Assembly: GCA_003140595.1 (NCBI GenBank)
Contig: PLKG01000098.1
Location: forward strand, 54,081-118,080
Source: Acidimicrobiaceae bacterium
GTDB lineage: Bacteria; Actinomycetota; Acidimicrobiia; Acidimicrobiales; Bog-793
DNA: 64,000 nt
Reading direction: 5' to 3'
The notes under the pieces: generated by a model
What the model was told of the DNA's origin: nothing
Seen by the model: the letters and a program-made list of their open reading frames with translations, nothing else
Databases searched by the model: none
Translations under genes and position numbers: made by a program
Part shown: piece after piece, positions 1 to 64,000 of the stretch
How positions within the stretch are numbered: the first letter of the stretch is position 1
Layout: each line of letters opens with the position of its first letter

Positions 1-142
1 TGTAGCGCCACAGATCCTCGTCGACCAATGGAGCTGGGCTCGCGACGAACCTATCGAGCGCGCCTAGGCGCCGCTCAACGAGCCACTCCGGGCCACCGAG
101 GGACCGCGCGACTCGGGCGGTGTACGAGACGGGTAATTGCAT
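1..142 (-). CDS. sufD: SufD-like Fe-S cluster assembly protein, N-terminal part (runs off window start)
   Basis: Reverse complement of 140-142 is ATG; translation MQLPVSYTARVARSLGGPEWLVERRLGALDRFVASPAPLVDEDLWRY resembles SufD N-termini; downstream of sufB on the same strand. Partial, so absent from the ORF track. Confidence 0.7.
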   Translation of the reverse strand, partial: MQLPVSYTARVARSLGGPEWLVERRLGALDRFVASPAPLVDEDLWRY

Positions 143-174
143 TGTGATCAGCGCAGCAGGTTAGCGGACAACCG

Positions 175-555
175 TCACCGGGTGGGCGGTGAACCCTTGC
201 GCTTGAACCAGCCACGCGGACCGAATCCGCCACCCGAGCCGGAGTGCCGCTCCTCCTTACGCTCTCGTTTGCGCGCTTCGTCGATCGCGTCGGGCGCGAT
301 CGCAGAGACGATCTCTTCCGCGTTCTCGAGCAGGTCGGCGGCGTCCGCTGCCGGCACGTCGGACGGCTCTGACTCGAGAGCTGGTTCTACCAGCTTGCCG
401 TGAGTCCAACCGGCGTCGGCAAGACGCCGCTCGTAGACCGGGCATCCGTCCGGGCACCTCCACGGCGCGTCAGGTGCCATGTCGAGCACGCAGAACCTCG
501 CGACCTCTCCACTCGCATAGGTTCGGCTCTGGTAGTGACGACAATCCTCCCGCAT
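175..555 (-). CDS. Small Cys-rich protein of unknown function inside the suf operon
   Basis: Internal start MREDCRHYQSRTYASGEVARFCVLDMAPDAPWRCPDGCPVYERR; C-x-H / C / C-x3-C pattern; between sufB and sufD on the same strand. Confidence 0.6.
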   Translation of the reverse strand: MREDCRHYQSRTYASGEVARFCVLDMAPDAPWRCPDGCPVYERRLADAGWTHGKLVEPALESEPSDVPAADAADLLENAEEIVSAIAPDAIDEARKRERKEERHSGSGGGFGPRGWFKRKGSPPTR

Positions 556-632
556 CGGCATGGGGATGGACGTTACCCCGCGACAACCGGTGGAACCTGG
601 GCAGGCCTGCGCAGCGCTTGGTGCACGAGACC

Positions 633-2033
633 TCAGCCGACCGAGCCGTCCATCTGGAGCTCGATCAGACGGCTCCACTCGACCGCGTACTCCATCGGCA
701 GTGTCCGCGTGATCGGCTCGATGAAACCGTTCACGATCATGCCCATCGCCTGGGTATCGCTCAGGCCGCGACTCATCAGGTAGAAGAGCTGATCGTCACC
801 GATCTTGGACACGGTCGCCTCGTGACCGATCTCGGCGTCACGCTCGCAGACTTCCATGTACGGCTTGGTCTCGGAGACCGAGTCCTCGTCCAGGATCAGA
901 GCGTCGCAACGAACGAACGACTTCGCCCTCCTCGCGCCCTCGTCCACGTGCACCTTGCCCCGGTAGGTGGCATGGCCACCGCCCTTCGAGATCGATTTCG
1001 AGACGATCGTCGAACTGGTCTCGGGAGCGCAGTGGAACATCTTCGCCCCTGTGTCGAGGATCTGACCCGCCCCCGCGTAAGCCACGGAGAGAACCTCACC
1101 CGAGGCCTTCGGACCCATCAGATACACCGATGGGTACTTCATCGTGAGCCGTGAGCCGATGTTCCCGTCGATCCACTCGACGTGGGCCTCGGCTTCGGCT
1201 CGAGCCCGCTTTGTGACCAGGTTGTAGACGTTTGTGGACCAGTTCTGGATCGTGGTGTAGGTGATCCGGCTGCCGGGCAGGGCAACAAGCTCGACAACGG
1301 CCGAGTGAAGCGAGTCCGACGAGTAGACCGGTGCCGAACAGCCTTCGACGTAGTGCACCTGGGCGCCCTCGTCCGCGATTATCAGCGTTCGCTCGAACTG
1401 ACCCATGTTCTCGGCGTTGATCCGGAAGTACGCCTGAAGGGGCATGTCCACGGTCACACCGGGCGGGACATAGATGAAAGACCCTCCCGACCATACAGCC
1501 GAGTTCAGAGCTGCAAACTTGTTGTCGCCAGGCGGGATGATCTTGCCGAACCACTTGCGAACTATCTCGGGGTGCTCGCGAACCGCTGTGTCCATGTCGG
1601 TGAAGAGCACGCCAAGGCGTGCCAGGTCCTCACGATTTCGGTGGTACACGACCTCGGACTCGTACTGGGCGGTCACTCCGGCCAAGTACTTGCGCTCTGC
1701 TTGCGGGATACCGAGCCTGTCCCAGGTGTTCTTGACAGACTCGGGCAGCTGGTCCCAGTCGCTGACCTGCGCGTCGGTTGGCTTGATGTAGTAGTAGATG
1801 TCGTCAAAGTCCAGGTCGGGCATCTTCTCGGCGAACCAGCGCACCATCGGCTTGCGCTCGAAGCGGCGCAGCGACGACAACCTGAAGTCGAGCATCCAGC
1901 TCGGCTCGCCCTTCATGGCAGACATCTCCCGGACGATCGCTTCGGACAGCCCCTTGCGCGGTTTGAAGACGTAATCCTCGACGTCACTCCAGCCGAGCTG
2001 GTACTTGCCTAGATCGAGCTCCGTGATGGCCAT
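633..2033 (-). CDS. sufB: Fe-S cluster assembly protein SufB
   Basis: Full-length SufB-type sequence (NKFAALNSAVWSGGSFIYVPPGV, GKVHVDEGARRAKSFVRCDALILDEDS, ...GLSDTQAMGMIVNGFIEPI). Confidence 0.95.
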   Translation of the reverse strand: MAITELDLGKYQLGWSDVEDYVFKPRKGLSEAIVREMSAMKGEPSWMLDFRLSSLRRFERKPMVRWFAEKMPDLDFDDIYYYIKPTDAQVSDWDQLPESVKNTWDRLGIPQAERKYLAGVTAQYESEVVYHRNREDLARLGVLFTDMDTAVREHPEIVRKWFGKIIPPGDNKFAALNSAVWSGGSFIYVPPGVTVDMPLQAYFRINAENMGQFERTLIIADEGAQVHYVEGCSAPVYSSDSLHSAVVELVALPGSRITYTTIQNWSTNVYNLVTKRARAEAEAHVEWIDGNIGSRLTMKYPSVYLMGPKASGEVLSVAYAGAGQILDTGAKMFHCAPETSSTIVSKSISKGGGHATYRGKVHVDEGARRAKSFVRCDALILDEDSVSETKPYMEVCERDAEIGHEATVSKIGDDQLFYLMSRGLSDTQAMGMIVNGFIEPITRTLPMEYAVEWSRLIELQMDGSVG

Positions 2034-2154
2034 CAGGCGTTCCTCCCCGGGAGTTTCTCCTACGCACATAGTAACAACTCCGGACCAGCGCGCCCACCCG
2101 CCGGGCGGCAGCGTCTAGGACCGGCTGTCGCTTCGCGAAGTCAGACCGGCGACC

Positions 2155-3189
2155 TCAGCCCTCGGCCGGCGTGAGCTCGACGTTGTAGGGCTGCGAGATC
2201 CCGCTCGGGAGCTCTGCCGCAAGCCCGTTGACGGTGATGCCGATGAAGCGCGGCGCGCCGAGGATGACGACAAGCGCGCCCGAGGCCGCATAGGTCGCTG
2301 ACTGGCCGGCGTCCAGCGTCTGGGCAAACAGCCACGGCCCTGCGCGCGTGTGCTCGATCCCCACCCAGCAGGCGCCGGTGGAAGCTTGGAACGCCAAGGT
2401 GTAGGTGCCCGACGGCACGCTGAAAGCGATGTTGGAGGGAGACACGGAGGTCGGTTTGAGCGACGTCGGGAGCGTCGTGGTCGTGAAAGTTGTCGTGGTG
2501 GTCCGTCCACCACCTCCGCGACGAGTAGTTGTCGTCGTGAGCTTGCCGCCCGATCCGCCTCCACCGCTCAGGGAGATCACGGCGGCCACCACCGCCACAA
2601 CTGCTACGGCCGCTGCGGTACCGGTCGCGGCCCGCCGGACCATAACCTGGCGATGACGATCGGCTGGCGACCTGTAGGCGTCGCTCCGGGCACGAGCCTC
2701 TGCTGTTCCTGGCACACGCGGGCGGGCATGGCTGCCACGTGCACCGGCGGTGGTACCGGGCCCTGTATCCGACAAGTCGGCTTCCTGGTCGACGCCGTCC
2801 TGGTGGTCCGCCACCGGCCCGTGACCCGGCATCCGGTTCGGTGCCGAGAGGCGGAGCTTGGGCTCACCCGCCGGCGGCAGCCGCGAGGAGGCCAGCTGGC
2901 CCTTGCCGGGCAGACGGACAGCGCTTCGGGCCGCGGGGGCCTCACCACCGGTCTCGTCGATGCGCCTGCCCACATGCGGCCGCCCGGTCTCCTCGTGGGG
3001 AAGGATGCGGAACCCGGTGGACTCAGTGCGCTTTGAGACCTCTCCGAGCACGCCGAGCGCGCGCTCGTATGTCTCGACTGACTTTGTGGCGGACCTGGCC
3101 GAGGTGACGCGGGCCCAGACGATCGCGGTCACGACTAGCACCGCGAGGACGACGACGACGATTGCCGCTATCACGGCCACCAACTCCAC
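2155..3189 (-). CDS. Membrane-anchored protein with a RodZ C-terminal/DUF4115-like domain
   Basis: N-terminal TM segment, low-complexity Thr linker, C-terminal VPSGTYTLAFQASTGACWVGIEHTRAG...LDAGQSATYAASGALVVILGAP like DUF4115. Confidence 0.5.
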   Translation of the reverse strand: MELVAVIAAIVVVVLAVLVVTAIVWARVTSARSATKSVETYERALGVLGEVSKRTESTGFRILPHEETGRPHVGRRIDETGGEAPAARSAVRLPGKGQLASSRLPPAGEPKLRLSAPNRMPGHGPVADHQDGVDQEADLSDTGPGTTAGARGSHARPRVPGTAEARARSDAYRSPADRHRQVMVRRAATGTAAAVAVVAVVAAVISLSGGGGSGGKLTTTTTRRGGGGRTTTTTFTTTTLPTSLKPTSVSPSNIAFSVPSGTYTLAFQASTGACWVGIEHTRAGPWLFAQTLDAGQSATYAASGALVVILGAPRFIGITVNGLAAELPSGISQPYNVELTPAEG

Positions 3190-3264
3190 AACTGGCTGCG
3201 CACGCTCCCATTCAAGCCGAATGCCGAGACTCGGGCATCGCGCCCGCCTGAGGAGTAGATGCGG

Positions 3265-3897
3265 TCAGGCTCTCAGGCCGTGGCGCGGACGGAGGTAGTC
3301 CGGGATCTCCGAGAGCCGCGGGTTCGCGCGGTCACGAGCAGACACGACCGGGTCGCTGACAGCCCAGTCCGCGCCGAGATCAGGGTCGTCCCACGCGACA
3401 CCGAGCTCGTCGGCAGGGTTGTAGTAGGAGTCGACAAGGTAAGTGAGCGTCAGATCGGTGACCGCAGCAAATCCGTGGCTCACCCCAGGCGGGATGAACA
3501 ATCCACGGTCGTCGTGCTCGCCGATCTCGAGGATCTCGGTCGCGCCCTCCGTCGGCGAGCCCAGACGAAGGTCATGAAGCACGACGCGGGCGCGGCCTCT
3601 GGTCACGTACCAGTAGTCAGACTGGTGGAAGTGGTAGTGAAGACCGACGAGCGCGCCCTGCTGACGGTCCGACCTGTTGCCTTGGAGCATTTCGCGCCCG
3701 AGGGGGAACCAGCTCCTGCGGTAGGTCTCGATGAACCGTCCACGGCTATCGCCGTAGACGTCCGGGGTCACGATCATGACGTCCGCGATCGCGCTGGACG
3801 CATCGACTCTCGGCAACGGTCGCCCTCCTTCAATCGATTCTGAGGCTCCCTGTTTAAGGGCCTCCGGAAGGCTAGTGCTGCGCGGCAACAAGACCAA
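3265..3897 (-). CDS. dTDP-4-dehydrorhamnose 3,5-epimerase-like cupin
   Basis: DVYGDSRGRFIETYRRSWFP, QGNRSDRQQGALVGLHYH, FIPPGVSHGFAAVTDLTLTYLVDSYYNPADELGVAWDDPDLG. Confidence 0.85.
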   Translation of the reverse strand: MVLLPRSTSLPEALKQGASESIEGGRPLPRVDASSAIADVMIVTPDVYGDSRGRFIETYRRSWFPLGREMLQGNRSDRQQGALVGLHYHFHQSDYWYVTRGRARVVLHDLRLGSPTEGATEILEIGEHDDRGLFIPPGVSHGFAAVTDLTLTYLVDSYYNPADELGVAWDDPDLGADWAVSDPVVSARDRANPRLSEIPDYLRPRHGLRA

Positions 3898-3967
3898 GAA
3901 GCTCTAGGAAACCCAAAGACCTAGGAGGACCGGTCCTGGCTCCTCCGGGAACGAGTCTGCGACCTCG

Positions 3968-4399
3968 TCATCCTTCTGGCAGTTCTCGCGGCGTCCTTGT
4001 GGAAAAGGCGAGCTGCCAGTCGTTCTCACTTTCTCCGTCGATGGTGAGGCGCCAGGTGAAGCGCGTGTTGTAGGGGAGGGGGAGCGGGCTGAAATTGACC
4101 GCTACGGCCACGTCGACCGGGCTTCCTTCCGGGACGCCCTCGGGCCGCCCCACCTCGAAATCACCGCGCACCTCAATCGGCTGGGGACCGTCGGCGCCTT
4201 CGACAATGACCGAGCGCCCGTCCTCGTCCATCAAGAAAAGCTCCCAGTGGTGAGCACGCGTTGCCTCGTGCCATCCCACGTCAACTTTGATCGCTATCGC
4301 GGACGGCATCGGATCCGGTCCGATCAGGCTCCAGCCTCCGCCGAGGATGAACAACTTCCCATCCGCCACCTGCGCCGCGTCACAGAGCATCATCGTCAC
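3968..4399 (-). CDS. Conserved hypothetical protein (DUF6941-like)
   Basis: MMLCDAAQVADGKLFILGGGWSLIGPDPMPSAIAIKVDVGWHEA...; coding-like composition. Confidence 0.55.
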   Translation of the reverse strand: MTMMLCDAAQVADGKLFILGGGWSLIGPDPMPSAIAIKVDVGWHEATRAHHWELFLMDEDGRSVIVEGADGPQPIEVRGDFEVGRPEGVPEGSPVDVAVAVNFSPLPLPYNTRFTWRLTIDGESENDWQLAFSTRTPRELPEG

Positions 4400-4466
4400 T
4401 CTCACGACGCAACGGTAGCCCCGCACGGTACGGACGCACCGGCAAACTTTGAGTACCGTCGTCGGG

Positions 4467-5138
4467 ATGGGCGAGCTCGGACTGCGCAACGACCTCTATC
4501 GGCGGCCGCTCGCAACCGCCCTCGAACGCCTCGGCCTCGAAGCCGGATGGCGCTGTGTGGATGTGGGTGCAGGCGCCGGCGACGTCTCTGTGGCTTTCGC
4601 GGAGCTCGTCGGGCGGGGTGGGCGCGTCTACGCGGTCGACAGTGATCCCCGCGCGCGCGACGAGGTCGCCGCCGCGGCGGCGGCCACCGGAGGGGCACAG
4701 GTCATCAGCATCACCCAGGCCGGCGAAGACCTGGCTCTGCCGGAGAGCGTCGATCTTGCGTACTGCCGCTTCTTGTTGATGCACGTGCTCGAGCCCCGCG
4801 TGGTCCTCGAGCGGATGGTCGCCTCACTCAGGATCGGCGGTTATCTCCTCGCACAGGAGCCCATCACCTCGGCAGGACGGATCGACGGTGTGGCGATGTC
4901 GATGCCCGGGGCGCGGCACCAAGACGTAGGGGCCCTTCTCCCGAGGATGGTCCGCGAGGCCGGCCTCGAGCTCGTCGATGCCTGGGCCGAGGCTCCCGCA
5001 GGCGCCGGGCCGGGGCCTGTGGCGACCTACCTCGAAGAGCTCACCGAAGTTGAGCCGGGGGACGCTTCGGTGGTGCTACCGCCGCTCGTCACCGTCATCG
5101 GCCGTCGCCTCGCAACAGAAACCGCCTCCGCGCGCTAA
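4467..5138 (+). CDS. SAM-dependent methyltransferase
   Basis: VDVGAGAGDVSVAFAELVGRGGRVYAVDSD Rossmann motif. Confidence 0.8.
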   Translation: MGELGLRNDLYRRPLATALERLGLEAGWRCVDVGAGAGDVSVAFAELVGRGGRVYAVDSDPRARDEVAAAAAATGGAQVISITQAGEDLALPESVDLAYCRFLLMHVLEPRVVLERMVASLRIGGYLLAQEPITSAGRIDGVAMSMPGARHQDVGALLPRMVREAGLELVDAWAEAPAGAGPGPVATYLEELTEVEPGDASVVLPPLVTVIGRRLATETASAR

Positions 5139-5198
5139 CCGACGCGGTACCGACACCTCGCGGCTCTCGTGGCGGGGGACGCCTGCTTTCGAGCCGGT

Positions 5199-5588
5199 TC
5201 AGCCGACGAAGGATTCAACTTGTCTGACGAGCTTGTCCTCAATCTCGAGGTTCCATGCCGTCTCAGCCACGTCAACAAATAGGAACAGGTCAGATAGAAG
5301 CAAAGTCTCGAGGGCTGCGGTCGCGAGGTGCTGGAGCCATTTCCCGATGCCGATGCGCACAAGGCAGTCGTCAGCCGAGCCGGAAACGGTGATGGTCAAC
5401 GCGCGGTCGGCGTCTATCACCGACGCCAGGAACCTGCCCTTCTTGGCCTGGAGGACGACACCGTGGTCACTCGGTGCCGATCGTTGCACAGTGAAGCCAT
5501 CGGAGGTCAGGTAGCCCTCGATCTTCGATTCCAGGTCTGGCAAGTCGACATGCTTGCCCTGGAACTGCATGACCTTCTCACCTATCAC
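5199..5588 (-). CDS. Hypothetical protein
   Basis: 129-aa ORF with coding-like composition; no family recognised. Confidence 0.45.
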   Translation of the reverse strand: MIGEKVMQFQGKHVDLPDLESKIEGYLTSDGFTVQRSAPSDHGVVLQAKKGRFLASVIDADRALTITVSGSADDCLVRIGIGKWLQHLATAALETLLLSDLFLFVDVAETAWNLEIEDKLVRQVESFVG

Positions 5589-5697
5589 CTGGGCTCATGC
5601 TCCTCTCGGGTTTCGAAACGGGCTCCGCCGCCGCCGGAACGGCCGCCTGGAGCACGCTACAGGCGTGGGCCGGAGCGCGACGGCCGCTTCGACAGGA

Positions 5698-6537
5698 TCA
5701 CTTCAAAAGGCGCGACAAACGCCTGTCCGCGAGAAGGCGGCCCTTGGTCTGACAGCGCTTGCAGTAGACGACCTCGTGCGACTCGTAGGAGACCCTGAGC
5801 AAGGGCTCACCGCAGACCGGACAGGGCCGGCCGGCGCGATTGTGCACTGCGAAGCCGGTGCCGAGCTTGGGCTCAGACAGGCCCCCCGTACGCAGGCGCT
5901 CGGAGGCGATCGCGTCGGAGATGACAGACCGGACGACGGCGACCAAACGCCGACGATCCGACTCGTTCAGCGAACTGAGGGACGAGAAGGGCGACAAACC
6001 GGCGCGGTTCAGCGCGTCGTCCGCGTAGCCGCGGCCTACTCCGGCCACGAACCTCTGATCCCGCAGGAGGGTGTGAAGATGCCGGGGATCCTGGCTCGTG
6101 AGCAGCCGGTCCTCGAACGCCTTGTCCGACGGCTCGGGGCCTAGGCCCTCCAGTGGACCCCCGTCGCCGGTGGCCAGCACCCACCAACCAGCTTTGCGCT
6201 CGTGGCCATGCTCGCGCAGCAGCACACCGGCGCCGTTCCCGAAAACGAGACGAACGACGGCACCTCTCGGCTTGGTGTGCTTCGGGGGTACCTCGATGTC
6301 CAGGCGACCAGCTTGCGACAGATGTACGAGAACGCGCCGACCGGACGAAAGGCTCACGACCAGGTACTTGCCTCTGCGTCCCACCCTGAGGACCTTCTCG
6401 CCCTCGAGGCCCTGTCCCGGCGGAAGAACCGTCTTCAGCCCGGAAAAGCCCAGCAGCTCGACTGCAGCGATGGTTGCTCCGGCGACAGCACAATCGAGAC
6501 GCTCGGCAAGCGCCTGCATCTGGGGTAGCTCAGGCAT
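5698..6537 (-). CDS. Fpg/Nei family DNA glycosylase
   Basis: N-terminus MPELPQMQ, H2TH region GVGRGYADDALNRAGLSP, C-terminal zinc finger CPVCGEPLLRVSYESHEVVYCKRCQTKGRLLADRRLSRLL. Confidence 0.88.
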   Translation of the reverse strand: MPELPQMQALAERLDCAVAGATIAAVELLGFSGLKTVLPPGQGLEGEKVLRVGRRGKYLVVSLSSGRRVLVHLSQAGRLDIEVPPKHTKPRGAVVRLVFGNGAGVLLREHGHERKAGWWVLATGDGGPLEGLGPEPSDKAFEDRLLTSQDPRHLHTLLRDQRFVAGVGRGYADDALNRAGLSPFSSLSSLNESDRRRLVAVVRSVISDAIASERLRTGGLSEPKLGTGFAVHNRAGRPCPVCGEPLLRVSYESHEVVYCKRCQTKGRLLADRRLSRLLK

Positions 6538-6580
6538 CTCGGGCAGTCCGGGCCAACATGTCGCGCTAACCAAGCTCCGC

Positions 6581-7570
6581 TCAGGGCCCAGCCGGCTCAG
6601 AGCGCTGAAGGCCCGCACGTCGGCCCCGCGAGACGAGCTTGAATGCCATCTTGCGACTGGCCTCGTCGATCATCTCTGCCCCGAACATCACGGCACCCTT
6701 GCGCTCGTCGTCACCGGCGCGTTCGTAGGCGTCCAGCATCGCCCACGCACGGTCGAATTGCTCCTGGGCCGGCGAGAACACCTCGTTCAAGATCGCGACC
6801 TGGTCAGGATGGACCGCCCACTTCCCGTCGTATCCGAGGGCGTGCGCCCTGCTGCAGTAGTCGCGGAAGAGCCCCAGATCGCGGATCTTGAGGAACGGGC
6901 CGTCGATGACCTGAATTCCGTTCGCCCGTCCGGCAATCAAGATCTTGCTGAAGACGTAGTGGAAATGGTCGCCCGGGTACTGGTCGATCTGGACCCCGCC
7001 GGTCAACACGGGCATCTCGATCGAAGCGGCGAAATCTGCCGGGCCGAAGACGACTGCCTCGAGCCTCGCTGAGGCGGAGCAGATCGCCTCGACGTTGAGG
7101 AGCCCGCGAGCGGTCTCGATCTGCACCTCGATACCTATGTGGCCTGTGGGGAGCCCGCTGTTGAGCTCTACTTGGGTGAGGAGGAGGTCAAGGGCCACGA
7201 CCTCGGCCGCCGCTTGCGTCTTGGGCAACATGACCTCGTCGAGACGATCGCCAGCTCCGCTGACCACTTCGATTGCGTCGCCGTAGGTCCAAGGTGTGTC
7301 CCATCCGTTCAGGCGCACGCACAGGACGCGGTCGTCCCACGAGAGGTCGCGGATCGCACCGACGACACTTGACCTCGCGGTCTCCTTCTCGGCCGGCACG
7401 ACGGAATCCTCCAGGTCGAAAAGGATCATGTCAGCCGGCACGCCGGGAGCCTTCTCGAGAAACCGGTGGCTCGATCCCGGCACGGATAGGCACGACCGGC
7501 GGGGTAGGTCGCGGGAACGCTCGGACACGACCTCGATCGTACGACGGCGCCCTGGGCGCGGCCGCGGCAA
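6581..7570 (-). CDS. HpcH/HpaI aldolase / citrate lyase beta-like (CitE-like, malyl-CoA lyase-like) protein
   Basis: SCLSVPGSSHRFLEKAPGVPADMILFDLEDSVVPAEKETAR; GIEVQIETARGLLNVEAI. Confidence 0.85.
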   Translation of the reverse strand: MPRPRPGRRRTIEVVSERSRDLPRRSCLSVPGSSHRFLEKAPGVPADMILFDLEDSVVPAEKETARSSVVGAIRDLSWDDRVLCVRLNGWDTPWTYGDAIEVVSGAGDRLDEVMLPKTQAAAEVVALDLLLTQVELNSGLPTGHIGIEVQIETARGLLNVEAICSASARLEAVVFGPADFAASIEMPVLTGGVQIDQYPGDHFHYVFSKILIAGRANGIQVIDGPFLKIRDLGLFRDYCSRAHALGYDGKWAVHPDQVAILNEVFSPAQEQFDRAWAMLDAYERAGDDERKGAVMFGAEMIDEASRKMAFKLVSRGRRAGLQRSEPAGP

Positions 7571-7759
7571 CGCCTAGGGTCGCATCGTGAGCGCTCGTGC
7601 CTCGGCGACAAGGGCTCCGGCGGCAGGACCGGTGCGGCGGCGACGCGGGCCGCGATTGACTTCGGCCCGTGCTAGTGGTCCACGAGCCCGCTCAGGGGGC
7701 GGTCCGCCGCCAAGCCGAGCACAAGGTAGCGCTCCACGACCTCGGCGGTCGTACGACGG

Positions 7760-8443
7760 TCACCTAAGACGGGAGCGGAGGAATTCAGTGGTTCGCTGCC
7801 AGGCAAGAGCCGACGCTTCGGCGTCATAGACCTCCGGGCGCGTGTCGTTGAAGAAAGCATGGTCGCACTCGGGGTAGATATGGATACTCACGTCGTCGTT
7901 GCCTGCCTTCCGCAAGGTGCGCACGAGCGCTCTGGCCATCTCGGGGCTCGCCGATTCATCCCTTCCGGCGAAGTGACCGAGGACTGCGCCGCTCAGTGCC
8001 GAATAGTCCGGCTGAGCACCCTGCCAGGGCACCACACCGTAAAACGGCACGACAGCCCTCACCTTGTCGGGACGCTGCGAAGCGAGCATCAGAGCCAGCC
8101 CTCCGCCCATGCAGAATCCGACAACGCCTACTCCACCACCGCTCGATCGCGCCGCGACCTCGTCGACGGCACCGCCCATGTCCCTCATCGCCCGGTCCAG
8201 CTCAAGCGCCATCATCAGCTTTGCCGCCTCGTCTGGCTCGGTGACATTGGTCCCGTGGTACAAGTCAGGCGCGAGTGCCACGAAACCTTCGGCCGCGAAG
8301 CGATCACAGACGTCCTTGATGTGGTCAACCAACCCCCACCATTCCTGGATCACGACGACACCCGGTCCGCCCCCGCTGGCGGGCAAGGCCAGGTACCCGA
8401 CATCAGTCGAACCATCGCTTGGAAACTCGATCACCGATCCCAT
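7760..8443 (-). CDS. Dienelactone hydrolase family protein
   Basis: GVVVIQEWWGLVDHIKDVCDRFAAEGFVALAPDLYHG; GVVGFCMGGGLAL; YPECDHAFFNDTRPEVY. Confidence 0.9.
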   Translation of the reverse strand: MGSVIEFPSDGSTDVGYLALPASGGGPGVVVIQEWWGLVDHIKDVCDRFAAEGFVALAPDLYHGTNVTEPDEAAKLMMALELDRAMRDMGGAVDEVAARSSGGGVGVVGFCMGGGLALMLASQRPDKVRAVVPFYGVVPWQGAQPDYSALSGAVLGHFAGRDESASPEMARALVRTLRKAGNDDVSIHIYPECDHAFFNDTRPEVYDAEASALAWQRTTEFLRSRLR

Positions 8444-8511
8444 CCCAGCGAAGCTACTCGCCGTCGGCGGCCGGTTCAGGCATCAGCCCGAGAGCGCGAG
8501 GATGGGCCCCC

Positions 8512-9801
8512 ATGTCCGCCGGTCGTCTCCCAGGGACCTTTCGTGTCCTGCTCGCGGCAAGTTTCGTGTCGTCGATCGGCAGCGGTCTTACTCTCCCGTT
8601 TCTCGTCATATATCTGCACCAGGTTCGACACATCCCGCTCGGGATCTCGGGTGTGCTGATCGGCGGCGTCGCGGTCCTCGCTCTTCCCGTAAGTCCGGTG
8701 GCCGGTGCCCTTGTCGACCACGTCGGTGCCCGCCAGGTGGTGCTTGTAACCATGGTCGTGCAAGGGCTCGGCACCGCCGGTCTCGCAACCGTTCACAGCA
8801 CCCTGACCGCGCTGCCCGCCCTGTTCGTCTTCGGGCTGGGCCAGGCCGCCGCGTGGCCCACGTGGAACGCTCTGTTGGGAGTGATGGTCGACGACGACAA
8901 GCTCAGCGGCTTGGCCTTCGCCCGGAACTTCCAACTCCTGAACCTGGGTCTCGGCATAGGCGCGATCGTCGGCGGGCTCATCGTGCACGTCCGCGAGCCG
9001 GGAACCTTCGTATCGGTGTATCTCGCCGACGGGGCGTCGAACCTGGTGGTCGTCACCGCACTCGCGGTGCTGCCTCGAAGGGCATTTGGCGCTGCGCGCC
9101 ATGTCGGTGCCGCATTGGCAAACGAGGGCGGCACCGAAAGCTGCGCGCACGACCGACCCCGCTCGGGTGGGTACCGAGCCGTGCTGGGCGACGGCGTGTT
9201 CCGCCGGTACCTCGTCGCGACCACCGTTCTCATGGTCGCCGGCTACGCCGCTCTCAACACCGGCTTTGTCGCCTTCGCCACTTCGGTGGCCAAGGCTGGC
9301 CCCGGCACGATCGCGGCCGCGTTCGCGGCCAACACGGCGTTCATCGTCCTTGCACAGCCGCTGGGGCTGCGAATCGTCAGCCGGACGAGGCGTACGACCG
9401 CCCTCAAGATGGTCGCGGGCGCGTTCGCCGCCTGCTGGGTCGTGCTCGCGTCAGCGGGTCTGGCACCTGGGTCCTACGCCGCGCGGGCGCTTGTCATCGC
9501 GACTCTGGTCGTGTTTGCTGCGGGCGAGGTGCTCCTCAGCCCTGTAAGCGGCCCTCTCGTGAACGACCTTGCCCCCCCGGGGCTACGCGGAAGGTACTTT
9601 GCCGCGTCTGCAATGTGCGTCACGGTTGCCAACATCTTGAGCCCGGCAATCTCAGGAGCGGCCGTCGGCGGCGGCCTTGGTATTTTGCTGCTTGGCTTCT
9701 TCGTCGCCTGTTGCGGAGTAGCCGCCCTAGCTGCGGAGTGGTTAGGCCAAGCTCTCACGCCAGCTCAGGACAATGCCCGCGGACACCGGTCGCCGGTCTG
9801 A
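8512..9801 (+). CDS. MFS transporter
   Basis: Multiple hydrophobic segments; PFLVIYLHQVRHIPLGISGVLIGGVAVLALPVSPVAGALVDHVGARQVV. Confidence 0.85.
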   Translation: MSAGRLPGTFRVLLAASFVSSIGSGLTLPFLVIYLHQVRHIPLGISGVLIGGVAVLALPVSPVAGALVDHVGARQVVLVTMVVQGLGTAGLATVHSTLTALPALFVFGLGQAAAWPTWNALLGVMVDDDKLSGLAFARNFQLLNLGLGIGAIVGGLIVHVREPGTFVSVYLADGASNLVVVTALAVLPRRAFGAARHVGAALANEGGTESCAHDRPRSGGYRAVLGDGVFRRYLVATTVLMVAGYAALNTGFVAFATSVAKAGPGTIAAAFAANTAFIVLAQPLGLRIVSRTRRTTALKMVAGAFAACWVVLASAGLAPGSYAARALVIATLVVFAAGEVLLSPVSGPLVNDLAPPGLRGRYFAASAMCVTVANILSPAISGAAVGGGLGILLLGFFVACCGVAALAAEWLGQALTPAQDNARGHRSPV

Positions 9802-9954
9802 GGTCCTCGGGACCAACCCGACGACCCCCGCAAATTCGTCACCCCGCCCGAACGACGAGCTCGGGCGACGGCGGGCAGATGGCTCGACCTAGGGCTTGGA
9901 CGGGGATGTCCGGGCCTGACGGGCCGACCACGAGATCGAACGAACCCGGTTAGA

Positions 9955-10700
9955 TCAGCTCGGCGTCGTCGCGTGCCCGTCGGAGAATCTCTCCGAACAG
10001 CTGGCCGTGCCGCACACAGCCGACGCCCGCAACTCCCCAGACTGGGACCGGAGCATCGTTGGCGGCTCTGGCGACAGAGGCGGCCAGAGGTCAGAGCACA
10101 CTTCGAGAACCCGCCGCGAGCGCCTCCACGAGTACCGCGGCGCCGCCCTCGACAGGCTCCTTTGCGTCTTGGTACCCCCAGCCGCGGGCCTGTGAGGCCG
10201 CGGCCGCGAACCTTCGCAGGTCGTCGGCAGTGCGCGCGGCGAAGTGACCAGACGTACCACTTCGGGTTCCCGACGCGAACAAGCTTCCAGCACGGTCTGG
10301 GCGGGACACGCGACGAGATGTGCCCGTTCGCGACAAGGCGTTCGCTCAGGCCGGCCGCGAGGAGATCGGCCGTCGGATCCGAGAGGAGCTCGCCGACTGG
10401 TTTCGCGCCGCCTTATCGGGATGAGAGGCAGCAAGCATCGTCGCGGCCACCCACCAGAGAGGCCTGGCAAAGACCTGAGACTCGACTAGCCGTCGGCCGG
10501 CGGTCACGACAGCGCGCGGTTCTTCAGCGCGAGCTCGGAAATGGCCCGTGCCGCCTCGACGGCCAGAGTCGTGGGCCTCGTCGCGATCCCGGGCGATCCA
10601 CCGTGGGCGCTCGATGCGGTGCATCCGGTGGGGACCTTGCCGCCGCGATGCCGGCGTGGCACCGAGAAGCTCGAGAGCAAGGAGCCTAAAGCGAGCCCAT
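9955..10700 (-). pseudogene. Probable decayed gene; C-terminus may resemble eIF-2B/MtnA-like proteins (weak)
   Basis: Protein-like segments lie in different minus-strand frames: RPTTLAVEAARAISELALKNRALS*, KPVGELLSDPTADLLAAGLSERLVANGHISSR, GWGYQDAKEPVEGGAAVLVEALAAGSRSVL*, LAASVARAANDAPVPVWGVAGVGCVRHGQLFGEILRRARDDAELI*. No single ORF joins them. Confidence 0.35.
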
Positions 10701-10704
10701 CGGC

Positions 10705-12126
10705 CTAGCCGACGATCCCGCCCTTGGTCATGGCCAGAACGTCCAGAGCGCGATCGACCTCCTCCTCGGTGAGCAAGCCCATCTCCAGCACGACCGTTCG
10801 CAGGTCCTTTCCTCCAGCGACAGCCGCCTTCACAACCTTGGCCGCCTGCTCGTATCCGATATAGGGGTTGAGCGCCGTCGCTATTGACGGGGAGGAGAGC
10901 GCGTAGGACCTGCACCGCTCCTCATCCGCGGCGATCCCGACAACGCACTTGTCTGCCAAGACTCGGCTCACCGCCGACAGCAGCCGGATGGACTCGAGCA
11001 GGTTGCTGGCGATCACCGGCAGCATGACGTTGAGCTCGAAGTTGCCCGCGGCACAACCGAAGCCAACCGCAGCGTCATTGCCGACAACCTGAGCGACAAC
11101 TTGGCAGACAGCCTCGGGAACCACCGGGTTCACCTTTCCCGGCATGATTGACGATCCCGGCTGGAGATCAGGCAAGTGGATCTCGCCAAGGCCGCACCGC
11201 GGACCGGATGACATCCATCGAAGATCGTTCGAGATCTTGTACAGCGATATTGCGATCGTTCGGAGAGCACCGGAGGCCTCCACCAGAGCGTCCCGAGCGC
11301 CTTGAGCCTCGAAGTGATCACGAGCCTCGATGAGGGGCAGACCGGTGGCCGACGCGAGATCTCCTATGACCCTCGACGCGAAGCCCGCCTTCGCGTTCAA
11401 CCCGGTCCCGACTGCCGTGCCACCGAGCGGCAGCTCCGCAACCCGTGGCAAGACCGATTGGAGCCGCTCGACGCCGTGCTCGACGGCAGCCGCGTATCCA
11501 CCGAACTCCTGTCCGAGCGTCACTGGCGTCGCATCCATCAAGTGGGTGCGACCGGACTTCACAATGCTCATGAACTCGGCCTGCTTCGAGCGCAAGCCCG
11601 AGGCGAGATGACCCAGGGCAGGTACAAGATCTCCGACGATCCCGCGGGCGGCCGCCAGATGAATCGCCGAGGGGAACACGTCATTGGACGATTGCGACGC
11701 GTTGGGCTCGTCATTGGGGCGGACCTCCCGCCCGAGCCGTTCGCTGGCAATATGCGCCAGCACTTCGTTCATGTTCATGTTCGTGGAGGTCCCCGATCCC
11801 GTCTGGAACACGTCGATCGGGAACTCGTCAAAATGGCGCCCGGCTGCCACTTCTTCAGCCGCGTCGACAAGCGCCGCCGCGACATCGGGACCGATCGTTC
11901 CCATCTCCGCGTTCACCGTGGCAGCTGCTCGTTTGATCATCGCCAGGGCGACGAGAAGCGCTGGGTCCACTGGTTGGCCCGAAATAGGGAAGTTATCGAC
12001 GGCACGCTGAGTTTGTGCTCCCCATCGGGCACGCTCGGGAACTCGGATCTCCCCCATCGAGTCGTGCTCGATGCGATACTCGACTTCGGCGTCGCCAGCT
12101 CGCTGTGAGTCTCCCAGAACAGTCAT
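10705..12126 (-). CDS. fumC: Class II fumarate hydratase
   Basis: [38 protein letters not shown], signature [12 protein letters not shown]. Confidence 0.95.
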
Positions 12127-12202
12127 AGAGTCAACGTAGTTGTCAGAACGACCGTAACAATTCGGGCAGAGTTATCGTAACTACGCTGTAATGTCAGTAG
12201 CC

Positions 12203-12276
12203 GAGCAGAATTGCTCGCATCGCAGGTGGGAGCCCGCGTGCTTGCAATGGCTTTGCAGAGCGGGTTAGGTTGCGAT
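12203..12276 (+). promoter_or_regulatory. Structured 5' leader candidate immediately upstream of the NlpC/P60 gene
   Basis: Nested perfect or near-perfect helices: GAGCA/TGCTC (12203-07/12212-16), ATCGCA/TGCGAT (12219-24/12271-76), AGCCCGC/GCGGGTT (12231-37/12260-66), TGCAA/TTGCA (12243-47/12253-57). Confidence 0.45.
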
Positions 12277-12280
12277 CACT

Positions 12281-13492
12281 GTGAGACCTGCTTCTGGGAG
12301 CCTCGTCATTCAGGCTGGGCGAAGTTCGGTCGTCGCGCCGGATGCGCCAGAGAGCCGACGCCGCCGCGCGGCGGTTTCGCTAGCCGTCTCGGCAATGTTG
12401 CTCGCAGGCGTCGTCACACCTCTTGTTCTCAACGGCATGCCGGCAGGTGCCGACCAGGTTTCCACCCTGCAACAGCGTGCCCAGTACATCGCCGCAGAGA
12501 TCCAAGCCTCCAACGTCAAGTTGACCATCCTCGACGAGAACTACCTCGAAGCCAAGGCTCGGGTGGCGTCCCTCGCTCAACAGGTGTCCGACGCGACAAA
12601 GGCGATAGGCCGGACCGAGACGACACTTGATCAGGATCGGTCGCACCTACGCCAGGTTGCGATCGAGGCCTACGTCTCCGGCGGCGCCTCGCAGAGCTTT
12701 TCTGTCCTGTTCAACGGCACCCAACAGACCGCCGGAATGCAGCAGGCCTATATCCAAGCGGCGTCAGGCAACCTTGACGAGTCTGAGACAACGGTGTTGA
12801 TCAACCAGCGAGCGCTTTCGATCGATCGGGCCGCTCTCAACCGCACCGAGCAGGTCGCGAGTGCCAACGAGAGGACGATCTCGAGTGACCTCTCGCAAGC
12901 CCAGCTCATCACGGCCAAGTTGGACAGCGAAGAAGTCAGCGTAAAGGGTCAGCTAGCAGCCGCTGTTGCGGCGGCTGAACGCGCCAAGGCCGCGGCCTAT
13001 GCCGCCGCGTTGGCCAGGGCCGCCGCCGCCGAAGCCGCTGCCCAGCAACAACAACAGCAGCAGCAGTCGCAGTCGCAACAGTCGACTGCGGCTCCGACGC
13101 CGGTTCCCGCGCCTACGCCCACTGCACCGGTGTCTGGTAACAGCGCAGGTGCGATCGCTGTGAACGCCGCCCAGAGCCAGCGCGGCGTCCCCTACGTCTG
13201 GGGGGGTGCGACGGCGGGAGCAGGCTTTGACTGCTCGGGGCTGACAATGTGGGCATGGGCCCAAGCAGGTGTCTCTCTGGCGCACGGGGCAACTGAGCAG
13301 TACTACGAGATCGAACACGTCTCGATGTCCGACCTTCAGCCTGGTGACCTCATCTTCTATGGCGACTCGTACCTCCTCTACCACGTCGTCATGTACATCG
13401 GAGGCGGCATGGTCGTGCAGGCAGAGGAGACTGGCACCAACGTGATGGACACGCCGATTCCACCTGGTGCTTTCGGCGCCGGCAGACCTTGA
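12281..13492 (+). CDS. Secreted NlpC/P60 peptidoglycan hydrolase with N-terminal coiled coil
   Basis: GTG start, signal peptide RRRRAAVSLAVSAMLLAGVVTPLVLNGMPAGADQ, coiled coil, poly-Q linker, C-terminal GVPYVWGGATAGAGFDCSGLTMWAWAQAG. Confidence 0.9.
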   Translation: MRPASGSLVIQAGRSSVVAPDAPESRRRRAAVSLAVSAMLLAGVVTPLVLNGMPAGADQVSTLQQRAQYIAAEIQASNVKLTILDENYLEAKARVASLAQQVSDATKAIGRTETTLDQDRSHLRQVAIEAYVSGGASQSFSVLFNGTQQTAGMQQAYIQAASGNLDESETTVLINQRALSIDRAALNRTEQVASANERTISSDLSQAQLITAKLDSEEVSVKGQLAAAVAAAERAKAAAYAAALARAAAAEAAAQQQQQQQQSQSQQSTAAPTPVPAPTPTAPVSGNSAGAIAVNAAQSQRGVPYVWGGATAGAGFDCSGLTMWAWAQAGVSLAHGATEQYYEIEHVSMSDLQPGDLIFYGDSYLLYHVVMYIGGGMVVQAEETGTNVMDTPIPPGAFGAGRP

Positions 13493-13566
13493 CCTCTCGA
13501 CCCTCCTAAGACGCTCCAACAGCTGCACCGCTGCACGCCAGCGGCCTTCCCACGTACGCTTCGCCA

Positions 13567-14511
13567 ATGCGCGCTGTCGTCATCGAGGCCGGATCCGTGG
13601 TCGCCAGAGAGCGGCCCGACCCCGTCCCCGGGGTGGGCGAGCTACTCGTCAGCGTCCGCGCCGCGGGTTTGAACCGCGCCGACATGTTGCAGCGGGCCGG
13701 TCTTTATCCTGCTCCGCCGGGTTCGCCCACGGACACACCCGGGCTCGAGTTCTCGGGAGTCGTGGCGGATATTGGCCCTGGTGTCGAGCGCTTTTCCATC
13801 GGCGACCGTGTCATGGCCGTCGTCGGCGGTGGGGCCCAGGCCGAGCTGGTGATCGTCCATGAGCGCGCCGCGCTGCCCATGCCAGACACGCTGGACTTTC
13901 TGGAAGCGGGCGGGTTCCCGGAGGCATTCACGGTCGCACATGACGCTCTGTTTACCCAGTGCGCGCTCCGACCAGGTGAACGCGTCCTGGTGAACGGCGC
14001 CGCGGGCGGCGTCGGCGTCGCCGCGGTCCAGCTTGCCCGTGTGGCAGGCGCCACCGTCGTCGCGAGCGTGCGAGCCCCTCACCTTCGGGCCTCGCTGGAA
14101 TCTTTCGGCGCGACGGCTGTCGACCCGGCCGAAGCGGCCGCACACGGCACCTACGACGTGATCCTGGAACCGATCGGGGCGTCGAATCTGAAGAGCGACC
14201 TTGGCTCACTGACGATCGGAGGCCGTCTCGTCATCATCGGCGTCGGCGCCGGTGCACGGGGCGAGATTGACCTGCTCCAGCTCATGGATCGTCGGGCACG
14301 CATTTGCGGCTCCACGCTGCGGGCTCGTCCTCTGGAGGACAAGGCGGTTGCCGCGCGTCTCGTCGAGCGCCAGGTCCTGCCACTGGTCGCGGCACGGCGG
14401 GTTCGCGTCCCCGTCGAGGCCATGTTCGGGCTGGAGGAAGTGGACGCGGCATACGCACGGTTCGAAGCGGGGAACAAGCTGGGCAAGATCATTCTCGACG
14501 TGTCCCGCTGA
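13567..14511 (+). CDS. Zinc-type alcohol dehydrogenase / NADPH:quinone oxidoreductase
   Basis: GLNRADMLQRAGLYPAPPGSPTDTPGLEFSGVV; VLVNGAAGGVGVAAVQLARVAGATVVAS. Confidence 0.92.
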   Translation: MRAVVIEAGSVVARERPDPVPGVGELLVSVRAAGLNRADMLQRAGLYPAPPGSPTDTPGLEFSGVVADIGPGVERFSIGDRVMAVVGGGAQAELVIVHERAALPMPDTLDFLEAGGFPEAFTVAHDALFTQCALRPGERVLVNGAAGGVGVAAVQLARVAGATVVASVRAPHLRASLESFGATAVDPAEAAAHGTYDVILEPIGASNLKSDLGSLTIGGRLVIIGVGAGARGEIDLLQLMDRRARICGSTLRARPLEDKAVAARLVERQVLPLVAARRVRVPVEAMFGLEEVDAAYARFEAGNKLGKIILDVSR

Positions 14512-14649
14512 CAACAGATCGAAGCACTCCACAAGGCGGCGACCTCGACCAGGGTCGTCCAATAGGCTTCGCGAGCTGGGATCGGCTCACCCGCAAGGGA
14601 ATGCTCTGACCACCGATCCCCGCGAGAGCAGTCCGACAATTTCACCTAC

Positions 14650-14723
14650 TGGAATATTCCACCAGTGGAACTGTTCTAGCCCATGTGACATTGCAGAGCT
14701 CATCTGGACCGGTCCACCGGTGG
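14650..14723. promoter_or_regulatory. Tandem composite palindromes, candidate MarR operator
   Basis: TGGAATATTCCACCAGTGGAA (14650-14670) and TGGACCGGTCCACCGGTGG (14705-14723) share TGGA-N4-TCCACC-N-GTGG; each contains two overlapping inverted repeats. Confidence 0.6.
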
Positions 14724-15283
14724 TGACGATCGCGCGATCCACATCGCGGCAGTCGAACGGGGGGACGACCAGCGCGCCGGAGCCCTCGACACGTGAGGTC
14801 CTCGTAGATCGCTACTGCGAGCTTCAACCGCAGATGCAAAGGCGCTTCAGCGCTTTGTTGCACCGAGAGCTGCGAGATGAGCTCCATGCCGTCACCGGAC
14901 ACCAGCTGAGCGTATTGGCCTACCTCCGCGGGCAGTCGGTGACAATGCGCGAGCTCGCAAGGGAGCTCGACGTAGGCGAAAGCGCTGCCACAGCCGTGGT
15001 CGACCGTCTCGTACGCCAAGGGCTCGTCGCTCGCCGCGACGACCCCTCGGACCGCCGTGTCGTACGCCTGGCCCTGAGCGACTCAGGCGAGTCGCTGGTG
15101 ACCAAGCTTCACGCCACGGCCTGCAGGAAGACAGCGAACTTGCTCGTCTCGCTCTCCGACGACCAGCTCGCTGAGCTCGTCGCGACAATGGAAATGCTCG
15201 ACGCGGCCGCCACCGCGAACGAAACGCTCACCTGCCTTGAGAGCGCTTCGGTGAACAACGCCCAGGAGGAACCAGCAAGATGA
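14723..15283 (+). CDS. MarR family transcriptional regulator
   Basis: [65 protein letters not shown]; start uncertain (GTG 14720/14723 or ATG 14834). Confidence 0.88.
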
Positions 15284-16971
15284 CGACCACCGACAGAGTT
15301 CTCGGCGCCGACCAAGTGGTCGCCGAGGCGGCCGGGGCCGCCAGCTCGACCTTGCAACCCGAACGCGGGGGCGGAGGCATGACTCACCGCCAGATCCTCG
15401 TCGTGTTCTCAGGCCTGATGCTCGGGATGCTGCTCGCCGCGCTCGACCAGTCCATCGTCAGCACGGCACTGCCAACGATCGTCGGTGACTTCCACTCCCT
15501 CAACCGCCTGACCTGGGTCGTGACCGCCTATCTCCTCACATCGACTGTGAGCGCCCCCCTCTACGGGAAGATCTCCGACCTCTATGGCCGCAAGAAGATC
15601 TTCCAGTTCGCCATCATCATCTTCCTCGCCGGATCAATCCTGGCCGGTCTCAGCCAGAACATGGATCAGCTGATCGCGTTCCGCGCCGTTCAGGGCCTCG
15701 GGGCGGGCGGGCTGATCGTGCTCGCGATGGCCATCGTGGGCGACGTGGTCTCGCCTGCCGAACGTGGCCGCTACCAGGGATACTTCGGTGCGGTGTTCGG
15801 TATCGCGAGCATCGCGGGACCGCTCGTGGGAGGCTTTCTCGTCGACCACGCCTCTTGGCGCTGGATCTTCTACGTGAACCTCCCCATCGGCGCAGTCGCC
15901 CTTGTGGTCACGAGCATCGTGCTGCGTGACCGGACGGCGCGCACCCGGCACAAGATCGACTACAGCGGTTCGGTCCTGCTGCTCATCGGCGTGTCCGCCC
16001 TGTTGTTGGTCACGACCCTCGGAGGCTCCCCACAGGGCTACGCGTGGTTGTCACCGCAGATCATCGCCATGATCGTGATCGGCATCGGTTTCGTCGCTGC
16101 ATTCCTCGTGCGTGAGCACTACGCGACCGAGCCGATCGTCCCGCTCAGGCTGTTCCGCAAGCGGGTCTTCTCGGTGTCGAACGCCGCGGGATTCATCGTC
16201 GGCGTCGCAATGTTCGGCGCGATCATCTACCTGCCCGTATACCTCCAGGTCGTCCGAGGTGTTTCGCCGACAACTTCCGGGCTCATGTTGTTACCGATCA
16301 TGGCCGGGCTGTTCACGGCCTCGATCGGAAGCGGGCAGATCATCGCGCGGATCGGACGATACAAAGTCTTCCCGATCGTCGGTACTGCGCTCATGACAGT
16401 CGGGATGGGGCTGTTCTCCACCTTGACGATCCACACCTCCTTCCTCGTGACCTCGGCTTTCATGCTGCTCACCGGGTTCGGGCTGGGTCTGGTCATGCAG
16501 GTGCTGATCCTGGCTGTCCAAAACGGCGTCGATTACAAAGACCTCGGCACAGCGACGTCGCTCGCCGCGTTCTTCCGGTCGATGGGAGGCGCTTTCGGCA
16601 CCGCGCTGTTGGGCGCGGTCCTGAACGATCGCCTCATCGGCAACCTGACCAAGGCCCTACCTTTGGCGGATCATGCCCACGTGCCTCAGATCGCCCGGGA
16701 GATCGTGGGCAGCCCCGCCCAGTTGAAGCTGCTGCCACCGGCCATTCACGCAGCGGCGACTGTCGCGTATGTGCACACGATCGACACGGTCTTTCTCATC
16801 GCGACGCCTGTGGTCGCCCTCGCGTTCGTCTTGTCCCTCGCCCTGCCGGAGATTCGCCTCCGCAAGACCGTGCACACGACAGCGCCGGACAATGAGTCCT
16901 CCTCGCATGCGACCGGGCTCGTGGACGCAATTGTCACTTCAGAGGAACCGTTGGCAAACTTCAACGCGTGA
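15280..16971 (+). CDS. DHA2-type (EmrB/QacA) MFS multidrug transporter
   Basis: [61 protein letters not shown] overlap with marR. Confidence 0.92.
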
Positions 16972-18011
16972 CTAGACCTTCGGCCCCCGAGCCGCGAGAC
17001 CGGTCCGTGGCGCGCCTGGCGGTGCGACTGCGGGACACTCCCGGGGGTCCACAGGTCGTTCTCAGGGCCTTCCTCGGTGTGACCTTCACCTATGCGGGCC
17101 TACAGAAGCTGACGAACCGCTACTTCTTCGAAGCGGCCAACCCTGGGTCAATCCAGGCACAGCTGCACGCGTCGATCACTTCGAGCCCGATCGGACCACT
17201 GATAAGGCTCGCGGCGCACGAACCGGTGCTTGTCGGCTTGCTGATCGCTTTCGGCGAAGTGGCAGTCGGCCTCGGGACTCTGTTCGGGTTGCTCGGAAGG
17301 ATTGCCGCGGCAGGCGGCATGGCAGTGTCACTCCTCCTGTTCCTCTCCGTCAGCTTCAATACCACGCCCTACTTCTACGGCTCGGACATCGTCTTCTTCT
17401 TCGCCTGGACACCTCTTTTGGTCGGAGGAAGCGGGACGTGGTCTGTTGACGGCGCATTACGGGCAAGTCACGCCAGGGAACGAACCAAGGCCGGTGTCCC
17501 GCCGGGTCGGCAAGCACCTGACCTAGACCGCCGTGCAGCCGTTCGCAAGGTGGCCTCCGCGATCACACTCGGGACCTTCGCCGTCGTCACCGCCGGCGTC
17601 TCGGCCGCGATCGGGCGAATGTTCGGCACATCGGTCCAGACCTCGAGTGCTCCGCAACTACCACCGCCGAGCACCGAAGCGCCCAGCGGTGGCTCCTCGA
17701 AGGGCACGGCAATAGGGCTCGCCAGCGACGTACCGGTCGGTGGCGCCCGAGAGTTCACCGATCCCGCCCAGGGTATCCCTGCCTACGTGGTGCGCCCGGC
17801 GGAGAGCTCCTATGTCGCCTTCAGCGCCGTGTGCACTCACATGGGCTGCACCGTGGGATTCTTCGAACCGGCAGTCCAGTTCCGTTGCCCGTGCCACGGC
17901 TCTATCTTCTCGGCCGTCACCGGGGAGGTTCTCCAGGGCCCCGCCGCCGCGCCTCTGCCGAGCATTCCCGTCGCCAAGTCAGCCGCCGGCACTCTCCTCG
18001 TGGACGGATGA
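16968..18011 (+). CDS. DoxX-like membrane domain fused to a Rieske [2Fe-2S] domain
   Basis: N-terminal TM helices ([23 protein letters not shown]...); C-terminal [26 protein letters not shown] Rieske motif; GTGA overlap with the MFS gene. Confidence 0.85.
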
Positions 18012-18101
18012 ATCTCCGGTGACGGCAACTGTCAGACGTACTGACCGATCTAATGCCATCGCGTTTAGTAGAATGCTCGGCGTGTTCAATTTGTCACTCG
18101 G

Positions 18102-18944
18102 ATGTCACAGATGGTGACCCGCGCGACCCGGGCGAGGCCCTCGGCAAGCTCAAGTCGCTCGACTGGCACCACAGCCCCCACAGCCCAGGCAACGACGACC
18201 CGTTCTGCGCGAGCGCGGCTCCCCCGCACAGCGTCTGACGCGCGCCCGAGGCCCCCTCGCGCTTCAGAGCGCTCGTCGCCGCCGGCCACGTCGGCGCAAG
18301 TGCGCCAGCCCACCCGGGCGGCGAGCGACAGGGAAGCCGATGGGCGCCGACTACGCGCGGCCCGCAACTACGAGGCCGTTGTGGGCGCCGTTCTCGACAT
18401 CGTGCGGGAATGCCCTCCCGAGGTGATTTACCTGCCGAGTGCCGCCGAGGTGGCGGCGCGGGCTCGGGTATCGGAGCGAACCGTGTTCCGTCACTTCGCC
18501 GACCTCAACGCATTGTTCGTGGCGGCCGCCTCGAGGATCCGGCCGATCCAACAGATCTACCTGGGACCGCGGCCCGACGCTCGTAGCGTGGAGGAACGGA
18601 TCGAGGCGCTCGTGGGGCTGCGCTCGAAGCTGTACGAGAAGATTGCTCCTGTCAGAAGGGTCGCGATCTATCTCAGCAAGACCCACCCGCTCGTTGTCGA
18701 ACAGCTCGCGGAGGCATACGCGAAAGCGCGCGCCCAAGTAGCCGACGTCTTCGCCCCTGAGTTGTCGCGTCTGGACGCCAAGCGTCGGTCCGTCATGCTC
18801 GACGCACTCGACGTCGCTACCAGCTGGTCATCGTGGGATACCCTGCGCACACTTCAAGGCTGCTCGGTGCCCCGCACGCGAAAGATCGTCACCGAGGTTC
18901 TGACCGACCTGCTCGCAACGGTGCCCAAGACAAAGCGCCGCTAA
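18102..18944 (+). CDS. TetR family regulator (true start probably ~80 codons downstream)
   Basis: AARNYEAVVGAVLDIVRECPPEVIYLPSAAEVAARARVSERTVFRHFADLNALFVAAASR. Confidence 0.75.
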   Translation: MSQMVTRATRARPSASSSRSTGTTAPTAQATTTRSARARLPRTASDARPRPPRASERSSPPATSAQVRQPTRAASDREADGRRLRAARNYEAVVGAVLDIVRECPPEVIYLPSAAEVAARARVSERTVFRHFADLNALFVAAASRIRPIQQIYLGPRPDARSVEERIEALVGLRSKLYEKIAPVRRVAIYLSKTHPLVVEQLAEAYAKARAQVADVFAPELSRLDAKRRSVMLDALDVATSWSSWDTLRTLQGCSVPRTRKIVTEVLTDLLATVPKTKRR

Positions 18945-19064
18945 AGGACGACACCGACACCGGGAATTGGTGGGCGGGCTTGGCCGGGTTCCATCAGTTC
19001 CGGGTATCTTCGACCTGTGTGATCCGCCCCGGATCTGGATCCAATGACCTGGAGATGACCAGAT

Positions 19065-20036
19065 ATGTCAATGCCCTACCGCCGCCTCGGACGATCCGGC
19101 CTCAAAGTGAGCCTGCTCTCGTTCGGCTCTTGGGTCAGTTTCGGTAACCAGATAGACGACGACCTCGCGGTGCGCTGCCTCGAGGCCGCCCGGGAGGGAG
19201 GAGTGAACTTCTTCGACAACGCCGAGAACTACGCCGGTGGCAAGTCCGAGGCGATCATGGGCCGGGCCATCAAGACGCTCGGCTGGGAGCGCCGCGACTT
19301 CGTGGTTTCGAGCAAGTTCTTCTGGGGGATCTACGACTCCCCGAACATGGCGAACACACTGAATCGCAAGTACCTCATGCAGGCTGTGGACGCCTCGCTC
19401 GAGCGATTCGGTCTCGACTTCCTCGACCTCGTCTTCTGCCACCGCGCTGATCCGCAAACACCGATCGAAGAGACGGTCCGGGCGATGTCTGACATCGTCA
19501 GCTCCGGTAAGGCGCTCTACTGGGGCACTTCTGAGTGGGCTGCAGCCGAGATTGTCGCTGCGATCGAGATCGCCGAGCGCCACCACCTGTACAAGCCCGT
19601 AATGGAGCAACCGCAGTACAACATCCTTCAGCGAAGGCGTGTCGAGCTCGAGTACGCGAGGTTGCTCGAGGACTACGGGATCGGCCTCACAACTTTTAGC
19701 CCCCTCGGCGCAGGACTGCTCACAGGCAAGTACATAGAAGGGATCCCGCAGAACTCTCGAGGCGCTCTCGCAGGCTTCGAGTGGCTCCGTCCAAACTTCG
19801 AAGACGCCGCTAACAACGAGAAGGTACGAGCCCTCAAGGCAATTGCGGACGATCTCGGTTGTCCGCTCGCCCAGCTGGCCATCGCCTGGTGCGCCCGCAA
19901 TCCCAAGGTCTCAACAGTCATCACGGGCGCGAGCAGCGTCGAGCAGCTGAAGGAGAACCTGCGCTCGCTCGAGGTGCTCGAACGACTCGACGACGACGTG
20001 ATGCGGCGAATCAACGAGGTTGCCGGCCAGAACTAG
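19065..20036 (+). CDS. Aldo/keto reductase (voltage-gated K+ channel beta-subunit-like)
   Basis: [66 protein letters not shown]. Confidence 0.93.
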
Positions 20037-20065
20037 CGCTGGGTAACAGGACCTGGCCTGCGAAC

Positions 20066-22912
20066 TCACGCCATCCGCATCGCTCGACGCAACAGTACGG
20101 GATCGTGCACCGTGGTTGTGACGCGTACGCGTGCGTCGAGCGCTATGGCACCTCCAGGGCTCGCGACAACCGGGTTCAGGTTCAACTCGACAATCTCGGG
20201 ATGGTCCGCCGCCAAACAGGCCACTCGAGAGAGCACCTCACCGAGTGCCTCGAGGTCGACTGGCACCGAGCCTCGATATCCGGTCAGAAGGGGCGAAGAC
20301 CGGAGCCCGCCCAGAAGGTCGCAGACGTCCTCGGACGTCATGGGCACCAACGACCAGATCCTGTCGCCCAACAATTCGCCCTCTTTGCCTCCGAGCCCGA
20401 ACATCACGAGCGGACCGAACGACGGGTCCTCCACAACGCCGACAACTGTCTCGACGCCCTCTGGACCCATCGGCTGGACGATCAGAGTCGCGCCAGGCCC
20501 GAACCTGGTCAGCAATTCCTCGGCGGCCGAGGCCACGACATCCGCTGACCCGAGGTCCAGACGGACGCCCCCTACATCGCTCTTGTGCACAAGATCCGGA
20601 GCGTCGAGCTTCACCGCGACCGGATATCCCATGGCGGTCGCTTGTGCGACGGCCTCGGTCGCTGAGGAGGCCCTCGCACAAGAGAGGATGGGTATCGCGT
20701 AGGCCTCGAGCAGGTGGAAAGCAGCGACCGTGTCGAGCCAGACCGAGCCTGCCGAACAAGCGAGCGGCCCGGAGGTGGGGGTAGCCGTGAGGTAGGTGCC
20801 CGAGCCAGCAACCGGCCGTGCCGACAAGGCGACGTCCACTATCGAGCGTGCGGACACGACATCGATATCGTCAAAGCTGGGCACGGTCCCCTCGGGCCGA
20901 GCCGCCCACTGCCCATACTGCGCGACCCGCGCAATCGCACGGGCCGCAGACTCGGGGTAAGCAAACCAGGGCACGTGTCTCGGTGACGTGCGCAGGGCCA
21001 CAAGGGTCTCCTCGGTCGCGATGAAGTTCGCGAGCACCGGCTTGGTGGCCGTGCAAGCCACTTGAGCCACGGCTTGAGCGATATCGCCAGCGCCAACGGT
21101 CACCGGCGGAGTGAAGGTGACCACCACGACATCTGTGTCGCTGTCGGCAAGAACGATCTCGAGCACGGACCGGTACTCCTCTGCGGTCGACGAGTCGACA
21201 AGGTCGACCGGGTTTCTCACTGTGGCGCCACTAGAAACGACGCCGAGGAGCCTGCTCTGAGTCGTGGCGGACAGCTCGGGAACTTCGAGGCCGTAGCTCT
21301 CGCACGCGTCAGCAGCCAGGACTCCGCAGCCTCCTGCATTGCCTACGATCGCGACACGCGGGCCGGCTGGAAGCGGCTGGTTCACCAAGAGATCGGCGAC
21401 ATCGAGCAGCTCCTCCAGCGTCTGGACGCGGATTACGCCGGCCTGGCGGAAGAGGGCGTCTATAGCCTGGTCGGGAACCGTGCCGACACCGCCGGCATGT
21501 GTGCCCCGCAGGCCCGATACAGTGCGGGCGCTCTTGACCGCGGCGATGGGGGTCTTCCGGGCGACACGTCGGGCGATCCGGCTGAACTTCCGGGGGTTTC
21601 CGAACGACTCCAGATAGAGCAGGATCACCTCGGTCTGCGGGTCCTCCTCCCAGAATCGCAGTAGGTCGTTACCGCTGACATCGGCCTTGTTGCCGAGGGA
21701 CACGAAGCTAGAGATCCCGAGACCGCGGCCCTGGAGCGCACCGAGGAGAGCGATCCCGAGGCCCCCGGACTGGGAGGAGACCGCGATCCGACCTGGCGCC
21801 GGTGCCTGCTTGGCGAAGGTGGCGTTCATGCGGACTTGAGAGGCGGTATTGATGACGCCCATGCAGTCAGGCCCGACGAGCCGCATGCCGTAAGTCCGGG
21901 CGAGCTGCACGAGATCGCGATCTGCGGTCTTGCGGGCGCCCTCGTGGTCCGCTTCGCCTGAGTTGACGACGACGAGGCCGCCAACCCCCCTTGTTCCGCA
22001 CTCGCGAACCACCTCGGCCACTCGAGAAGCCGGCACCGCGAGCAGTGCCAGGTCGATGGGGCCTGGCGTGTCGCTGACACTGCTGTACGACGCCAGCCCC
22101 GCCACGGGTTCGCCCTGCGGGTTGACCGGGTAGACCTTGCCGGTGAACTCCCCTGCGAGGAGGTTGCCGACGATATCGTGGCCCGTTGAGCCTCTCCCGC
22201 CGCTCGCCTCGATCACAGCGATGGTCCTAGGGCGGAGTATGTGCTCGACCGAGCGCACTGCCGCGGTCCATTCGCGCTCTTCGACCCGTTCGATGTACTC
22301 CGGAAGCGCCGCGAGCTCCAGCGTCACGCGGATCACCCCCGAATCGAGGAGCACATGCTCGTCGAATCCCGCGGAACGAAAGACGCCGATCATCCGGTGG
22401 TTGTCGGGTAGGACGTCGGCCACGAACCGCTCGATCCCGCGTGCAACCGCAGCCGAGGCGAGATGTTCGAGCAGTACGGTACCGAGGCCCCGTCCCTGCT
22501 GGTCGTCCCGCACGACGAAGGCGACCTCGGCCTCGCCTACTCCGGTCTGGTTGGGCCCCTCCGAGGTGCCGGCTGTGCCGCCCAAAGGGCCATCAGTGGG
22601 CAGCGCGGGGGCGCGATCGTAGCGTGCCACAGCTACCAGTTCACTGTCTACGACAGCCACAAGCGCCAGCCGCTCTCGATAGTCAACGGTTACGAAGTGA
22701 GCGATCTCCTCGTCGCTGATCTCCCGACGCGGCGCGAAGAAACGAAAGTGCACCGTCTCGCTCGACAGCCTCTGGCCGAACGAGCGAAGCGCAGGGCCGT
22801 CATCGGCCCGGATCGCGCGCAGCTGAGCCGCGCGACCGTCCGACAGCAGCACGTCGCATCCGAGCTCGGCAGGATAGGCCTCCTCGGCGACGGAACGCTC
22901 ACCGGAGCTCAT
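20066..22912 (-). CDS. Bifunctional GNAT N-acetyltransferase / ADP-forming acyl-CoA synthetase-like protein
   Basis: N-terminal GNAT (VVRDDQQGRGLGTVLLEHLASAAVARGI) followed by CoA-binding and ATP-grasp domains (VNPQGEPVAGLASYSSVSD; GYPVAVKLDAPDLVHKSDVGGVRLDL). Confidence 0.92.
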   Translation of the reverse strand: MSSGERSVAEEAYPAELGCDVLLSDGRAAQLRAIRADDGPALRSFGQRLSSETVHFRFFAPRREISDEEIAHFVTVDYRERLALVAVVDSELVAVARYDRAPALPTDGPLGGTAGTSEGPNQTGVGEAEVAFVVRDDQQGRGLGTVLLEHLASAAVARGIERFVADVLPDNHRMIGVFRSAGFDEHVLLDSGVIRVTLELAALPEYIERVEEREWTAAVRSVEHILRPRTIAVIEASGGRGSTGHDIVGNLLAGEFTGKVYPVNPQGEPVAGLASYSSVSDTPGPIDLALLAVPASRVAEVVRECGTRGVGGLVVVNSGEADHEGARKTADRDLVQLARTYGMRLVGPDCMGVINTASQVRMNATFAKQAPAPGRIAVSSQSGGLGIALLGALQGRGLGISSFVSLGNKADVSGNDLLRFWEEDPQTEVILLYLESFGNPRKFSRIARRVARKTPIAAVKSARTVSGLRGTHAGGVGTVPDQAIDALFRQAGVIRVQTLEELLDVADLLVNQPLPAGPRVAIVGNAGGCGVLAADACESYGLEVPELSATTQSRLLGVVSSGATVRNPVDLVDSSTAEEYRSVLEIVLADSDTDVVVVTFTPPVTVGAGDIAQAVAQVACTATKPVLANFIATEETLVALRTSPRHVPWFAYPESAARAIARVAQYGQWAARPEGTVPSFDDIDVVSARSIVDVALSARPVAGSGTYLTATPTSGPLACSAGSVWLDTVAAFHLLEAYAIPILSCARASSATEAVAQATAMGYPVAVKLDAPDLVHKSDVGGVRLDLGSADVVASAAEELLTRFGPGATLIVQPMGPEGVETVVGVVEDPSFGPLVMFGLGGKEGELLGDRIWSLVPMTSEDVCDLLGGLRSSPLLTGYRGSVPVDLEALGEVLSRVACLAADHPEIVELNLNPVVASPGGAIALDARVRVTTTVHDPVLLRRAMRMA

Positions 22913-22981
22913 CGCGCTCGGTCCTGGGACAATCGTGTGGTCAATTCACCTCCCGAACTGGCTGAGCGTCGGTGAGAACGC

Positions 22982-23737
22982 TCAGCCCGCAGCTGCCTGC
23001 ACGGTGGCGATGGGCAACGATCCACTCGGAGCGGTGAGGCGCAAGACCTCACCCCAATCGCTGAAACTGGCAGAGATCGTGTGGGCGGTGCTGCCAGTTT
23101 GCTTCGAGGTCCCCTCGACCGATATCGGCAGCGCGGCTCCCGTCGTCCTCACGTACATCGTGAGCGCCAAGCTGGCGGTCTTGGTGGTCTGGGATGCCTT
23201 GACCGCCACGGCCGCGTGTCCGAGCTTGGTGGATGTCTTGCCCCGCGTCAGTGTGCCGCTCAGCTGCACGAGCTGAGTGGCAGCCGACTTGACCGCCAGT
23301 GAACCGGCCAAAGAAGAGAAGCTCGCGTTGCTGGACGGAACCGATATCCACTTCCCAGCGAACTCGGCGGCCACCTTCGCGCTCATGCCGGTAAGGCCCT
23401 GCAAACCGAGAGAGTCGCCCTCGAAGTATGCGGCGCCGCCGGCAAGCAGGACGGTGAGATGGCCCGCCTTGCTTCCCTGGCTGACCGTGACGTGCTGCTC
23501 GCCGGTGGTGGTACCCACATCGGCGACGATGCTCACCTCACTTGTCCCCGCGCGCGCCGACTCCACGAAGTGAAACGAACGCTGCGCCTTGGTCGCCTTG
23601 ACCGCCGCCGCGACGATCTTGTCACCTGATTTCAGCTGGATCCCGTTGGACGCGTTGGACCCGGCTGACGCGCCTCCGCAGCCGGCCGCGAATGCGATCG
23701 CGGCAGTCAATATGACGAGGGTGGGGCGAGGACGCAT
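22982..23737 (-). CDS. Putative lipoprotein (LppX/LprG-like)
   Basis: Lipobox-like MRPRPTLVILTAAIAFAAGCGG; LprG-like KIVAAAVKATKAQRSFHFVESARAGTSEVS. Confidence 0.7.
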   Translation of the reverse strand: MRPRPTLVILTAAIAFAAGCGGASAGSNASNGIQLKSGDKIVAAAVKATKAQRSFHFVESARAGTSEVSIVADVGTTTGEQHVTVSQGSKAGHLTVLLAGGAAYFEGDSLGLQGLTGMSAKVAAEFAGKWISVPSSNASFSSLAGSLAVKSAATQLVQLSGTLTRGKTSTKLGHAAVAVKASQTTKTASLALTMYVRTTGAALPISVEGTSKQTGSTAHTISASFSDWGEVLRLTAPSGSLPIATVQAAAG

Positions 23738-23827
23738 AACGCGACGGTACCAGTGGGCATGGTTGCAGCGGTTGCGGCGTTTTGACGGCTGATCTAGGTT
23801 CCCTCGATTCGAGCTCTCGGGTACTGT

Positions 23828-24685
23828 TCAGCCCTGCTCAGCAACGCAGCGGTTCACGCAGCTGCCGATCCCCTCGATTGCGGTAGTCAGCACTTGACCG
23901 GCCGCGAGGAACACTTGCGGGTCGCGCCCGGCTCCAACGCCTCCTGGGGTTCCCGTCGAGATCAGGTCGCCTGGGCACAGTGTGGCGAACTGGCTGATGT
24001 AGCTGACAACTGCGGCCGGGCCGAACAAGAGGTCCGATGTGCGGCCGTGCTGCATCACAACGCCATCGACCTCGCAACGCACCTCGAGATCGGCGGCGTC
24101 ACCGATCTCGTCCCCGGTCACCAGAACAGGACCGACCGGAGTCGAAGCGTCAAAGGCCTTGCCCTGCAGGTATTGCGTCGTCCTGGCTTGCCAGTCGCGC
24201 ATGGACACGTCGTTGACGATCGTGTACCCGGCAATTGCGTCGCGAGCCTGCTCGAGGTTCGCGCGGCGGACGCGACGACCGATGATGACGCCCAGCTCAA
24301 CCTCCCAGTCGACTGCGTCGGTGACCGACGGCAGGACGAGATCATCGTGCGCACCGATGAGGCCGGAGGCGAACTTGGCGAACAGCGTCGGATAGCTCGG
24401 AAACTCCCGCGACATTTCGAGGATGTGGGCCCGATAGTTCATCCCGACGCAGAAGATCTTCTCCGGATGCGGCACGAGCGGGGCAAACGACGCGTCCGCG
24501 AAGAGAACCGATCCGGTGGTCTCGAGGTCCGCCACCGTATCTCTCTGCGACGCCGGGTTCATCGAGGTGAACAGGGCACCGACATCCGGAGCCCTCAACA
24601 GCAGCAGCCGGTCTCCTTCAATGCGCGCGGCGCGGGTGCCCTCTGTCGTCCGGACGGTGGCCAGCCTCATATCAGCTCCTGACAC
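23828..24685 (-). CDS. Fumarylacetoacetate hydrolase family protein
   Basis: KIFCVGMNYRAHILEM; DWEVELGVIIGRRVRRANLEQA; ISTGTPGGVGAGRDPQVFL. Confidence 0.93.
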   Translation of the reverse strand: MSGADMRLATVRTTEGTRAARIEGDRLLLLRAPDVGALFTSMNPASQRDTVADLETTGSVLFADASFAPLVPHPEKIFCVGMNYRAHILEMSREFPSYPTLFAKFASGLIGAHDDLVLPSVTDAVDWEVELGVIIGRRVRRANLEQARDAIAGYTIVNDVSMRDWQARTTQYLQGKAFDASTPVGPVLVTGDEIGDAADLEVRCEVDGVVMQHGRTSDLLFGPAAVVSYISQFATLCPGDLISTGTPGGVGAGRDPQVFLAAGQVLTTAIEGIGSCVNRCVAEQG

Positions 24686-24776
24686 GAACTGGCGAATGCA
24701 CAGGTGTCAGCCTAAACAACCACGCCACAGGGCCCCTCACCGCAAGGAGACGCCGAAACGTTGCCTCCAAGCGCCG

Positions 24777-25706
24777 CTAGCGGCGCTGCAAGCAACCAAC
24801 GACAAGCTGCTGCTCGGTCCTTGTCGCCAGTTCCATCGACATACCGCAGTCAGGCATGAGCACCTCCCGGCCGACGCTGACAACAGCTTCCCAGACCACG
24901 CTCTCACCGCTCGTCTCCTCGACGACGAGCTCGGTACGGCCGTCTCCGAGTTCGGCGCCGCGTCTCTTCATGTCGAAAAGGGGCCACCCGACCTCGCGCG
25001 CCACCGCACGCTCGAGCGCCTGGACCGCCGGAGATGCCATCCCCGCACAGCCCCGGTAACGCGGCAGGAGATCGCCGACCGGTCCGATGCGGTGCACAAT
25101 CCTGACCAGGGTGTCTTTGTCGCAGAACGCCCACGCGGTGCCCTGCGGCAAGACCAACGCCGTTGCCGCAAAGCGGTGCCCCCCCGTGTGGCTGGTCCTC
25201 CACAACCTCACATCGTCCCCGAGCTGGCGATGGTCTGCCAGCAGCTCCTGGGCCAGCGCCGTCCCCAAGGACCCGCAACATCGGTCGCGTCTTCCGTGGG
25301 TGCAGACGAGTACGTCGGTCGTCTCCTCCGAACATGGCTGCTCGTCGAGAATGGCCAGTGCCGCCGCGATGACGTCGCGTGGTCCGACGACGAGCTCGGT
25401 CCTCTCGAACCGTGCGCCTCCGCCGTCCGGCCACCGATAGGCGATGATCCGTCTCGACCCTCCTCCAGAAGCAGGCACGAGACCTTGAAGGCGCAACCCC
25501 TCGCGCCTGACCAGTGACACCACGGGTTCGAGCGCCGGATCCTCACTCAGGTCCCGCGGCCAGGGAAGTGGCCATTCGAGAAGTAAGTAACCGCGATAAC
25601 AGCCTGCCGTGCCGATCGGATCGAGCTTCTGGTCGCGAGCCCAAGACGAGCAAAGCACCCTAGAAGCGGAAGCAAGCGGAACTTCCGGTCCGTTGCTGGT
25701 GGTCAC
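24777..25706 (-). CDS. Sucrase/ferredoxin-like family protein
   Basis: DVLVCTHGRRDRCCGSLGTALAQELLADHRQLGDDVRLWRTSHTGGHRFAATALVLPQGTAWAF. Confidence 0.82.
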   Translation of the reverse strand: MTTSNGPEVPLASASRVLCSSWARDQKLDPIGTAGCYRGYLLLEWPLPWPRDLSEDPALEPVVSLVRREGLRLQGLVPASGGGSRRIIAYRWPDGGGARFERTELVVGPRDVIAAALAILDEQPCSEETTDVLVCTHGRRDRCCGSLGTALAQELLADHRQLGDDVRLWRTSHTGGHRFAATALVLPQGTAWAFCDKDTLVRIVHRIGPVGDLLPRYRGCAGMASPAVQALERAVAREVGWPLFDMKRRGAELGDGRTELVVEETSGESVVWEAVVSVGREVLMPDCGMSMELATRTEQQLVVGCLQRR

Positions 25707-25963
25707 TTGCGGGACCCTACCCGCCCTCGTGCCGCGGCACATCGGCACGACCCGATCGGGAGCGACACCGCCGGAACGGCTCGACGTAGCTCACCAGCAA
25801 CGGCGCGGTCTTCCCAACATCGGGCGGGCACAACCCGACCCTCACGATCATGGCAACGGCGCTCCGCCGGGCGACGGTGTGGGCGGGCGCCTGACCCCGC
25901 GTCAGGAGCCGTCATGACGCCTGGGCCTAGACTGCGAATGACGGATCACTTGGAGGAGCGGCA

Positions 25964-26020
25964 ATGAATCAGATGTATTTGAGCCGTTTCTCCAGCCCGA
26001 GTGCCAAGTGGCACGTGTGA
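25964..26020 (+). CDS. Mini-ORF MNQMYLSRFSSPSAKWHV upstream of hypE
   Basis: Strong RBS GGAGGAGCGGCA before ATG; its stop overlaps the next GTG start (GTGTGA). Confidence 0.35.
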   Translation: MNQMYLSRFSSPSAKWHV

Positions 26021-26133
26021 GCACCTCTGAGGCACGAGAGCCTGAGCCCGTGAGCGCCGGCCGGCTATCGGTGACTGACGACGCGCTCGGCCCGGACCAC
26101 CAGGAACAACTCGAGCCCGAGGAGGCACGTTGA
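26017..26133 (+). CDS. Mini-ORF (38 aa, acidic) overlapping hypE start
   Basis: GTG start; VSTSEAREPEPVSAGRLSVTDDALGPDHQEQLEPEEAR*; stop overlaps the hypE start in TTGA. Confidence 0.35.
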   Translation: MSTSEAREPEPVSAGRLSVTDDALGPDHQEQLEPEEAR

Positions 26134-27278
26134 CCGAGGAGGATACAGGCCAGGACAAGTCGGAGACCGCTGCAGCAGCACAAGCGACACCGGGTGGGAC
26201 TGTGAGCGGGCGAGAAGCCGGCGTTCTCGAGCGTATCGAGGCCTTCCGGCGGCGCCGGCCCAGGTTCCGGGATGACTTCGTCACCTTGGCGCACGGGGCC
26301 GGGGGCAAAGCGTCAGCCGCGTTGATCGATGCCGTGTTCTTGGATGCCTTCGGCGGTCTCGAGAGGCCACCGCTGACCGACGCGGCGCTCATCGCGCTTG
26401 CGGGCGGCGAGACGATCGCATTCACCACCGACTCGTTCGTGGTGAAGCCGCTTCGTTTCCCTGGTGGATCGATCGGCCACCTCGCCGTCCACGGGACGGT
26501 CAACGATCTTGCCGTGATGGGTGCTCGCCCTCGCTGGCTCTCAGCTGCCTTCGTCATCGAAGAGGGCTTCGCCATCAGCGAGCTCCGCAAAATTGTCGCC
26601 GACATGTCCGAGGCTGCCGCGGCTGCCGAGGTGACGATCGTGACCGGGGATACCAAGGTCGTCGGCCGAGGCGCAGCCGACGGGCTCTATGTGACGACGG
26701 CAGGCATCGGAATCGTTCCTCCTGGCCGCAGACTGGGAGCCAACCTCGTCGAGCGCGGCGATCGCATTCTCATCTCCGGCACCATTGCCGATCACGGGAT
26801 GGCCGTGATGCTGGCCAGAGGCGACCTCGCTCTCGAGGCGGACCTGAAGTCCGACACCGCGCCCCTCAACGAACTCGTCGAGGCCTTGTTCTCGGCCGCT
26901 CCATCGACGCGCTGGCTTCGAGACCCGACCCGCGGTGGTGTCGGGACGGTCTGCAACGAACTGGCCCACGACACTGGCCTGGCCGTCGTGTTGGACGAGT
27001 CCGCCCTTCCAATCGATCCTGCCGTAGCCGGGGCTTGCGACCTGCTGGGAATCGACCCGCTGTATGTCGCCAACGAAGGCAAGCTCCTGGCGGTCGTCGC
27101 CGCCAAGGAGGCCGATGCAGCGGTCGCAGCTCTGCGCCGTCATCGACTCGGGTCCGATGCGACACTCATAGGCGACATCCGCGCCGAGCCCCAGGGCATC
27201 GTCGTCCTACGGACGTCCTTCGGGGGAACAAGGATTGTCGACATGCTGGTCGGCGATCCGTTGCCGCGGATCTGCTAG
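26130..27278 (+). CDS. hypE: Hydrogenase maturation protein HypE
   Basis: VTLAHGAGGKASAALIDAVF; DPTRGGVGTVCNELA; C-terminal PRIC end (DPLPRIC*). Confidence 0.95.
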   Translation: MTEEDTGQDKSETAAAAQATPGGTVSGREAGVLERIEAFRRRRPRFRDDFVTLAHGAGGKASAALIDAVFLDAFGGLERPPLTDAALIALAGGETIAFTTDSFVVKPLRFPGGSIGHLAVHGTVNDLAVMGARPRWLSAAFVIEEGFAISELRKIVADMSEAAAAAEVTIVTGDTKVVGRGAADGLYVTTAGIGIVPPGRRLGANLVERGDRILISGTIADHGMAVMLARGDLALEADLKSDTAPLNELVEALFSAAPSTRWLRDPTRGGVGTVCNELAHDTGLAVVLDESALPIDPAVAGACDLLGIDPLYVANEGKLLAVVAAKEADAAVAALRRHRLGSDATLIGDIRAEPQGIVVLRTSFGGTRIVDMLVGDPLPRIC

Positions 27279-27283
27279 CGCTG

Positions 27284-29599
27284 GTGAGCAAGGTACGTCA
27301 GCTCACCGAGCGCAGGCGAGTGAGGGTGACCGGGACGGTGCAGGGCGTGGGCTTTCGCCCTTTCGTGTTCCGCCACGCGGTAGCCCTCGGGCTCGTCGGC
27401 TTCGTGCTGAACGACTCCTCCGGTGTACTCATCGACGTCGAAGGCGAGCGGGCCGGCGTGGCCGAGCTTTGTCGCCTGCTCAGCGAGGACCCACCGCCGC
27501 TCGCCCGGGTCACCTCGGTCGACTGGTCCGTGCTCCCTCTGGACGGGACCTCTTACAGCTTCCGCATCGTCGAAAGTGCCGCCGCGCGAGTCCCAAACGT
27601 GGCCGTCAGTGTTGACAGCGCGACCTGCGACGACTGCCTTTGCGAGGTGGACGACCCGCACGACCGACGACACGGCTATCCCTTCACCAACTGCACGAAC
27701 TGTGGGCCGCGCTACACGATCGTGCTGTCAGTCCCCTACGACCGACCCGCCACGACCATGGCCGCTTTCAAGATGTGCACCGAGTGCCAAGCAGAGTACG
27801 ACGACCCGACAAATCGGCGCTTCCACGCACAGCCGAACGCTTGTGCCTCCTGTGGTCCTCACGTCACGTTCTACGACCCGGCTGGAAGGCCCGTGGCCCA
27901 AGGCGTTGCCGCTCTCGCCGCGGTGGCCGAAGCACTCTGCGCGGGCCGGATCCTCGCCGTGAAAGGCATCGGTGGCTACCACTTGGCCTGCGACGCGACC
28001 AATCACGAGGCGGTGGCCGAGCTCCGGCGCCGCAAGTCGAGGGATGACAAGCCCTTCGCCCTCATGGTCGGGGACCTGGAGATTGCACGATCTTTGTGTG
28101 TGCTCGATCCACAGGCCGTGTCCGCTCTCTGCAGTGTCGCGCGGCCCATCGTGCTCGCCGGCCGTAGACCGGATACCTCGATCGCCGACGAAGTTGCACC
28201 GGGAATGCCCGACCTGGGACTGATGCTTCCTTACACCCCTTTGCACCACATTCTCATGGCCAAGGTAGCGAGGCCGCTCGTGCTGAGCAGCGGCAACCAG
28301 TCCGACGACCCGATCGCTCACACCGACGGCGACGCCTTTTCCCGCCTCGGCCCCATGGTCGACGGTGTGTTGGCACACAACCGGCTGATTCATATCCGCT
28401 GTGACGATTCGGTCGTCCGAGCATCGGGGCGTCGCGTACAGATGGTCAGGAGGTCCCGAGGCTACGTGCCAGAGGCATTGCCCCTCCCCGTCAAGGCGGC
28501 GCGCCAAGTTCTCGCCGTGGGTGCCGAGTTGAAGAACACCGTCTCGGTGGCCAAGGAGTCCTTTGTCGTATGCAGCCACCACATCGGAGACCTCGGACAC
28601 TTGGCGACCTATCAGGCATTCCTGCAGGCGACGGTTCACCTGTGCCGATTATTCGGGATCGAGCCTGAAGTCGTCGCCCATGATCTGCACCCGGAGTACC
28701 TGTCGACCAAGCACGCGCTCGACCTCGATCTCGAGCCGTGGCCCGTCCAACATCACCACGCACACATCGCCTCGTGCCTGGCCGAACACGGCCACACGGA
28801 CACCGTGCTCGGGGTCGCCTTCGACGGACTCGGCTACGGCACAGACGGGACGATGTGGGGCGGGGAGTTCCTCATCGCCGACTTCAACGGCTTCGAACGG
28901 GCCGCCCATCTGCGGCAGGTTGCGATGCCGGGCGGGGCTGCGGCTGTTCGCGAACCGTGGCGGATGGCTCTCTCGTGGACCGCGTGTTCTCTCGGCATCG
29001 ACGCGGCCGCGCGGCTCGGCGCCCGACTCGATCCACGGTGGAGCCAGATCCTGCCCCTGGCTGTTGGGGACGGCGAACGATACGGATCGATCCTCACCTC
29101 GAGCGCCGGCCGACTGTTCGACGCCGTCGCTGCCCTGGTCGGCCTCCGATCCCGGGTCACATATGAGGGCCAGGCAGCGATCGAGCTCGAGGCGCTCGCG
29201 CGGTCGGTGCCTCGGGCGTCGGCTCCCAACTACCCGACCGAGATCCTGGAGGCGGCCGGCCCCGACGGCCTCGACGTGCTCGACCCGTCACCACTGATCG
29301 CCACGGTGCTGAGGGAGACCCAAGAGGGGACCGACCGCTCCGAGATCGCCGCGGGGTTCCACGAGGGCCTCGGGCGCGCCACTGCCGCTCTGGCGGCGCG
29401 TCTCGCCCGCAGGCACGGACTCGACACGGTCGCACTCAGCGGAGGGGTGTTCCAGAACGTGCGCTTCAGCAACATCGTCGAGGACGCCCTCACCGCCGAT
29501 GGGCTCAGCGTCCTCGTGCATGAGTCGGTTCCGCCGAACGACGGCGGGATCAGCATCGGACAGGCGGCGATCGCCGCGCTGGGAACCCGTCCGGACTGA
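27284..29599 (+). CDS. hypF: Carbamoyltransferase HypF
   Basis: Acylphosphatase domain VRVTGTVQGVGFRPFVFRHA, zinc fingers CDDCLCEVDDP...CTNCGPRYTIV / CTECQAEYDDPTNRRFHAQPNACASCG, HHHAHIASCLAEH. Confidence 0.96.
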   Translation: MSKVRQLTERRRVRVTGTVQGVGFRPFVFRHAVALGLVGFVLNDSSGVLIDVEGERAGVAELCRLLSEDPPPLARVTSVDWSVLPLDGTSYSFRIVESAAARVPNVAVSVDSATCDDCLCEVDDPHDRRHGYPFTNCTNCGPRYTIVLSVPYDRPATTMAAFKMCTECQAEYDDPTNRRFHAQPNACASCGPHVTFYDPAGRPVAQGVAALAAVAEALCAGRILAVKGIGGYHLACDATNHEAVAELRRRKSRDDKPFALMVGDLEIARSLCVLDPQAVSALCSVARPIVLAGRRPDTSIADEVAPGMPDLGLMLPYTPLHHILMAKVARPLVLSSGNQSDDPIAHTDGDAFSRLGPMVDGVLAHNRLIHIRCDDSVVRASGRRVQMVRRSRGYVPEALPLPVKAARQVLAVGAELKNTVSVAKESFVVCSHHIGDLGHLATYQAFLQATVHLCRLFGIEPEVVAHDLHPEYLSTKHALDLDLEPWPVQHHHAHIASCLAEHGHTDTVLGVAFDGLGYGTDGTMWGGEFLIADFNGFERAAHLRQVAMPGGAAAVREPWRMALSWTACSLGIDAAARLGARLDPRWSQILPLAVGDGERYGSILTSSAGRLFDAVAALVGLRSRVTYEGQAAIELEALARSVPRASAPNYPTEILEAAGPDGLDVLDPSPLIATVLRETQEGTDRSEIAAGFHEGLGRATAALAARLARRHGLDTVALSGGVFQNVRFSNIVEDALTADGLSVLVHESVPPNDGGISIGQAAIAALGTRPD

Positions 29600-29617
29600 T
29601 AAGTCCTGGTTGCAGGT

Positions 29618-30745
29618 CTAGCGGGAGCCGCCCATGCTGACGGCCACTTCCCTGTGCAGGCGTCCGAAGTTGTAATAGGCAGCACAAGCACCTTCGGAGG
29701 AGACCATGCAAGTGCCGATCGGGGTCTCCGGAGTGCAGGCGGTGCCGAACACTTTGCACTCCCACGGCTTGAGCGCACCCTTCAGAACTTCGCCGCACTG
29801 ACACGCCTTCGGATCTGCGACGCGTACACCCGGCACGTCGAAAAGAAGCTCCGCGTCCCACTTCGCGAACTCCGGCCTGAGCTTGAGGGCGCTCTCGGGG
29901 ATGAATCCAAGCCCGCGCCATTCAAACTGCGGCCGGACCTCGAAGACCTCGTGCAGTATGGCGAGCGCCCGCGGATTGCCGGCCTCGCTCACACAGCGCG
30001 TGTACTGGTTCTCGACACAACAACGACCCTCGCTGATCTGGGTCAGCAACATCGCGATTGCCTGAAGGATGTCCAGGGGCTCGAATCCGGCCGTAACGAT
30101 CGGCTTGCCGTACTCATCGGGGACGAAACGGTACGGTCGCTGGCCGATGACCGTCGATACGTGGCCCGGCCCGATGAAACCGTCGAGGCTGAGGTCAGGG
30201 GAATCGAGAATGGCCCTCATCGGGGGCACGATCGTCACGTGGTTCGAAAAGACGCTGAAGTTCGCGACCCCGTCCCGCCTCGCCTTTAGCAGGGTCGCAG
30301 CCGTCGAGGGAGACGTGGTCTCAAAGCCCACCGCTAAGAACACGACCGGTCGCTCCGGATTATTCCCGGCGACCTGCAGCGCGTCGAGCGGTGAATAGAC
30401 GATCCGGACGTCCGCCCCTTGTGCCTTGGCACCAAGCAAAGAGCCGTGCGAACCGGGCACGCGCATCATGTCGCCGAAAGCAGTGAAGATGACCCCTGGC
30501 ACCTGCGCCACCGCGATCGCGTCGTCGATTCGACCCATCGGGATGACGCACACGGGGCAACCGGGGCCATGCACCAGCTCGACAGAAGTCGGGAGAAGGT
30601 TCTCGATTCCGTGACGGTAGATGGTGTGGGTATGTCCTCCACACACCTCCATGAACTTCTTGTGCCCGCCCCCTGCCAACTCAGTGATACGAGCCACCAG
30701 GGCGCGGGCAGCCGCCGGGTCCCTGTACTCATCGACAAATCGCAT
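29618..30745 (-). CDS. hypD: Hydrogenase formation protein HypD
   Basis: FMEVCGGHTHTIYRHGIENLLP, LVHGPGCPVCVIPMGRID, GFETTSPSTAATL, C-terminal cysteines. Confidence 0.96.
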   Translation of the reverse strand: MRFVDEYRDPAAARALVARITELAGGGHKKFMEVCGGHTHTIYRHGIENLLPTSVELVHGPGCPVCVIPMGRIDDAIAVAQVPGVIFTAFGDMMRVPGSHGSLLGAKAQGADVRIVYSPLDALQVAGNNPERPVVFLAVGFETTSPSTAATLLKARRDGVANFSVFSNHVTIVPPMRAILDSPDLSLDGFIGPGHVSTVIGQRPYRFVPDEYGKPIVTAGFEPLDILQAIAMLLTQISEGRCCVENQYTRCVSEAGNPRALAILHEVFEVRPQFEWRGLGFIPESALKLRPEFAKWDAELLFDVPGVRVADPKACQCGEVLKGALKPWECKVFGTACTPETPIGTCMVSSEGACAAYYNFGRLHREVAVSMGGSR

Positions 30746-30837
30746 GATGTCCCTCCCTCACCGGCAGGCGACTCCTCGGCAACCTGGGAGCCACCCGATT
30801 GCGGTGGCTCGCGCCGCACATGCCGCGTTGTGTCGCG

Positions 30838-31110
30838 CTACGCAATCCGCGATTCGGCGACCGCTTGAACTTCGTCGGCGTAGACCTGACCCATGAGCTG
30901 TAGGTCCTCCAGGGCCCGACGCGCCTCTTCCTCGTCGATCTTGGCCATGGCAAAACCGACGTGGATGAGCACCCAGTCGCCCGGTACCACGTTCTCGTCC
31001 TCCAGGAGGTCGATGTTGACGTTGCGACGCACGCCCGCAACGTCGACCTTCGCCAAGTGTCGATTCGATTCGAGGAGCTCGACTACCTCACCGGGGATCC
31101 CCAGGCACAC
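30838..31110 (-). CDS. hypC: HypC/HupF hydrogenase assembly chaperone
   Basis: GTG start gives (M)CLGIPGEVVEL...VPGDWVLIHVGFAMAKIDEEEA. Confidence 0.93.
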   Translation of the reverse strand: MCLGIPGEVVELLESNRHLAKVDVAGVRRNVNIDLLEDENVVPGDWVLIHVGFAMAKIDEEEARRALEDLQLMGQVYADEVQAVAESRIA

Positions 31111-31312
31111 GGTTGCTTCCTCCTCCGGACTCGACACTCGAATAGCTCGAGGATCAGATCGTCCCCGTCCTGTTTGACTGAGACTACCGGCCACAGCAAC
31201 AACGAAGGGCTGGCGACGCGATCCTCCTGGCTGAGGGTGGTCGAGCTCCCGACGACCCAGCTCATCACGCTAGGGGACCGTTCGGACACTATCCGTCAAC
31301 GTTCCCGCAGGG

Positions 31313-31840
31313 ATGCAGGTACGATCTGGCCAAGAGACCACCTCGATGGCGCATGGGGGCAGGGTGAGCAGCGAACGTGAGTTTCGTAGCGGGCGAGCCG
31401 TAGGGGCAGCACGTCGGCCGACCGGACCCGTGGTCAGTCTCGTCATCGTCGCTGGATCGGCGTTACTCCTCGCGTCCGCGGCCATCCATCTGCACCTTTG
31501 GGCTGACGGCTACAGGTACAAGGCGACGATCGGCCCACTTTTCTTCGCGCAGGGCGTCGCTGGAGTCCTGCTCTCGTTGGCAATCGCACTGGTCCGGCGT
31601 GTCTCGGTCGCCGTGCTCGGAGCTCTGTTCGCGGCAGGCACGATCGCGGCGTTGCTCGTATCGGTTCACACGGGCCTATTCGGCTACAGATCCTCCATAA
31701 ACGCACCGTGGGCCATGACAACCGTCGTCATAGAAGCGACTGCCGCGGTGGTGCTCCTCGTCGGCGGCGGCCTCGCGGTGATGGTTGAGAGAGCTCATAT
31801 CCGACGCTGGCGATCCCTTCTCAAGAAACGGCCATCGTGA
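31313..31840 (+). CDS. Small integral membrane protein, unknown function
   Basis: About four hydrophobic segments (VVSLVIVAGSALLLASAAIHLHLWADGYRY...). Confidence 0.6.
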   Translation: MQVRSGQETTSMAHGGRVSSEREFRSGRAVGAARRPTGPVVSLVIVAGSALLLASAAIHLHLWADGYRYKATIGPLFFAQGVAGVLLSLAIALVRRVSVAVLGALFAAGTIAALLVSVHTGLFGYRSSINAPWAMTTVVIEATAAVVLLVGGGLAVMVERAHIRRWRSLLKKRPS

Positions 31841-31847
31841 AGTGCCT

Positions 31848-32330
31848 TCAGCTGTTGCCACTTATGCGTTCGGGGGTCACGAACACAGCGGTGCGCCCCT
31901 CGGCCGCCATCACCCGGTCGAATTCATCCCAGTCCTGGTGAGTGCCACCTGCGGCGACAAAGACACGCCGGAGCAGCCTCGAAAGCTGCGAAGCGCCGAA
32001 GTCCTCAGGCCGGTCCTGAGGCCCCACCAGCTGGACAGGGCCCTCGACCGCGATCCAGTCGGCTCCGTGGCGGAACACAGTCACCGCTCTTCCGCTACCG
32101 CGCAGATGGTGAAGCTTGCGCGCTGCCGCAGCGACGACAAAGCCGATGCAGGCATCCCCCGAGATCGGCGAGTCGAGGACGCCAGCCTTGACTACAGATG
32201 CGTGGATCGTCCCGTCGGACCGAGCCGTTGTGACTACGGCGAAGGAGTCCTGTTCGGCAAGGCTCCGGACGTGATCTAGGTCGTTCGGCATATCTCCTCC
32301 TGAATCGCTGCGTGCATGATGCCGCAGCAA
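31848..32330 (-). CDS. Pyridoxamine 5'-phosphate oxidase / F420-type split-barrel protein
   Basis: MPNDLDHVRSLAEQDSFAVVTTARSDGTIHASVVKAGV...RKLHHLRGSGRAVTVFRHGADWIAVEGPVQLV; start probably internal. Confidence 0.75.
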   Translation of the reverse strand: MLRHHARSDSGGDMPNDLDHVRSLAEQDSFAVVTTARSDGTIHASVVKAGVLDSPISGDACIGFVVAAAARKLHHLRGSGRAVTVFRHGADWIAVEGPVQLVGPQDRPEDFGASQLSRLLRRVFVAAGGTHQDWDEFDRVMAAEGRTAVFVTPERISGNS

Positions 32331-32422
32331 GGCGGCTCACGTCGCTTCGGCAGGCGACCGGCGGCCGGCCACCCTCGGGTACCAAGCGGCTGCGCTCGCC
32401 ACGGACCGCTAGCGTCCGACCC

Positions 32423-32956
32423 ATGACGAACACCTGGATGGCACCGACAGTCGTGCGGACAGAGCCCACTCGCACTGGTGGGGACAGGGAATCGCTCGAA
32501 CAGTGGCTGGATTTCCATCGCGACACGCTGCTCAGCAAGTGTGCCGGGCTGACTGCAGTCCAACTGAAGGCACGCCCGGTCCCACCGTCGGCCCTATCGC
32601 TGCTGGGCCTGGTCCGTCACATGGCCGAGGTCGAACGCTGGTGGTTCCGCATTCACGCGGGCAACGACCAGATCGGCTTCCAGTACTCGACCGACGACAA
32701 CCAGGATGGAGATTTCGACGATCTCGATGCCGCCGACGCGCCAGGCGACATCGAGACCTTCCGGCGCGAAGTCGAGGCGGCGCGAGAAGCAGTGCGCGAC
32801 AAGCAGCTCGAAGACGTGGTCGCAAGCCACGGCCAAGATCCCCAACAAAGGCGCAACATCCGCTGGATCTACCTGCACATGATCGAGGAGTACGCGAGGC
32901 ACAACGGTCACGCCGACTTGATCCGCGAACGCATCGACGGCGCGGTCGGCGATTGA
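32423..32956 (+). CDS. DinB-like (DUF664) protein
   Basis: LLGLVRHMAEVERWWFR ... RNIRWIYLHMIEEYARHNGHADLIRERIDGAVGD. Confidence 0.85.
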   Translation: MTNTWMAPTVVRTEPTRTGGDRESLEQWLDFHRDTLLSKCAGLTAVQLKARPVPPSALSLLGLVRHMAEVERWWFRIHAGNDQIGFQYSTDDNQDGDFDDLDAADAPGDIETFRREVEAAREAVRDKQLEDVVASHGQDPQQRRNIRWIYLHMIEEYARHNGHADLIRERIDGAVGD

Positions 32957-32962
32957 CCTGTC

Positions 32963-34072
32963 GTGGCGACGACCGGTGGTGGAGGGTCAAGCAGGGATGC
33001 GCAGCAAGTGTCCCCTAGAGCGCGATGGCGACATGCTGGTCTCCCTGTTCTCGGCGCCTGTGTCCTTGTGGTCCTCGCGACCGCAGCCGGCGGAACTGTT
33101 CCAACCTCGCGCGCCCATGGGCGTGCACAGGCAGCGTCGGGCCTCGGCGCGGTGATCGTGGAACCCTCCGAACTCGGCTCCTCCGCCGGGATAACTGCGG
33201 TCTACGACTTCGTACTGTCGGCAAAGAAGTCCGTCGACATGACCATGTACGAGCTCGTGGACCCGGCCATGGTGCGTGATCTCGTGGCAGACGACAAGCG
33301 CCACGTGAAGGTACGGGTGATACTCGACACCAACCGCGAGCAGAGCAGGAACGGGCCCGCCTTCCGAACGCTTCGGGCAGGTGGCGTCAAAGTGGTCTGG
33401 GCCGACACGAGCTACGAGGCGACACATCAAAAGACCATCACGGTCGACGGCACCGAGTCGTTGATCTTGTCGGCCAATCTCACCGAGGAGTACTACTCGA
33501 CGACGCGCGATTTCGGCGTCTTCGACCACAACCAGGCGGACGTCCGCGCAATCGAGGCCGTCTTCGCCGCGGACTTCGCACACGAGCCCATCACGCCTTC
33601 GAATGGCTCCGACCTCGTGTGGAGCCCGGGCTCGCAGGCCCAGATGCTTAGGGTGATAGACGGCGCGAGTCACTCCCTGTCGATTGAGAACGAAGAGATG
33701 GGCGACTGGACGATCACGGACGCCCTCGTGGCCGCTGCCAGACGCGGGGTGAAGGTCGAGGTCACCATGACCCGAGACAGCTCGTATGACAGCGATTGGA
33801 GGGCGATCGTAAGCGCCGGGGGTCACGTGCACCTCTATCGCGACAGCGTGTCGGACTTATACATCCACGCGAAGACGACTGTCGCCGACGCCGGCTTCAA
33901 TGATCAAAACGTCTACCTGGGGAGCATCAATTTCTCGCGCGCCTCCATGGACTACAACCGCGAGCTCGGCATCGTCACGAACGACTCCGCGATAGTCAAA
34001 GATGTCAATGCTGTTGTCACAAGGGACTACTCCGGCTGCACGGCGGCCACTGACTGCAGCAACTACGACTGA
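32963..34072 (+). CDS. Secreted phospholipase D-like protein
   Basis: Two PLD-like halves: TSYEATHQKTITVDGTESLILSANLTEEYYSTTRDFGVF and DLYIHAKTTVADAGFNDQNVYLGSINFSRASMDYNRELG. Confidence 0.88.
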   Translation: MATTGGGGSSRDAQQVSPRARWRHAGLPVLGACVLVVLATAAGGTVPTSRAHGRAQAASGLGAVIVEPSELGSSAGITAVYDFVLSAKKSVDMTMYELVDPAMVRDLVADDKRHVKVRVILDTNREQSRNGPAFRTLRAGGVKVVWADTSYEATHQKTITVDGTESLILSANLTEEYYSTTRDFGVFDHNQADVRAIEAVFAADFAHEPITPSNGSDLVWSPGSQAQMLRVIDGASHSLSIENEEMGDWTITDALVAAARRGVKVEVTMTRDSSYDSDWRAIVSAGGHVHLYRDSVSDLYIHAKTTVADAGFNDQNVYLGSINFSRASMDYNRELGIVTNDSAIVKDVNAVVTRDYSGCTAATDCSNYD

Positions 34073-34223
34073 CCATCAACCGGGCTCACCAACGAGTGGG
34101 CGCCAATTTCATCGGAGCGCTATGAGCACACCACCTGGGTGGCCGGATTCCTTTCGGAGGTTACGAGCACCGTCTCGATCCAACTCCAGCCACCAGGACC
34201 ATGATGAGGTTTGGTCGCGTGTG

Positions 34224-36104
34224 ATGCCCGCTCGACTGAAGCAGGTCCTTCCCGTGAAGGCCCCGAGACGACCGGTCGGTGTACCAGCCGAGCAGGGTCA
34301 CACGATCGTTGCCGCGTTGACCTCGAACGCCCGGCGCCTGCCGGATCGCCCGGCAATGCGGCACCTCCCGGCCGAACGCACGACCCAGGGCGAATGGGGA
34401 GTCGTCACCTGGGCCGAGTATCTGCTGGCGGCCCGTCAGATCGCCGGCGGACTCGCAGAGATCGGTGTCAACCCGGGAGGACGTGTCGCCATCTTGGCGG
34501 GCAACAGGGTGGAGTGGCATCTCGCGGACCTCGGGACCCTCTGCAACGCAAGCGTGACCGTGCCCGTCTACCCGACGAGCTCGCCGTCCCAGATCGCCTA
34601 CATCCTCGGCCACGCCGAGGTCGAGGCGTGCTTTGTGGACAACCGGGTCCAGCTTGCCAAGCTCATCCAAGTTCGAGACCTGTTGCCGCGACTAAAGCGC
34701 GTGATCATCACTGACGGAGCGCGGCGTGCCGGCGACGCGTTCGTCGTAGCCCTTGACGCGCTCCGGGCCGCAGGCGCCGATCGGCTGAGACAGGATGCCG
34801 ACTCGGTTGACGAGCGATCTCGTCAGCTCCAGCCCGAAGACCTCGCGACGATCGTTTACACGAGCGGTACCAGCGGCCCTTCCAAAGGGACCATGCTCAG
34901 CCACTCGAACATCATGTGGTCGCTACGCAAGGTCACTCCTGTCTACGAGATCGGCGAGGGTGACCGCCTCCTGTCGTTCCTGCCACTCAGCCACATCGCA
35001 GAGCGGATGATGAGCGACTTCCTGCCCATAGCGGTGGCCGGTGAGACCTGGTTCGCCCGCAACCTCGCCACCGTCGCCGAAGACCTCCCCGCCTGTCGCC
35101 CAACGGTGTTCTTGGCCGTGCCCCGACTGTGGGAGAAGCTACGCGAATCGATAGAGGGCCACGTGCGGGCCCAAACATTCCCGGTTCGCGCCGCCGTGCA
35201 GCGCTACATCGACCTCGGCCTGCGCAATGTCGCCCTCGAACAGGAAGGCTCGCCGATCAACAGGTCGGCGCTCGCCGTCTACAGAGCCCTGGACCTGACG
35301 ATCGGGTCGGTCCTCCGCCAGACGCTCGGCCTCGATCAGGCCCGCGTTCTTGTGACGACTGCAGCACCGGCCCATCCCGAGCTCATCAGCTGGTTCCACG
35401 CGATCGGACTCCCCCTGCTGCAGCTGTACGGCCTCACAGAAGGCTGCGGGCCGACCGCCGCTAATCGGACGACTCAGGTCCGCATCGGTACCGTTGGCAC
35501 GGCGCTGCCGGGAATGAGCGTCGCCATCGCCGATGACGACGAGATCCTTCTCAAGGGCGGCAACGTATGTCTTGGCTACCTCAACGACCCGGACGCCACG
35601 GCCGAGCTCATTGATGCCGACGGCTGGATGCACACCGGCGACACGGGGGCATTCGACGCCGACGGCTCGCTTCGCATACTCGGCCGGAAGAAGGACATCA
35701 TCATCACGGCGGCCGGCGAGAACATCGCCCCCGAGGCCATTGAGGTCGACTTGACGAACTATCCGCTCATCTCCGAGGCGGTCGTCATCGGAGAGGGCCA
35801 CAGGTACCTCGCCGCCCTTCTCACGCTCGACCCTGACGCGCTCACACGTTGGGCACGACAGCACACCAAGCTCGGTGACCTCGAGGCTCTCACGGCCGAC
35901 CCTGACCTACTGTCCGAGATCCAGGCGGTCATCGATCAGGTCAACACAAAGCGATCACACGCCGAGAGCATTCGCAAGTTTCGTGTGCTGGCCCATGTGC
36001 TGACGGCTGAGGACGGGGAGCTGACCCCAACTATGAAAGTCAAGCGAAGCATCGTGTATGAGCACCACTCAGAGGTGATCAACCAGATCTACGCGAACGG
36101 GTGA
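34224..36104 (+). CDS. AMP-dependent synthetase / long-chain acyl-CoA synthetase
   Basis: IVYTSGTSGPSKGTMLSHSNIM; LLQLYGLTEGCGPTAANR; DGWMHTGDTGAFDADGSLRILGRKKDIIITAAGENIAPE. Confidence 0.93.
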   Translation: MPARLKQVLPVKAPRRPVGVPAEQGHTIVAALTSNARRLPDRPAMRHLPAERTTQGEWGVVTWAEYLLAARQIAGGLAEIGVNPGGRVAILAGNRVEWHLADLGTLCNASVTVPVYPTSSPSQIAYILGHAEVEACFVDNRVQLAKLIQVRDLLPRLKRVIITDGARRAGDAFVVALDALRAAGADRLRQDADSVDERSRQLQPEDLATIVYTSGTSGPSKGTMLSHSNIMWSLRKVTPVYEIGEGDRLLSFLPLSHIAERMMSDFLPIAVAGETWFARNLATVAEDLPACRPTVFLAVPRLWEKLRESIEGHVRAQTFPVRAAVQRYIDLGLRNVALEQEGSPINRSALAVYRALDLTIGSVLRQTLGLDQARVLVTTAAPAHPELISWFHAIGLPLLQLYGLTEGCGPTAANRTTQVRIGTVGTALPGMSVAIADDDEILLKGGNVCLGYLNDPDATAELIDADGWMHTGDTGAFDADGSLRILGRKKDIIITAAGENIAPEAIEVDLTNYPLISEAVVIGEGHRYLAALLTLDPDALTRWARQHTKLGDLEALTADPDLLSEIQAVIDQVNTKRSHAESIRKFRVLAHVLTAEDGELTPTMKVKRSIVYEHHSEVINQIYANG

Positions 36105-36143
36105 GCATCCGGTGCTCGGCCGGGGTGAGTATCGTCTCGCGCG

Positions 36144-37610
36144 ATGCCGAACCTCCAAGTGACGAAGGGATGCCGCCACGTTCGTGCCAGGCCCGCCGCC
36201 GTCCTCGGCATCCTCGTGGGTGTCCTCTTCGGCTCCGCGGCCTGCACGACCAGTGGGCAGGCAGCAGTGGCGGCCGACCCCCCGACCAGCAGCACAACGT
36301 CTCCACCGCCAGTTGTCGTCCTGCGCAACACCCGGGATATTGCCGGTGAGCCGATCCCCTTCGGCGCGGCGAGCTACTTCGGCGCCGTCGCGCGGGCAGA
36401 CCTCAGCTCCGGGGTAGTCGGAATTGCCGCTAGCGCGAGTGGTGGCGGCTATCTAGTCGTAACCGGCGACGGCAAGGTCCTGAGTTTCGGGGACGCCAGA
36501 TTCCATGGCTCTGTCCCCGCCCGCGACAAAGAGAACGCCGCAGCGATCGTCGTTAGCGAAAACGGCGCCGGCTACTGGCTCGCATGCAGTAACGGCCGCG
36601 TCTTCAACTTTGGCGACGCCGGGTTCCACGGCTCTGCCGCCGCCCTTCAACTCACCACACCGATCGTCGCCATGGCCGCCACGCCGGGTGGCCGGGGCTA
36701 CTGGCTCGCCGCGTCGGGCGGCCGAGTCCTCCACTATGGTCAAGCCCGCTTCTACGGCTCGGCGATCACTCAGCTCCACGGTGACCACATCGTCGCCATG
36801 GCGGCAACCCCGGACGGTCGGGGCTACTGGCTCGCCGCGTCAGACGGGCGTGTCTTCTCCTACGGAGACGCCCACCCCTACGGTGCTGCGGCCCGCGAGC
36901 TCCACAACGACCACATCGTCGCCCTGGCGGCCACCCCGGACGGCCGCGGCTACTGGCTCGTCTCCGCCGGTGGGCAGGTCTTTCGATACGGCGACGCCGA
37001 GTACTACGGCTCGGCGTCGCCCGCGGTCCGAACCGACCCGATCGTCGCGGCCGCGCCAACTCCTGACGGCAAGGGTTACTGGCTTCTTCCGTCGGTCCCG
37101 GCTTCTGTGGGACTCCCCGCTCCCGGCAACGGGTTCGTTGCCGGCCACATCACCGCAATCGGAGACTCGGTGATGCTCGACGCGCAGCCCGCCCTCGAGG
37201 CTGATATCAAAGGCATCGATGTAGAGGCCGCCGTGAGCCGCCAGTGGGACACCGGCATCGCGCTCGCTCAGCAACTGAAGTCCGAAGGTCGCCTCGGGGC
37301 GATAGTCGTGATCGATCTCGGCACTAATGGACCAGTGAGCCTGCAACAGTTCGCCGACCTGATGAGCGTTCTGTCCGGAGCCTCTCGGGTCGTGTTCGTC
37401 ACCGTGCACCTCCCATCGAGCTATTCATGGGCGACTTCGGTGAACGCCACCCTCGAACAGGGCGTCGCGCGCTATCCACGAGCCCGGCTCGCGGACTTCA
37501 ACAAACTGGCGAACCAGAACCCGCAGTGGTTCTACTCAGACGGCGTTCACATGCCGATCGGCGGAACGGGGGCCCTGGCGATGGCCGGGGTCGTCAAGTC
37601 AGAGATCTGA
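36144..37610 (+). CDS. Secreted repeat protein (probable beta-propeller) with C-terminal SGNH-type hydrolase-like domain
   Basis: Six repeats of FGDAxFxGSA...[22 protein letters not shown], then [18 protein letters not shown]...DLGTNGPVS...[18 protein letters not shown]. Confidence 0.8.
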
Positions 37611-38671
37611 CCGACCGGGCCGGACGCGCCACTCGCCAGTCGGAAGCGTCGGGACACCGTGTCAGCCGACCTCGGCGGCGATGGCATTTGCCACGCCTCG
37701 GCAACCAACTCGAGCGACCGGGCCCTCGCCTCGTAAGAGTGGGTCCGGGTGGAGAGCATGATCTCCTCCGCGCCGGTTCGCCGTTGCAGCTCCACCAAAC
37801 CCCGCTTGACCACCTCGGGACCCCCGATCAGGTGGGTCGCCATAACCTCGTCCACAGCTGCACGGTCGCCCGCGGAGAACGGATATGAAGCCCCCTCCTC
37901 CGGCGATGGAAACAGGCCGAGCCGGCCAGTTCGCAGCTGAAGTATCGACAACGCCGACGACTGCGCCAGCCACCGGGCCTCCTCGTCGCTTGGCGCGCAG
38001 ACCACAGAGACAGCAACCATCGTGTGGGGCTCAGCGAGGAACGCGGAAGGCTGGAAGGACGAGCGGTAGAGCTCGAGTGCCTCATCGACAAGACGGGGAC
38101 TGAAGTGGTACGCGAAGGAATAGGGCAGGCCGAGGATTCCGGCCAGCTCTGCGCTGAACAACGACGAACCGAGAAGCCAGACCTCGGGAAGGTACCCGTG
38201 ACCGGGCACGGAACCGGGATGACTCGGGGGGTCGTCGCTCTTGGCGAGGTAACCGATCAACTCGACGACGTCGTCTGGGAAATGGTCGGCGCCGAGATCC
38301 GCCCGGCGCCGCAGCGCCCGTGCCGTCCTCAGGTCGGTGCCGGGGGCGCGTCCGAGCCCGAGGTCGATTCGTCCCGGGTGGAGTGCCTCGAGGGTGCCGA
38401 ACTGTTCGGCGACCACCAGGGGCGAGTGATTGGGAAGCATCACTCCGCCAGAGCCGATCCGGATGACAGAGGTGGCGGAGGCGATGTGAGCGATCAGCAC
38501 CGGTGGAGCTGAGCTCGCGACTGCCGGCATCCCATGGTGCTCTGCCACCCAAAGCCTTTTGTAGCCAAGTCCCTCAGCCACCAACGCAAGACGCGTCGTC
38601 TGCTCGAGCGCACTCGCCGGCGTCGAGCCGGTCGCCACGGTCGCCAGTTCGAGAACAGAAAGGGGCATCAT
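37547..38671 (-). CDS. Luciferase-like (LLM) flavin-dependent oxidoreductase
   Basis: [75 protein letters not shown]. Confidence 0.93.
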
Positions 38672-38784
38672 GTCCGGCACAACCACTCAGGTCGATGCCG
38701 GATTCCCTGCGGGTCGCGGGTCGCCTGCCGATCGCGATGGCCGAAGGAGTCCTGTGCCAGGGATGACACCGCACGACACTGCCA

Positions 38785-39153
38785 TCAGGCGGCACCCCTT
38801 CGAAGTCCCCTGTTCCGGAGGCCTGCTTCGACAAGCCGCCATCCGAGCATTGTTAGCCCGAGGAAGCCCAATGCCACGAGTACGAAAGCCAAAGCGGTCC
38901 CCTGACCGGAGATCACCCGCAAGGCCATCCCGAGCGCCACAGTCGAAAGGACCACGAGTACGCCGTCCAGGAGAACCGAGCCGTCGTGCCGTAGGCCAAC
39001 CAACGCGAACCAGCCAGCGGCCAGTCCCGTGAGAAATGGCCATGCGGTCGAGGCCAGTCCGGCAATGTTGAACCCGTGGGCATGAACAGCCCTGCCGATC
39101 CCCACGAAGACGAGTACGACCGCTGCGTCTGCCGCCACCCTTGCCGCACGCAT
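38785..39153 (-). CDS. DUF3054-like membrane protein
   Basis: VVLVFVGIGRAVHAHGFNIAGLASTAWPFLTGLAAGWFALVGL. Confidence 0.75.
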   Translation of the reverse strand: MRAARVAADAAVVLVFVGIGRAVHAHGFNIAGLASTAWPFLTGLAAGWFALVGLRHDGSVLLDGVLVVLSTVALGMALRVISGQGTALAFVLVALGFLGLTMLGWRLVEAGLRNRGLRRGAA

Positions 39154-39195
39154 TCGCGGTCAACCCGACGCGGCGCAGGACTCGGCGATCGACAC

Positions 39196-39528
39196 TCAGG
39201 GCAGCTCTGTGCCGGAGGCGTCCATCGACGCCGGATTGGCTCTGGTGACCCTGCGGTCGGTGAAGTGCTCCGACTGGCACTTTGGGCACCTGCGCAGCGC
39301 AGAACGAACGGTCAACTGCTCTTCTGTCTCTGATGTCAGCTGCGATCCCGACGCCGACTGGGCGAGCACGTCTTGCGCGAGAGCCGGTAGTTGCCCGACC
39401 GCACCTATTCCTCGGCCTCTCGCGCGGTGTGCACGACGGTGCGAGAAATGCGCCTGCGCGCTCGTCAACAACCATGTCATACCGCAGGCCTCGCAGCGCC
39501 GCTCGATGAGGCGCACCCTCCCGAACAT
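39196..39528 (-). CDS. Small zinc-ribbon-like protein
   Basis: Two CxxC pairs: RRCEACGMTW and RRCPKCQSEHF. Confidence 0.55.
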   Translation of the reverse strand: MFGRVRLIERRCEACGMTWLLTSAQAHFSHRRAHRARGRGIGAVGQLPALAQDVLAQSASGSQLTSETEEQLTVRSALRRCPKCQSEHFTDRRVTRANPASMDASGTELP

Positions 39529-39724
39529 TGGCTCACAGTACCGTTCGAGATGAGGCGCCAGGTTCGAAGCGACTTCTCGGCGCCTTCGCGACTCGGTTGA
39601 GTACCTTGATCAGACTCCATTGCAACCCTGTTGATTCGCGCTCTTCTCGCGAGTCTGACCGACGAAGCTCGCAAGGGCGCCAGCGTTCGGCGGCCGTACT
39701 CGTCTCGGCTCCTAAGATCGCCGG

Positions 39725-41416
39725 GTGGAGTGCGAAGACTATGACGTCGTAGTGGTCGGTAGCGGTTTCGGGGGCAGCACGGCTGCTCTGCGTCTCACAG
39801 AAAAGGGATATCGGGTCGCGGTCCTCGAGTCGGGACGCCGCTTCGACGAATCGACATTCCCCAAGACCTCGTGGCGGGTTCGCTCGTTCTTCTGGGTTCC
39901 CAAGATCGGTCTCCTCGGCATCCAGAAGCTGTCACTGCTGAGAAACGTGGTGGTGCTCTCGGGCGTAGGCGTGGGCGGAGGCTCACTGGTCTACGGCAAC
40001 ACCCTCTACGAGCCCTTCCCGAGTTTCTACGCGGACGAGCGTTGGAGTCACATCACCGACTGGCGCGCCGAGCTCGCACCGTTCTTCGACCAGGCGAAAC
40101 GCATGCTCGGCGTCGTCACGAATCCGACGATGACTGCAGCCGACGAGGCGATCCGCGCCGTCGCCGAAGAAATGGGCGTCGCCGACACATTCGTTCCCAC
40201 GCCGGTCGGCGTGTTCTTCGGTGAACCCGGAGTTGAAGTCCGCGACCCGTTCTTCGGGGGCGCCGGCCCGACTCGCAAGGGTTGCACCCAGTGTGGTGAA
40301 TGCATGACCGGCTGCCGTCATGGCGCCAAGAACACCCTGCTGAAGAACTACCTCTACCTTGCCGAACGAGGAGGCGCCGAGGTACGCGAGCTCACAACGG
40401 TGACCGGCATCCGGCCAAAGGGCAACGGCCGCTATCAGGTCACGACCGAACGCGCCGGCGCGTGGTTGCGCAAGCACCGGAAGACGTTCGTCGCATCGGA
40501 CGTCGTTCTGGCGGCGGGGACGATGGGCACCCAGAGACTGCTGCACGGCATGCGCGACGAAGGCAGCCTCGCCAACCTTTCGCCCAGGCTTGGCGAGCTG
40601 ACTCGTTCGAACTCGGAGGCGATAATCGGCGCGCGCACATTCCAACGCAATGTCGACTTCTCACGAGGTGTCGCCATCACGTCCTCGTTCTACCCCGACG
40701 AGCAGACCCACATCGAGCCCGTGCGCTACGGGCGGGGCAGCAACGCCATGGGGCTGCTGACGACCGCACTTGCCGATGGTGACGGCCGGTCCCGACTGCT
40801 GACATGGGCGCGCGAGGTACTGCGCCACCCAGTGATGCTGGCGCGCAACCTGAGCATGCACCGGTGGTCAGAGCAGACCATCGCCACCCTCGTCATGCAG
40901 ACGCGCGAGAACTCGATGACCTGCTACACCAAACCAGGACTCTTCGGTCGACGACTCACATCCAGACAGGGCGAGGGCGAGCCAAACCCGACCTGGATCC
41001 CGATCGGGCACGACGTCGTACGGCGCGTTGCCAGGCGCATCGGTGGCTTTCCTGCCGGCGGATGGAACGACGTCTTCAACATCCCGATGACGGCGCACCT
41101 CCTCGGGGGCGCGGTGATCGGTGACGGCCCTGAGACCGGGGTCATCGATCCTTACCACAGGGTCTACGGCCACCCTGGTCTTCACGTCGTGGACGGTGCC
41201 TCGGTGTCCGCCAACCTAGGAGTCAACCCGTCGCTGACAATCACCGCGCAAGCCGAACGGGCAATGGCCCTATGGCCGAACCGCGGCGAGTCGGACCAAC
41301 GAGCCCCGCTGGGAGAGCCGTACTGTCGAATCGGCCCGATCGCGCCTTGCAGTCCCGTCGTCCCCGCAAACGCGCCCGGCGCACTCCGGCTAGGGGTGGC
41401 ACCGCCCCGCTCGTGA
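39725..41416 (+). CDS. GMC-type FAD oxidoreductase (cholesterol oxidase-like)
   Basis: DYDVVVVGSGFGGSTAALRLTEKGYRVAVLESGRRF; C-terminal HVVDGASVSANLGVNPSLTITAQAERAM. Confidence 0.93.
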   Translation: MECEDYDVVVVGSGFGGSTAALRLTEKGYRVAVLESGRRFDESTFPKTSWRVRSFFWVPKIGLLGIQKLSLLRNVVVLSGVGVGGGSLVYGNTLYEPFPSFYADERWSHITDWRAELAPFFDQAKRMLGVVTNPTMTAADEAIRAVAEEMGVADTFVPTPVGVFFGEPGVEVRDPFFGGAGPTRKGCTQCGECMTGCRHGAKNTLLKNYLYLAERGGAEVRELTTVTGIRPKGNGRYQVTTERAGAWLRKHRKTFVASDVVLAAGTMGTQRLLHGMRDEGSLANLSPRLGELTRSNSEAIIGARTFQRNVDFSRGVAITSSFYPDEQTHIEPVRYGRGSNAMGLLTTALADGDGRSRLLTWAREVLRHPVMLARNLSMHRWSEQTIATLVMQTRENSMTCYTKPGLFGRRLTSRQGEGEPNPTWIPIGHDVVRRVARRIGGFPAGGWNDVFNIPMTAHLLGGAVIGDGPETGVIDPYHRVYGHPGLHVVDGASVSANLGVNPSLTITAQAERAMALWPNRGESDQRAPLGEPYCRIGPIAPCSPVVPANAPGALRLGVAPPRS

Positions 41417-41627
41417 AACTCGCGTTTGCCTGCTCTCCGAACGAGGCGCGGTCTTTCCTTGTCCCGTCGAGTCGTCGCGTGCGAAGCGAGCCGGCGACAA
41501 GGTGGAATCGGTAGCCATCCAGACTTGCCGGTCGCTCTCTCACGGCTCCACCGCCGAAGTTTCCCGTGCCGGGTCCGCCAGCGACACCCGCCACGAGTGG
41601 CGAGGCCGCGAATGGTCGGGTGACAAC

Positions 41628-41813
41628 TCACCGCCCTATCAGGAACCGACCTTCGCGTGGCACATCACAACAGAAATCTGAGGGTCCGCTCAGCTTGAGC
41701 AAGCTGCCCCCAGAATGCAGGGTTTGCGTCGAGGCCCCCGATGCGTTGCCTGGTACCGCCATCAGCGAGGCGCCAACGACCGCGACCACGAACGCGAGAC
41801 CCCGCATTCTCAT
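41628..41813 (-). CDS. Short secreted peptide or truncated secreted-protein gene
   Basis: MRMRGLAFVVAVVGASLMAVPGNASGA signal peptide followed by only ~35 aa; internal start. Confidence 0.35.
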   Translation of the reverse strand: MRMRGLAFVVAVVGASLMAVPGNASGASTQTLHSGGSLLKLSGPSDFCCDVPREGRFLIGR

Positions 41814-42152
41814 AATCGTCCCCCCTGCCCGCACGGATGACACCCAGGGATCACTCCTATCCGCGCGCTTGAACACGAACACCTATTCGATCGTCGAGCG
41901 GTTCGGCGCAGACCATCTCGGCAAGCACGGCATATGCGCCTGCCTGATCGATCTGGCAGCCGGTGGCACCTACGCTTATGCCGGTGCGTTACGGACAACC
42001 AAGTAGACAGGCGAGATCGCTCTGGGAAGCTTGCCCCCGGGCGTCCCGCTGTAGGTTCTGACGCCCCAGGTGTGCTTGCAAAGGAGATTCGACAGGCGGG
42101 ATGTTGGGACGAGACGCGCGACGGCGTTCGGGCGTGAGACCACGACAGCGCC

Positions 42153-42875
42153 GTGTCGAACCGACCCACTACCGGCAAAGGGATGAGAGTGGCCGAGGGA
42201 GCTGAAGGAGAGAAGAGGCTCGCCGCCGAGGCGGCGGCCCAACTCGTCGAAGACGGTATGACCGTCGGGCTCGGCACAGGTTCGACTGTCGCCTACCTCC
42301 TGCCGGCGCTCGCTCGTCGCAACCTTTCGCTGAGGTGTGTGGCGACGTCGCAGCGAACCGCTGAAGCCGCCCGCTCTCTCGGTCTTCTCGTCGAGGCGTT
42401 CACCGGGATCGACCGTCTGGACATCGCTATCGACGGAGCCGACCAGATCGCTCCCGATGGATGGCTGGTGAAGGGCGGCGGCGGGGCGCATACCCGCGAA
42501 AAATTGGTGGCGGTGACCGCCGAACGCTTTGTCGTCATCGCGGACTCGACCAAACTCGTCGAGCGCCTTCACCAGCCGATCCCCCTGGAGCTGCTCTCCT
42601 TCGGACTCGCATCCACTTTGCGACGGTTGGCGCCTACCGCCGTACGCGGCGTTCCGCCGAGTCCCGACGGTGGGGTCATTGCGGACTTCACCGGTGAAGT
42701 CGGTGATCCTTCCACGCTGGCTGACCGCTTCAAGGCCACGCCCGGCCTGGTCGAGCACGGGCTCTTCCCTTTCGATCTCGTCGAAAGGGTCCTGGTCGGG
42801 AGAGGGTCCGACGTGGAGACGCGGACGATCCGCCACGGCGTACAGGGATCCGGCTCTTCTGGGAACACGACCTAG
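42153..42875 (+). CDS. rpiA: Ribose-5-phosphate isomerase A
   Basis: DGMTVGLGTGSTVAYLLPAL; DIAIDGADQIAPDGWLVKGGGGAHTREKLVA; FVVIADSTKLVERL. Confidence 0.95.
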   Translation: MSNRPTTGKGMRVAEGAEGEKRLAAEAAAQLVEDGMTVGLGTGSTVAYLLPALARRNLSLRCVATSQRTAEAARSLGLLVEAFTGIDRLDIAIDGADQIAPDGWLVKGGGGAHTREKLVAVTAERFVVIADSTKLVERLHQPIPLELLSFGLASTLRRLAPTAVRGVPPSPDGGVIADFTGEVGDPSTLADRFKATPGLVEHGLFPFDLVERVLVGRGSDVETRTIRHGVQGSGSSGNTT

Positions 42876-43281
42876 CGATTGAATCCCTTGGCGGGATCTC
42901 GATCCTCCAACCTCTGAGCCGCCCTACCGTGCGAGACATGTGCCCCGAGACTTCGAGCCATGCCAAGATCTCGGCGCAGCAGGGTGGTTAGCGCCACGCC
43001 TGGCAGTTTGGGGAACAACCATGGGCACGCCACAGACGAGTGCCGTGCCCCGGTCGGATTCGGCGTCTATGTACGCGTGTTCCACCCCCACACGCTCGGT
43101 CGCTAATTGGAGCGGCCGGGGGTTCCACCCACTGACCCGGTTCGAGCGGATGTCGGTTCCGGCAAGGCTCGATCCTGGTCCACCACCTCTTGTCCAACCT
43201 CCTGAGCCAGTAGGGCCACAAGACAGGGCTTCGCGGGGCGACCAGCCCTCGACGGCGCGCCACCCACGATCTCGAAAGACT

Positions 43282-43623
43282 TCAGCCGATAGCTGTTGCT
43301 CGCGCTGCGCGGCTCGCTTGGAGAGTCGCGATTCCAATCCAGCCAAGAAGCCATCCGGTGGCGATTCGTGACAACACGGTCTGAGCCTCGCGACCTGGGC
43401 TCGTCACCGCCACGACGATCGCGACCACGACCGGGCCGAACCCCGCGGTCGTCAACGCCGAAGCGGCGGCCAGGTGCCCGGCGCCCCACGCCTCATCGCT
43501 ACGCATCGTCGACGGGATCCGGATGCCGGCAAAGATGTTTCGTGGCAACCGCCCCGTCGCCGCCATCCTCCCTATTGCCAACACGATTACGCCGCCGACT
43601 CCGAGCCGGATCGCCTTCGACAT
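43282..43623 (-). CDS. SdpI-family-like membrane protein
   Basis: LPRNIFAGIRIPSTMRSDEAWGAGHLAAA motif with TM segments. Confidence 0.65.
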   Translation of the reverse strand: MSKAIRLGVGGVIVLAIGRMAATGRLPRNIFAGIRIPSTMRSDEAWGAGHLAAASALTTAGFGPVVVAIVVAVTSPGREAQTVLSRIATGWLLGWIGIATLQASRAARATAIG

Positions 43624-44480
43624 GGAAGTAAGTCTAGGGCGGCTCGCACGGCCGAGGTTCGTGGTCGGTCGATCCCCAGCCCGCACGAAACTGCTTGACA
43701 AGTCTCAGTGATTCCTGTCGCGGGTGTCCTACTCGACGATTTCGGTCGCTGATAAGGCCGTCCGGGTCCGCGTAGCCCATGGCCGTCATTGACAGCCATA
43801 TCTGGAGTGGCGCAACTTCCTGCGTCGCGGGCGACACCAACCCTGTCGCTGGAGCGTGCCTACAGCGCGGCACACGCCGGTGAGAACCGTCGGGCGTTAT
43901 TGGCAGTGGACTGGCTCGTGCGCTGACCAAGTGGCAAGACTCTCGGACAGCTGTTCCCATTGCGGCGGCGCCTACATGCCTACGAGCGCCCGCCGGACTA
44001 TGTCTCAGGCAAAACTCAAGGCTTTCAGACAGTGCATCCCACGGACCAAAGGCGCCCTGCGGTGGCCGTCCTCCTCCTGGCCCGACACTGGGCCTGTCGA
44101 TGGATTGGTGCACGACCCCCTACGCCTTGCGAGGAAAGCCGAGAGCCGTGCACCGTCGGAAAGTATGCGCTGTCAGAGTGCTCTGCGCTAGGGGAAGACC
44201 GCACGGCGTGTTCCAGTACCACCGAGCGCGCTCAACACCGATCGAGTGACCGGCCGAACGGGCGTCAGCGAGGAGTCGAACTCGAGCCTGCTGCCGCGGC
44301 TTGAACATGTGCCACCCGGGCCAGACTGAGAACCAGTGCCAACACTGGAACCGTTTTCGAAATGTTGGTACGGGCGCTTCGATGAACCGGCTGACGGTCC
44401 ATCATCGGTCGACGATCTTGGCCGCGGCCCTCTCCGCTCCATTGGCGAGGTGAGTTAGCACCGCCGATGTTCCGTGGCAG

Positions 44481-45377
44481 TCACTCTCGTGTGAGTCCCG
44501 CGACCGGGACATCGATCGACTTGATCGACCATCCCGCGAGGGACGCAATGACAAGAGTCCGACCTTCTGGGCCCCCGAAACACAGGTTCGTAGGCGTGCA
44601 CAGGTACTCACCGCTGTAATCATCCAGGAAGATGCGCAGTTCGCCGTCGGGTTCGACCGTGTAGATCCGGTCTGGTCGGCAGCAACCAATGTAAAGACGT
44701 CCTTCTTGATCGAGCGCAAGCCCGTCAGGCACGGCCCGGGGCAGCAGGACATATTCGGTGCGCGTGCCCAATCGGCCGGCGTTGAAGCCGTAGCGTGAGA
44801 CTCCCGGCAGGCGCCCTTCCACGACGTACATCACCTCCCGCCCTTCGTCGAGCGCGAGACCATTTGGAAAACGGCGGCATTCCTCGTCGGCAATACGGGG
44901 CAGCTCCCCAGGCCGCACGCAGAAGAGATAGCCGTTATCGGTGTCCCAACCCGATCCCGATTCGGTCGCCCAGATCGTGCCGTCGCTCGCCACTACTGGA
45001 TAGTTGGGCGATACGAGCTTGCGCCCTTGCACGGAGCCGGCGATCACCTCAACGCTCCCCGAGGCCTGGATACGCAGCAACTCCGCCCGCCCGGTATCGC
45101 AGGCCACGCAGGCCCCAGCCTGATCGAATGCGATTCCTAGGAGGAAGCCGCCCGTGCTGGCAACAACCTCCACCTCTCCTGACTCCGGTGAGATCCGGAG
45201 GAGATCGCCGGACTCCGTGCCGCAGTAGACAGCCCCTTGGTGCCACGCGACGCACTCAGGGTGGTCGATTCCCGAGACAAGTGTTACCAGCTCACGTGTG
45301 GCGTCCCGCACCGGGTAGTGGACGCTGGTTCCGCCACTGTTTGTTTCGACGAGCATGTGTCCCGATTCGGAGTTCAA
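44481..45377 (-). CDS. SMP-30/gluconolactonase-like protein
   Basis: GIDHPECVAWHQGAVYCGTESGDLLRI; FPNGLALDEGREVMYVVEGRLPGVSRYGF; VPDGLALDQEGRLYIGCCRPDRIYTVEPDG. Confidence 0.88.
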   Translation of the reverse strand: MNSESGHMLVETNSGGTSVHYPVRDATRELVTLVSGIDHPECVAWHQGAVYCGTESGDLLRISPESGEVEVVASTGGFLLGIAFDQAGACVACDTGRAELLRIQASGSVEVIAGSVQGRKLVSPNYPVVASDGTIWATESGSGWDTDNGYLFCVRPGELPRIADEECRRFPNGLALDEGREVMYVVEGRLPGVSRYGFNAGRLGTRTEYVLLPRAVPDGLALDQEGRLYIGCCRPDRIYTVEPDGELRIFLDDYSGEYLCTPTNLCFGGPEGRTLVIASLAGWSIKSIDVPVAGLTRE

Positions 45378-45391
45378 GCTTCTCCCCTTCG

Positions 45392-45667
45392 TCAGCGACG
45401 GCCACGATCAGTGCTCCGTCGGCACCAGATCCCCGAGTTCAGCACAGGCAGCCGGTGGGTAACCTTAGGTTTGGCGACCCAGTACCCCCACCCTCCGGCC
45501 CCCGAGCCAGCTCCGCCGGTCTGACCGTCCTGGATCACGACGTCGTCGGGGCTCTCGTCCTGGGTCTTCACGGCGTCGGTGACAACCATGTCGGGATCAC
45601 GGCCCGTCTCACGCATGGCGTCGGCCCATATGGCCGTCGCGGCGGCCTTGCGCTCGTGCTCGGTCAT
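45392..45667 (-). CDS. Hypothetical protein
   Basis: MTEHERKAAATAIWADAMRETGRDPDMVVTDAVKTQDES...; short, coding-like. Confidence 0.4.
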   Translation of the reverse strand: MTEHERKAAATAIWADAMRETGRDPDMVVTDAVKTQDESPDDVVIQDGQTGGAGSGAGGWGYWVAKPKVTHRLPVLNSGIWCRRSTDRGRR

Positions 45668-45873
45668 GTCGAAGTAGCCCGATGGGATGCGTGAGAAGAG
45701 TCGCGGCGCTTGATAAGTGGCTGCGCAACGAGCCGCTGACGGCTCGCCGCACCGGTGATCTCCCGGCGCCGGCGGGCAGCTGACCGGTTGGAGCGCTCAG
45801 TCCTTGTAGGGTGCTGCCTCACAAAGTGTTCGGCGTACCTCAGTTGCCGTCCCGCCCTTTTGAAAGGACAAGG

Positions 45874-48057
45874 ATGACCCGTTCCCGACTTCTGTTGACA
45901 GGGGTCCTGACCCTGGGCACCCTGTTCGTGCCCGCTGCAGCTGCCATGGGCTCTCCCAAGTTGGCCTCACCTGCGTGCACGGACAGTTGGAAGGCTCCGA
46001 CCAGCGGACTGTGGTCTGACGCCGGCAACTGGACCGCTGGGGTCCCCGGTGAAGCAGGCCCCGTCGCGGCCTGCATCACGGTCTCGGGCACCTACACCGT
46101 GACGCTGGCCCCGTGGTCCATAGGTACCGCCGACCCCAACCACCAGTTTGCCGCCATCACGTCACTCGCCCTCGGCGCTGCTAGCGGACCGGGGGAGCAG
46201 ACCCTGGTCGTCCTCGGGCAGAGCAGCCCCAACGACAGCAACGAGCAGGTCAACACGACGGGCCTGAGCACGACGGCACCGAGCCTGATCACCGCCCACG
46301 GCCGGTTGGTCCTGAGCTCGACTGACGGCGGGGAGAAGGCCAAGGGCGTTCCTTATGGGGGGGACGCAGTGGTCAGTGGCGCCCCGTTCACCAACTATGG
46401 CGCCGTCACGATGACGGTCCAGGACGCCAATAACAAAGCGGCCAACTACACACAGTTCTACAGCGCCTTGACCAATGAGCCCAAGGCTTCTGTGACCGAC
46501 CAGTCGGGCCTCCTGGACGTCAACTCGGTCACCAACGACGGCACATGGACGGTGGCGCCCGGAGCTTCGATGGACCTTGCCTTCCAAACACCCGGGAGCG
46601 GCTATGCCGCCGGGGTGTTCACCAACTCGGGGACTATCAACAACGGCGGCACTATTTCGGCCCAGGGCGCGACCTGGTCGCAGCTCGGCGGAGCGGTCGC
46701 GGGCAACGCGGTGGCCTTGCAGGTCGGCACCAAACTGGTGGACCACGCCGGGGCGGGCAAGTTCGTCGTGAACGTGGAAAGCGCCAGCCTGGTGGGCATC
46801 GTCCCTAAGGGCCAGACGATCACCGTCGTGGGCGAGGTCTACGGCTACCAGGGCGAGAACTACAACAGCACGACCCTCGGGCTGGGCGGCACGACGGTTG
46901 TCAACGACGGGACCATCGTGGTCGATGCTCAAGGGACCAAGACCACCGGCGGGGCGGCGGTGCTAAGCGATGGCACTATCGACAACCACGGCAACCTCGT
47001 GGCCGAGGTGACCCACTCGTCGTGGCCCGTCGAGTGGCAACAAGTCGCCTTGACCAACGAGGTCGGAGGGACGATTACAGACCAGTCCGGCCTTCTGCAG
47101 GTCAACTCTGTTTCCAATGACGGCGCTTTGACAGTGGCACCGGGTGCGTCCCTGGACGTGCTGTCCGGAGCCCTGCCCAACGGCGTGTTCACCAACTCGG
47201 GGACTATCAACAACGGCGGCACGATTTCGGCCCAGGGCGCGACCTGGTCGCAGCTCGGCGGAGCGGTCGCGGGCAACGCGGTGGCCTTGCAGGTCGGCAC
47301 CAAACTGGTGGACCACGCCGGGGCGGGCAAGTTCGTCGTGAACGTGGAAAGCGCCAGCCTGGTGGGCATCGTCCCTAAGGGCCAGACGATCACCGTCGTG
47401 GGCGAGGTCTACGGCTACCAGGGCGAGAACTACAACAGCACGACCCTCGGGCTGGGCGGCACGACGGTTGTCAACAACGGGACAATCGTGCTCGACGCCC
47501 AAGGGTCCAAGACCGGGGGAGGCGCTGCCGATATCAACGATGGCACCTTGCGCAACAACGGCGCCATCCTGGCCGAGGTGCACGGCTCGGCGTGGACAGT
47601 CAACTGGCAGATCGGGCTGACGAACAACCGGTCCGGAAAGGTTACCGTGACCGGCGGGATGCTGAACGAGTCGGGAGGTGGCTCGGACGCCAACGCCGGT
47701 ACAGTGACGGTCGCCCCTGGGGCCACCTGGCTCCTCCAGCAGGGATCGGCGTTCACAAACCAGGCCGGCGGCACCATCGTGACCCAGATCGCTGGTCTCA
47801 CCCGTTTCGGCCAGTTCCAGTTGACTTCTCCGTGCTGCAACGGCGCCGGAGCGATCAACGCCGGCGGGGCCCTCGTCCCTGTCATGGTAGGCGGCTATAG
47901 GCCACCGGCCAACAAGGAGTACCCGATCTTCCAGTTGCTCGGCGGCAAGTTCACCGGCACGTTCAGCCGTGTGCGTGGCGGCTTCGCCGCGGACTACAAG
48001 CACGAAACGACCACCCCGGCGTTCGTCGGCATCATTTACGGCAAGACCGCGAGCTAG
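45874..48057 (+). CDS. Large secreted repeat protein (autotransporter-like beta-helix type repeats)
   Basis: Signal peptide MTRSRLLLTGVLTLGTLFVPAAAAMG; SGLWSDAGNWTAGVPG; recurrent FTNSGTINNGGTISAQGATWSQLGGAVAGN units. Confidence 0.75.
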   Translation: MTRSRLLLTGVLTLGTLFVPAAAAMGSPKLASPACTDSWKAPTSGLWSDAGNWTAGVPGEAGPVAACITVSGTYTVTLAPWSIGTADPNHQFAAITSLALGAASGPGEQTLVVLGQSSPNDSNEQVNTTGLSTTAPSLITAHGRLVLSSTDGGEKAKGVPYGGDAVVSGAPFTNYGAVTMTVQDANNKAANYTQFYSALTNEPKASVTDQSGLLDVNSVTNDGTWTVAPGASMDLAFQTPGSGYAAGVFTNSGTINNGGTISAQGATWSQLGGAVAGNAVALQVGTKLVDHAGAGKFVVNVESASLVGIVPKGQTITVVGEVYGYQGENYNSTTLGLGGTTVVNDGTIVVDAQGTKTTGGAAVLSDGTIDNHGNLVAEVTHSSWPVEWQQVALTNEVGGTITDQSGLLQVNSVSNDGALTVAPGASLDVLSGALPNGVFTNSGTINNGGTISAQGATWSQLGGAVAGNAVALQVGTKLVDHAGAGKFVVNVESASLVGIVPKGQTITVVGEVYGYQGENYNSTTLGLGGTTVVNNGTIVLDAQGSKTGGGAADINDGTLRNNGAILAEVHGSAWTVNWQIGLTNNRSGKVTVTGGMLNESGGGSDANAGTVTVAPGATWLLQQGSAFTNQAGGTIVTQIAGLTRFGQFQLTSPCCNGAGAINAGGALVPVMVGGYRPPANKEYPIFQLLGGKFTGTFSRVRGGFAADYKHETTTPAFVGIIYGKTAS
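46615..46905 (+). repeat. Internal DNA cassette, copy 1
   Basis: Matches 47185-47475 with a single mismatch (46653 T vs 47223 G); offset 570 nt. Confidence 0.95.
47185..47475 (+). repeat. Internal DNA cassette, copy 2
   Basis: See copy 1. Confidence 0.95.
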
Positions 48058-48446
48058 TTACGCTTCCCGGCCTGCTTCGTGATGAAGGTCTTGTCGTCCA
48101 GTGCCCGGGGCCGGTCACCGAGTTCCCGGTCGATTGAGGGTCCGCCTCAACGCTCGCGGAAACGGTTAACGCTGATAAAGCACGCGCAGTCAGTTGGAAG
48201 ACAGGAGTGGGTGACGTAACCCCGGAGGAACACCGGCTCCAAGAACAGCAATGGACAGAATCGGCAGATGCGGGCACGCACAGCGCCGCGTCACGAGGCT
48301 CGAAGAGCGCGTCGCCCCAGCGCGTCAGGCATTGATACAACCCTCGGCGTAGAGCGGTCAGCTCTCCGGTGCGTCCTTCGGCGTGTCGTCCCGCGACAGA
48401 CGGCATGTTGATTGTCTGACTCTCGTCAAGGTGCCGGTCTCCTGTG

Positions 48447-48517
48447 CAGCCCAACGGGATTCGAACCCGTGTCTCCACCTTGCGAGGGTGGCTGGATTAC
48501 CGCTAAGAGATGCGGCT
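48447..48517 (-). tRNA. Degenerate tRNA-Glu-like gene (probable tRNA pseudogene; anticodon position reads CGC)
   Basis: Reverse complement AGCCGCATCTCTTAGCGGTAATCCAGCCACCCTCGCAAGGTGGAGACACGGGTTCGAATCCCGTTGGGCTG: intact anticodon stem and T-arm, D-arm with mismatch, disrupted acceptor stem, no encoded CCA. Confidence 0.6.
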
Positions 48518-48708
48518 TTCGGTACTCCTAGGCCTCTCACTGCGACACCTGCGGCGCCTGCGGCTGAAAGTCAGTTGGCGGAATGTTGGCGAAACGGGCA
48601 AGGGCAGCTGCTCCGCGGGAGCCATCTACGCCAAGCCTTCGCAAGGCAGGAGGGTCCGTCACGCGACACTCCGTAAGCCGACCTCAGCCTGCACCCAGAA
48701 CTGTGAAC

Positions 48709-49062
48709 ATGGTTGTGCAACGGGCCACTGCAACGGAGCCGACGGCTCCGAGCTTGACCGTGTTGCGCTCGCACAAATCCGACATCCTTCGGGTGGCGAA
48801 AGCCCACGGCGCATCGAATATCAGAGTATTTGGCTCGGTTGCCAGAGGGACGGCAACACCTACGAGCGACGTGGACCTGCTGGTCGACTTCCAATATGGA
48901 CGCACACTCGTCGACCTTGTGCGTCTCTGGCGAGGGGTCGAGACACTGCTTGGCACCGGCGTCGACGTCAGCGCTGGAGGTCTGGCCGAGCGCGACGACG
49001 ACATCAGAGCTGACGCGCGGCCAACTGAACAATCGTCACGGCATCGACAAGACCGTCGCTGA
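48709..49062 (+). CDS. MNT-type minimal nucleotidyltransferase (antitoxin-like)
   Basis: GASNIRVFGSVARGTATPTSDVDLLVDFQYGRTLVDLVRL: GSxAxG...DxDLLV motif. Confidence 0.85.
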   Translation: MVVQRATATEPTAPSLTVLRSHKSDILRVAKAHGASNIRVFGSVARGTATPTSDVDLLVDFQYGRTLVDLVRLWRGVETLLGTGVDVSAGGLAERDDDIRADARPTEQSSRHRQDRR

Positions 49063-49240
49063 TCTGCTCGACGCGGCGACCACAACAGCCGAGATCGTGG
49101 CTCGCGGCCGGGAAGCTTGGGATGACGATCGACTCCTGAGGCTCGCCCGCGAAGCCGCTATGAGTCGGATCGGGGACGCCGCCAGCAAGTTGCCCGACAA
49201 CCTTCAAGCGTCGATGCCGAGCGATCCCTTGCGTCGCGCT
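49013..49240 (+). pseudogene. HEPN-domain (DUF86/HepT-like) toxin, 3'-truncated
   Basis: DKTVADLLDAATTTAEIVARGREAWDDDRLLRLAREAAMSRIGDAASKLPDNLQASMPSD, then homology-like sequence stops at the ftsX 3' end; R-x4-6-H motif absent. Confidence 0.6.
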
Positions 49241-51759
49241 CACTCGATCGCCTGGTGTGCCATTGCCGTCGGCTCACGACCGGCGAAGAGCCAACCAACG
49301 ACTGCCGCGAACGCCGGCATGCCGAGGAGGATGAGGAGGAGGTCCGCGACGGGAATGTTCCCGAGCGCGGCGATCCCCCCGTTCAGCGAGTTGCTCCGCA
49401 GCCAACCGATCATGCCGACGTAACCGCCCACCACCCCGAGAAGTGCACCGAGAAAGCCGAGCGCGCCAGCCGTCACTGCCGTCAGCGTGCGCCGCGTGTA
49501 ACTGGATGCACCTGTCGCCGCGAGCGTGCGGAGGTCGCTCGCCGTCTCGCTGCGAACGAGCCCGACCGACATCCCAAGCACACCGAGCGCGATGACGATC
49601 CCGAAGATCGTCGCCCAGCCGGTGACGGCGGACGAGCTCGGCTGGTCGTTCTTCGACTCGACCGAGAGCTGCGTCGTCGATGCGGTGAGCTCCGCGCTGC
49701 TGATCTGGGCGGCGGTGAAGGGCTGGGTCCCAAGGACCAGCCAGCCGGACGTCGTCGTCTGGATGTGGAACTCGGCCATCGCGTGCTCGGTGATCACGGT
49801 GTTGGGTGCGGAAGTCCCCATAGGCAGCGCTCCTACCTCCTGAATAACCGGGTGCGCGAGGGATCCACCAGCGGCTCCTCCATTCGGACCATTCCCGACG
49901 CCGTAGCTGAGTTGGAGGCCCGAGACGCCAGAAAGGCCAGGCCGCGAGCTCAAGATGTCCGCGTTCGGATCGATCTCGGACTGTTTGATCCCGAAGGCTT
50001 TGAGGAGCTGCGGCGTTGCGACGTAGATCTGTCCGTTCCAGTTGCGACCTCCCTGTGTCCCGTTCAATCCGGCGTCCGGCGTCTCAAGGGCGATCAGCTG
50101 TGCGCCGAGCCCTCTCGCGATCTGCTCGGCACGCGCTGCGAGCTGAGCGGGACTTGCGGTCTCCACCGGATGGTTCTTGACCGGAACGAGTTGACCGCTG
50201 GCATTGCGCTTCACAATCGGCTGACCCTGCGGCGGCAGGCTCGCATGAAGTGCAAGCTCGTTCGACGCCAGGTTGGGGCCGGCGTAGTCGAGGACGTTGC
50301 CGTAGCGGGCGGCGGCAGCGAGCATGACGATCACCGCCACGAGCACCCCGACACTGATCGCCGCGAGCGCGGAGCCCGAGCGCGCCCGATACCGGGCGAG
50401 ATCGCGCAGCGCGAGCCGGGTCGCGATCGGCGCACGGCGGCCGAGGCGCGCAGTCAACGACAGGAAGAACGGCGCGAGCAGGATGAGTCCGGGGATCAGG
50501 AGAACAATGCCGAACACCAGCTCTGGAGCCCCGCCACTTCCATTCCCGTGGTTCGTGCCACCGGAGTAACCAAGTAGGAGGAACGCGAGGACGAGCAAGA
50601 CGATGCCTGGGAGCGCGGACCGGTGGATCTGACGAGGAAGCGCCGGTCGGCCCGACAGTGCCTGCACGATAGGCACCTTGGTGATCGCCCGCGCCGGACG
50701 GGACGCCGCGAAGAACGCCGCAACGACGGCAAGCACCATCGCGGCGACGACCGTGGTCCACGACAGCGCGAGCGCCCCGATGACATGGTGCGAGCTTTGC
50801 TCGAGACTCGGTCGGTAGGCGAGCCAGACAACGAGCCCGAGGACGAAGCCGAGGATCGCGCCGACGACACCGACGATCGTACCGTTTGCTCGCACAACGA
50901 GCCGGACGTGTCGGTCCGTCGCTCCGGTCGATTCGAGCATCCCGATCGAGCGGAGTCGGCGCTGAGCAAGCACGGTGAAGCCACCGACCGAGACCAGCGC
51001 GATGAGCAGCATGCCGAGCACGAGCGCGGCGAGCGAGATCGTCTCGGGGTTGAGCGGGTTCGACTGCGCGACTGATGTCGGGGTCTCCACCTGATAGCCC
51101 TTGCCGAACGAGCTCAGCGACGCGCCTGGCGCGTCGAACAACGCCGTGATCCCCGTGGGATTCTTCACCTGTCCAGGTGCGAGGAGCGCGAACTCGCTGA
51201 GGAGGCTCTGGGGGTTCTCGACGATGCCGACGACCTTGCGCTTGACACCACCGACGAGCCAGCTGCCGTCGACCGTGAGGTGGAAGTCGGAGGCGAGGCT
51301 GTTTGTGACCGCGACCTCGCTCGCGCCCGACGGGAAGCGCCCGGAGACGAGCGAGAGCATCGGGCCGCCAAAGGGTCCGTGCGGGTCCTGTGCACGAAGC
51401 TGATAGGTGTTGATCGATCCCGGGATCGACAGCGTCTCGTTCTCGATCACCTCGACGCGGCCAAAGCGGTGCTCGAGGTTCGCGATGACGCTGGTGGTGT
51501 GCGCGTCGTAAGTCGTGAAGGACACGGAGTCCTGCGCCGTGCCGAAGCCGGAGTTGTTCGGCGGTGGCGTATTCGTTGCAACGGCCGAACCCACGATCGT
51601 CGCCGTTACCGCGACCGTGATGAGGGCGAGGATCAGGTACTGCTGACGCCACTCGCGCCGGAAGAGCCGCCAGGCCCAACGGACGACGGCTCGCCGGGCG
51701 GGCGCTCCGCCGTCGGCCGGGCGGGCGTTGGCGAGGGGAGAGAGGACGGCGGTGCTCAT
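49240..51759 (-). CDS. FtsX-like ABC transporter permease
   Basis: 839 aa; repeated FtsX-like TM regions (LAALVLGMLLIALVSVGGFTVLAQRRLRSIGMLESTGATDRHVRLVV). Confidence 0.9.
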   Translation of the reverse strand: MSTAVLSPLANARPADGGAPARRAVVRWAWRLFRREWRQQYLILALITVAVTATIVGSAVATNTPPPNNSGFGTAQDSVSFTTYDAHTTSVIANLEHRFGRVEVIENETLSIPGSINTYQLRAQDPHGPFGGPMLSLVSGRFPSGASEVAVTNSLASDFHLTVDGSWLVGGVKRKVVGIVENPQSLLSEFALLAPGQVKNPTGITALFDAPGASLSSFGKGYQVETPTSVAQSNPLNPETISLAALVLGMLLIALVSVGGFTVLAQRRLRSIGMLESTGATDRHVRLVVRANGTIVGVVGAILGFVLGLVVWLAYRPSLEQSSHHVIGALALSWTTVVAAMVLAVVAAFFAASRPARAITKVPIVQALSGRPALPRQIHRSALPGIVLLVLAFLLLGYSGGTNHGNGSGGAPELVFGIVLLIPGLILLAPFFLSLTARLGRRAPIATRLALRDLARYRARSGSALAAISVGVLVAVIVMLAAAARYGNVLDYAGPNLASNELALHASLPPQGQPIVKRNASGQLVPVKNHPVETASPAQLAARAEQIARGLGAQLIALETPDAGLNGTQGGRNWNGQIYVATPQLLKAFGIKQSEIDPNADILSSRPGLSGVSGLQLSYGVGNGPNGGAAGGSLAHPVIQEVGALPMGTSAPNTVITEHAMAEFHIQTTTSGWLVLGTQPFTAAQISSAELTASTTQLSVESKNDQPSSSAVTGWATIFGIVIALGVLGMSVGLVRSETASDLRTLAATGASSYTRRTLTAVTAGALGFLGALLGVVGGYVGMIGWLRSNSLNGGIAALGNIPVADLLLILLGMPAFAAVVGWLFAGREPTAMAHQAIE

Positions 51760-52511
51760 CGTGACTCCTTCAGGGTCTCGTGCCCGGCCATCCCATCACC
51801 GGCGGACGGAGTCATGAGCACGTCGGGAGCAGCGGGTGCGTCGGGGTCGACGATGCGGCCGTCGCGGAGGAAGACCACCCGGTCGGCCCGCGACGCGAGG
51901 TTGGCGTCGTGGGTGACGACGACCGCGGCGATCCCGCGCTCACACGCGTCGCGGATCATCGCCATCACGGCTTCACCGTTGGTCGAGTCGAGGGCGCCCG
52001 ACGGCTCGTCGGCGAGGAGGAGGTGACGCTCGCCGACGACGGCCCGGGCAATCGCGACACGCTGGCGCTCGCCGCCGGAGAGCTGGTCGGGGTAGCGGTC
52101 TGCGCAGTCGGCAAGCCCGAGTTGCTCGAGGGCGGCAATGCCCGCGGTGCGCGCCTTTCGCGCCAGGATGCCGTCGAGCTCCAAGGGCAACGCGACGTTC
52201 TCGGCGGCGGTCAGACCAGGCAGGAGGTTGAAGTCCTGGAAGACGTAGCCGATCGTCCGGCGGCGCAGCCGTGCCTTGTCGTTGCGGGACAGGCGCGAGA
52301 GGGAGGCGCCCGAGATCCGCACCTCGCCGCTCGTCGGCTCTTCTAGGCTCCCGGCGATGGTGAGGAGCGTCGACTTCCCCGATCCGGATGGTCCCATCAC
52401 CGCCACGAGGTGCCCCCCGTCGACCGAGAGGTCGATGTCGGCGAGCGCGTGAACTTCCGTCGCGCCCTCGCCGTAGGACTTCGAGATGTCGCGGAGTTCG
52501 AGGAGACTCAT
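51756..52511 (-). CDS. ABC transporter ATP-binding protein (LolD/MacB type), copy 1
   Basis: Walker A GPSGSGKST, signature LSGGERQRVAIARA, Walker B LLLADEPSGALD; ATGA coupling with ftsX. Confidence 0.95.
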   Translation of the reverse strand: MSLLELRDISKSYGEGATEVHALADIDLSVDGGHLVAVMGPSGSGKSTLLTIAGSLEEPTSGEVRISGASLSRLSRNDKARLRRRTIGYVFQDFNLLPGLTAAENVALPLELDGILARKARTAGIAALEQLGLADCADRYPDQLSGGERQRVAIARAVVGERHLLLADEPSGALDSTNGEAVMAMIRDACERGIAAVVVTHDANLASRADRVVFLRDGRIVDPDAPAAPDVLMTPSAGDGMAGHETLKESR

Positions 52512-52571
52512 CTGCGCCGACCGTCCTTTGCCGGAGGTCCGGCGTCGATGTTAGGTAAGACACCTGGAGAC

Positions 52572-52582
52572 ATACTGCGTAT
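52572..52582. promoter_or_regulatory. Candidate PadR operator 1
   Basis: ATACTGCGTAT inside ACATACtgcGTATCCTA, 61-71 nt upstream of the copy 1 ATPase start. Confidence 0.6.
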
Positions 52583-52645
52583 CCTATTGAGATGAGTACG
52601 GATGTCAAGGGTCTTGTTCGTCGGTCAGGGTCGAAACCGATCGGG

Positions 52646-53380
52646 CTATTGGCGGGGGCTCGGTTCGGGGAGGTCCGCGACCAACGACTCGGGAGTTGGC
52701 GGCGGAACCGTCTGATCCACGATCCAGCCGTCCCGGATGAAGACGACGCGATCCGCCCACGACGCGAGCTGCGCGTCGTGGGTCACAACGACCGCAGCGA
52801 CGCCGCGGCGGCAAGCAGCAAGGATCATGCGCATCACGGCCTCGCCGTTCGATGAGTCGAGCGCGCCCGACGGCTCGTCGGCGAGCAACAGGAACCGGTC
52901 GCCCACGATCGCCCGCGCGATCGCGACCCGCTGACGTTCGCCACCGGAGAGCTCGTCGGGGTAGTGAGTTGCGCGATCCGCGAGACCGAGCTCTTCGAGC
53001 GCGGTCATAGCTGCGAGATGCGCCTTCTTCGCCGAGAGGCCGTCGAGCTCGAGCGGCAACGAAACGTTCTCCGCGGCGGTGAGCCCGGCGAGGAGATTGA
53101 AGTCCTGGAACACGTAGCCGACAGTCCGACGGCGAAGCCGCGCCTTGTCGTTTCGCGACATCGACGACAGCGCATCGCCGTTGATCACGACCTCGCCGCT
53201 CGTCGGCTCTTCGAGACTGCCGGCGATCGTGAGCAGCGTCGACTTCCCCGAGCCTGACGGCCCCATCACCGCGACAAACGAGCCACGCTCGACGGCGAAG
53301 TCGACTTCGGAGAGCGCGTGCACCTCGGTGGCGCCGGCTCCGTAGCTCTTCGAGACCCGGCGCAGCTCGAGATAGCTCAT
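52646..53380 (-). CDS. ABC transporter ATP-binding protein (LolD/MacB type), copy 2
   Basis: MSYLELRRVSKSYGAGATEVHALSEVDF...; very similar to copy 1 along its length; ATGA overlap with padR. Confidence 0.95.
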   Translation of the reverse strand: MSYLELRRVSKSYGAGATEVHALSEVDFAVERGSFVAVMGPSGSGKSTLLTIAGSLEEPTSGEVVINGDALSSMSRNDKARLRRRTVGYVFQDFNLLAGLTAAENVSLPLELDGLSAKKAHLAAMTALEELGLADRATHYPDELSGGERQRVAIARAIVGDRFLLLADEPSGALDSSNGEAVMRMILAACRRGVAAVVVTHDAQLASWADRVVFIRDGWIVDQTVPPPTPESLVADLPEPSPRQ

Positions 53381-53955
53381 CGCCGGGCGACCAACCTCCG
53401 CCGGATGATCGGGCCCGGTTTCGCCGAGGGAGCCTCGAGCACGGCGCGTTTCAACCGACCCTCGGCGGTGTCGAGCCATCGCACGACCGAGTCGAGCCGG
53501 AAGAGCTCGGCGTCGACCACGAGGGCAAAGGGCATGTCGGACTCGGCCTCGTCCTCCTTGAGCCGCGTCCACTGCTGCATCAGCTCGACGAGATACCGGC
53601 GATGGACCTGGATCACGTCGTGGACCGAGACGCCAGGGACGTGAAGGGCAGCCAGCACTTTGATCACGAGCTCGTCACGGGGCGGCTCGATCGTGTCCGG
53701 TGGCGTGTTCAGCCACGTGTCGAGCTCTTTGCGACCGGCCTCGGTGATACGGAACACCTTTTGCGGCCCGGCTTCCTCCCCGCGGTCGTCGGACTCGATC
53801 AGCTCGTCGCGTTCAAGGCGCTGGAGCGTCGTGTACACCTGTCCGACATTGAGGGGCCACACATCTCCGGTGCTCTTCTCGAACTCCTGGCGCAGTTGCA
53901 GGCCGTACTTGGGACCTTCGCTCAAGAACGCGAGCAGCGCGTGGCGGACGCTCAT
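53377..53955 (-). CDS. PadR family transcriptional regulator
   Basis: MSVRHALLAFLSEGPKYGLQLRQEFEKSTGDVWPLNVGQVYTTLQRLERDELIES. Confidence 0.93.
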   Translation of the reverse strand: MSVRHALLAFLSEGPKYGLQLRQEFEKSTGDVWPLNVGQVYTTLQRLERDELIESDDRGEEAGPQKVFRITEAGRKELDTWLNTPPDTIEPPRDELVIKVLAALHVPGVSVHDVIQVHRRYLVELMQQWTRLKEDEAESDMPFALVVDAELFRLDSVVRWLDTAEGRLKRAVLEAPSAKPGPIIRRRLVARR

Positions 53956-53985
53956 CTTGCTGCGCGCTTAGATCTGATTCGTAAC

Positions 53986-53996
53986 ATACGCAGTAT
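53986..53996. promoter_or_regulatory. Candidate PadR operator 2
   Basis: ATACGCAGTAT (exact reverse complement of operator 1) inside ACATACgcaGTATCCTA, 31-41 nt upstream of padR. Confidence 0.65.
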
Positions 53997-54186
53997 CCTA
54001 CGGTCGCCGAACCTGGAGGTCAACGGAGCAGCGGAGCTGCACGAAGATCTGCGGCTGGGACCCAGAACACCGTCGATCCAGAGCTCGACAAGCGTGTCTG
54101 CCGCGCCAACGGGCGGCACGGACAGGCCGGTCTCGTGGTGCGCGGATGGAATCATTCGGAGCACGGAACGAGGTTGCCCTCGCGCC

Positions 54187-54492
54187 CTACTGCCCTCCGA
54201 CGACCATGAGCTGGTTCTTGTTGTTGACGCGGAAAAAGAACAGGAGCGGCACGGGGGTCGGTCGATACGAGCGCAATCCGGGTCATCCGCCCGGGCTGGT
54301 AGTCGCCCCGGGGCGGCACCAGAGCGAGAGCGGCTCGACACCTGGTGGGGTGACCTCAACCCAGCGCTCACCCTCCCCGAACGGGACGTCCGCGGTTAGG
54401 GAGAAGCCCAGGGTCTCGGTGTATAAGGCGATGGCTGCATCTTGGTCGGACACCGCGACCAGTACTCGGCCCACCTGCATGAGCTTCGGCAC
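54187..54492 (-). pseudogene. VOC/glyoxalase-like gene, frameshifted with internal loss
   Basis: N-terminus MPKLMQVGRVLVAVSDQDAAIALYTETLGFSLTADVPFGEGERWVEVTPPG ends early; C-terminus VPLLFFFRVNNKNQLMVVGGQ* lies in another frame. Confidence 0.6.
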
Positions 54493-54603
54493 GTTGTCTC
54501 CTATCTGAACGGTTCAAGATCATGACGGACGTGTCGCGGGAAACTCATCGCTCCTCTAAAGGCACCGTCACAGGTCTCGCCGAATGCTCCCTAGGGTCGT
54601 CGC

Positions 54604-55380
54604 ATGGCTGACTTCATTGGTGTTGATCTCTGTGGAGCTCAGTTCGAGCGTGTCGACCTCAGCGGCGCGAAGTTCCGCACCGTCGACCTGAGCGACGCCC
54701 GGTTCCGCGCCGTCGACCTGAGCAGGGTCGTGATGCGGAGCGTGGACCTAGTCGACGTCGACATCCACGGCGAGATCCAAAATCTGACGATCAATGGCGT
54801 CGATATCGGGCCCCTGGTCGACGCCGAGCTCAACAGGCGGTATCCCCTCCGGTCCAAGATGCGCCCGACAGACCCAGCAGGCTTCCGGGAGGCGTGGGGC
54901 ATCCTCGCGCGGCTCTGGGGCGAGACCGTCGAACGGGCCCGCCGCCTGCAACCTGAACTGCTGCACGAGTCGGTCGACGGCGAGTGGTCATTCATCGAGA
55001 CGCTGCGCCATCTCGTCTTTGCCACCGACTCCTGGATCACACGGGCGATCCTCGGTGATCCGTCGCCGTGGGACCCTTTGGACCTGCCGTGGGACGAGAT
55101 GCCCGACACGCCGGAGGTGCCCCGCGACCGCGACGCACGACCCTCGCTCGAGGTCGTGCTCGAGCTGCGCCATCGCCGAATGGCCACCGTGCGCCAGGTC
55201 ATCGAAGGTCTTACGGTCGCGACACTCGACGGCGACACCGAACCAGTCGAGGGACCGGGCTGGCCGCAGCCCCGCAGCTACCCAGTGCGCAAGTGCCTGC
55301 TCATCATCCTCAACGAAGAGTGGGAACACCGGCTGTACGCCGAGCGGGACCTGGATGCCCTGGAAGCGCGCAGTCCGTAG
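54604..55380 (+). CDS. Pentapeptide-repeat N-terminus fused to DinB-like domain
   Basis: ADFIGVDLCGAQFERVDLSGAKFRTVDLSDARFRAVDLS repeats followed by DinB-like ESVDGEWSFIETLRHLVFATDSWITRAILG...LLIILNEEWEHRLYAERDLDAL. Confidence 0.85.
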   Translation: MADFIGVDLCGAQFERVDLSGAKFRTVDLSDARFRAVDLSRVVMRSVDLVDVDIHGEIQNLTINGVDIGPLVDAELNRRYPLRSKMRPTDPAGFREAWGILARLWGETVERARRLQPELLHESVDGEWSFIETLRHLVFATDSWITRAILGDPSPWDPLDLPWDEMPDTPEVPRDRDARPSLEVVLELRHRRMATVRQVIEGLTVATLDGDTEPVEGPGWPQPRSYPVRKCLLIILNEEWEHRLYAERDLDALEARSP

Positions 55381-55585
55381 TGGGGACGCCGGCCGACCTC
55401 TCAGGGCCCTGCCTTGTCGGATCACTGGTCACAACCGAACCTTCCAGCTGAGCTGGTGCCGGGGGCCCGGGTTGATACAGAACCGCACACCGAATACCGA
55501 CTCGTGCCCTTTGTCGGGACATGCAGATCGAGACGGTTCCGCGAAGTGACAGTCACCGGCCAGTCTCCCCGGGACTCAGTGTGTC

Positions 55586-56770
55586 CTAAGCGTCTCTCGT
55601 CATCATCCGCCATGCTCCGAGAACCGTCCAACCCACGAGCCACGCGACGATGACCAAGGCGGCCCAGGTGACCGACTCCGGCACCAGCAAGGGATTCCCC
55701 TGTCCGCCACCCGGACCGCCGCCACCTCCTCCGAACACGGGAAGGCCCCCCGGTGTCAAGTGGGCCATGGCAACGCCGACAATCGAACGCTGCAGGTTCA
55801 ACAGGTGGGCGATTCGTGCTCGGGAGAATAGGGGCGTGAGGATGATCTCGAGCACGATCATCAATATCACCGGGACGGTTCTCTGCCCGAGCAGCGATGC
55901 GAGTCCGAGTCCGACAATGAACCCGATGACTGCCTCGAGCTCTATCCACAGCCCCGTTCTGATCATCAAGGAATCCGACGGGTAGAGAAAGTCGCTGGAG
56001 TAATTCGTATAGTTCTGCCGCGCGATCAGGATGGCGGCGGCTTTGAGTTGGGCGGGCGTAACGGTGGCCTGCCCGGGACCCTGAGACCCGGGAGCTGCCT
56101 TGACGATCGGGCCGTTGGGGCCGCACGGAACGCTGTTGATTGCCGCGGGGACCGGAGAAGACGGTCCGGTGAAGAAGCCGAAGTCGCAGATGACCTGTTT
56201 CGGATGGTCCCCCGCCCAGTTCTCGAATGCAGAGCGGGAAAGCCCGGCTGGCACGTTCGTGCCGTCGTAGTTCAGTCTCGTCGGAGCCGCGAAGACGCAC
56301 ACCGAGCACACGATGATGAACCCGGCCGCCACCAAGGGCATGACGATGGCAAGGCCAGCGGGGATCCGGGCTAGGTAAAGGGCCAAACGCGAGCGGCCCG
56401 TCACGACCAGGTGGCGGAACATCCCTTCGGTGAGGTCGACCGAGCCTGCCGTGCAGCCCAACGTTGCGGCGACGATGAAGCCGAACACGTAAAGCACGCC
56501 CGCGCAAAGGCTCGTGTAGATGTCGTAGCCGCCGGCCGGCCCGTAGGACTTCGGAGCGATGGCATGTGCGAGCAGCCGCACGACGAGGAAGACGGTGGGG
56601 ATTCCGATGTTCACCACGATTAGGGCGATCATGAGCCCGCGCCGCTTGCGCAACTCCATGATTCTCGTGGCGATCATTGAGCCGGTGGGTATCGGTGAGC
56701 CCCGACGGTCACGCACGGCGTCTGCCGGCACAGTTGCCACGCTCGCGGTTGGCAGTGCAGGTGTCCTCAT
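55586..56770 (-). CDS. ABC-2 type transporter permease
   Basis: TM-rich, IATRIMELRKRRGLMIALIVVN...; ATGA coupling to the ATPase gene. Confidence 0.8.
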   Translation of the reverse strand: MRTPALPTASVATVPADAVRDRRGSPIPTGSMIATRIMELRKRRGLMIALIVVNIGIPTVFLVVRLLAHAIAPKSYGPAGGYDIYTSLCAGVLYVFGFIVAATLGCTAGSVDLTEGMFRHLVVTGRSRLALYLARIPAGLAIVMPLVAAGFIIVCSVCVFAAPTRLNYDGTNVPAGLSRSAFENWAGDHPKQVICDFGFFTGPSSPVPAAINSVPCGPNGPIVKAAPGSQGPGQATVTPAQLKAAAILIARQNYTNYSSDFLYPSDSLMIRTGLWIELEAVIGFIVGLGLASLLGQRTVPVILMIVLEIILTPLFSRARIAHLLNLQRSIVGVAMAHLTPGGLPVFGGGGGGPGGGQGNPLLVPESVTWAALVIVAWLVGWTVLGAWRMMTRDA

Positions 56771-57813
56771 TCCTGGGCCCCCAGCCGACTCGTAACCTGC
56801 AGGAACCACGATTCGAGCGACGCCTGGATCTCCTGAAGCCGATACACCGAGATACCGCCGGCCACTAGGACACGGTTGATCTCGGCGATGACATCGCGCG
56901 TCGTCCCGGCCGGCAAGCTGATGCCGAGGCCCAGAGACCCGACTTCGATGTTGGCCCCGATGCGGGTGGCGTCGATGAGACTCCGGGCTCGATCAGGCTC
57001 GGAGCATTCGACCTGGAGTGCAAGGCTTGCTCCCGCCAGCAATTCCGAGATCGGTCCCTGCCGAACCACCTTGCCCCGGTCCACGATCGCAACGGCATCA
57101 CAGGTCCTCTCGACCTCGTCGAGGAGATGGGAGGACAGCACAACCGTGCGGCCCTCGGCCACGAGCGAGATGATCATCTCTCGCATGTCGGCCATGCCCG
57201 CCGGGTCGAGACCGTTCATGGGCTCATCCAAGATGAGCAGTTGGGGGTCCCCGATCAGACACGCGGCGACGCCGAGACGTTGGCGCATGCCCATCGAGTA
57301 CTTCGACACCTTGTCATCGGCGCGGTGAAGTATGCCGACGCGCTCGAGAGCCGGTCTGATGCGATCGCGGGCGCCTGGTCCGCGAGCCGCAGCGAGGATC
57401 TGGAGGTTCTGCCTGCCCGTCAGATGGCCGTGGAACCGAGGTTCGTCGACAATGGCGCCGACTCGCGCCAGTGCCAGATCGCGATGCTTGGGGACCGGGT
57501 ATCCGAGAAGAGACATGGTGCCGGCGTCAGCGTGCGTCAGCCCCAACAGCACTCGAATCAAGGTGGTCTTGCCGGCGCCGTTGGGACCGAGGTAGCCGAA
57601 CGCGCATCCTCTCGGGACGAGAAGCTCGACATTGTTCACCGCCACGTTCTCGCCGAATTGCTTGGTCAGCCCGTGGGTCTCTACGGCCCAGCGACTCTCG
57701 GTTTGATGCTCGAAGGTGTCAGGGTCGGTAACGGTGCTCGTTTGTTGTCCTTTCCGCGATCGTCGCGCTGACGGGCTGCACCCTAACGGGGTCGCCCGCG
57801 TTTGTCCCGACAC
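56767..57813 (-). CDS. ABC-2 type transporter ATP-binding protein
   Basis: GPNGAGKTTLIRVLLGL; KYSMGMRQRLGVAACLIGDPQLLILDEPMNGLDPAGM. Confidence 0.93.
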   Translation of the reverse strand: MSGQTRATPLGCSPSARRSRKGQQTSTVTDPDTFEHQTESRWAVETHGLTKQFGENVAVNNVELLVPRGCAFGYLGPNGAGKTTLIRVLLGLTHADAGTMSLLGYPVPKHRDLALARVGAIVDEPRFHGHLTGRQNLQILAAARGPGARDRIRPALERVGILHRADDKVSKYSMGMRQRLGVAACLIGDPQLLILDEPMNGLDPAGMADMREMIISLVAEGRTVVLSSHLLDEVERTCDAVAIVDRGKVVRQGPISELLAGASLALQVECSEPDRARSLIDATRIGANIEVGSLGLGISLPAGTTRDVIAEINRVLVAGGISVYRLQEIQASLESWFLQVTSRLGAQE

Positions 57814-58183
57814 CTAACCGAGGAAAAGTCGCTGGGCGGAGGTCTTTGCATCCTCCATTGTCACGACACTCGTGATGTGTGGCAATCAGGGATGACCCTG
57901 ACCCTTCCCCTACTCGAGAATTCGCTCGCGACGAAATGGCTGGGCCGCTCGGGATCCGGACGAGGCACCACATGGTCGCGCTGACACCTTCGCGCTCTCG
58001 GAGGGGGGCACGAACAGATTGCCGCACCTATATCGACCACCGGTACCGAGGTGGGCGTACCGATCAGACAGGGTTCCGGTGATCCGCCCGACAGGCGCTC
58101 CCGCCGATCATCTGCTCTGTCGGCTCGACGGCAACGACAGACGAGCGTGGCGCAGATCAGCTATCTCTGTAGCCTCGGGTTCC

Positions 58184-59383
58184 GTGCGCGTCCTGGCCGC
58201 TTGCTCCCTTGGCGGTGCCGGTCACTTCAACCCGCTTGTTCCGTTTCTTGAAGCAGCGCAGCGTCGAGGTGACGAGACACTCGTGATAGGGCCGCCCGCG
58301 ATGGATGAGCTGGTGACCGCCAGCGGGTTCTCGTTCCAGCGCGGTGCTGAGCCGTCCGATGCCGACATCGCGTCCATTAGGGAGAAGTTCCTCGTTGTGT
58401 CTCGCGCTGAGGCGCTCGTGCTGGGTAACCGGGAGCTCTTCGGGCGACTGGCCGCTAGGGCCATGCTGCCTTCGATGGAGCAGACCTACCACGATTGGGT
58501 CCCGCAGCTGATCCTGCGCGAGCCGTGCGAGTACGCCTCGGTTATCGCCCAGCCACCTGGTCAGGCTGTGACCGCGCAGGTCGCCATCTCTCTCGCCGAG
58601 GCTGAAGCCGCGTCGATCGTTGCAGCAGGCCCCGCTTTGGAGGAGCACCGCAGGGGAGTGGTCGACGAGCTGTGGGCCAGCCCGTATCTGACCTGCTTCC
58701 CGGAGTCTCTGGACCCCTCGCCTTTTCCTACGACAATCCGGTTCTGCCACAGTGCGCGGGCGTCGTTGCGGCCACTTCCTGCCTGGTGGGACAGTGCCGA
58801 CACCCCGCTTGTCTATGTGAGCTTCGGAACCGTGCTTGGGAACATTTCGATAGCCGCCGACGTGTATCGAACGGCCATGGCCGCCGTCGATGGGCTCGGC
58901 GTCCGGGTACTGCTGACCGTCGGTCGGGGGTTTGATCCTTCACGACTCGGTTCCCTGCCTTCGAACGTCCACGTCGAGCCATGGGTGGACCACGCCGATG
59001 TGCTCGCCGAAGCCGACGTCGTAGTCTGTCACGGGGGCTCCGGGACGGTCTGCGGCGCTCTAGCAGTCGGAGTGCCGCTGGTCATGGTGCCGCGCTTCGC
59101 CGACCAGTTCGAAAACGCCAGGCGGATCACAGACGCGCGAGCCGGCCGCACCGTGGAGCTGAGGACCGCACTGGAGACAAGAAGCCAGCCCCACCTCGAC
59201 GAGGAACACGAGTCGCGCCGGATCCGGGTCGCTGTGGAGGAAGTGCTGTCAAACCCTTCATACCAGCGACACGCCGGTCGCCTCGCCCGCGAGATGAGGG
59301 CATGGCCCACGGCCGAGGAAGTCCTCGCTCGGCTGTCGGCTCAAACCAACATCGCTGAGCCAATCCAGCCGAAGACGCCGTGA
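58184..59383 (+). CDS. GT1-type glycosyltransferase (MGT/UGT-like)
   Basis: VLAACSLGGAGHFNPLVPFLEAAQRRGDE; VEPWVDHADVLAEADVVVCHGGSGTVCGALAVGVPLVMVPRFADQFENARRI. Confidence 0.9.
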   Translation: MRVLAACSLGGAGHFNPLVPFLEAAQRRGDETLVIGPPAMDELVTASGFSFQRGAEPSDADIASIREKFLVVSRAEALVLGNRELFGRLAARAMLPSMEQTYHDWVPQLILREPCEYASVIAQPPGQAVTAQVAISLAEAEAASIVAAGPALEEHRRGVVDELWASPYLTCFPESLDPSPFPTTIRFCHSARASLRPLPAWWDSADTPLVYVSFGTVLGNISIAADVYRTAMAAVDGLGVRVLLTVGRGFDPSRLGSLPSNVHVEPWVDHADVLAEADVVVCHGGSGTVCGALAVGVPLVMVPRFADQFENARRITDARAGRTVELRTALETRSQPHLDEEHESRRIRVAVEEVLSNPSYQRHAGRLAREMRAWPTAEEVLARLSAQTNIAEPIQPKTP

Positions 59384-59493
59384 CAACCCATCTGTACGGC
59401 CGGTGCGGGACTGCCGTAGGCCCCGCACCGCGCACCGATCTCGGAACCGCGATTGCTGGCAGACTCAGATTGTGACATTTCGGCGACGCACGC

Positions 59494-60108
59494 TCAACGC
59501 GTCCTGACCAGCTCGAATGCCACGACGAACAAGAAGCCAATCGTTCCTGCGTAGAAGGCTCTCTCGACGACGCCGAAATAGTGGCGCATCGACTCGCTTC
59601 GCCGGGCTGCACCCATCGAGATCAGGCAGACGAGCATCGCAATCCCGAGTCCGGCGATCGGCCCGCGTGCGTGCACCCATACGTTCGATCTACCGAGATC
59701 GGTCCCCAGCCGCAGTGCAGCAAGCGTGGCGCCTCCGAACGCCGCGAGCGCGAGCAATCCGTGCCAGCGGCCGGACTCGGTGCGTGCGGCGCCCGGAACG
59801 TCCATTGGGAACCAACTGATGGCGAGACGTGCTGCACCGAAGATCACGAGGAAGAGGACAACGAGCGGAGCACCACCGATGCCGAGCTCCGAGATTCCGA
59901 TCGCGGCAGCGATGGCGGCGATTCCCATCGCGATTGTCTGGACCCGATAACCGAGCCGGTAGGAAGTGATCCCGTACTGGCTCACTGGATTCGTGAGCGG
60001 CGAGAGTCCAGTGGGAAGCACGTGAAGAACGACGAGTGTCAGCAGACATGACGCCGAACCGGCGATTGCGATCGAACCCGTGACGGTGAAAACCTCTGGA
60101 CTTGTCAC
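59494..60108 (-). CDS. DUF998-like membrane protein
   Basis: VLHVLPTGLSPLTNPVSQYGITSYRLGYRVQTIAMGIAAIAAAIG; ISWFPMDVPGAARTESGRWHGLLALAAF. Confidence 0.75.
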   Translation of the reverse strand: MTSPEVFTVTGSIAIAGSASCLLTLVVLHVLPTGLSPLTNPVSQYGITSYRLGYRVQTIAMGIAAIAAAIGISELGIGGAPLVVLFLVIFGAARLAISWFPMDVPGAARTESGRWHGLLALAAFGGATLAALRLGTDLGRSNVWVHARGPIAGLGIAMLVCLISMGAARRSESMRHYFGVVERAFYAGTIGFLFVVAFELVRTR

Positions 60109-60197
60109 GAAAAGGAAGGTTACGCCTGGTGCTTGCGAAGGCTCGCGCCTACGCGCGAAAACAGAACGCCGCCCCCAACACCGGGAAGCGCAGAACG

Positions 60198-60560
60198 TCA
60201 CTCCCCCGTTGTGCCGTCGAGCAGCTCTCGCGTCGCGTCGGCGTGTCCCGCGTGCCGAGCAGTCTCGTTGATCGGGTGGAGCAGCACCCAACGCAGATAC
60301 TTGCCTTGGCCTCCACATCCGCGGCAAGGCTCCGTGAGTGACATCGCCCGGACTGCAGCGTCGGTGGCCTCGCCCCGCTTGCGGTAGGGGGTCAGAGCGG
60401 CTTCGATGCTCAGCTCCGGGCCCGGCCTGAACTCGGCCTCCTCCCTGGTCACCTCCTCGCCGAACTTGCGGAAGGGCGTGCAGTGATACCAAGAGCGGGC
60501 GCGGCTAGTCTTCTCGCCGTCGCGCCGCGCGGCGCCGCAAGTGTAGGAGCCGACCTTGCC
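60198..60560 (-). pseudogene. DinB/DUF664-like gene, 5'-truncated near the tRNA fragment
   Basis: Open frame ...RARSWYHCTPFRKFGEEVTREEAEFRPGPELSIEAALTPYRKRGEATDAAVRAMSLTEPCRG...YLRWVLLHPINETARHAGHADATRELLDGTTGE*; no full N-terminal DUF664 region. Confidence 0.5.
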
Positions 60561-60609
60561 CTCGATGCGGCGGACCTGCTCAGCGCATGGCAGCTGTGAG
60601 TTCGGTTTC

Positions 60610-60658
60610 TGGCAGCCCCAACGGGATTCGAACCCGTGTCTCCACCCTGAGAGGGTAG
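60610..60658 (-). tRNA. tRNA-Glu(CTC) 3' fragment: candidate att site/integration scar
   Basis: Reverse complement CTACCCTCTCAGGGTGGAGACACGGGTTCGAATCCCGTTGGGGCTGCCA: anticodon arm with CTC, T-arm, 3' acceptor strand and encoded CCA; no D-arm or 5' acceptor. Confidence 0.8.
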
Positions 60659-60723
60659 ATTCATGCCCAGGTCACGGCTACCTTTTCTTGCCTCGTGCGT
60701 TCCCCGTGCATTAGTGTCGGACC

Positions 60724-61824
60724 ATGGCCAGCAAGTACAGGACGAGGAGGGCCTTCGGGGGTGTCCGTCGCCTGCCCTCGGGGCGCTACCAGGCGACGTA
60801 CTGGCACAACGGCAAGCAATTCAAGGGTGAAAGCACCTTCGGCGCCAAGGCGGACGCTCACAAGTGGCTCACCATCGTCGAGGCCGATCTCCACCGGGGC
60901 CAGTGGATGGAAGCTTCGAAAACCCAGGACACCACTTTTTCTGAATACGCACAGGCCTGGATTGCTCGACGTTCGGGAACCAAGCTGAGGGCGACGACCG
61001 AAGCAAAGTACCGCGGGCTGCTCGATCGCCACATCTTGCCGACCTTTGGCGACTGCAACTTGTCCGAGATCGACCCGGATCGGGTCGAGGCTTGGTATTA
61101 CCCGCTCAAGCGCCAGCACCCTCCGACCGCAGCCGGTGCGTACCGGCTGATGGCGACGATCTGCAACACGGCCGTCAGGATGGACGTGATCGCAAAGTCA
61201 CCTTGCCGCGTCGAAGGTGGCGCCACGGAGGCTTCCACAGAGCGTCCGGTCATAACCCGGGACGAGCTGCAGTGGGCCGTCGACTCCGTGCCTGATCGTT
61301 ACCGGGCAGCGCTCTTGTTGGCGGCCTGGTGCCAATTGCGCCGGAGCGAAGTGCTGGGGCTGCAACGAGGCGATATCGACCTCGATGCGGGCTCGATCCA
61401 CGTCCGTCGAGCCTGGGTCGTGGCTCCTGACGGCAAGCGTTGCCAGCAGGGTCCGAAGACCGAGGCAGGTGACAGAACGCTGTACATGACCGAAGACGTG
61501 CGTACGGCACTGCGAGCGCACCTTGCGACCTATGTCGGACCGCAGGCGAGCGCCTGGCTCTTCCCGAACAAGGACGGCACTGCACCTGTCATCCATCGGA
61601 CCTTCTCCCGTGTGTGGGAGCGGGCTCGACGGGTCTCCGGCCGCGAGGATCTTCGCTTCCACGACCTCAGACATTCGGGCTTGACATGGTTTGCTCAAGC
61701 TGGCGCCACCCAGGCGGACCTGATGCACCAGGCCGGCCACGCAAGCCCAGCGGCAGCTAGCCGGTATCAGCACGCCGAAGCTGAGCGGGCCAAGATGCTG
61801 GTCGCGAAAATGGCCGCGCCGTAG
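60724..61824 (+). CDS. int: Tyrosine recombinase / phage-type site-specific integrase
   Basis: AAWCQLRRSEVLGLQRGDIDL (Arg I), RFHDLRHSGLTWFAQAGATQADLMHQAGHASPAAASRYQHAE (HxxR...H...Y). Confidence 0.95.
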   Translation: MASKYRTRRAFGGVRRLPSGRYQATYWHNGKQFKGESTFGAKADAHKWLTIVEADLHRGQWMEASKTQDTTFSEYAQAWIARRSGTKLRATTEAKYRGLLDRHILPTFGDCNLSEIDPDRVEAWYYPLKRQHPPTAAGAYRLMATICNTAVRMDVIAKSPCRVEGGATEASTERPVITRDELQWAVDSVPDRYRAALLLAAWCQLRRSEVLGLQRGDIDLDAGSIHVRRAWVVAPDGKRCQQGPKTEAGDRTLYMTEDVRTALRAHLATYVGPQASAWLFPNKDGTAPVIHRTFSRVWERARRVSGREDLRFHDLRHSGLTWFAQAGATQADLMHQAGHASPAAASRYQHAEAERAKMLVAKMAAP

Positions 61825-61830
61825 CCCTAG

Positions 61831-61884
61831 AACACTAATATAAGTCTTCTTGCCTTGAGAGCCGGGAACACTTATACTTGCAGC
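61831..61884 (+). promoter_or_regulatory. Promoter plus repeat operator of the AbiE-like operon
   Basis: TTGCCT (61850-55), 17 nt, TATACT (61873-78), ATG at 61885; inverted repeat TATAAGT/ACTTATA (61839-45/61870-76) and direct repeat AACACTAATA/AACACTTATA (61831/61867). Confidence 0.55.
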
Positions 61885-62544
61885 ATGACGGTAGAAATGG
61901 AGCGGCCCAAGACACGAAGGTGGGGCGAGGCCACCTCTCGCGCCGTCCGGCTCCTCGCGGTCCGCACCGTCCCCACGTTGCAGGTCGACCTCGCAAGGGA
62001 ACTCGGCATCACCCAGCCGCGCGTCTCACAGATCGGAAGACTCCTCGCAACCGAGGACGTCAGGTTCGCGGACGTGCACGAGGCGGACCAACGCGCCCGG
62101 CTGGTTCTTCTATACGCGCTCCATCACGCTCCAGCGGTCGTGACCGAGACACTCTGGTACGACATCGACCCCTCACACGAACAGGTCGCCCGTGCCGTTG
62201 CCTACCTCGTAGAAGCCGGCGCCGTGGCAGTCGTCTCAGCCGACGCCGCCCCCGACTTCGTCGCTCCTTGGCGGTCGCCGACGCTAACGGTGATCTACAC
62301 CAACCTCGACGCGCCGCTCGACTCGGCCGGCTTCGTCCCCGCCATGGCCAGGGGCGAGGCGAGCATCGTCCTCCGCCACGTGTCCGACCCGAGCCTGCTC
62401 GAACCATGGCAAGCCCCGAGGGAGGCGCCATTCCCCCTTGCGCACCCGTTGCAGCAGATATGGGACCTGCGTGACCTCGGCGGAGAGGACAGGTTCGAGG
62501 CCTCCGAGCGGCTCATGCGCCGCGTCGTGATGGGCACCCTATGA
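61885..62544 (+). CDS. HTH protein, AbiEi-like antitoxin candidate
   Basis: PTLQVDLARELGITQPRVSQIGRLLATED winged-HTH; C-terminal PLAHPLQQIWDLRDLGGEDRFEASERLMRRV resembles AbiEi-type antitoxin C-termini. Confidence 0.6.
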   Translation: MTVEMERPKTRRWGEATSRAVRLLAVRTVPTLQVDLARELGITQPRVSQIGRLLATEDVRFADVHEADQRARLVLLYALHHAPAVVTETLWYDIDPSHEQVARAVAYLVEAGAVAVVSADAAPDFVAPWRSPTLTVIYTNLDAPLDSAGFVPAMARGEASIVLRHVSDPSLLEPWQAPREAPFPLAHPLQQIWDLRDLGGEDRFEASERLMRRVVMGTL

Positions 62545-62633
62545 AGGTGGCAATGCGACAAACCGTCCCGCAACCGGTGGCGGAGGAACGATGACGGCGG
62601 GCGACTGCAGGGGCCGCGATGCTGGGAGATCCC

Positions 62634-63623
62634 ATGGCGACGCGTAGGTGCATGTCCATGGAGACGAGCGACGGCAAGCCATGCGAGAACGAGGTCGACG
62701 TTGGGTCGGCTTTCTGTGGCGCGGGCCACCTGTGCGTCTCGCCGCCCGGCAGTCATGCTCCGCTTGCGCCCACGTCTGCGCCGTCAGACCCGCGCCCGGT
62801 CGAGGACATCCTGGCTGTCTCTGGCGGCGGGACGGATCGGCTGGTGATGATGAGTCCGTCGGCAGCGGACGATGGCGGGTTCGTTGCGATGGCCGACGTG
62901 ACGAGGGCGGCAGGGCTGGCGGAGATGGGCGCCGACTACCGGCTGCTCGGTGGGATCGCCGTGATGCTCCACATCTTGCGCCTCGGCATCGACGTGCCCC
63001 TCCGGAGGACAGGCGACGCCGACTTCGGAGTTCCGCCGCACGTGCTGAAGTCCGGTCGCCTGGTCGAGGAACTGGAAGCCATGGGCTACAAGAAAACGAG
63101 CGGTTGCACCTGGGAGCGCGTGCTCGACGGACGGCGGACGGCGTCGACCGATCTGCTCATACCTGCGTACACCTCACGGCCGCGAGTCAACAAGAAGATC
63201 AACAGCAACGGGACCAAGGTCGTGACGACCGAGGTGCCCGGTCTCGCCGAGGCGCTCAGGCGCACGCCCGTGCGATTGCCGGTCCGCTTCGTCCTCTCTG
63301 ATCGGCGTGCGATCGAGACCGAGGTGCTGCTCCCCGATGCCGTGGGAATGTTGCTCCTGAAGGCGGGCGCGAGAAAGGTCCGCAACGAGGAGCGCGACTC
63401 GACCGACTTGTGGCGATGCCTCGAGGTGGCTGCTGCAGAGGGCGTGACATCCAGTGACCTCCCCACCGATCCGGTCATCGGGGACCTCGGCGCGGTCCTC
63501 CGCGAAGAACTCCGACGAGGAGGCCGGTCGATCCCAGCCATCACCAAGGAACTGACGCCCACGGCGGCGGGTCGTATAGAGACTCGGATCCAGGCGTTGC
63601 TCCTGAGAGTCACCGGCTCCTGA
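62634..63623 (+). CDS. AbiEii-like nucleotidyltransferase with N-terminal Cys/His-rich motif
   Basis: LLGGIAVMLHILRLGIDVPLRRTGDADFGVPP (GG...TxDxD nucleotidyltransferase motif); N-terminal CMSMETSDGKPCENEVDVGSAFCGAGHLC. Confidence 0.65.
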   Translation: MATRRCMSMETSDGKPCENEVDVGSAFCGAGHLCVSPPGSHAPLAPTSAPSDPRPVEDILAVSGGGTDRLVMMSPSAADDGGFVAMADVTRAAGLAEMGADYRLLGGIAVMLHILRLGIDVPLRRTGDADFGVPPHVLKSGRLVEELEAMGYKKTSGCTWERVLDGRRTASTDLLIPAYTSRPRVNKKINSNGTKVVTTEVPGLAEALRRTPVRLPVRFVLSDRRAIETEVLLPDAVGMLLLKAGARKVRNEERDSTDLWRCLEVAAAEGVTSSDLPTDPVIGDLGAVLREELRRGGRSIPAITKELTPTAAGRIETRIQALLLRVTGS

Positions 63624-63803
63624 CGATCTGACGGAGGACAGCCTCAATCCCGCCTTCGTACGTCAAGTCGTCGACTCTTCTCGATGAGCCCGTGATGCTG
63701 AAGTGCCTGTGTGAGGTGCTTCGGCATCTACCGAAGGTGCGTCAGCCTCAGGGTTCACGGCAGCCGGTTTGCTGACTGTCTGCTTGATCTGGCTGCGTCG
63801 TGG

Positions 63804-63998
63804 TCACAGCTGGCTTGCAATCGCCTCTCCACGACTCCGGGGAAATTTGGGGGCGTCAAGCCGCCCGTGCCTGACGTGAGGGTGGCGAGCATCATCAAGC
63901 CAGGCAGTGATCTCGGCCGGGTCGAAGCGGACAAGCCACCCAACCTTCAGGTAGGGCACCCGTCGTTCGGCGATGAGTCGGCGGATGTGGCGAATGCT
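63804..63998 (-). CDS. Excisionase/HTH_17-like protein, C-terminal part (runs off window end)
   Basis: SIRHIRRLIAERRVPYLKVGWLVRFDPAEITAWLDDARHPHVRHGRLDAPKFPRSRGEAIASQL*; not in the ORF track because its start is outside the window. Confidence 0.8.
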   Translation of the reverse strand, partial: SIRHIRRLIAERRVPYLKVGWLVRFDPAEITAWLDDARHPHVRHGRLDAPKFPRSRGEAIASQL

Positions 63999-64000
63999 CA

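Follow-up and report, generated by a model that had tools for sequence, protein, structure and literature searches.

A probable divergent AbiE-type toxin–antitoxin operon with a Cys/His knuckle on its nucleotidyltransferase in an Acidimicrobiaceae bacterium

In AbiE systems the antitoxin AbiEi represses its own operon through inverted repeats over the promoter, as does Rv2827c (PMC3985639, PMC7319586), and the C-terminal domains of AbiEi proteins have a nucleotidyltransferase (NTase)-like core in common (PMC7319586). The partner protein, AbiEii, carries four motifs, of which motif III corresponds to K173/R180 and motif IV to +DxxD, and toxicity is abolished when these motifs are mutated (PMC3985639). 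Among the MenT enzymes, MenT1 and MenT3 extend the 3' ends of tRNAs by adding nucleotides (PMC10435456). Motif II of MenT1 comprises R37/T39/D41/D43, and the residues that become autophosphorylated are T39 in MenT1 and S78 in MenT3 (PMC11375011).

Here we analyse a stretch of 64,000 nucleotides from an Acidimicrobiaceae bacterium (contig PLKG01000098.1; hereafter the window), in which a first-pass annotation had proposed a divergent AbiE-like module beside an integrase. That proposal is upheld by several lines of evidence that agree with one another, namely profile matches to AbiEi_2, the presence of all four NTase motifs, gene pairing, a promoter repeat, and integrase and tRNA neighbours. Very probably, the two genes form a divergent AbiE-type toxin–antitoxin (TA) operon, composed of an AbiEi_2-type autorepressing antitoxin and an AbiEii/MenT-type NTase toxin, and are carried as cargo of a mobile element. 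The computed basis for this reading consists of homology, motifs, fold, gene pairing, operator conservation and the rarity of the knuckle.

The locus, its relatives and its mobile context

Three genes follow one another on the forward strand of the window: a tyrosine integrase (60724..61824; PF00589, E 3.4e-22, and PF14659, E 1.3e-9), the HTH gene (61885..62544) and the NTase gene (62634..63623). This is the order noted in the first-pass annotation, which had also pointed out a GG...TxDxD motif in the third protein; we place the GG at residues 106-107 and TGDAD at residues 126-130. Just upstream of the integrase, the reverse strand carries a tRNA-Glu-like gene reduced to its 3' half (60610..60656), which matches the 3' half of an intact tRNA-Glu of the same genome at 89% and another tRNA fragment of that genome at 94%. 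The genome has further fragments of this 3' half besides the intact tRNA-Glu, and ARAGORN found no intact tRNA in the window. The fragment is likely the remnant of an attachment site, with an element running rightward from it. The window ends where the contig ends, and the right end of the element would fall beyond it; a partial HTH_17/excisionase-like frame (E 0.006; 63804-64000, reverse strand) runs off the contig end, which fits an element that continues to the right. In this arrangement the TA operon would be cargo of the integrase-bearing element and would stabilise it and/or abort phage infection; the sequence fits defence and element maintenance alike.

Elsewhere in the window, a weak tRNA-like sequence at 48447-48517 (reverse strand; Rfam tRNA 29.5 bits, threshold 29) has the same tRNA 3' half as that at 60610 and adjoins an MNT-type nucleotidyltransferase open reading frame (PF01909, E 3.5e-9) at 48583-49062 on the forward strand. 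Another element may have its site here, or the region may be what is left of a HEPN/MNT module. Nearby, a 748-aa protein (45811-48057, forward strand) contains two near-identical repeat blocks.

Plasmids, whole genomes and genome contigs were searched for related loci, and 37 distinct ones were obtained, counting that of the window; they come from Acidimicrobiia (labelled Acidimicrobiales) and others, and some lie on plasmids of Rhodococcus and Frondihabitans. No relative of the NTase turned up in viral contigs or in the phage collection. The neighbourhood is conserved, as the AbiE proposal had anticipated, with an NTase gene directly downstream of a relative of the HTH gene in nearly all 37 loci. 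The exceptions are L036 and L041, in which no antitoxin frame was found, and L168, in which the order is reversed. In this last locus (G806:C117, reverse complement 1378-2904), a distant relative without the operator described below, the NTase comes first and a short antitoxin second. The two genes overlap by ATGA in four loci (L033, L034, L035, L038). Integrases related to that of the window stand beside or near the pair in four relatives (L004, L029, L030, L034), and tRNA genes flank it or lie near it in five (L006, L031, L034, L038, L040). The toxin gene is broken in G256, L036, L037, L039 and L040, by a frameshift in the case of G256, and three of these (G256, L037, L039) keep the antitoxin frame. 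Broken toxin genes are common among TA modules.

The genome of the window itself gave 14 matches to PF08843 (AbiEii), more than any of the 59 relatives searched, which would mean that canonical AbiE-type loci are numerous in it alongside the divergent one.

The two proteins and their shared promoter

The HTH gene product comprises 219 aa, with an N-terminal winged helix-turn-helix (wHTH; about residues 14-60) followed by a C-terminal domain. The first-pass annotation was right that the gene is present, whereas its start does not hold: it had been placed at 61831 because the frame is open from there, and the best start is the ATG at 61885. Pfam, NCBIfam and PADLOC contain no family that this protein matches above cut-off. 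When an alignment of the short antitoxins was compared by hhalign with AbiEi_2, a family built for this comparison from PF09952 members, the match reached 97.1% (E 5.8e-11), and 99.4% once long members had been added to the alignment, with unrelated controls at 0.2% or less. An AbiEi_2-type partner is thus recognised, in keeping with the original proposal, at the level of the antitoxin family. Since the HTH protein by itself gives 34%, the link to AbiEi_2 is carried by the family alignment. One antitoxin homologue matches the Pfam PF09952 model directly (E 8.4e-5), and an NTase-type frame lies directly downstream in 20 of 26 AbiEi_2 loci. More distant relatives have a longer antitoxin with an extra N-terminal domain. 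The AlphaFold model (pLDDT 87) consists of the wHTH and a second domain; its best PDB matches are the MenT1 and ANT(2'') nucleotidyltransferases, both weak (E over 0.03), and they agree with the NTase-like core published for AbiEi C-terminal domains. The AbiEi of S. agalactiae (6y8q) is absent among the 50 best PDB matches. Profile and architecture, as opposed to standard cut-offs, support the HTH protein as a distant AbiEi_2-type member, in which the C-terminal domain would restrain the toxin.

The putative toxin is a protein of 329 aa starting at the ATG at 62634, with a further in-frame ATG at 62619; G256, the closest relative, starts at the equivalent ATG, which is preceded there by AGGAGGT. 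The protein has no match above cut-off in Pfam (including PF08843), NCBIfam or PADLOC, and single-protein sequence searches of Pfam, NCBIfam, PADLOC and PDB gave nothing useful. By hhalign, an alignment of the NTase and its homologues matches NTases linked to AbiEi_2 genes at 96% (E 4e-9), compared with 13% for canonical PF08843 proteins; assignment to a canonical PF08843 AbiEii system was rejected on this last value. Four of 11 homologues do match PF08843 (best E 1.8e-4) and three of 11 match the PADLOC AbiEii model (1.3e-4).

All four published AbiEii motifs are found in the window protein. Motif I, hG[G/S] in AbiEii, corresponds to LGG at residues 105-107, of which G106-G107 (62949..62954) are invariant across relatives. 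Motif II, R124-x-T126-x-D128-x-D130 (63003..63023), is likewise invariant, and its T126 aligns with the MenT phosphoacceptor position (MenT1 T39, MenT3 S78). Motif III, K243-x6-R250 (63360..63383), repeats the seven-residue step from Lys to Arg of AbiEii K173/R180, and motif IV, R254-D255-x-x-D258 (63393..63407), has the form +DxxD; both are invariant in the near set, and some long-antitoxin relatives lack the basic residue of motif IV. With a core conserved in 37 loci and invariant motif residues, the motif picked out in the first-pass annotation exceeds chance. The AlphaFold2 model has an overall pLDDT of 79, which exceeds 90 across most of the core, giving the confident NTase core that the AbiE reading called for, and its best PDB match is MenT1 (8an4; E 5.9e-4, prob 1.00) with moderate TM-scores of 0.32/0.51. 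Taken together, profile, motifs and architecture, though not standard cut-offs, support the NTase as a distant AbiEii-type member. Its fold and motifs suggest that such an enzyme, when unrestrained, would probably extend the 3' ends of tRNAs with nucleotides and so halt translation.

The structure matches show that the same fold occurs in ANT(2'')-Ia and CD-NTases, so that the gene might instead encode a non-toxic NTase, acting for example in small-molecule or RNA modification, under a wHTH regulator and outside any TA pair. We consider this unlikely: the partner falls in an antitoxin family by profile, all four motifs linked to AbiEii toxicity are in place, the pair is patchily spread on plasmids and beside integrases, and in three relatives the toxin is broken while the antitoxin frame is kept, as would be the case for TA genes.

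Immediately ahead of the HTH gene lies a putative operator (61839..61876), an inverted repeat of the form TATAAGTCTTC-N16-GAACACTTATA, whose arms pair at 10 of 11 positions. Within it is a promoter-like sequence, TTGCCT-17-TATACT (61850..61878, forward strand), which is conserved in relatives. Because its -10 element ends six bases before the ATG at 61885, the mRNA of the operon is probably leaderless. The general pattern TATAAGnnTTC-N14-16-GAAnnCTTATA was found in 19 distinct loci of the short-antitoxin type, where it overlies the promoter and lies no more than about 50 bases ahead of the antitoxin gene. The window locus has the sole copy in the 3.5 Mb genome, in which the reversed control pattern has no match. 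In several lineages the variable arm positions covary (GTG/CAC, GTC/GAC, GCC/GGC), with some mismatches. The pattern was not found in the long-antitoxin group, in L162, where both genes are decayed, or in the reversed locus L168. The conserved repeat over the promoter, together with the precedent of AbiEi and Rv2827c, makes AbiEi-type autorepression likely as the control of this operon: the winged helix of the antitoxin would bind the inverted repeat and repress the operon's own promoter. Having the operator at the level of sequence makes this autoregulation directly testable.

Two variations on the operator were seen. In L033, L034, L035, L038 and L004 an extra half-site of the ATAAG..TTC type lies upstream of the operator at a distance of 12 bases, which suggests that one subgroup has a third position for binding. 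In L036 (position 5990), where the antitoxin is missing and the toxin broken, a half-operator, TATAAGTGTT, stands directly before the toxin gene, an arrangement that resembles the outcome of a deletion joining promoter region and toxin.

A Cys/His knuckle ahead of the nucleotidyltransferase

The NTase is preceded in the same protein by a CCCH knuckle at residues 6-32 (62649..62729), CMSMETSDGKPCENEVDVGSAFCGAGH, with the pattern C-x5-x-G-K-P-C...F-C-G-A-G-H, and by a Pro/Ser-rich linker (62736..62840) that joins the knuckle to the NTase and is predicted to be disordered. The N-terminal peptide quoted in the first-pass annotation is correct as far as it goes, although MATRR precedes it and it is therefore not the very start of the protein. 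The AlphaFold2 pLDDT is below 50 across most of residues 1-67.

Most relatives start about 10 residues ahead of a conserved S-x-A-x-D, and the Cys/His stretch faces only gaps in the alignment used and comes out disordered in the model, as it would be if it were an untranslated 5' region or a chance frame and the true toxin start lay near residue 69. That reading is nonetheless very improbable. The knuckle Cys and His residues are all identical in G256, whereas the linker has diverged, and dN/dS between the two sequences is about 0.38 for the knuckle, compared with about 0.72 for the linker and 0.12 for the NTase, values that are rough given the short stretches. Furthermore, a strong ribosome-binding site lies ahead of the equivalent ATG in G256, and unrelated proteins open with the same knuckle. 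We conclude that the Cys/His extension is probably translated.

A homolog search for conservation of the extension, which had been proposed as a check, found it in just two of the 37 loci, those of the window and of G256 from the same family, and the extension was rejected as a feature of the toxin family. An identical type of knuckle occurs at the N-termini of unrelated proteins in related genomes, including a HEPN-type one, and a wider version is common on assorted proteins across the phylum. A knuckle profile run over 346 genomes of the class gave nothing below E 6e-4 beyond its own seeds, and over the phylum it recovered real but unrelated carriers; the knuckle peptide had no plasmid match, and its phage matches had E values of 4 or worse. 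For the knuckle alone, Pfam offered LRV_FeS, too weak (E 0.17) to be accepted. The occurrence on unrelated proteins and in two of 37 loci indicates that the knuckle is, as judged by sequence, a portable accessory piece and a lineage-specific addition, not a family feature. In this lineage the toxin would have gained it on a flexible linker, where it more likely tunes target or partner binding than catalysis. It is a rare case of an accessory knuckle of metal-binding type on a TA toxin, and, if it matters, it would open a way to learn how AbiE/MenT toxins locate their targets or perceive infection.

L089 (1423-2815; G302:C19) encodes a HEPN-type protein with the same knuckle at its N-terminus, and its gene converges on one for a wHTH-NTase. 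The two may form a HEPN/MNT toxin-antitoxin pair tagged with a knuckle; the HEPN assignment (PF05168, E 0.004) is below cut-off.

Two bolder readings of the knuckle can be set beside that of a portable piece. One takes it for a sensor of metal or redox state through which toxin activity is switched, so that the operon would be a triggered AbiE of a new kind. The HEPN-type protein that bears the same type of knuckle and, in a same-family genome, faces an HTH-NTase gene would fit, although only two NTase members carry the knuckle and the motif also sits on non-toxin proteins, and we regard such a switch as quite unlikely. The other, which we consider doubtful, is that the portable knuckle serves as a common targeting or sensing module on unrelated TA toxins (AbiEii-type NTase, HEPN) and gives them a common trigger or target in this bacterial family.

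Comparison with described systems

The window pair appears to be a remote AbiE branch that has not yet been catalogued, missed by current family libraries and by the PADLOC defence library. With AbiE of S. agalactiae and Lactococcus (PMC3985639, PMC7319586) it has in common the gene order, an antitoxin with a wHTH and, as modelled here, a C-terminal domain, an NTase toxin with motifs I-IV, promoter inverted repeats and a location in a mobile element. It differs in a sequence too distant for the cut-offs of Pfam, NCBIfam and PADLOC, in a single dyad with arms of 11-13 bp in its group where AbiE has two 23-bp repeats, in a gap of 20 residues from G107 to D128 compared with the 15 residues between motifs I and II of AbiE, and in its N-terminal knuckle. 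MenAT3 and MenAT4 of Mycobacterium tuberculosis (PMC10435456, PMC11375011) likewise combine the NTase fold and R-x-T/S-x-D-x-D with its phosphoacceptor position with a wHTH antitoxin (MenA3/MenA4), whereas the window antitoxin aligns with AbiEi_2 (PF09952) and the window toxin has the knuckle.

Further counterparts are the AbiEi_2 (PF09952) proteins of Actinomycetota and their linked NTases, which both window proteins match by profile and which share the NTase directly downstream; the window antitoxin is without the extra N-terminal domain seen in the AbiEi_2 proteins used for comparison and in the long-antitoxin subgroup. Finally, the knuckle has the Cys/His pattern and TxxGxPC core of the small knuckle C-x4-6-TxxGxPC-x7-10-C-x2-3-H, which many Actinomycetota proteins carry, and the window copy is distinguished by its place on the N-terminus of an AbiEii-type NTase and by its ending, C-x-A-G-H.
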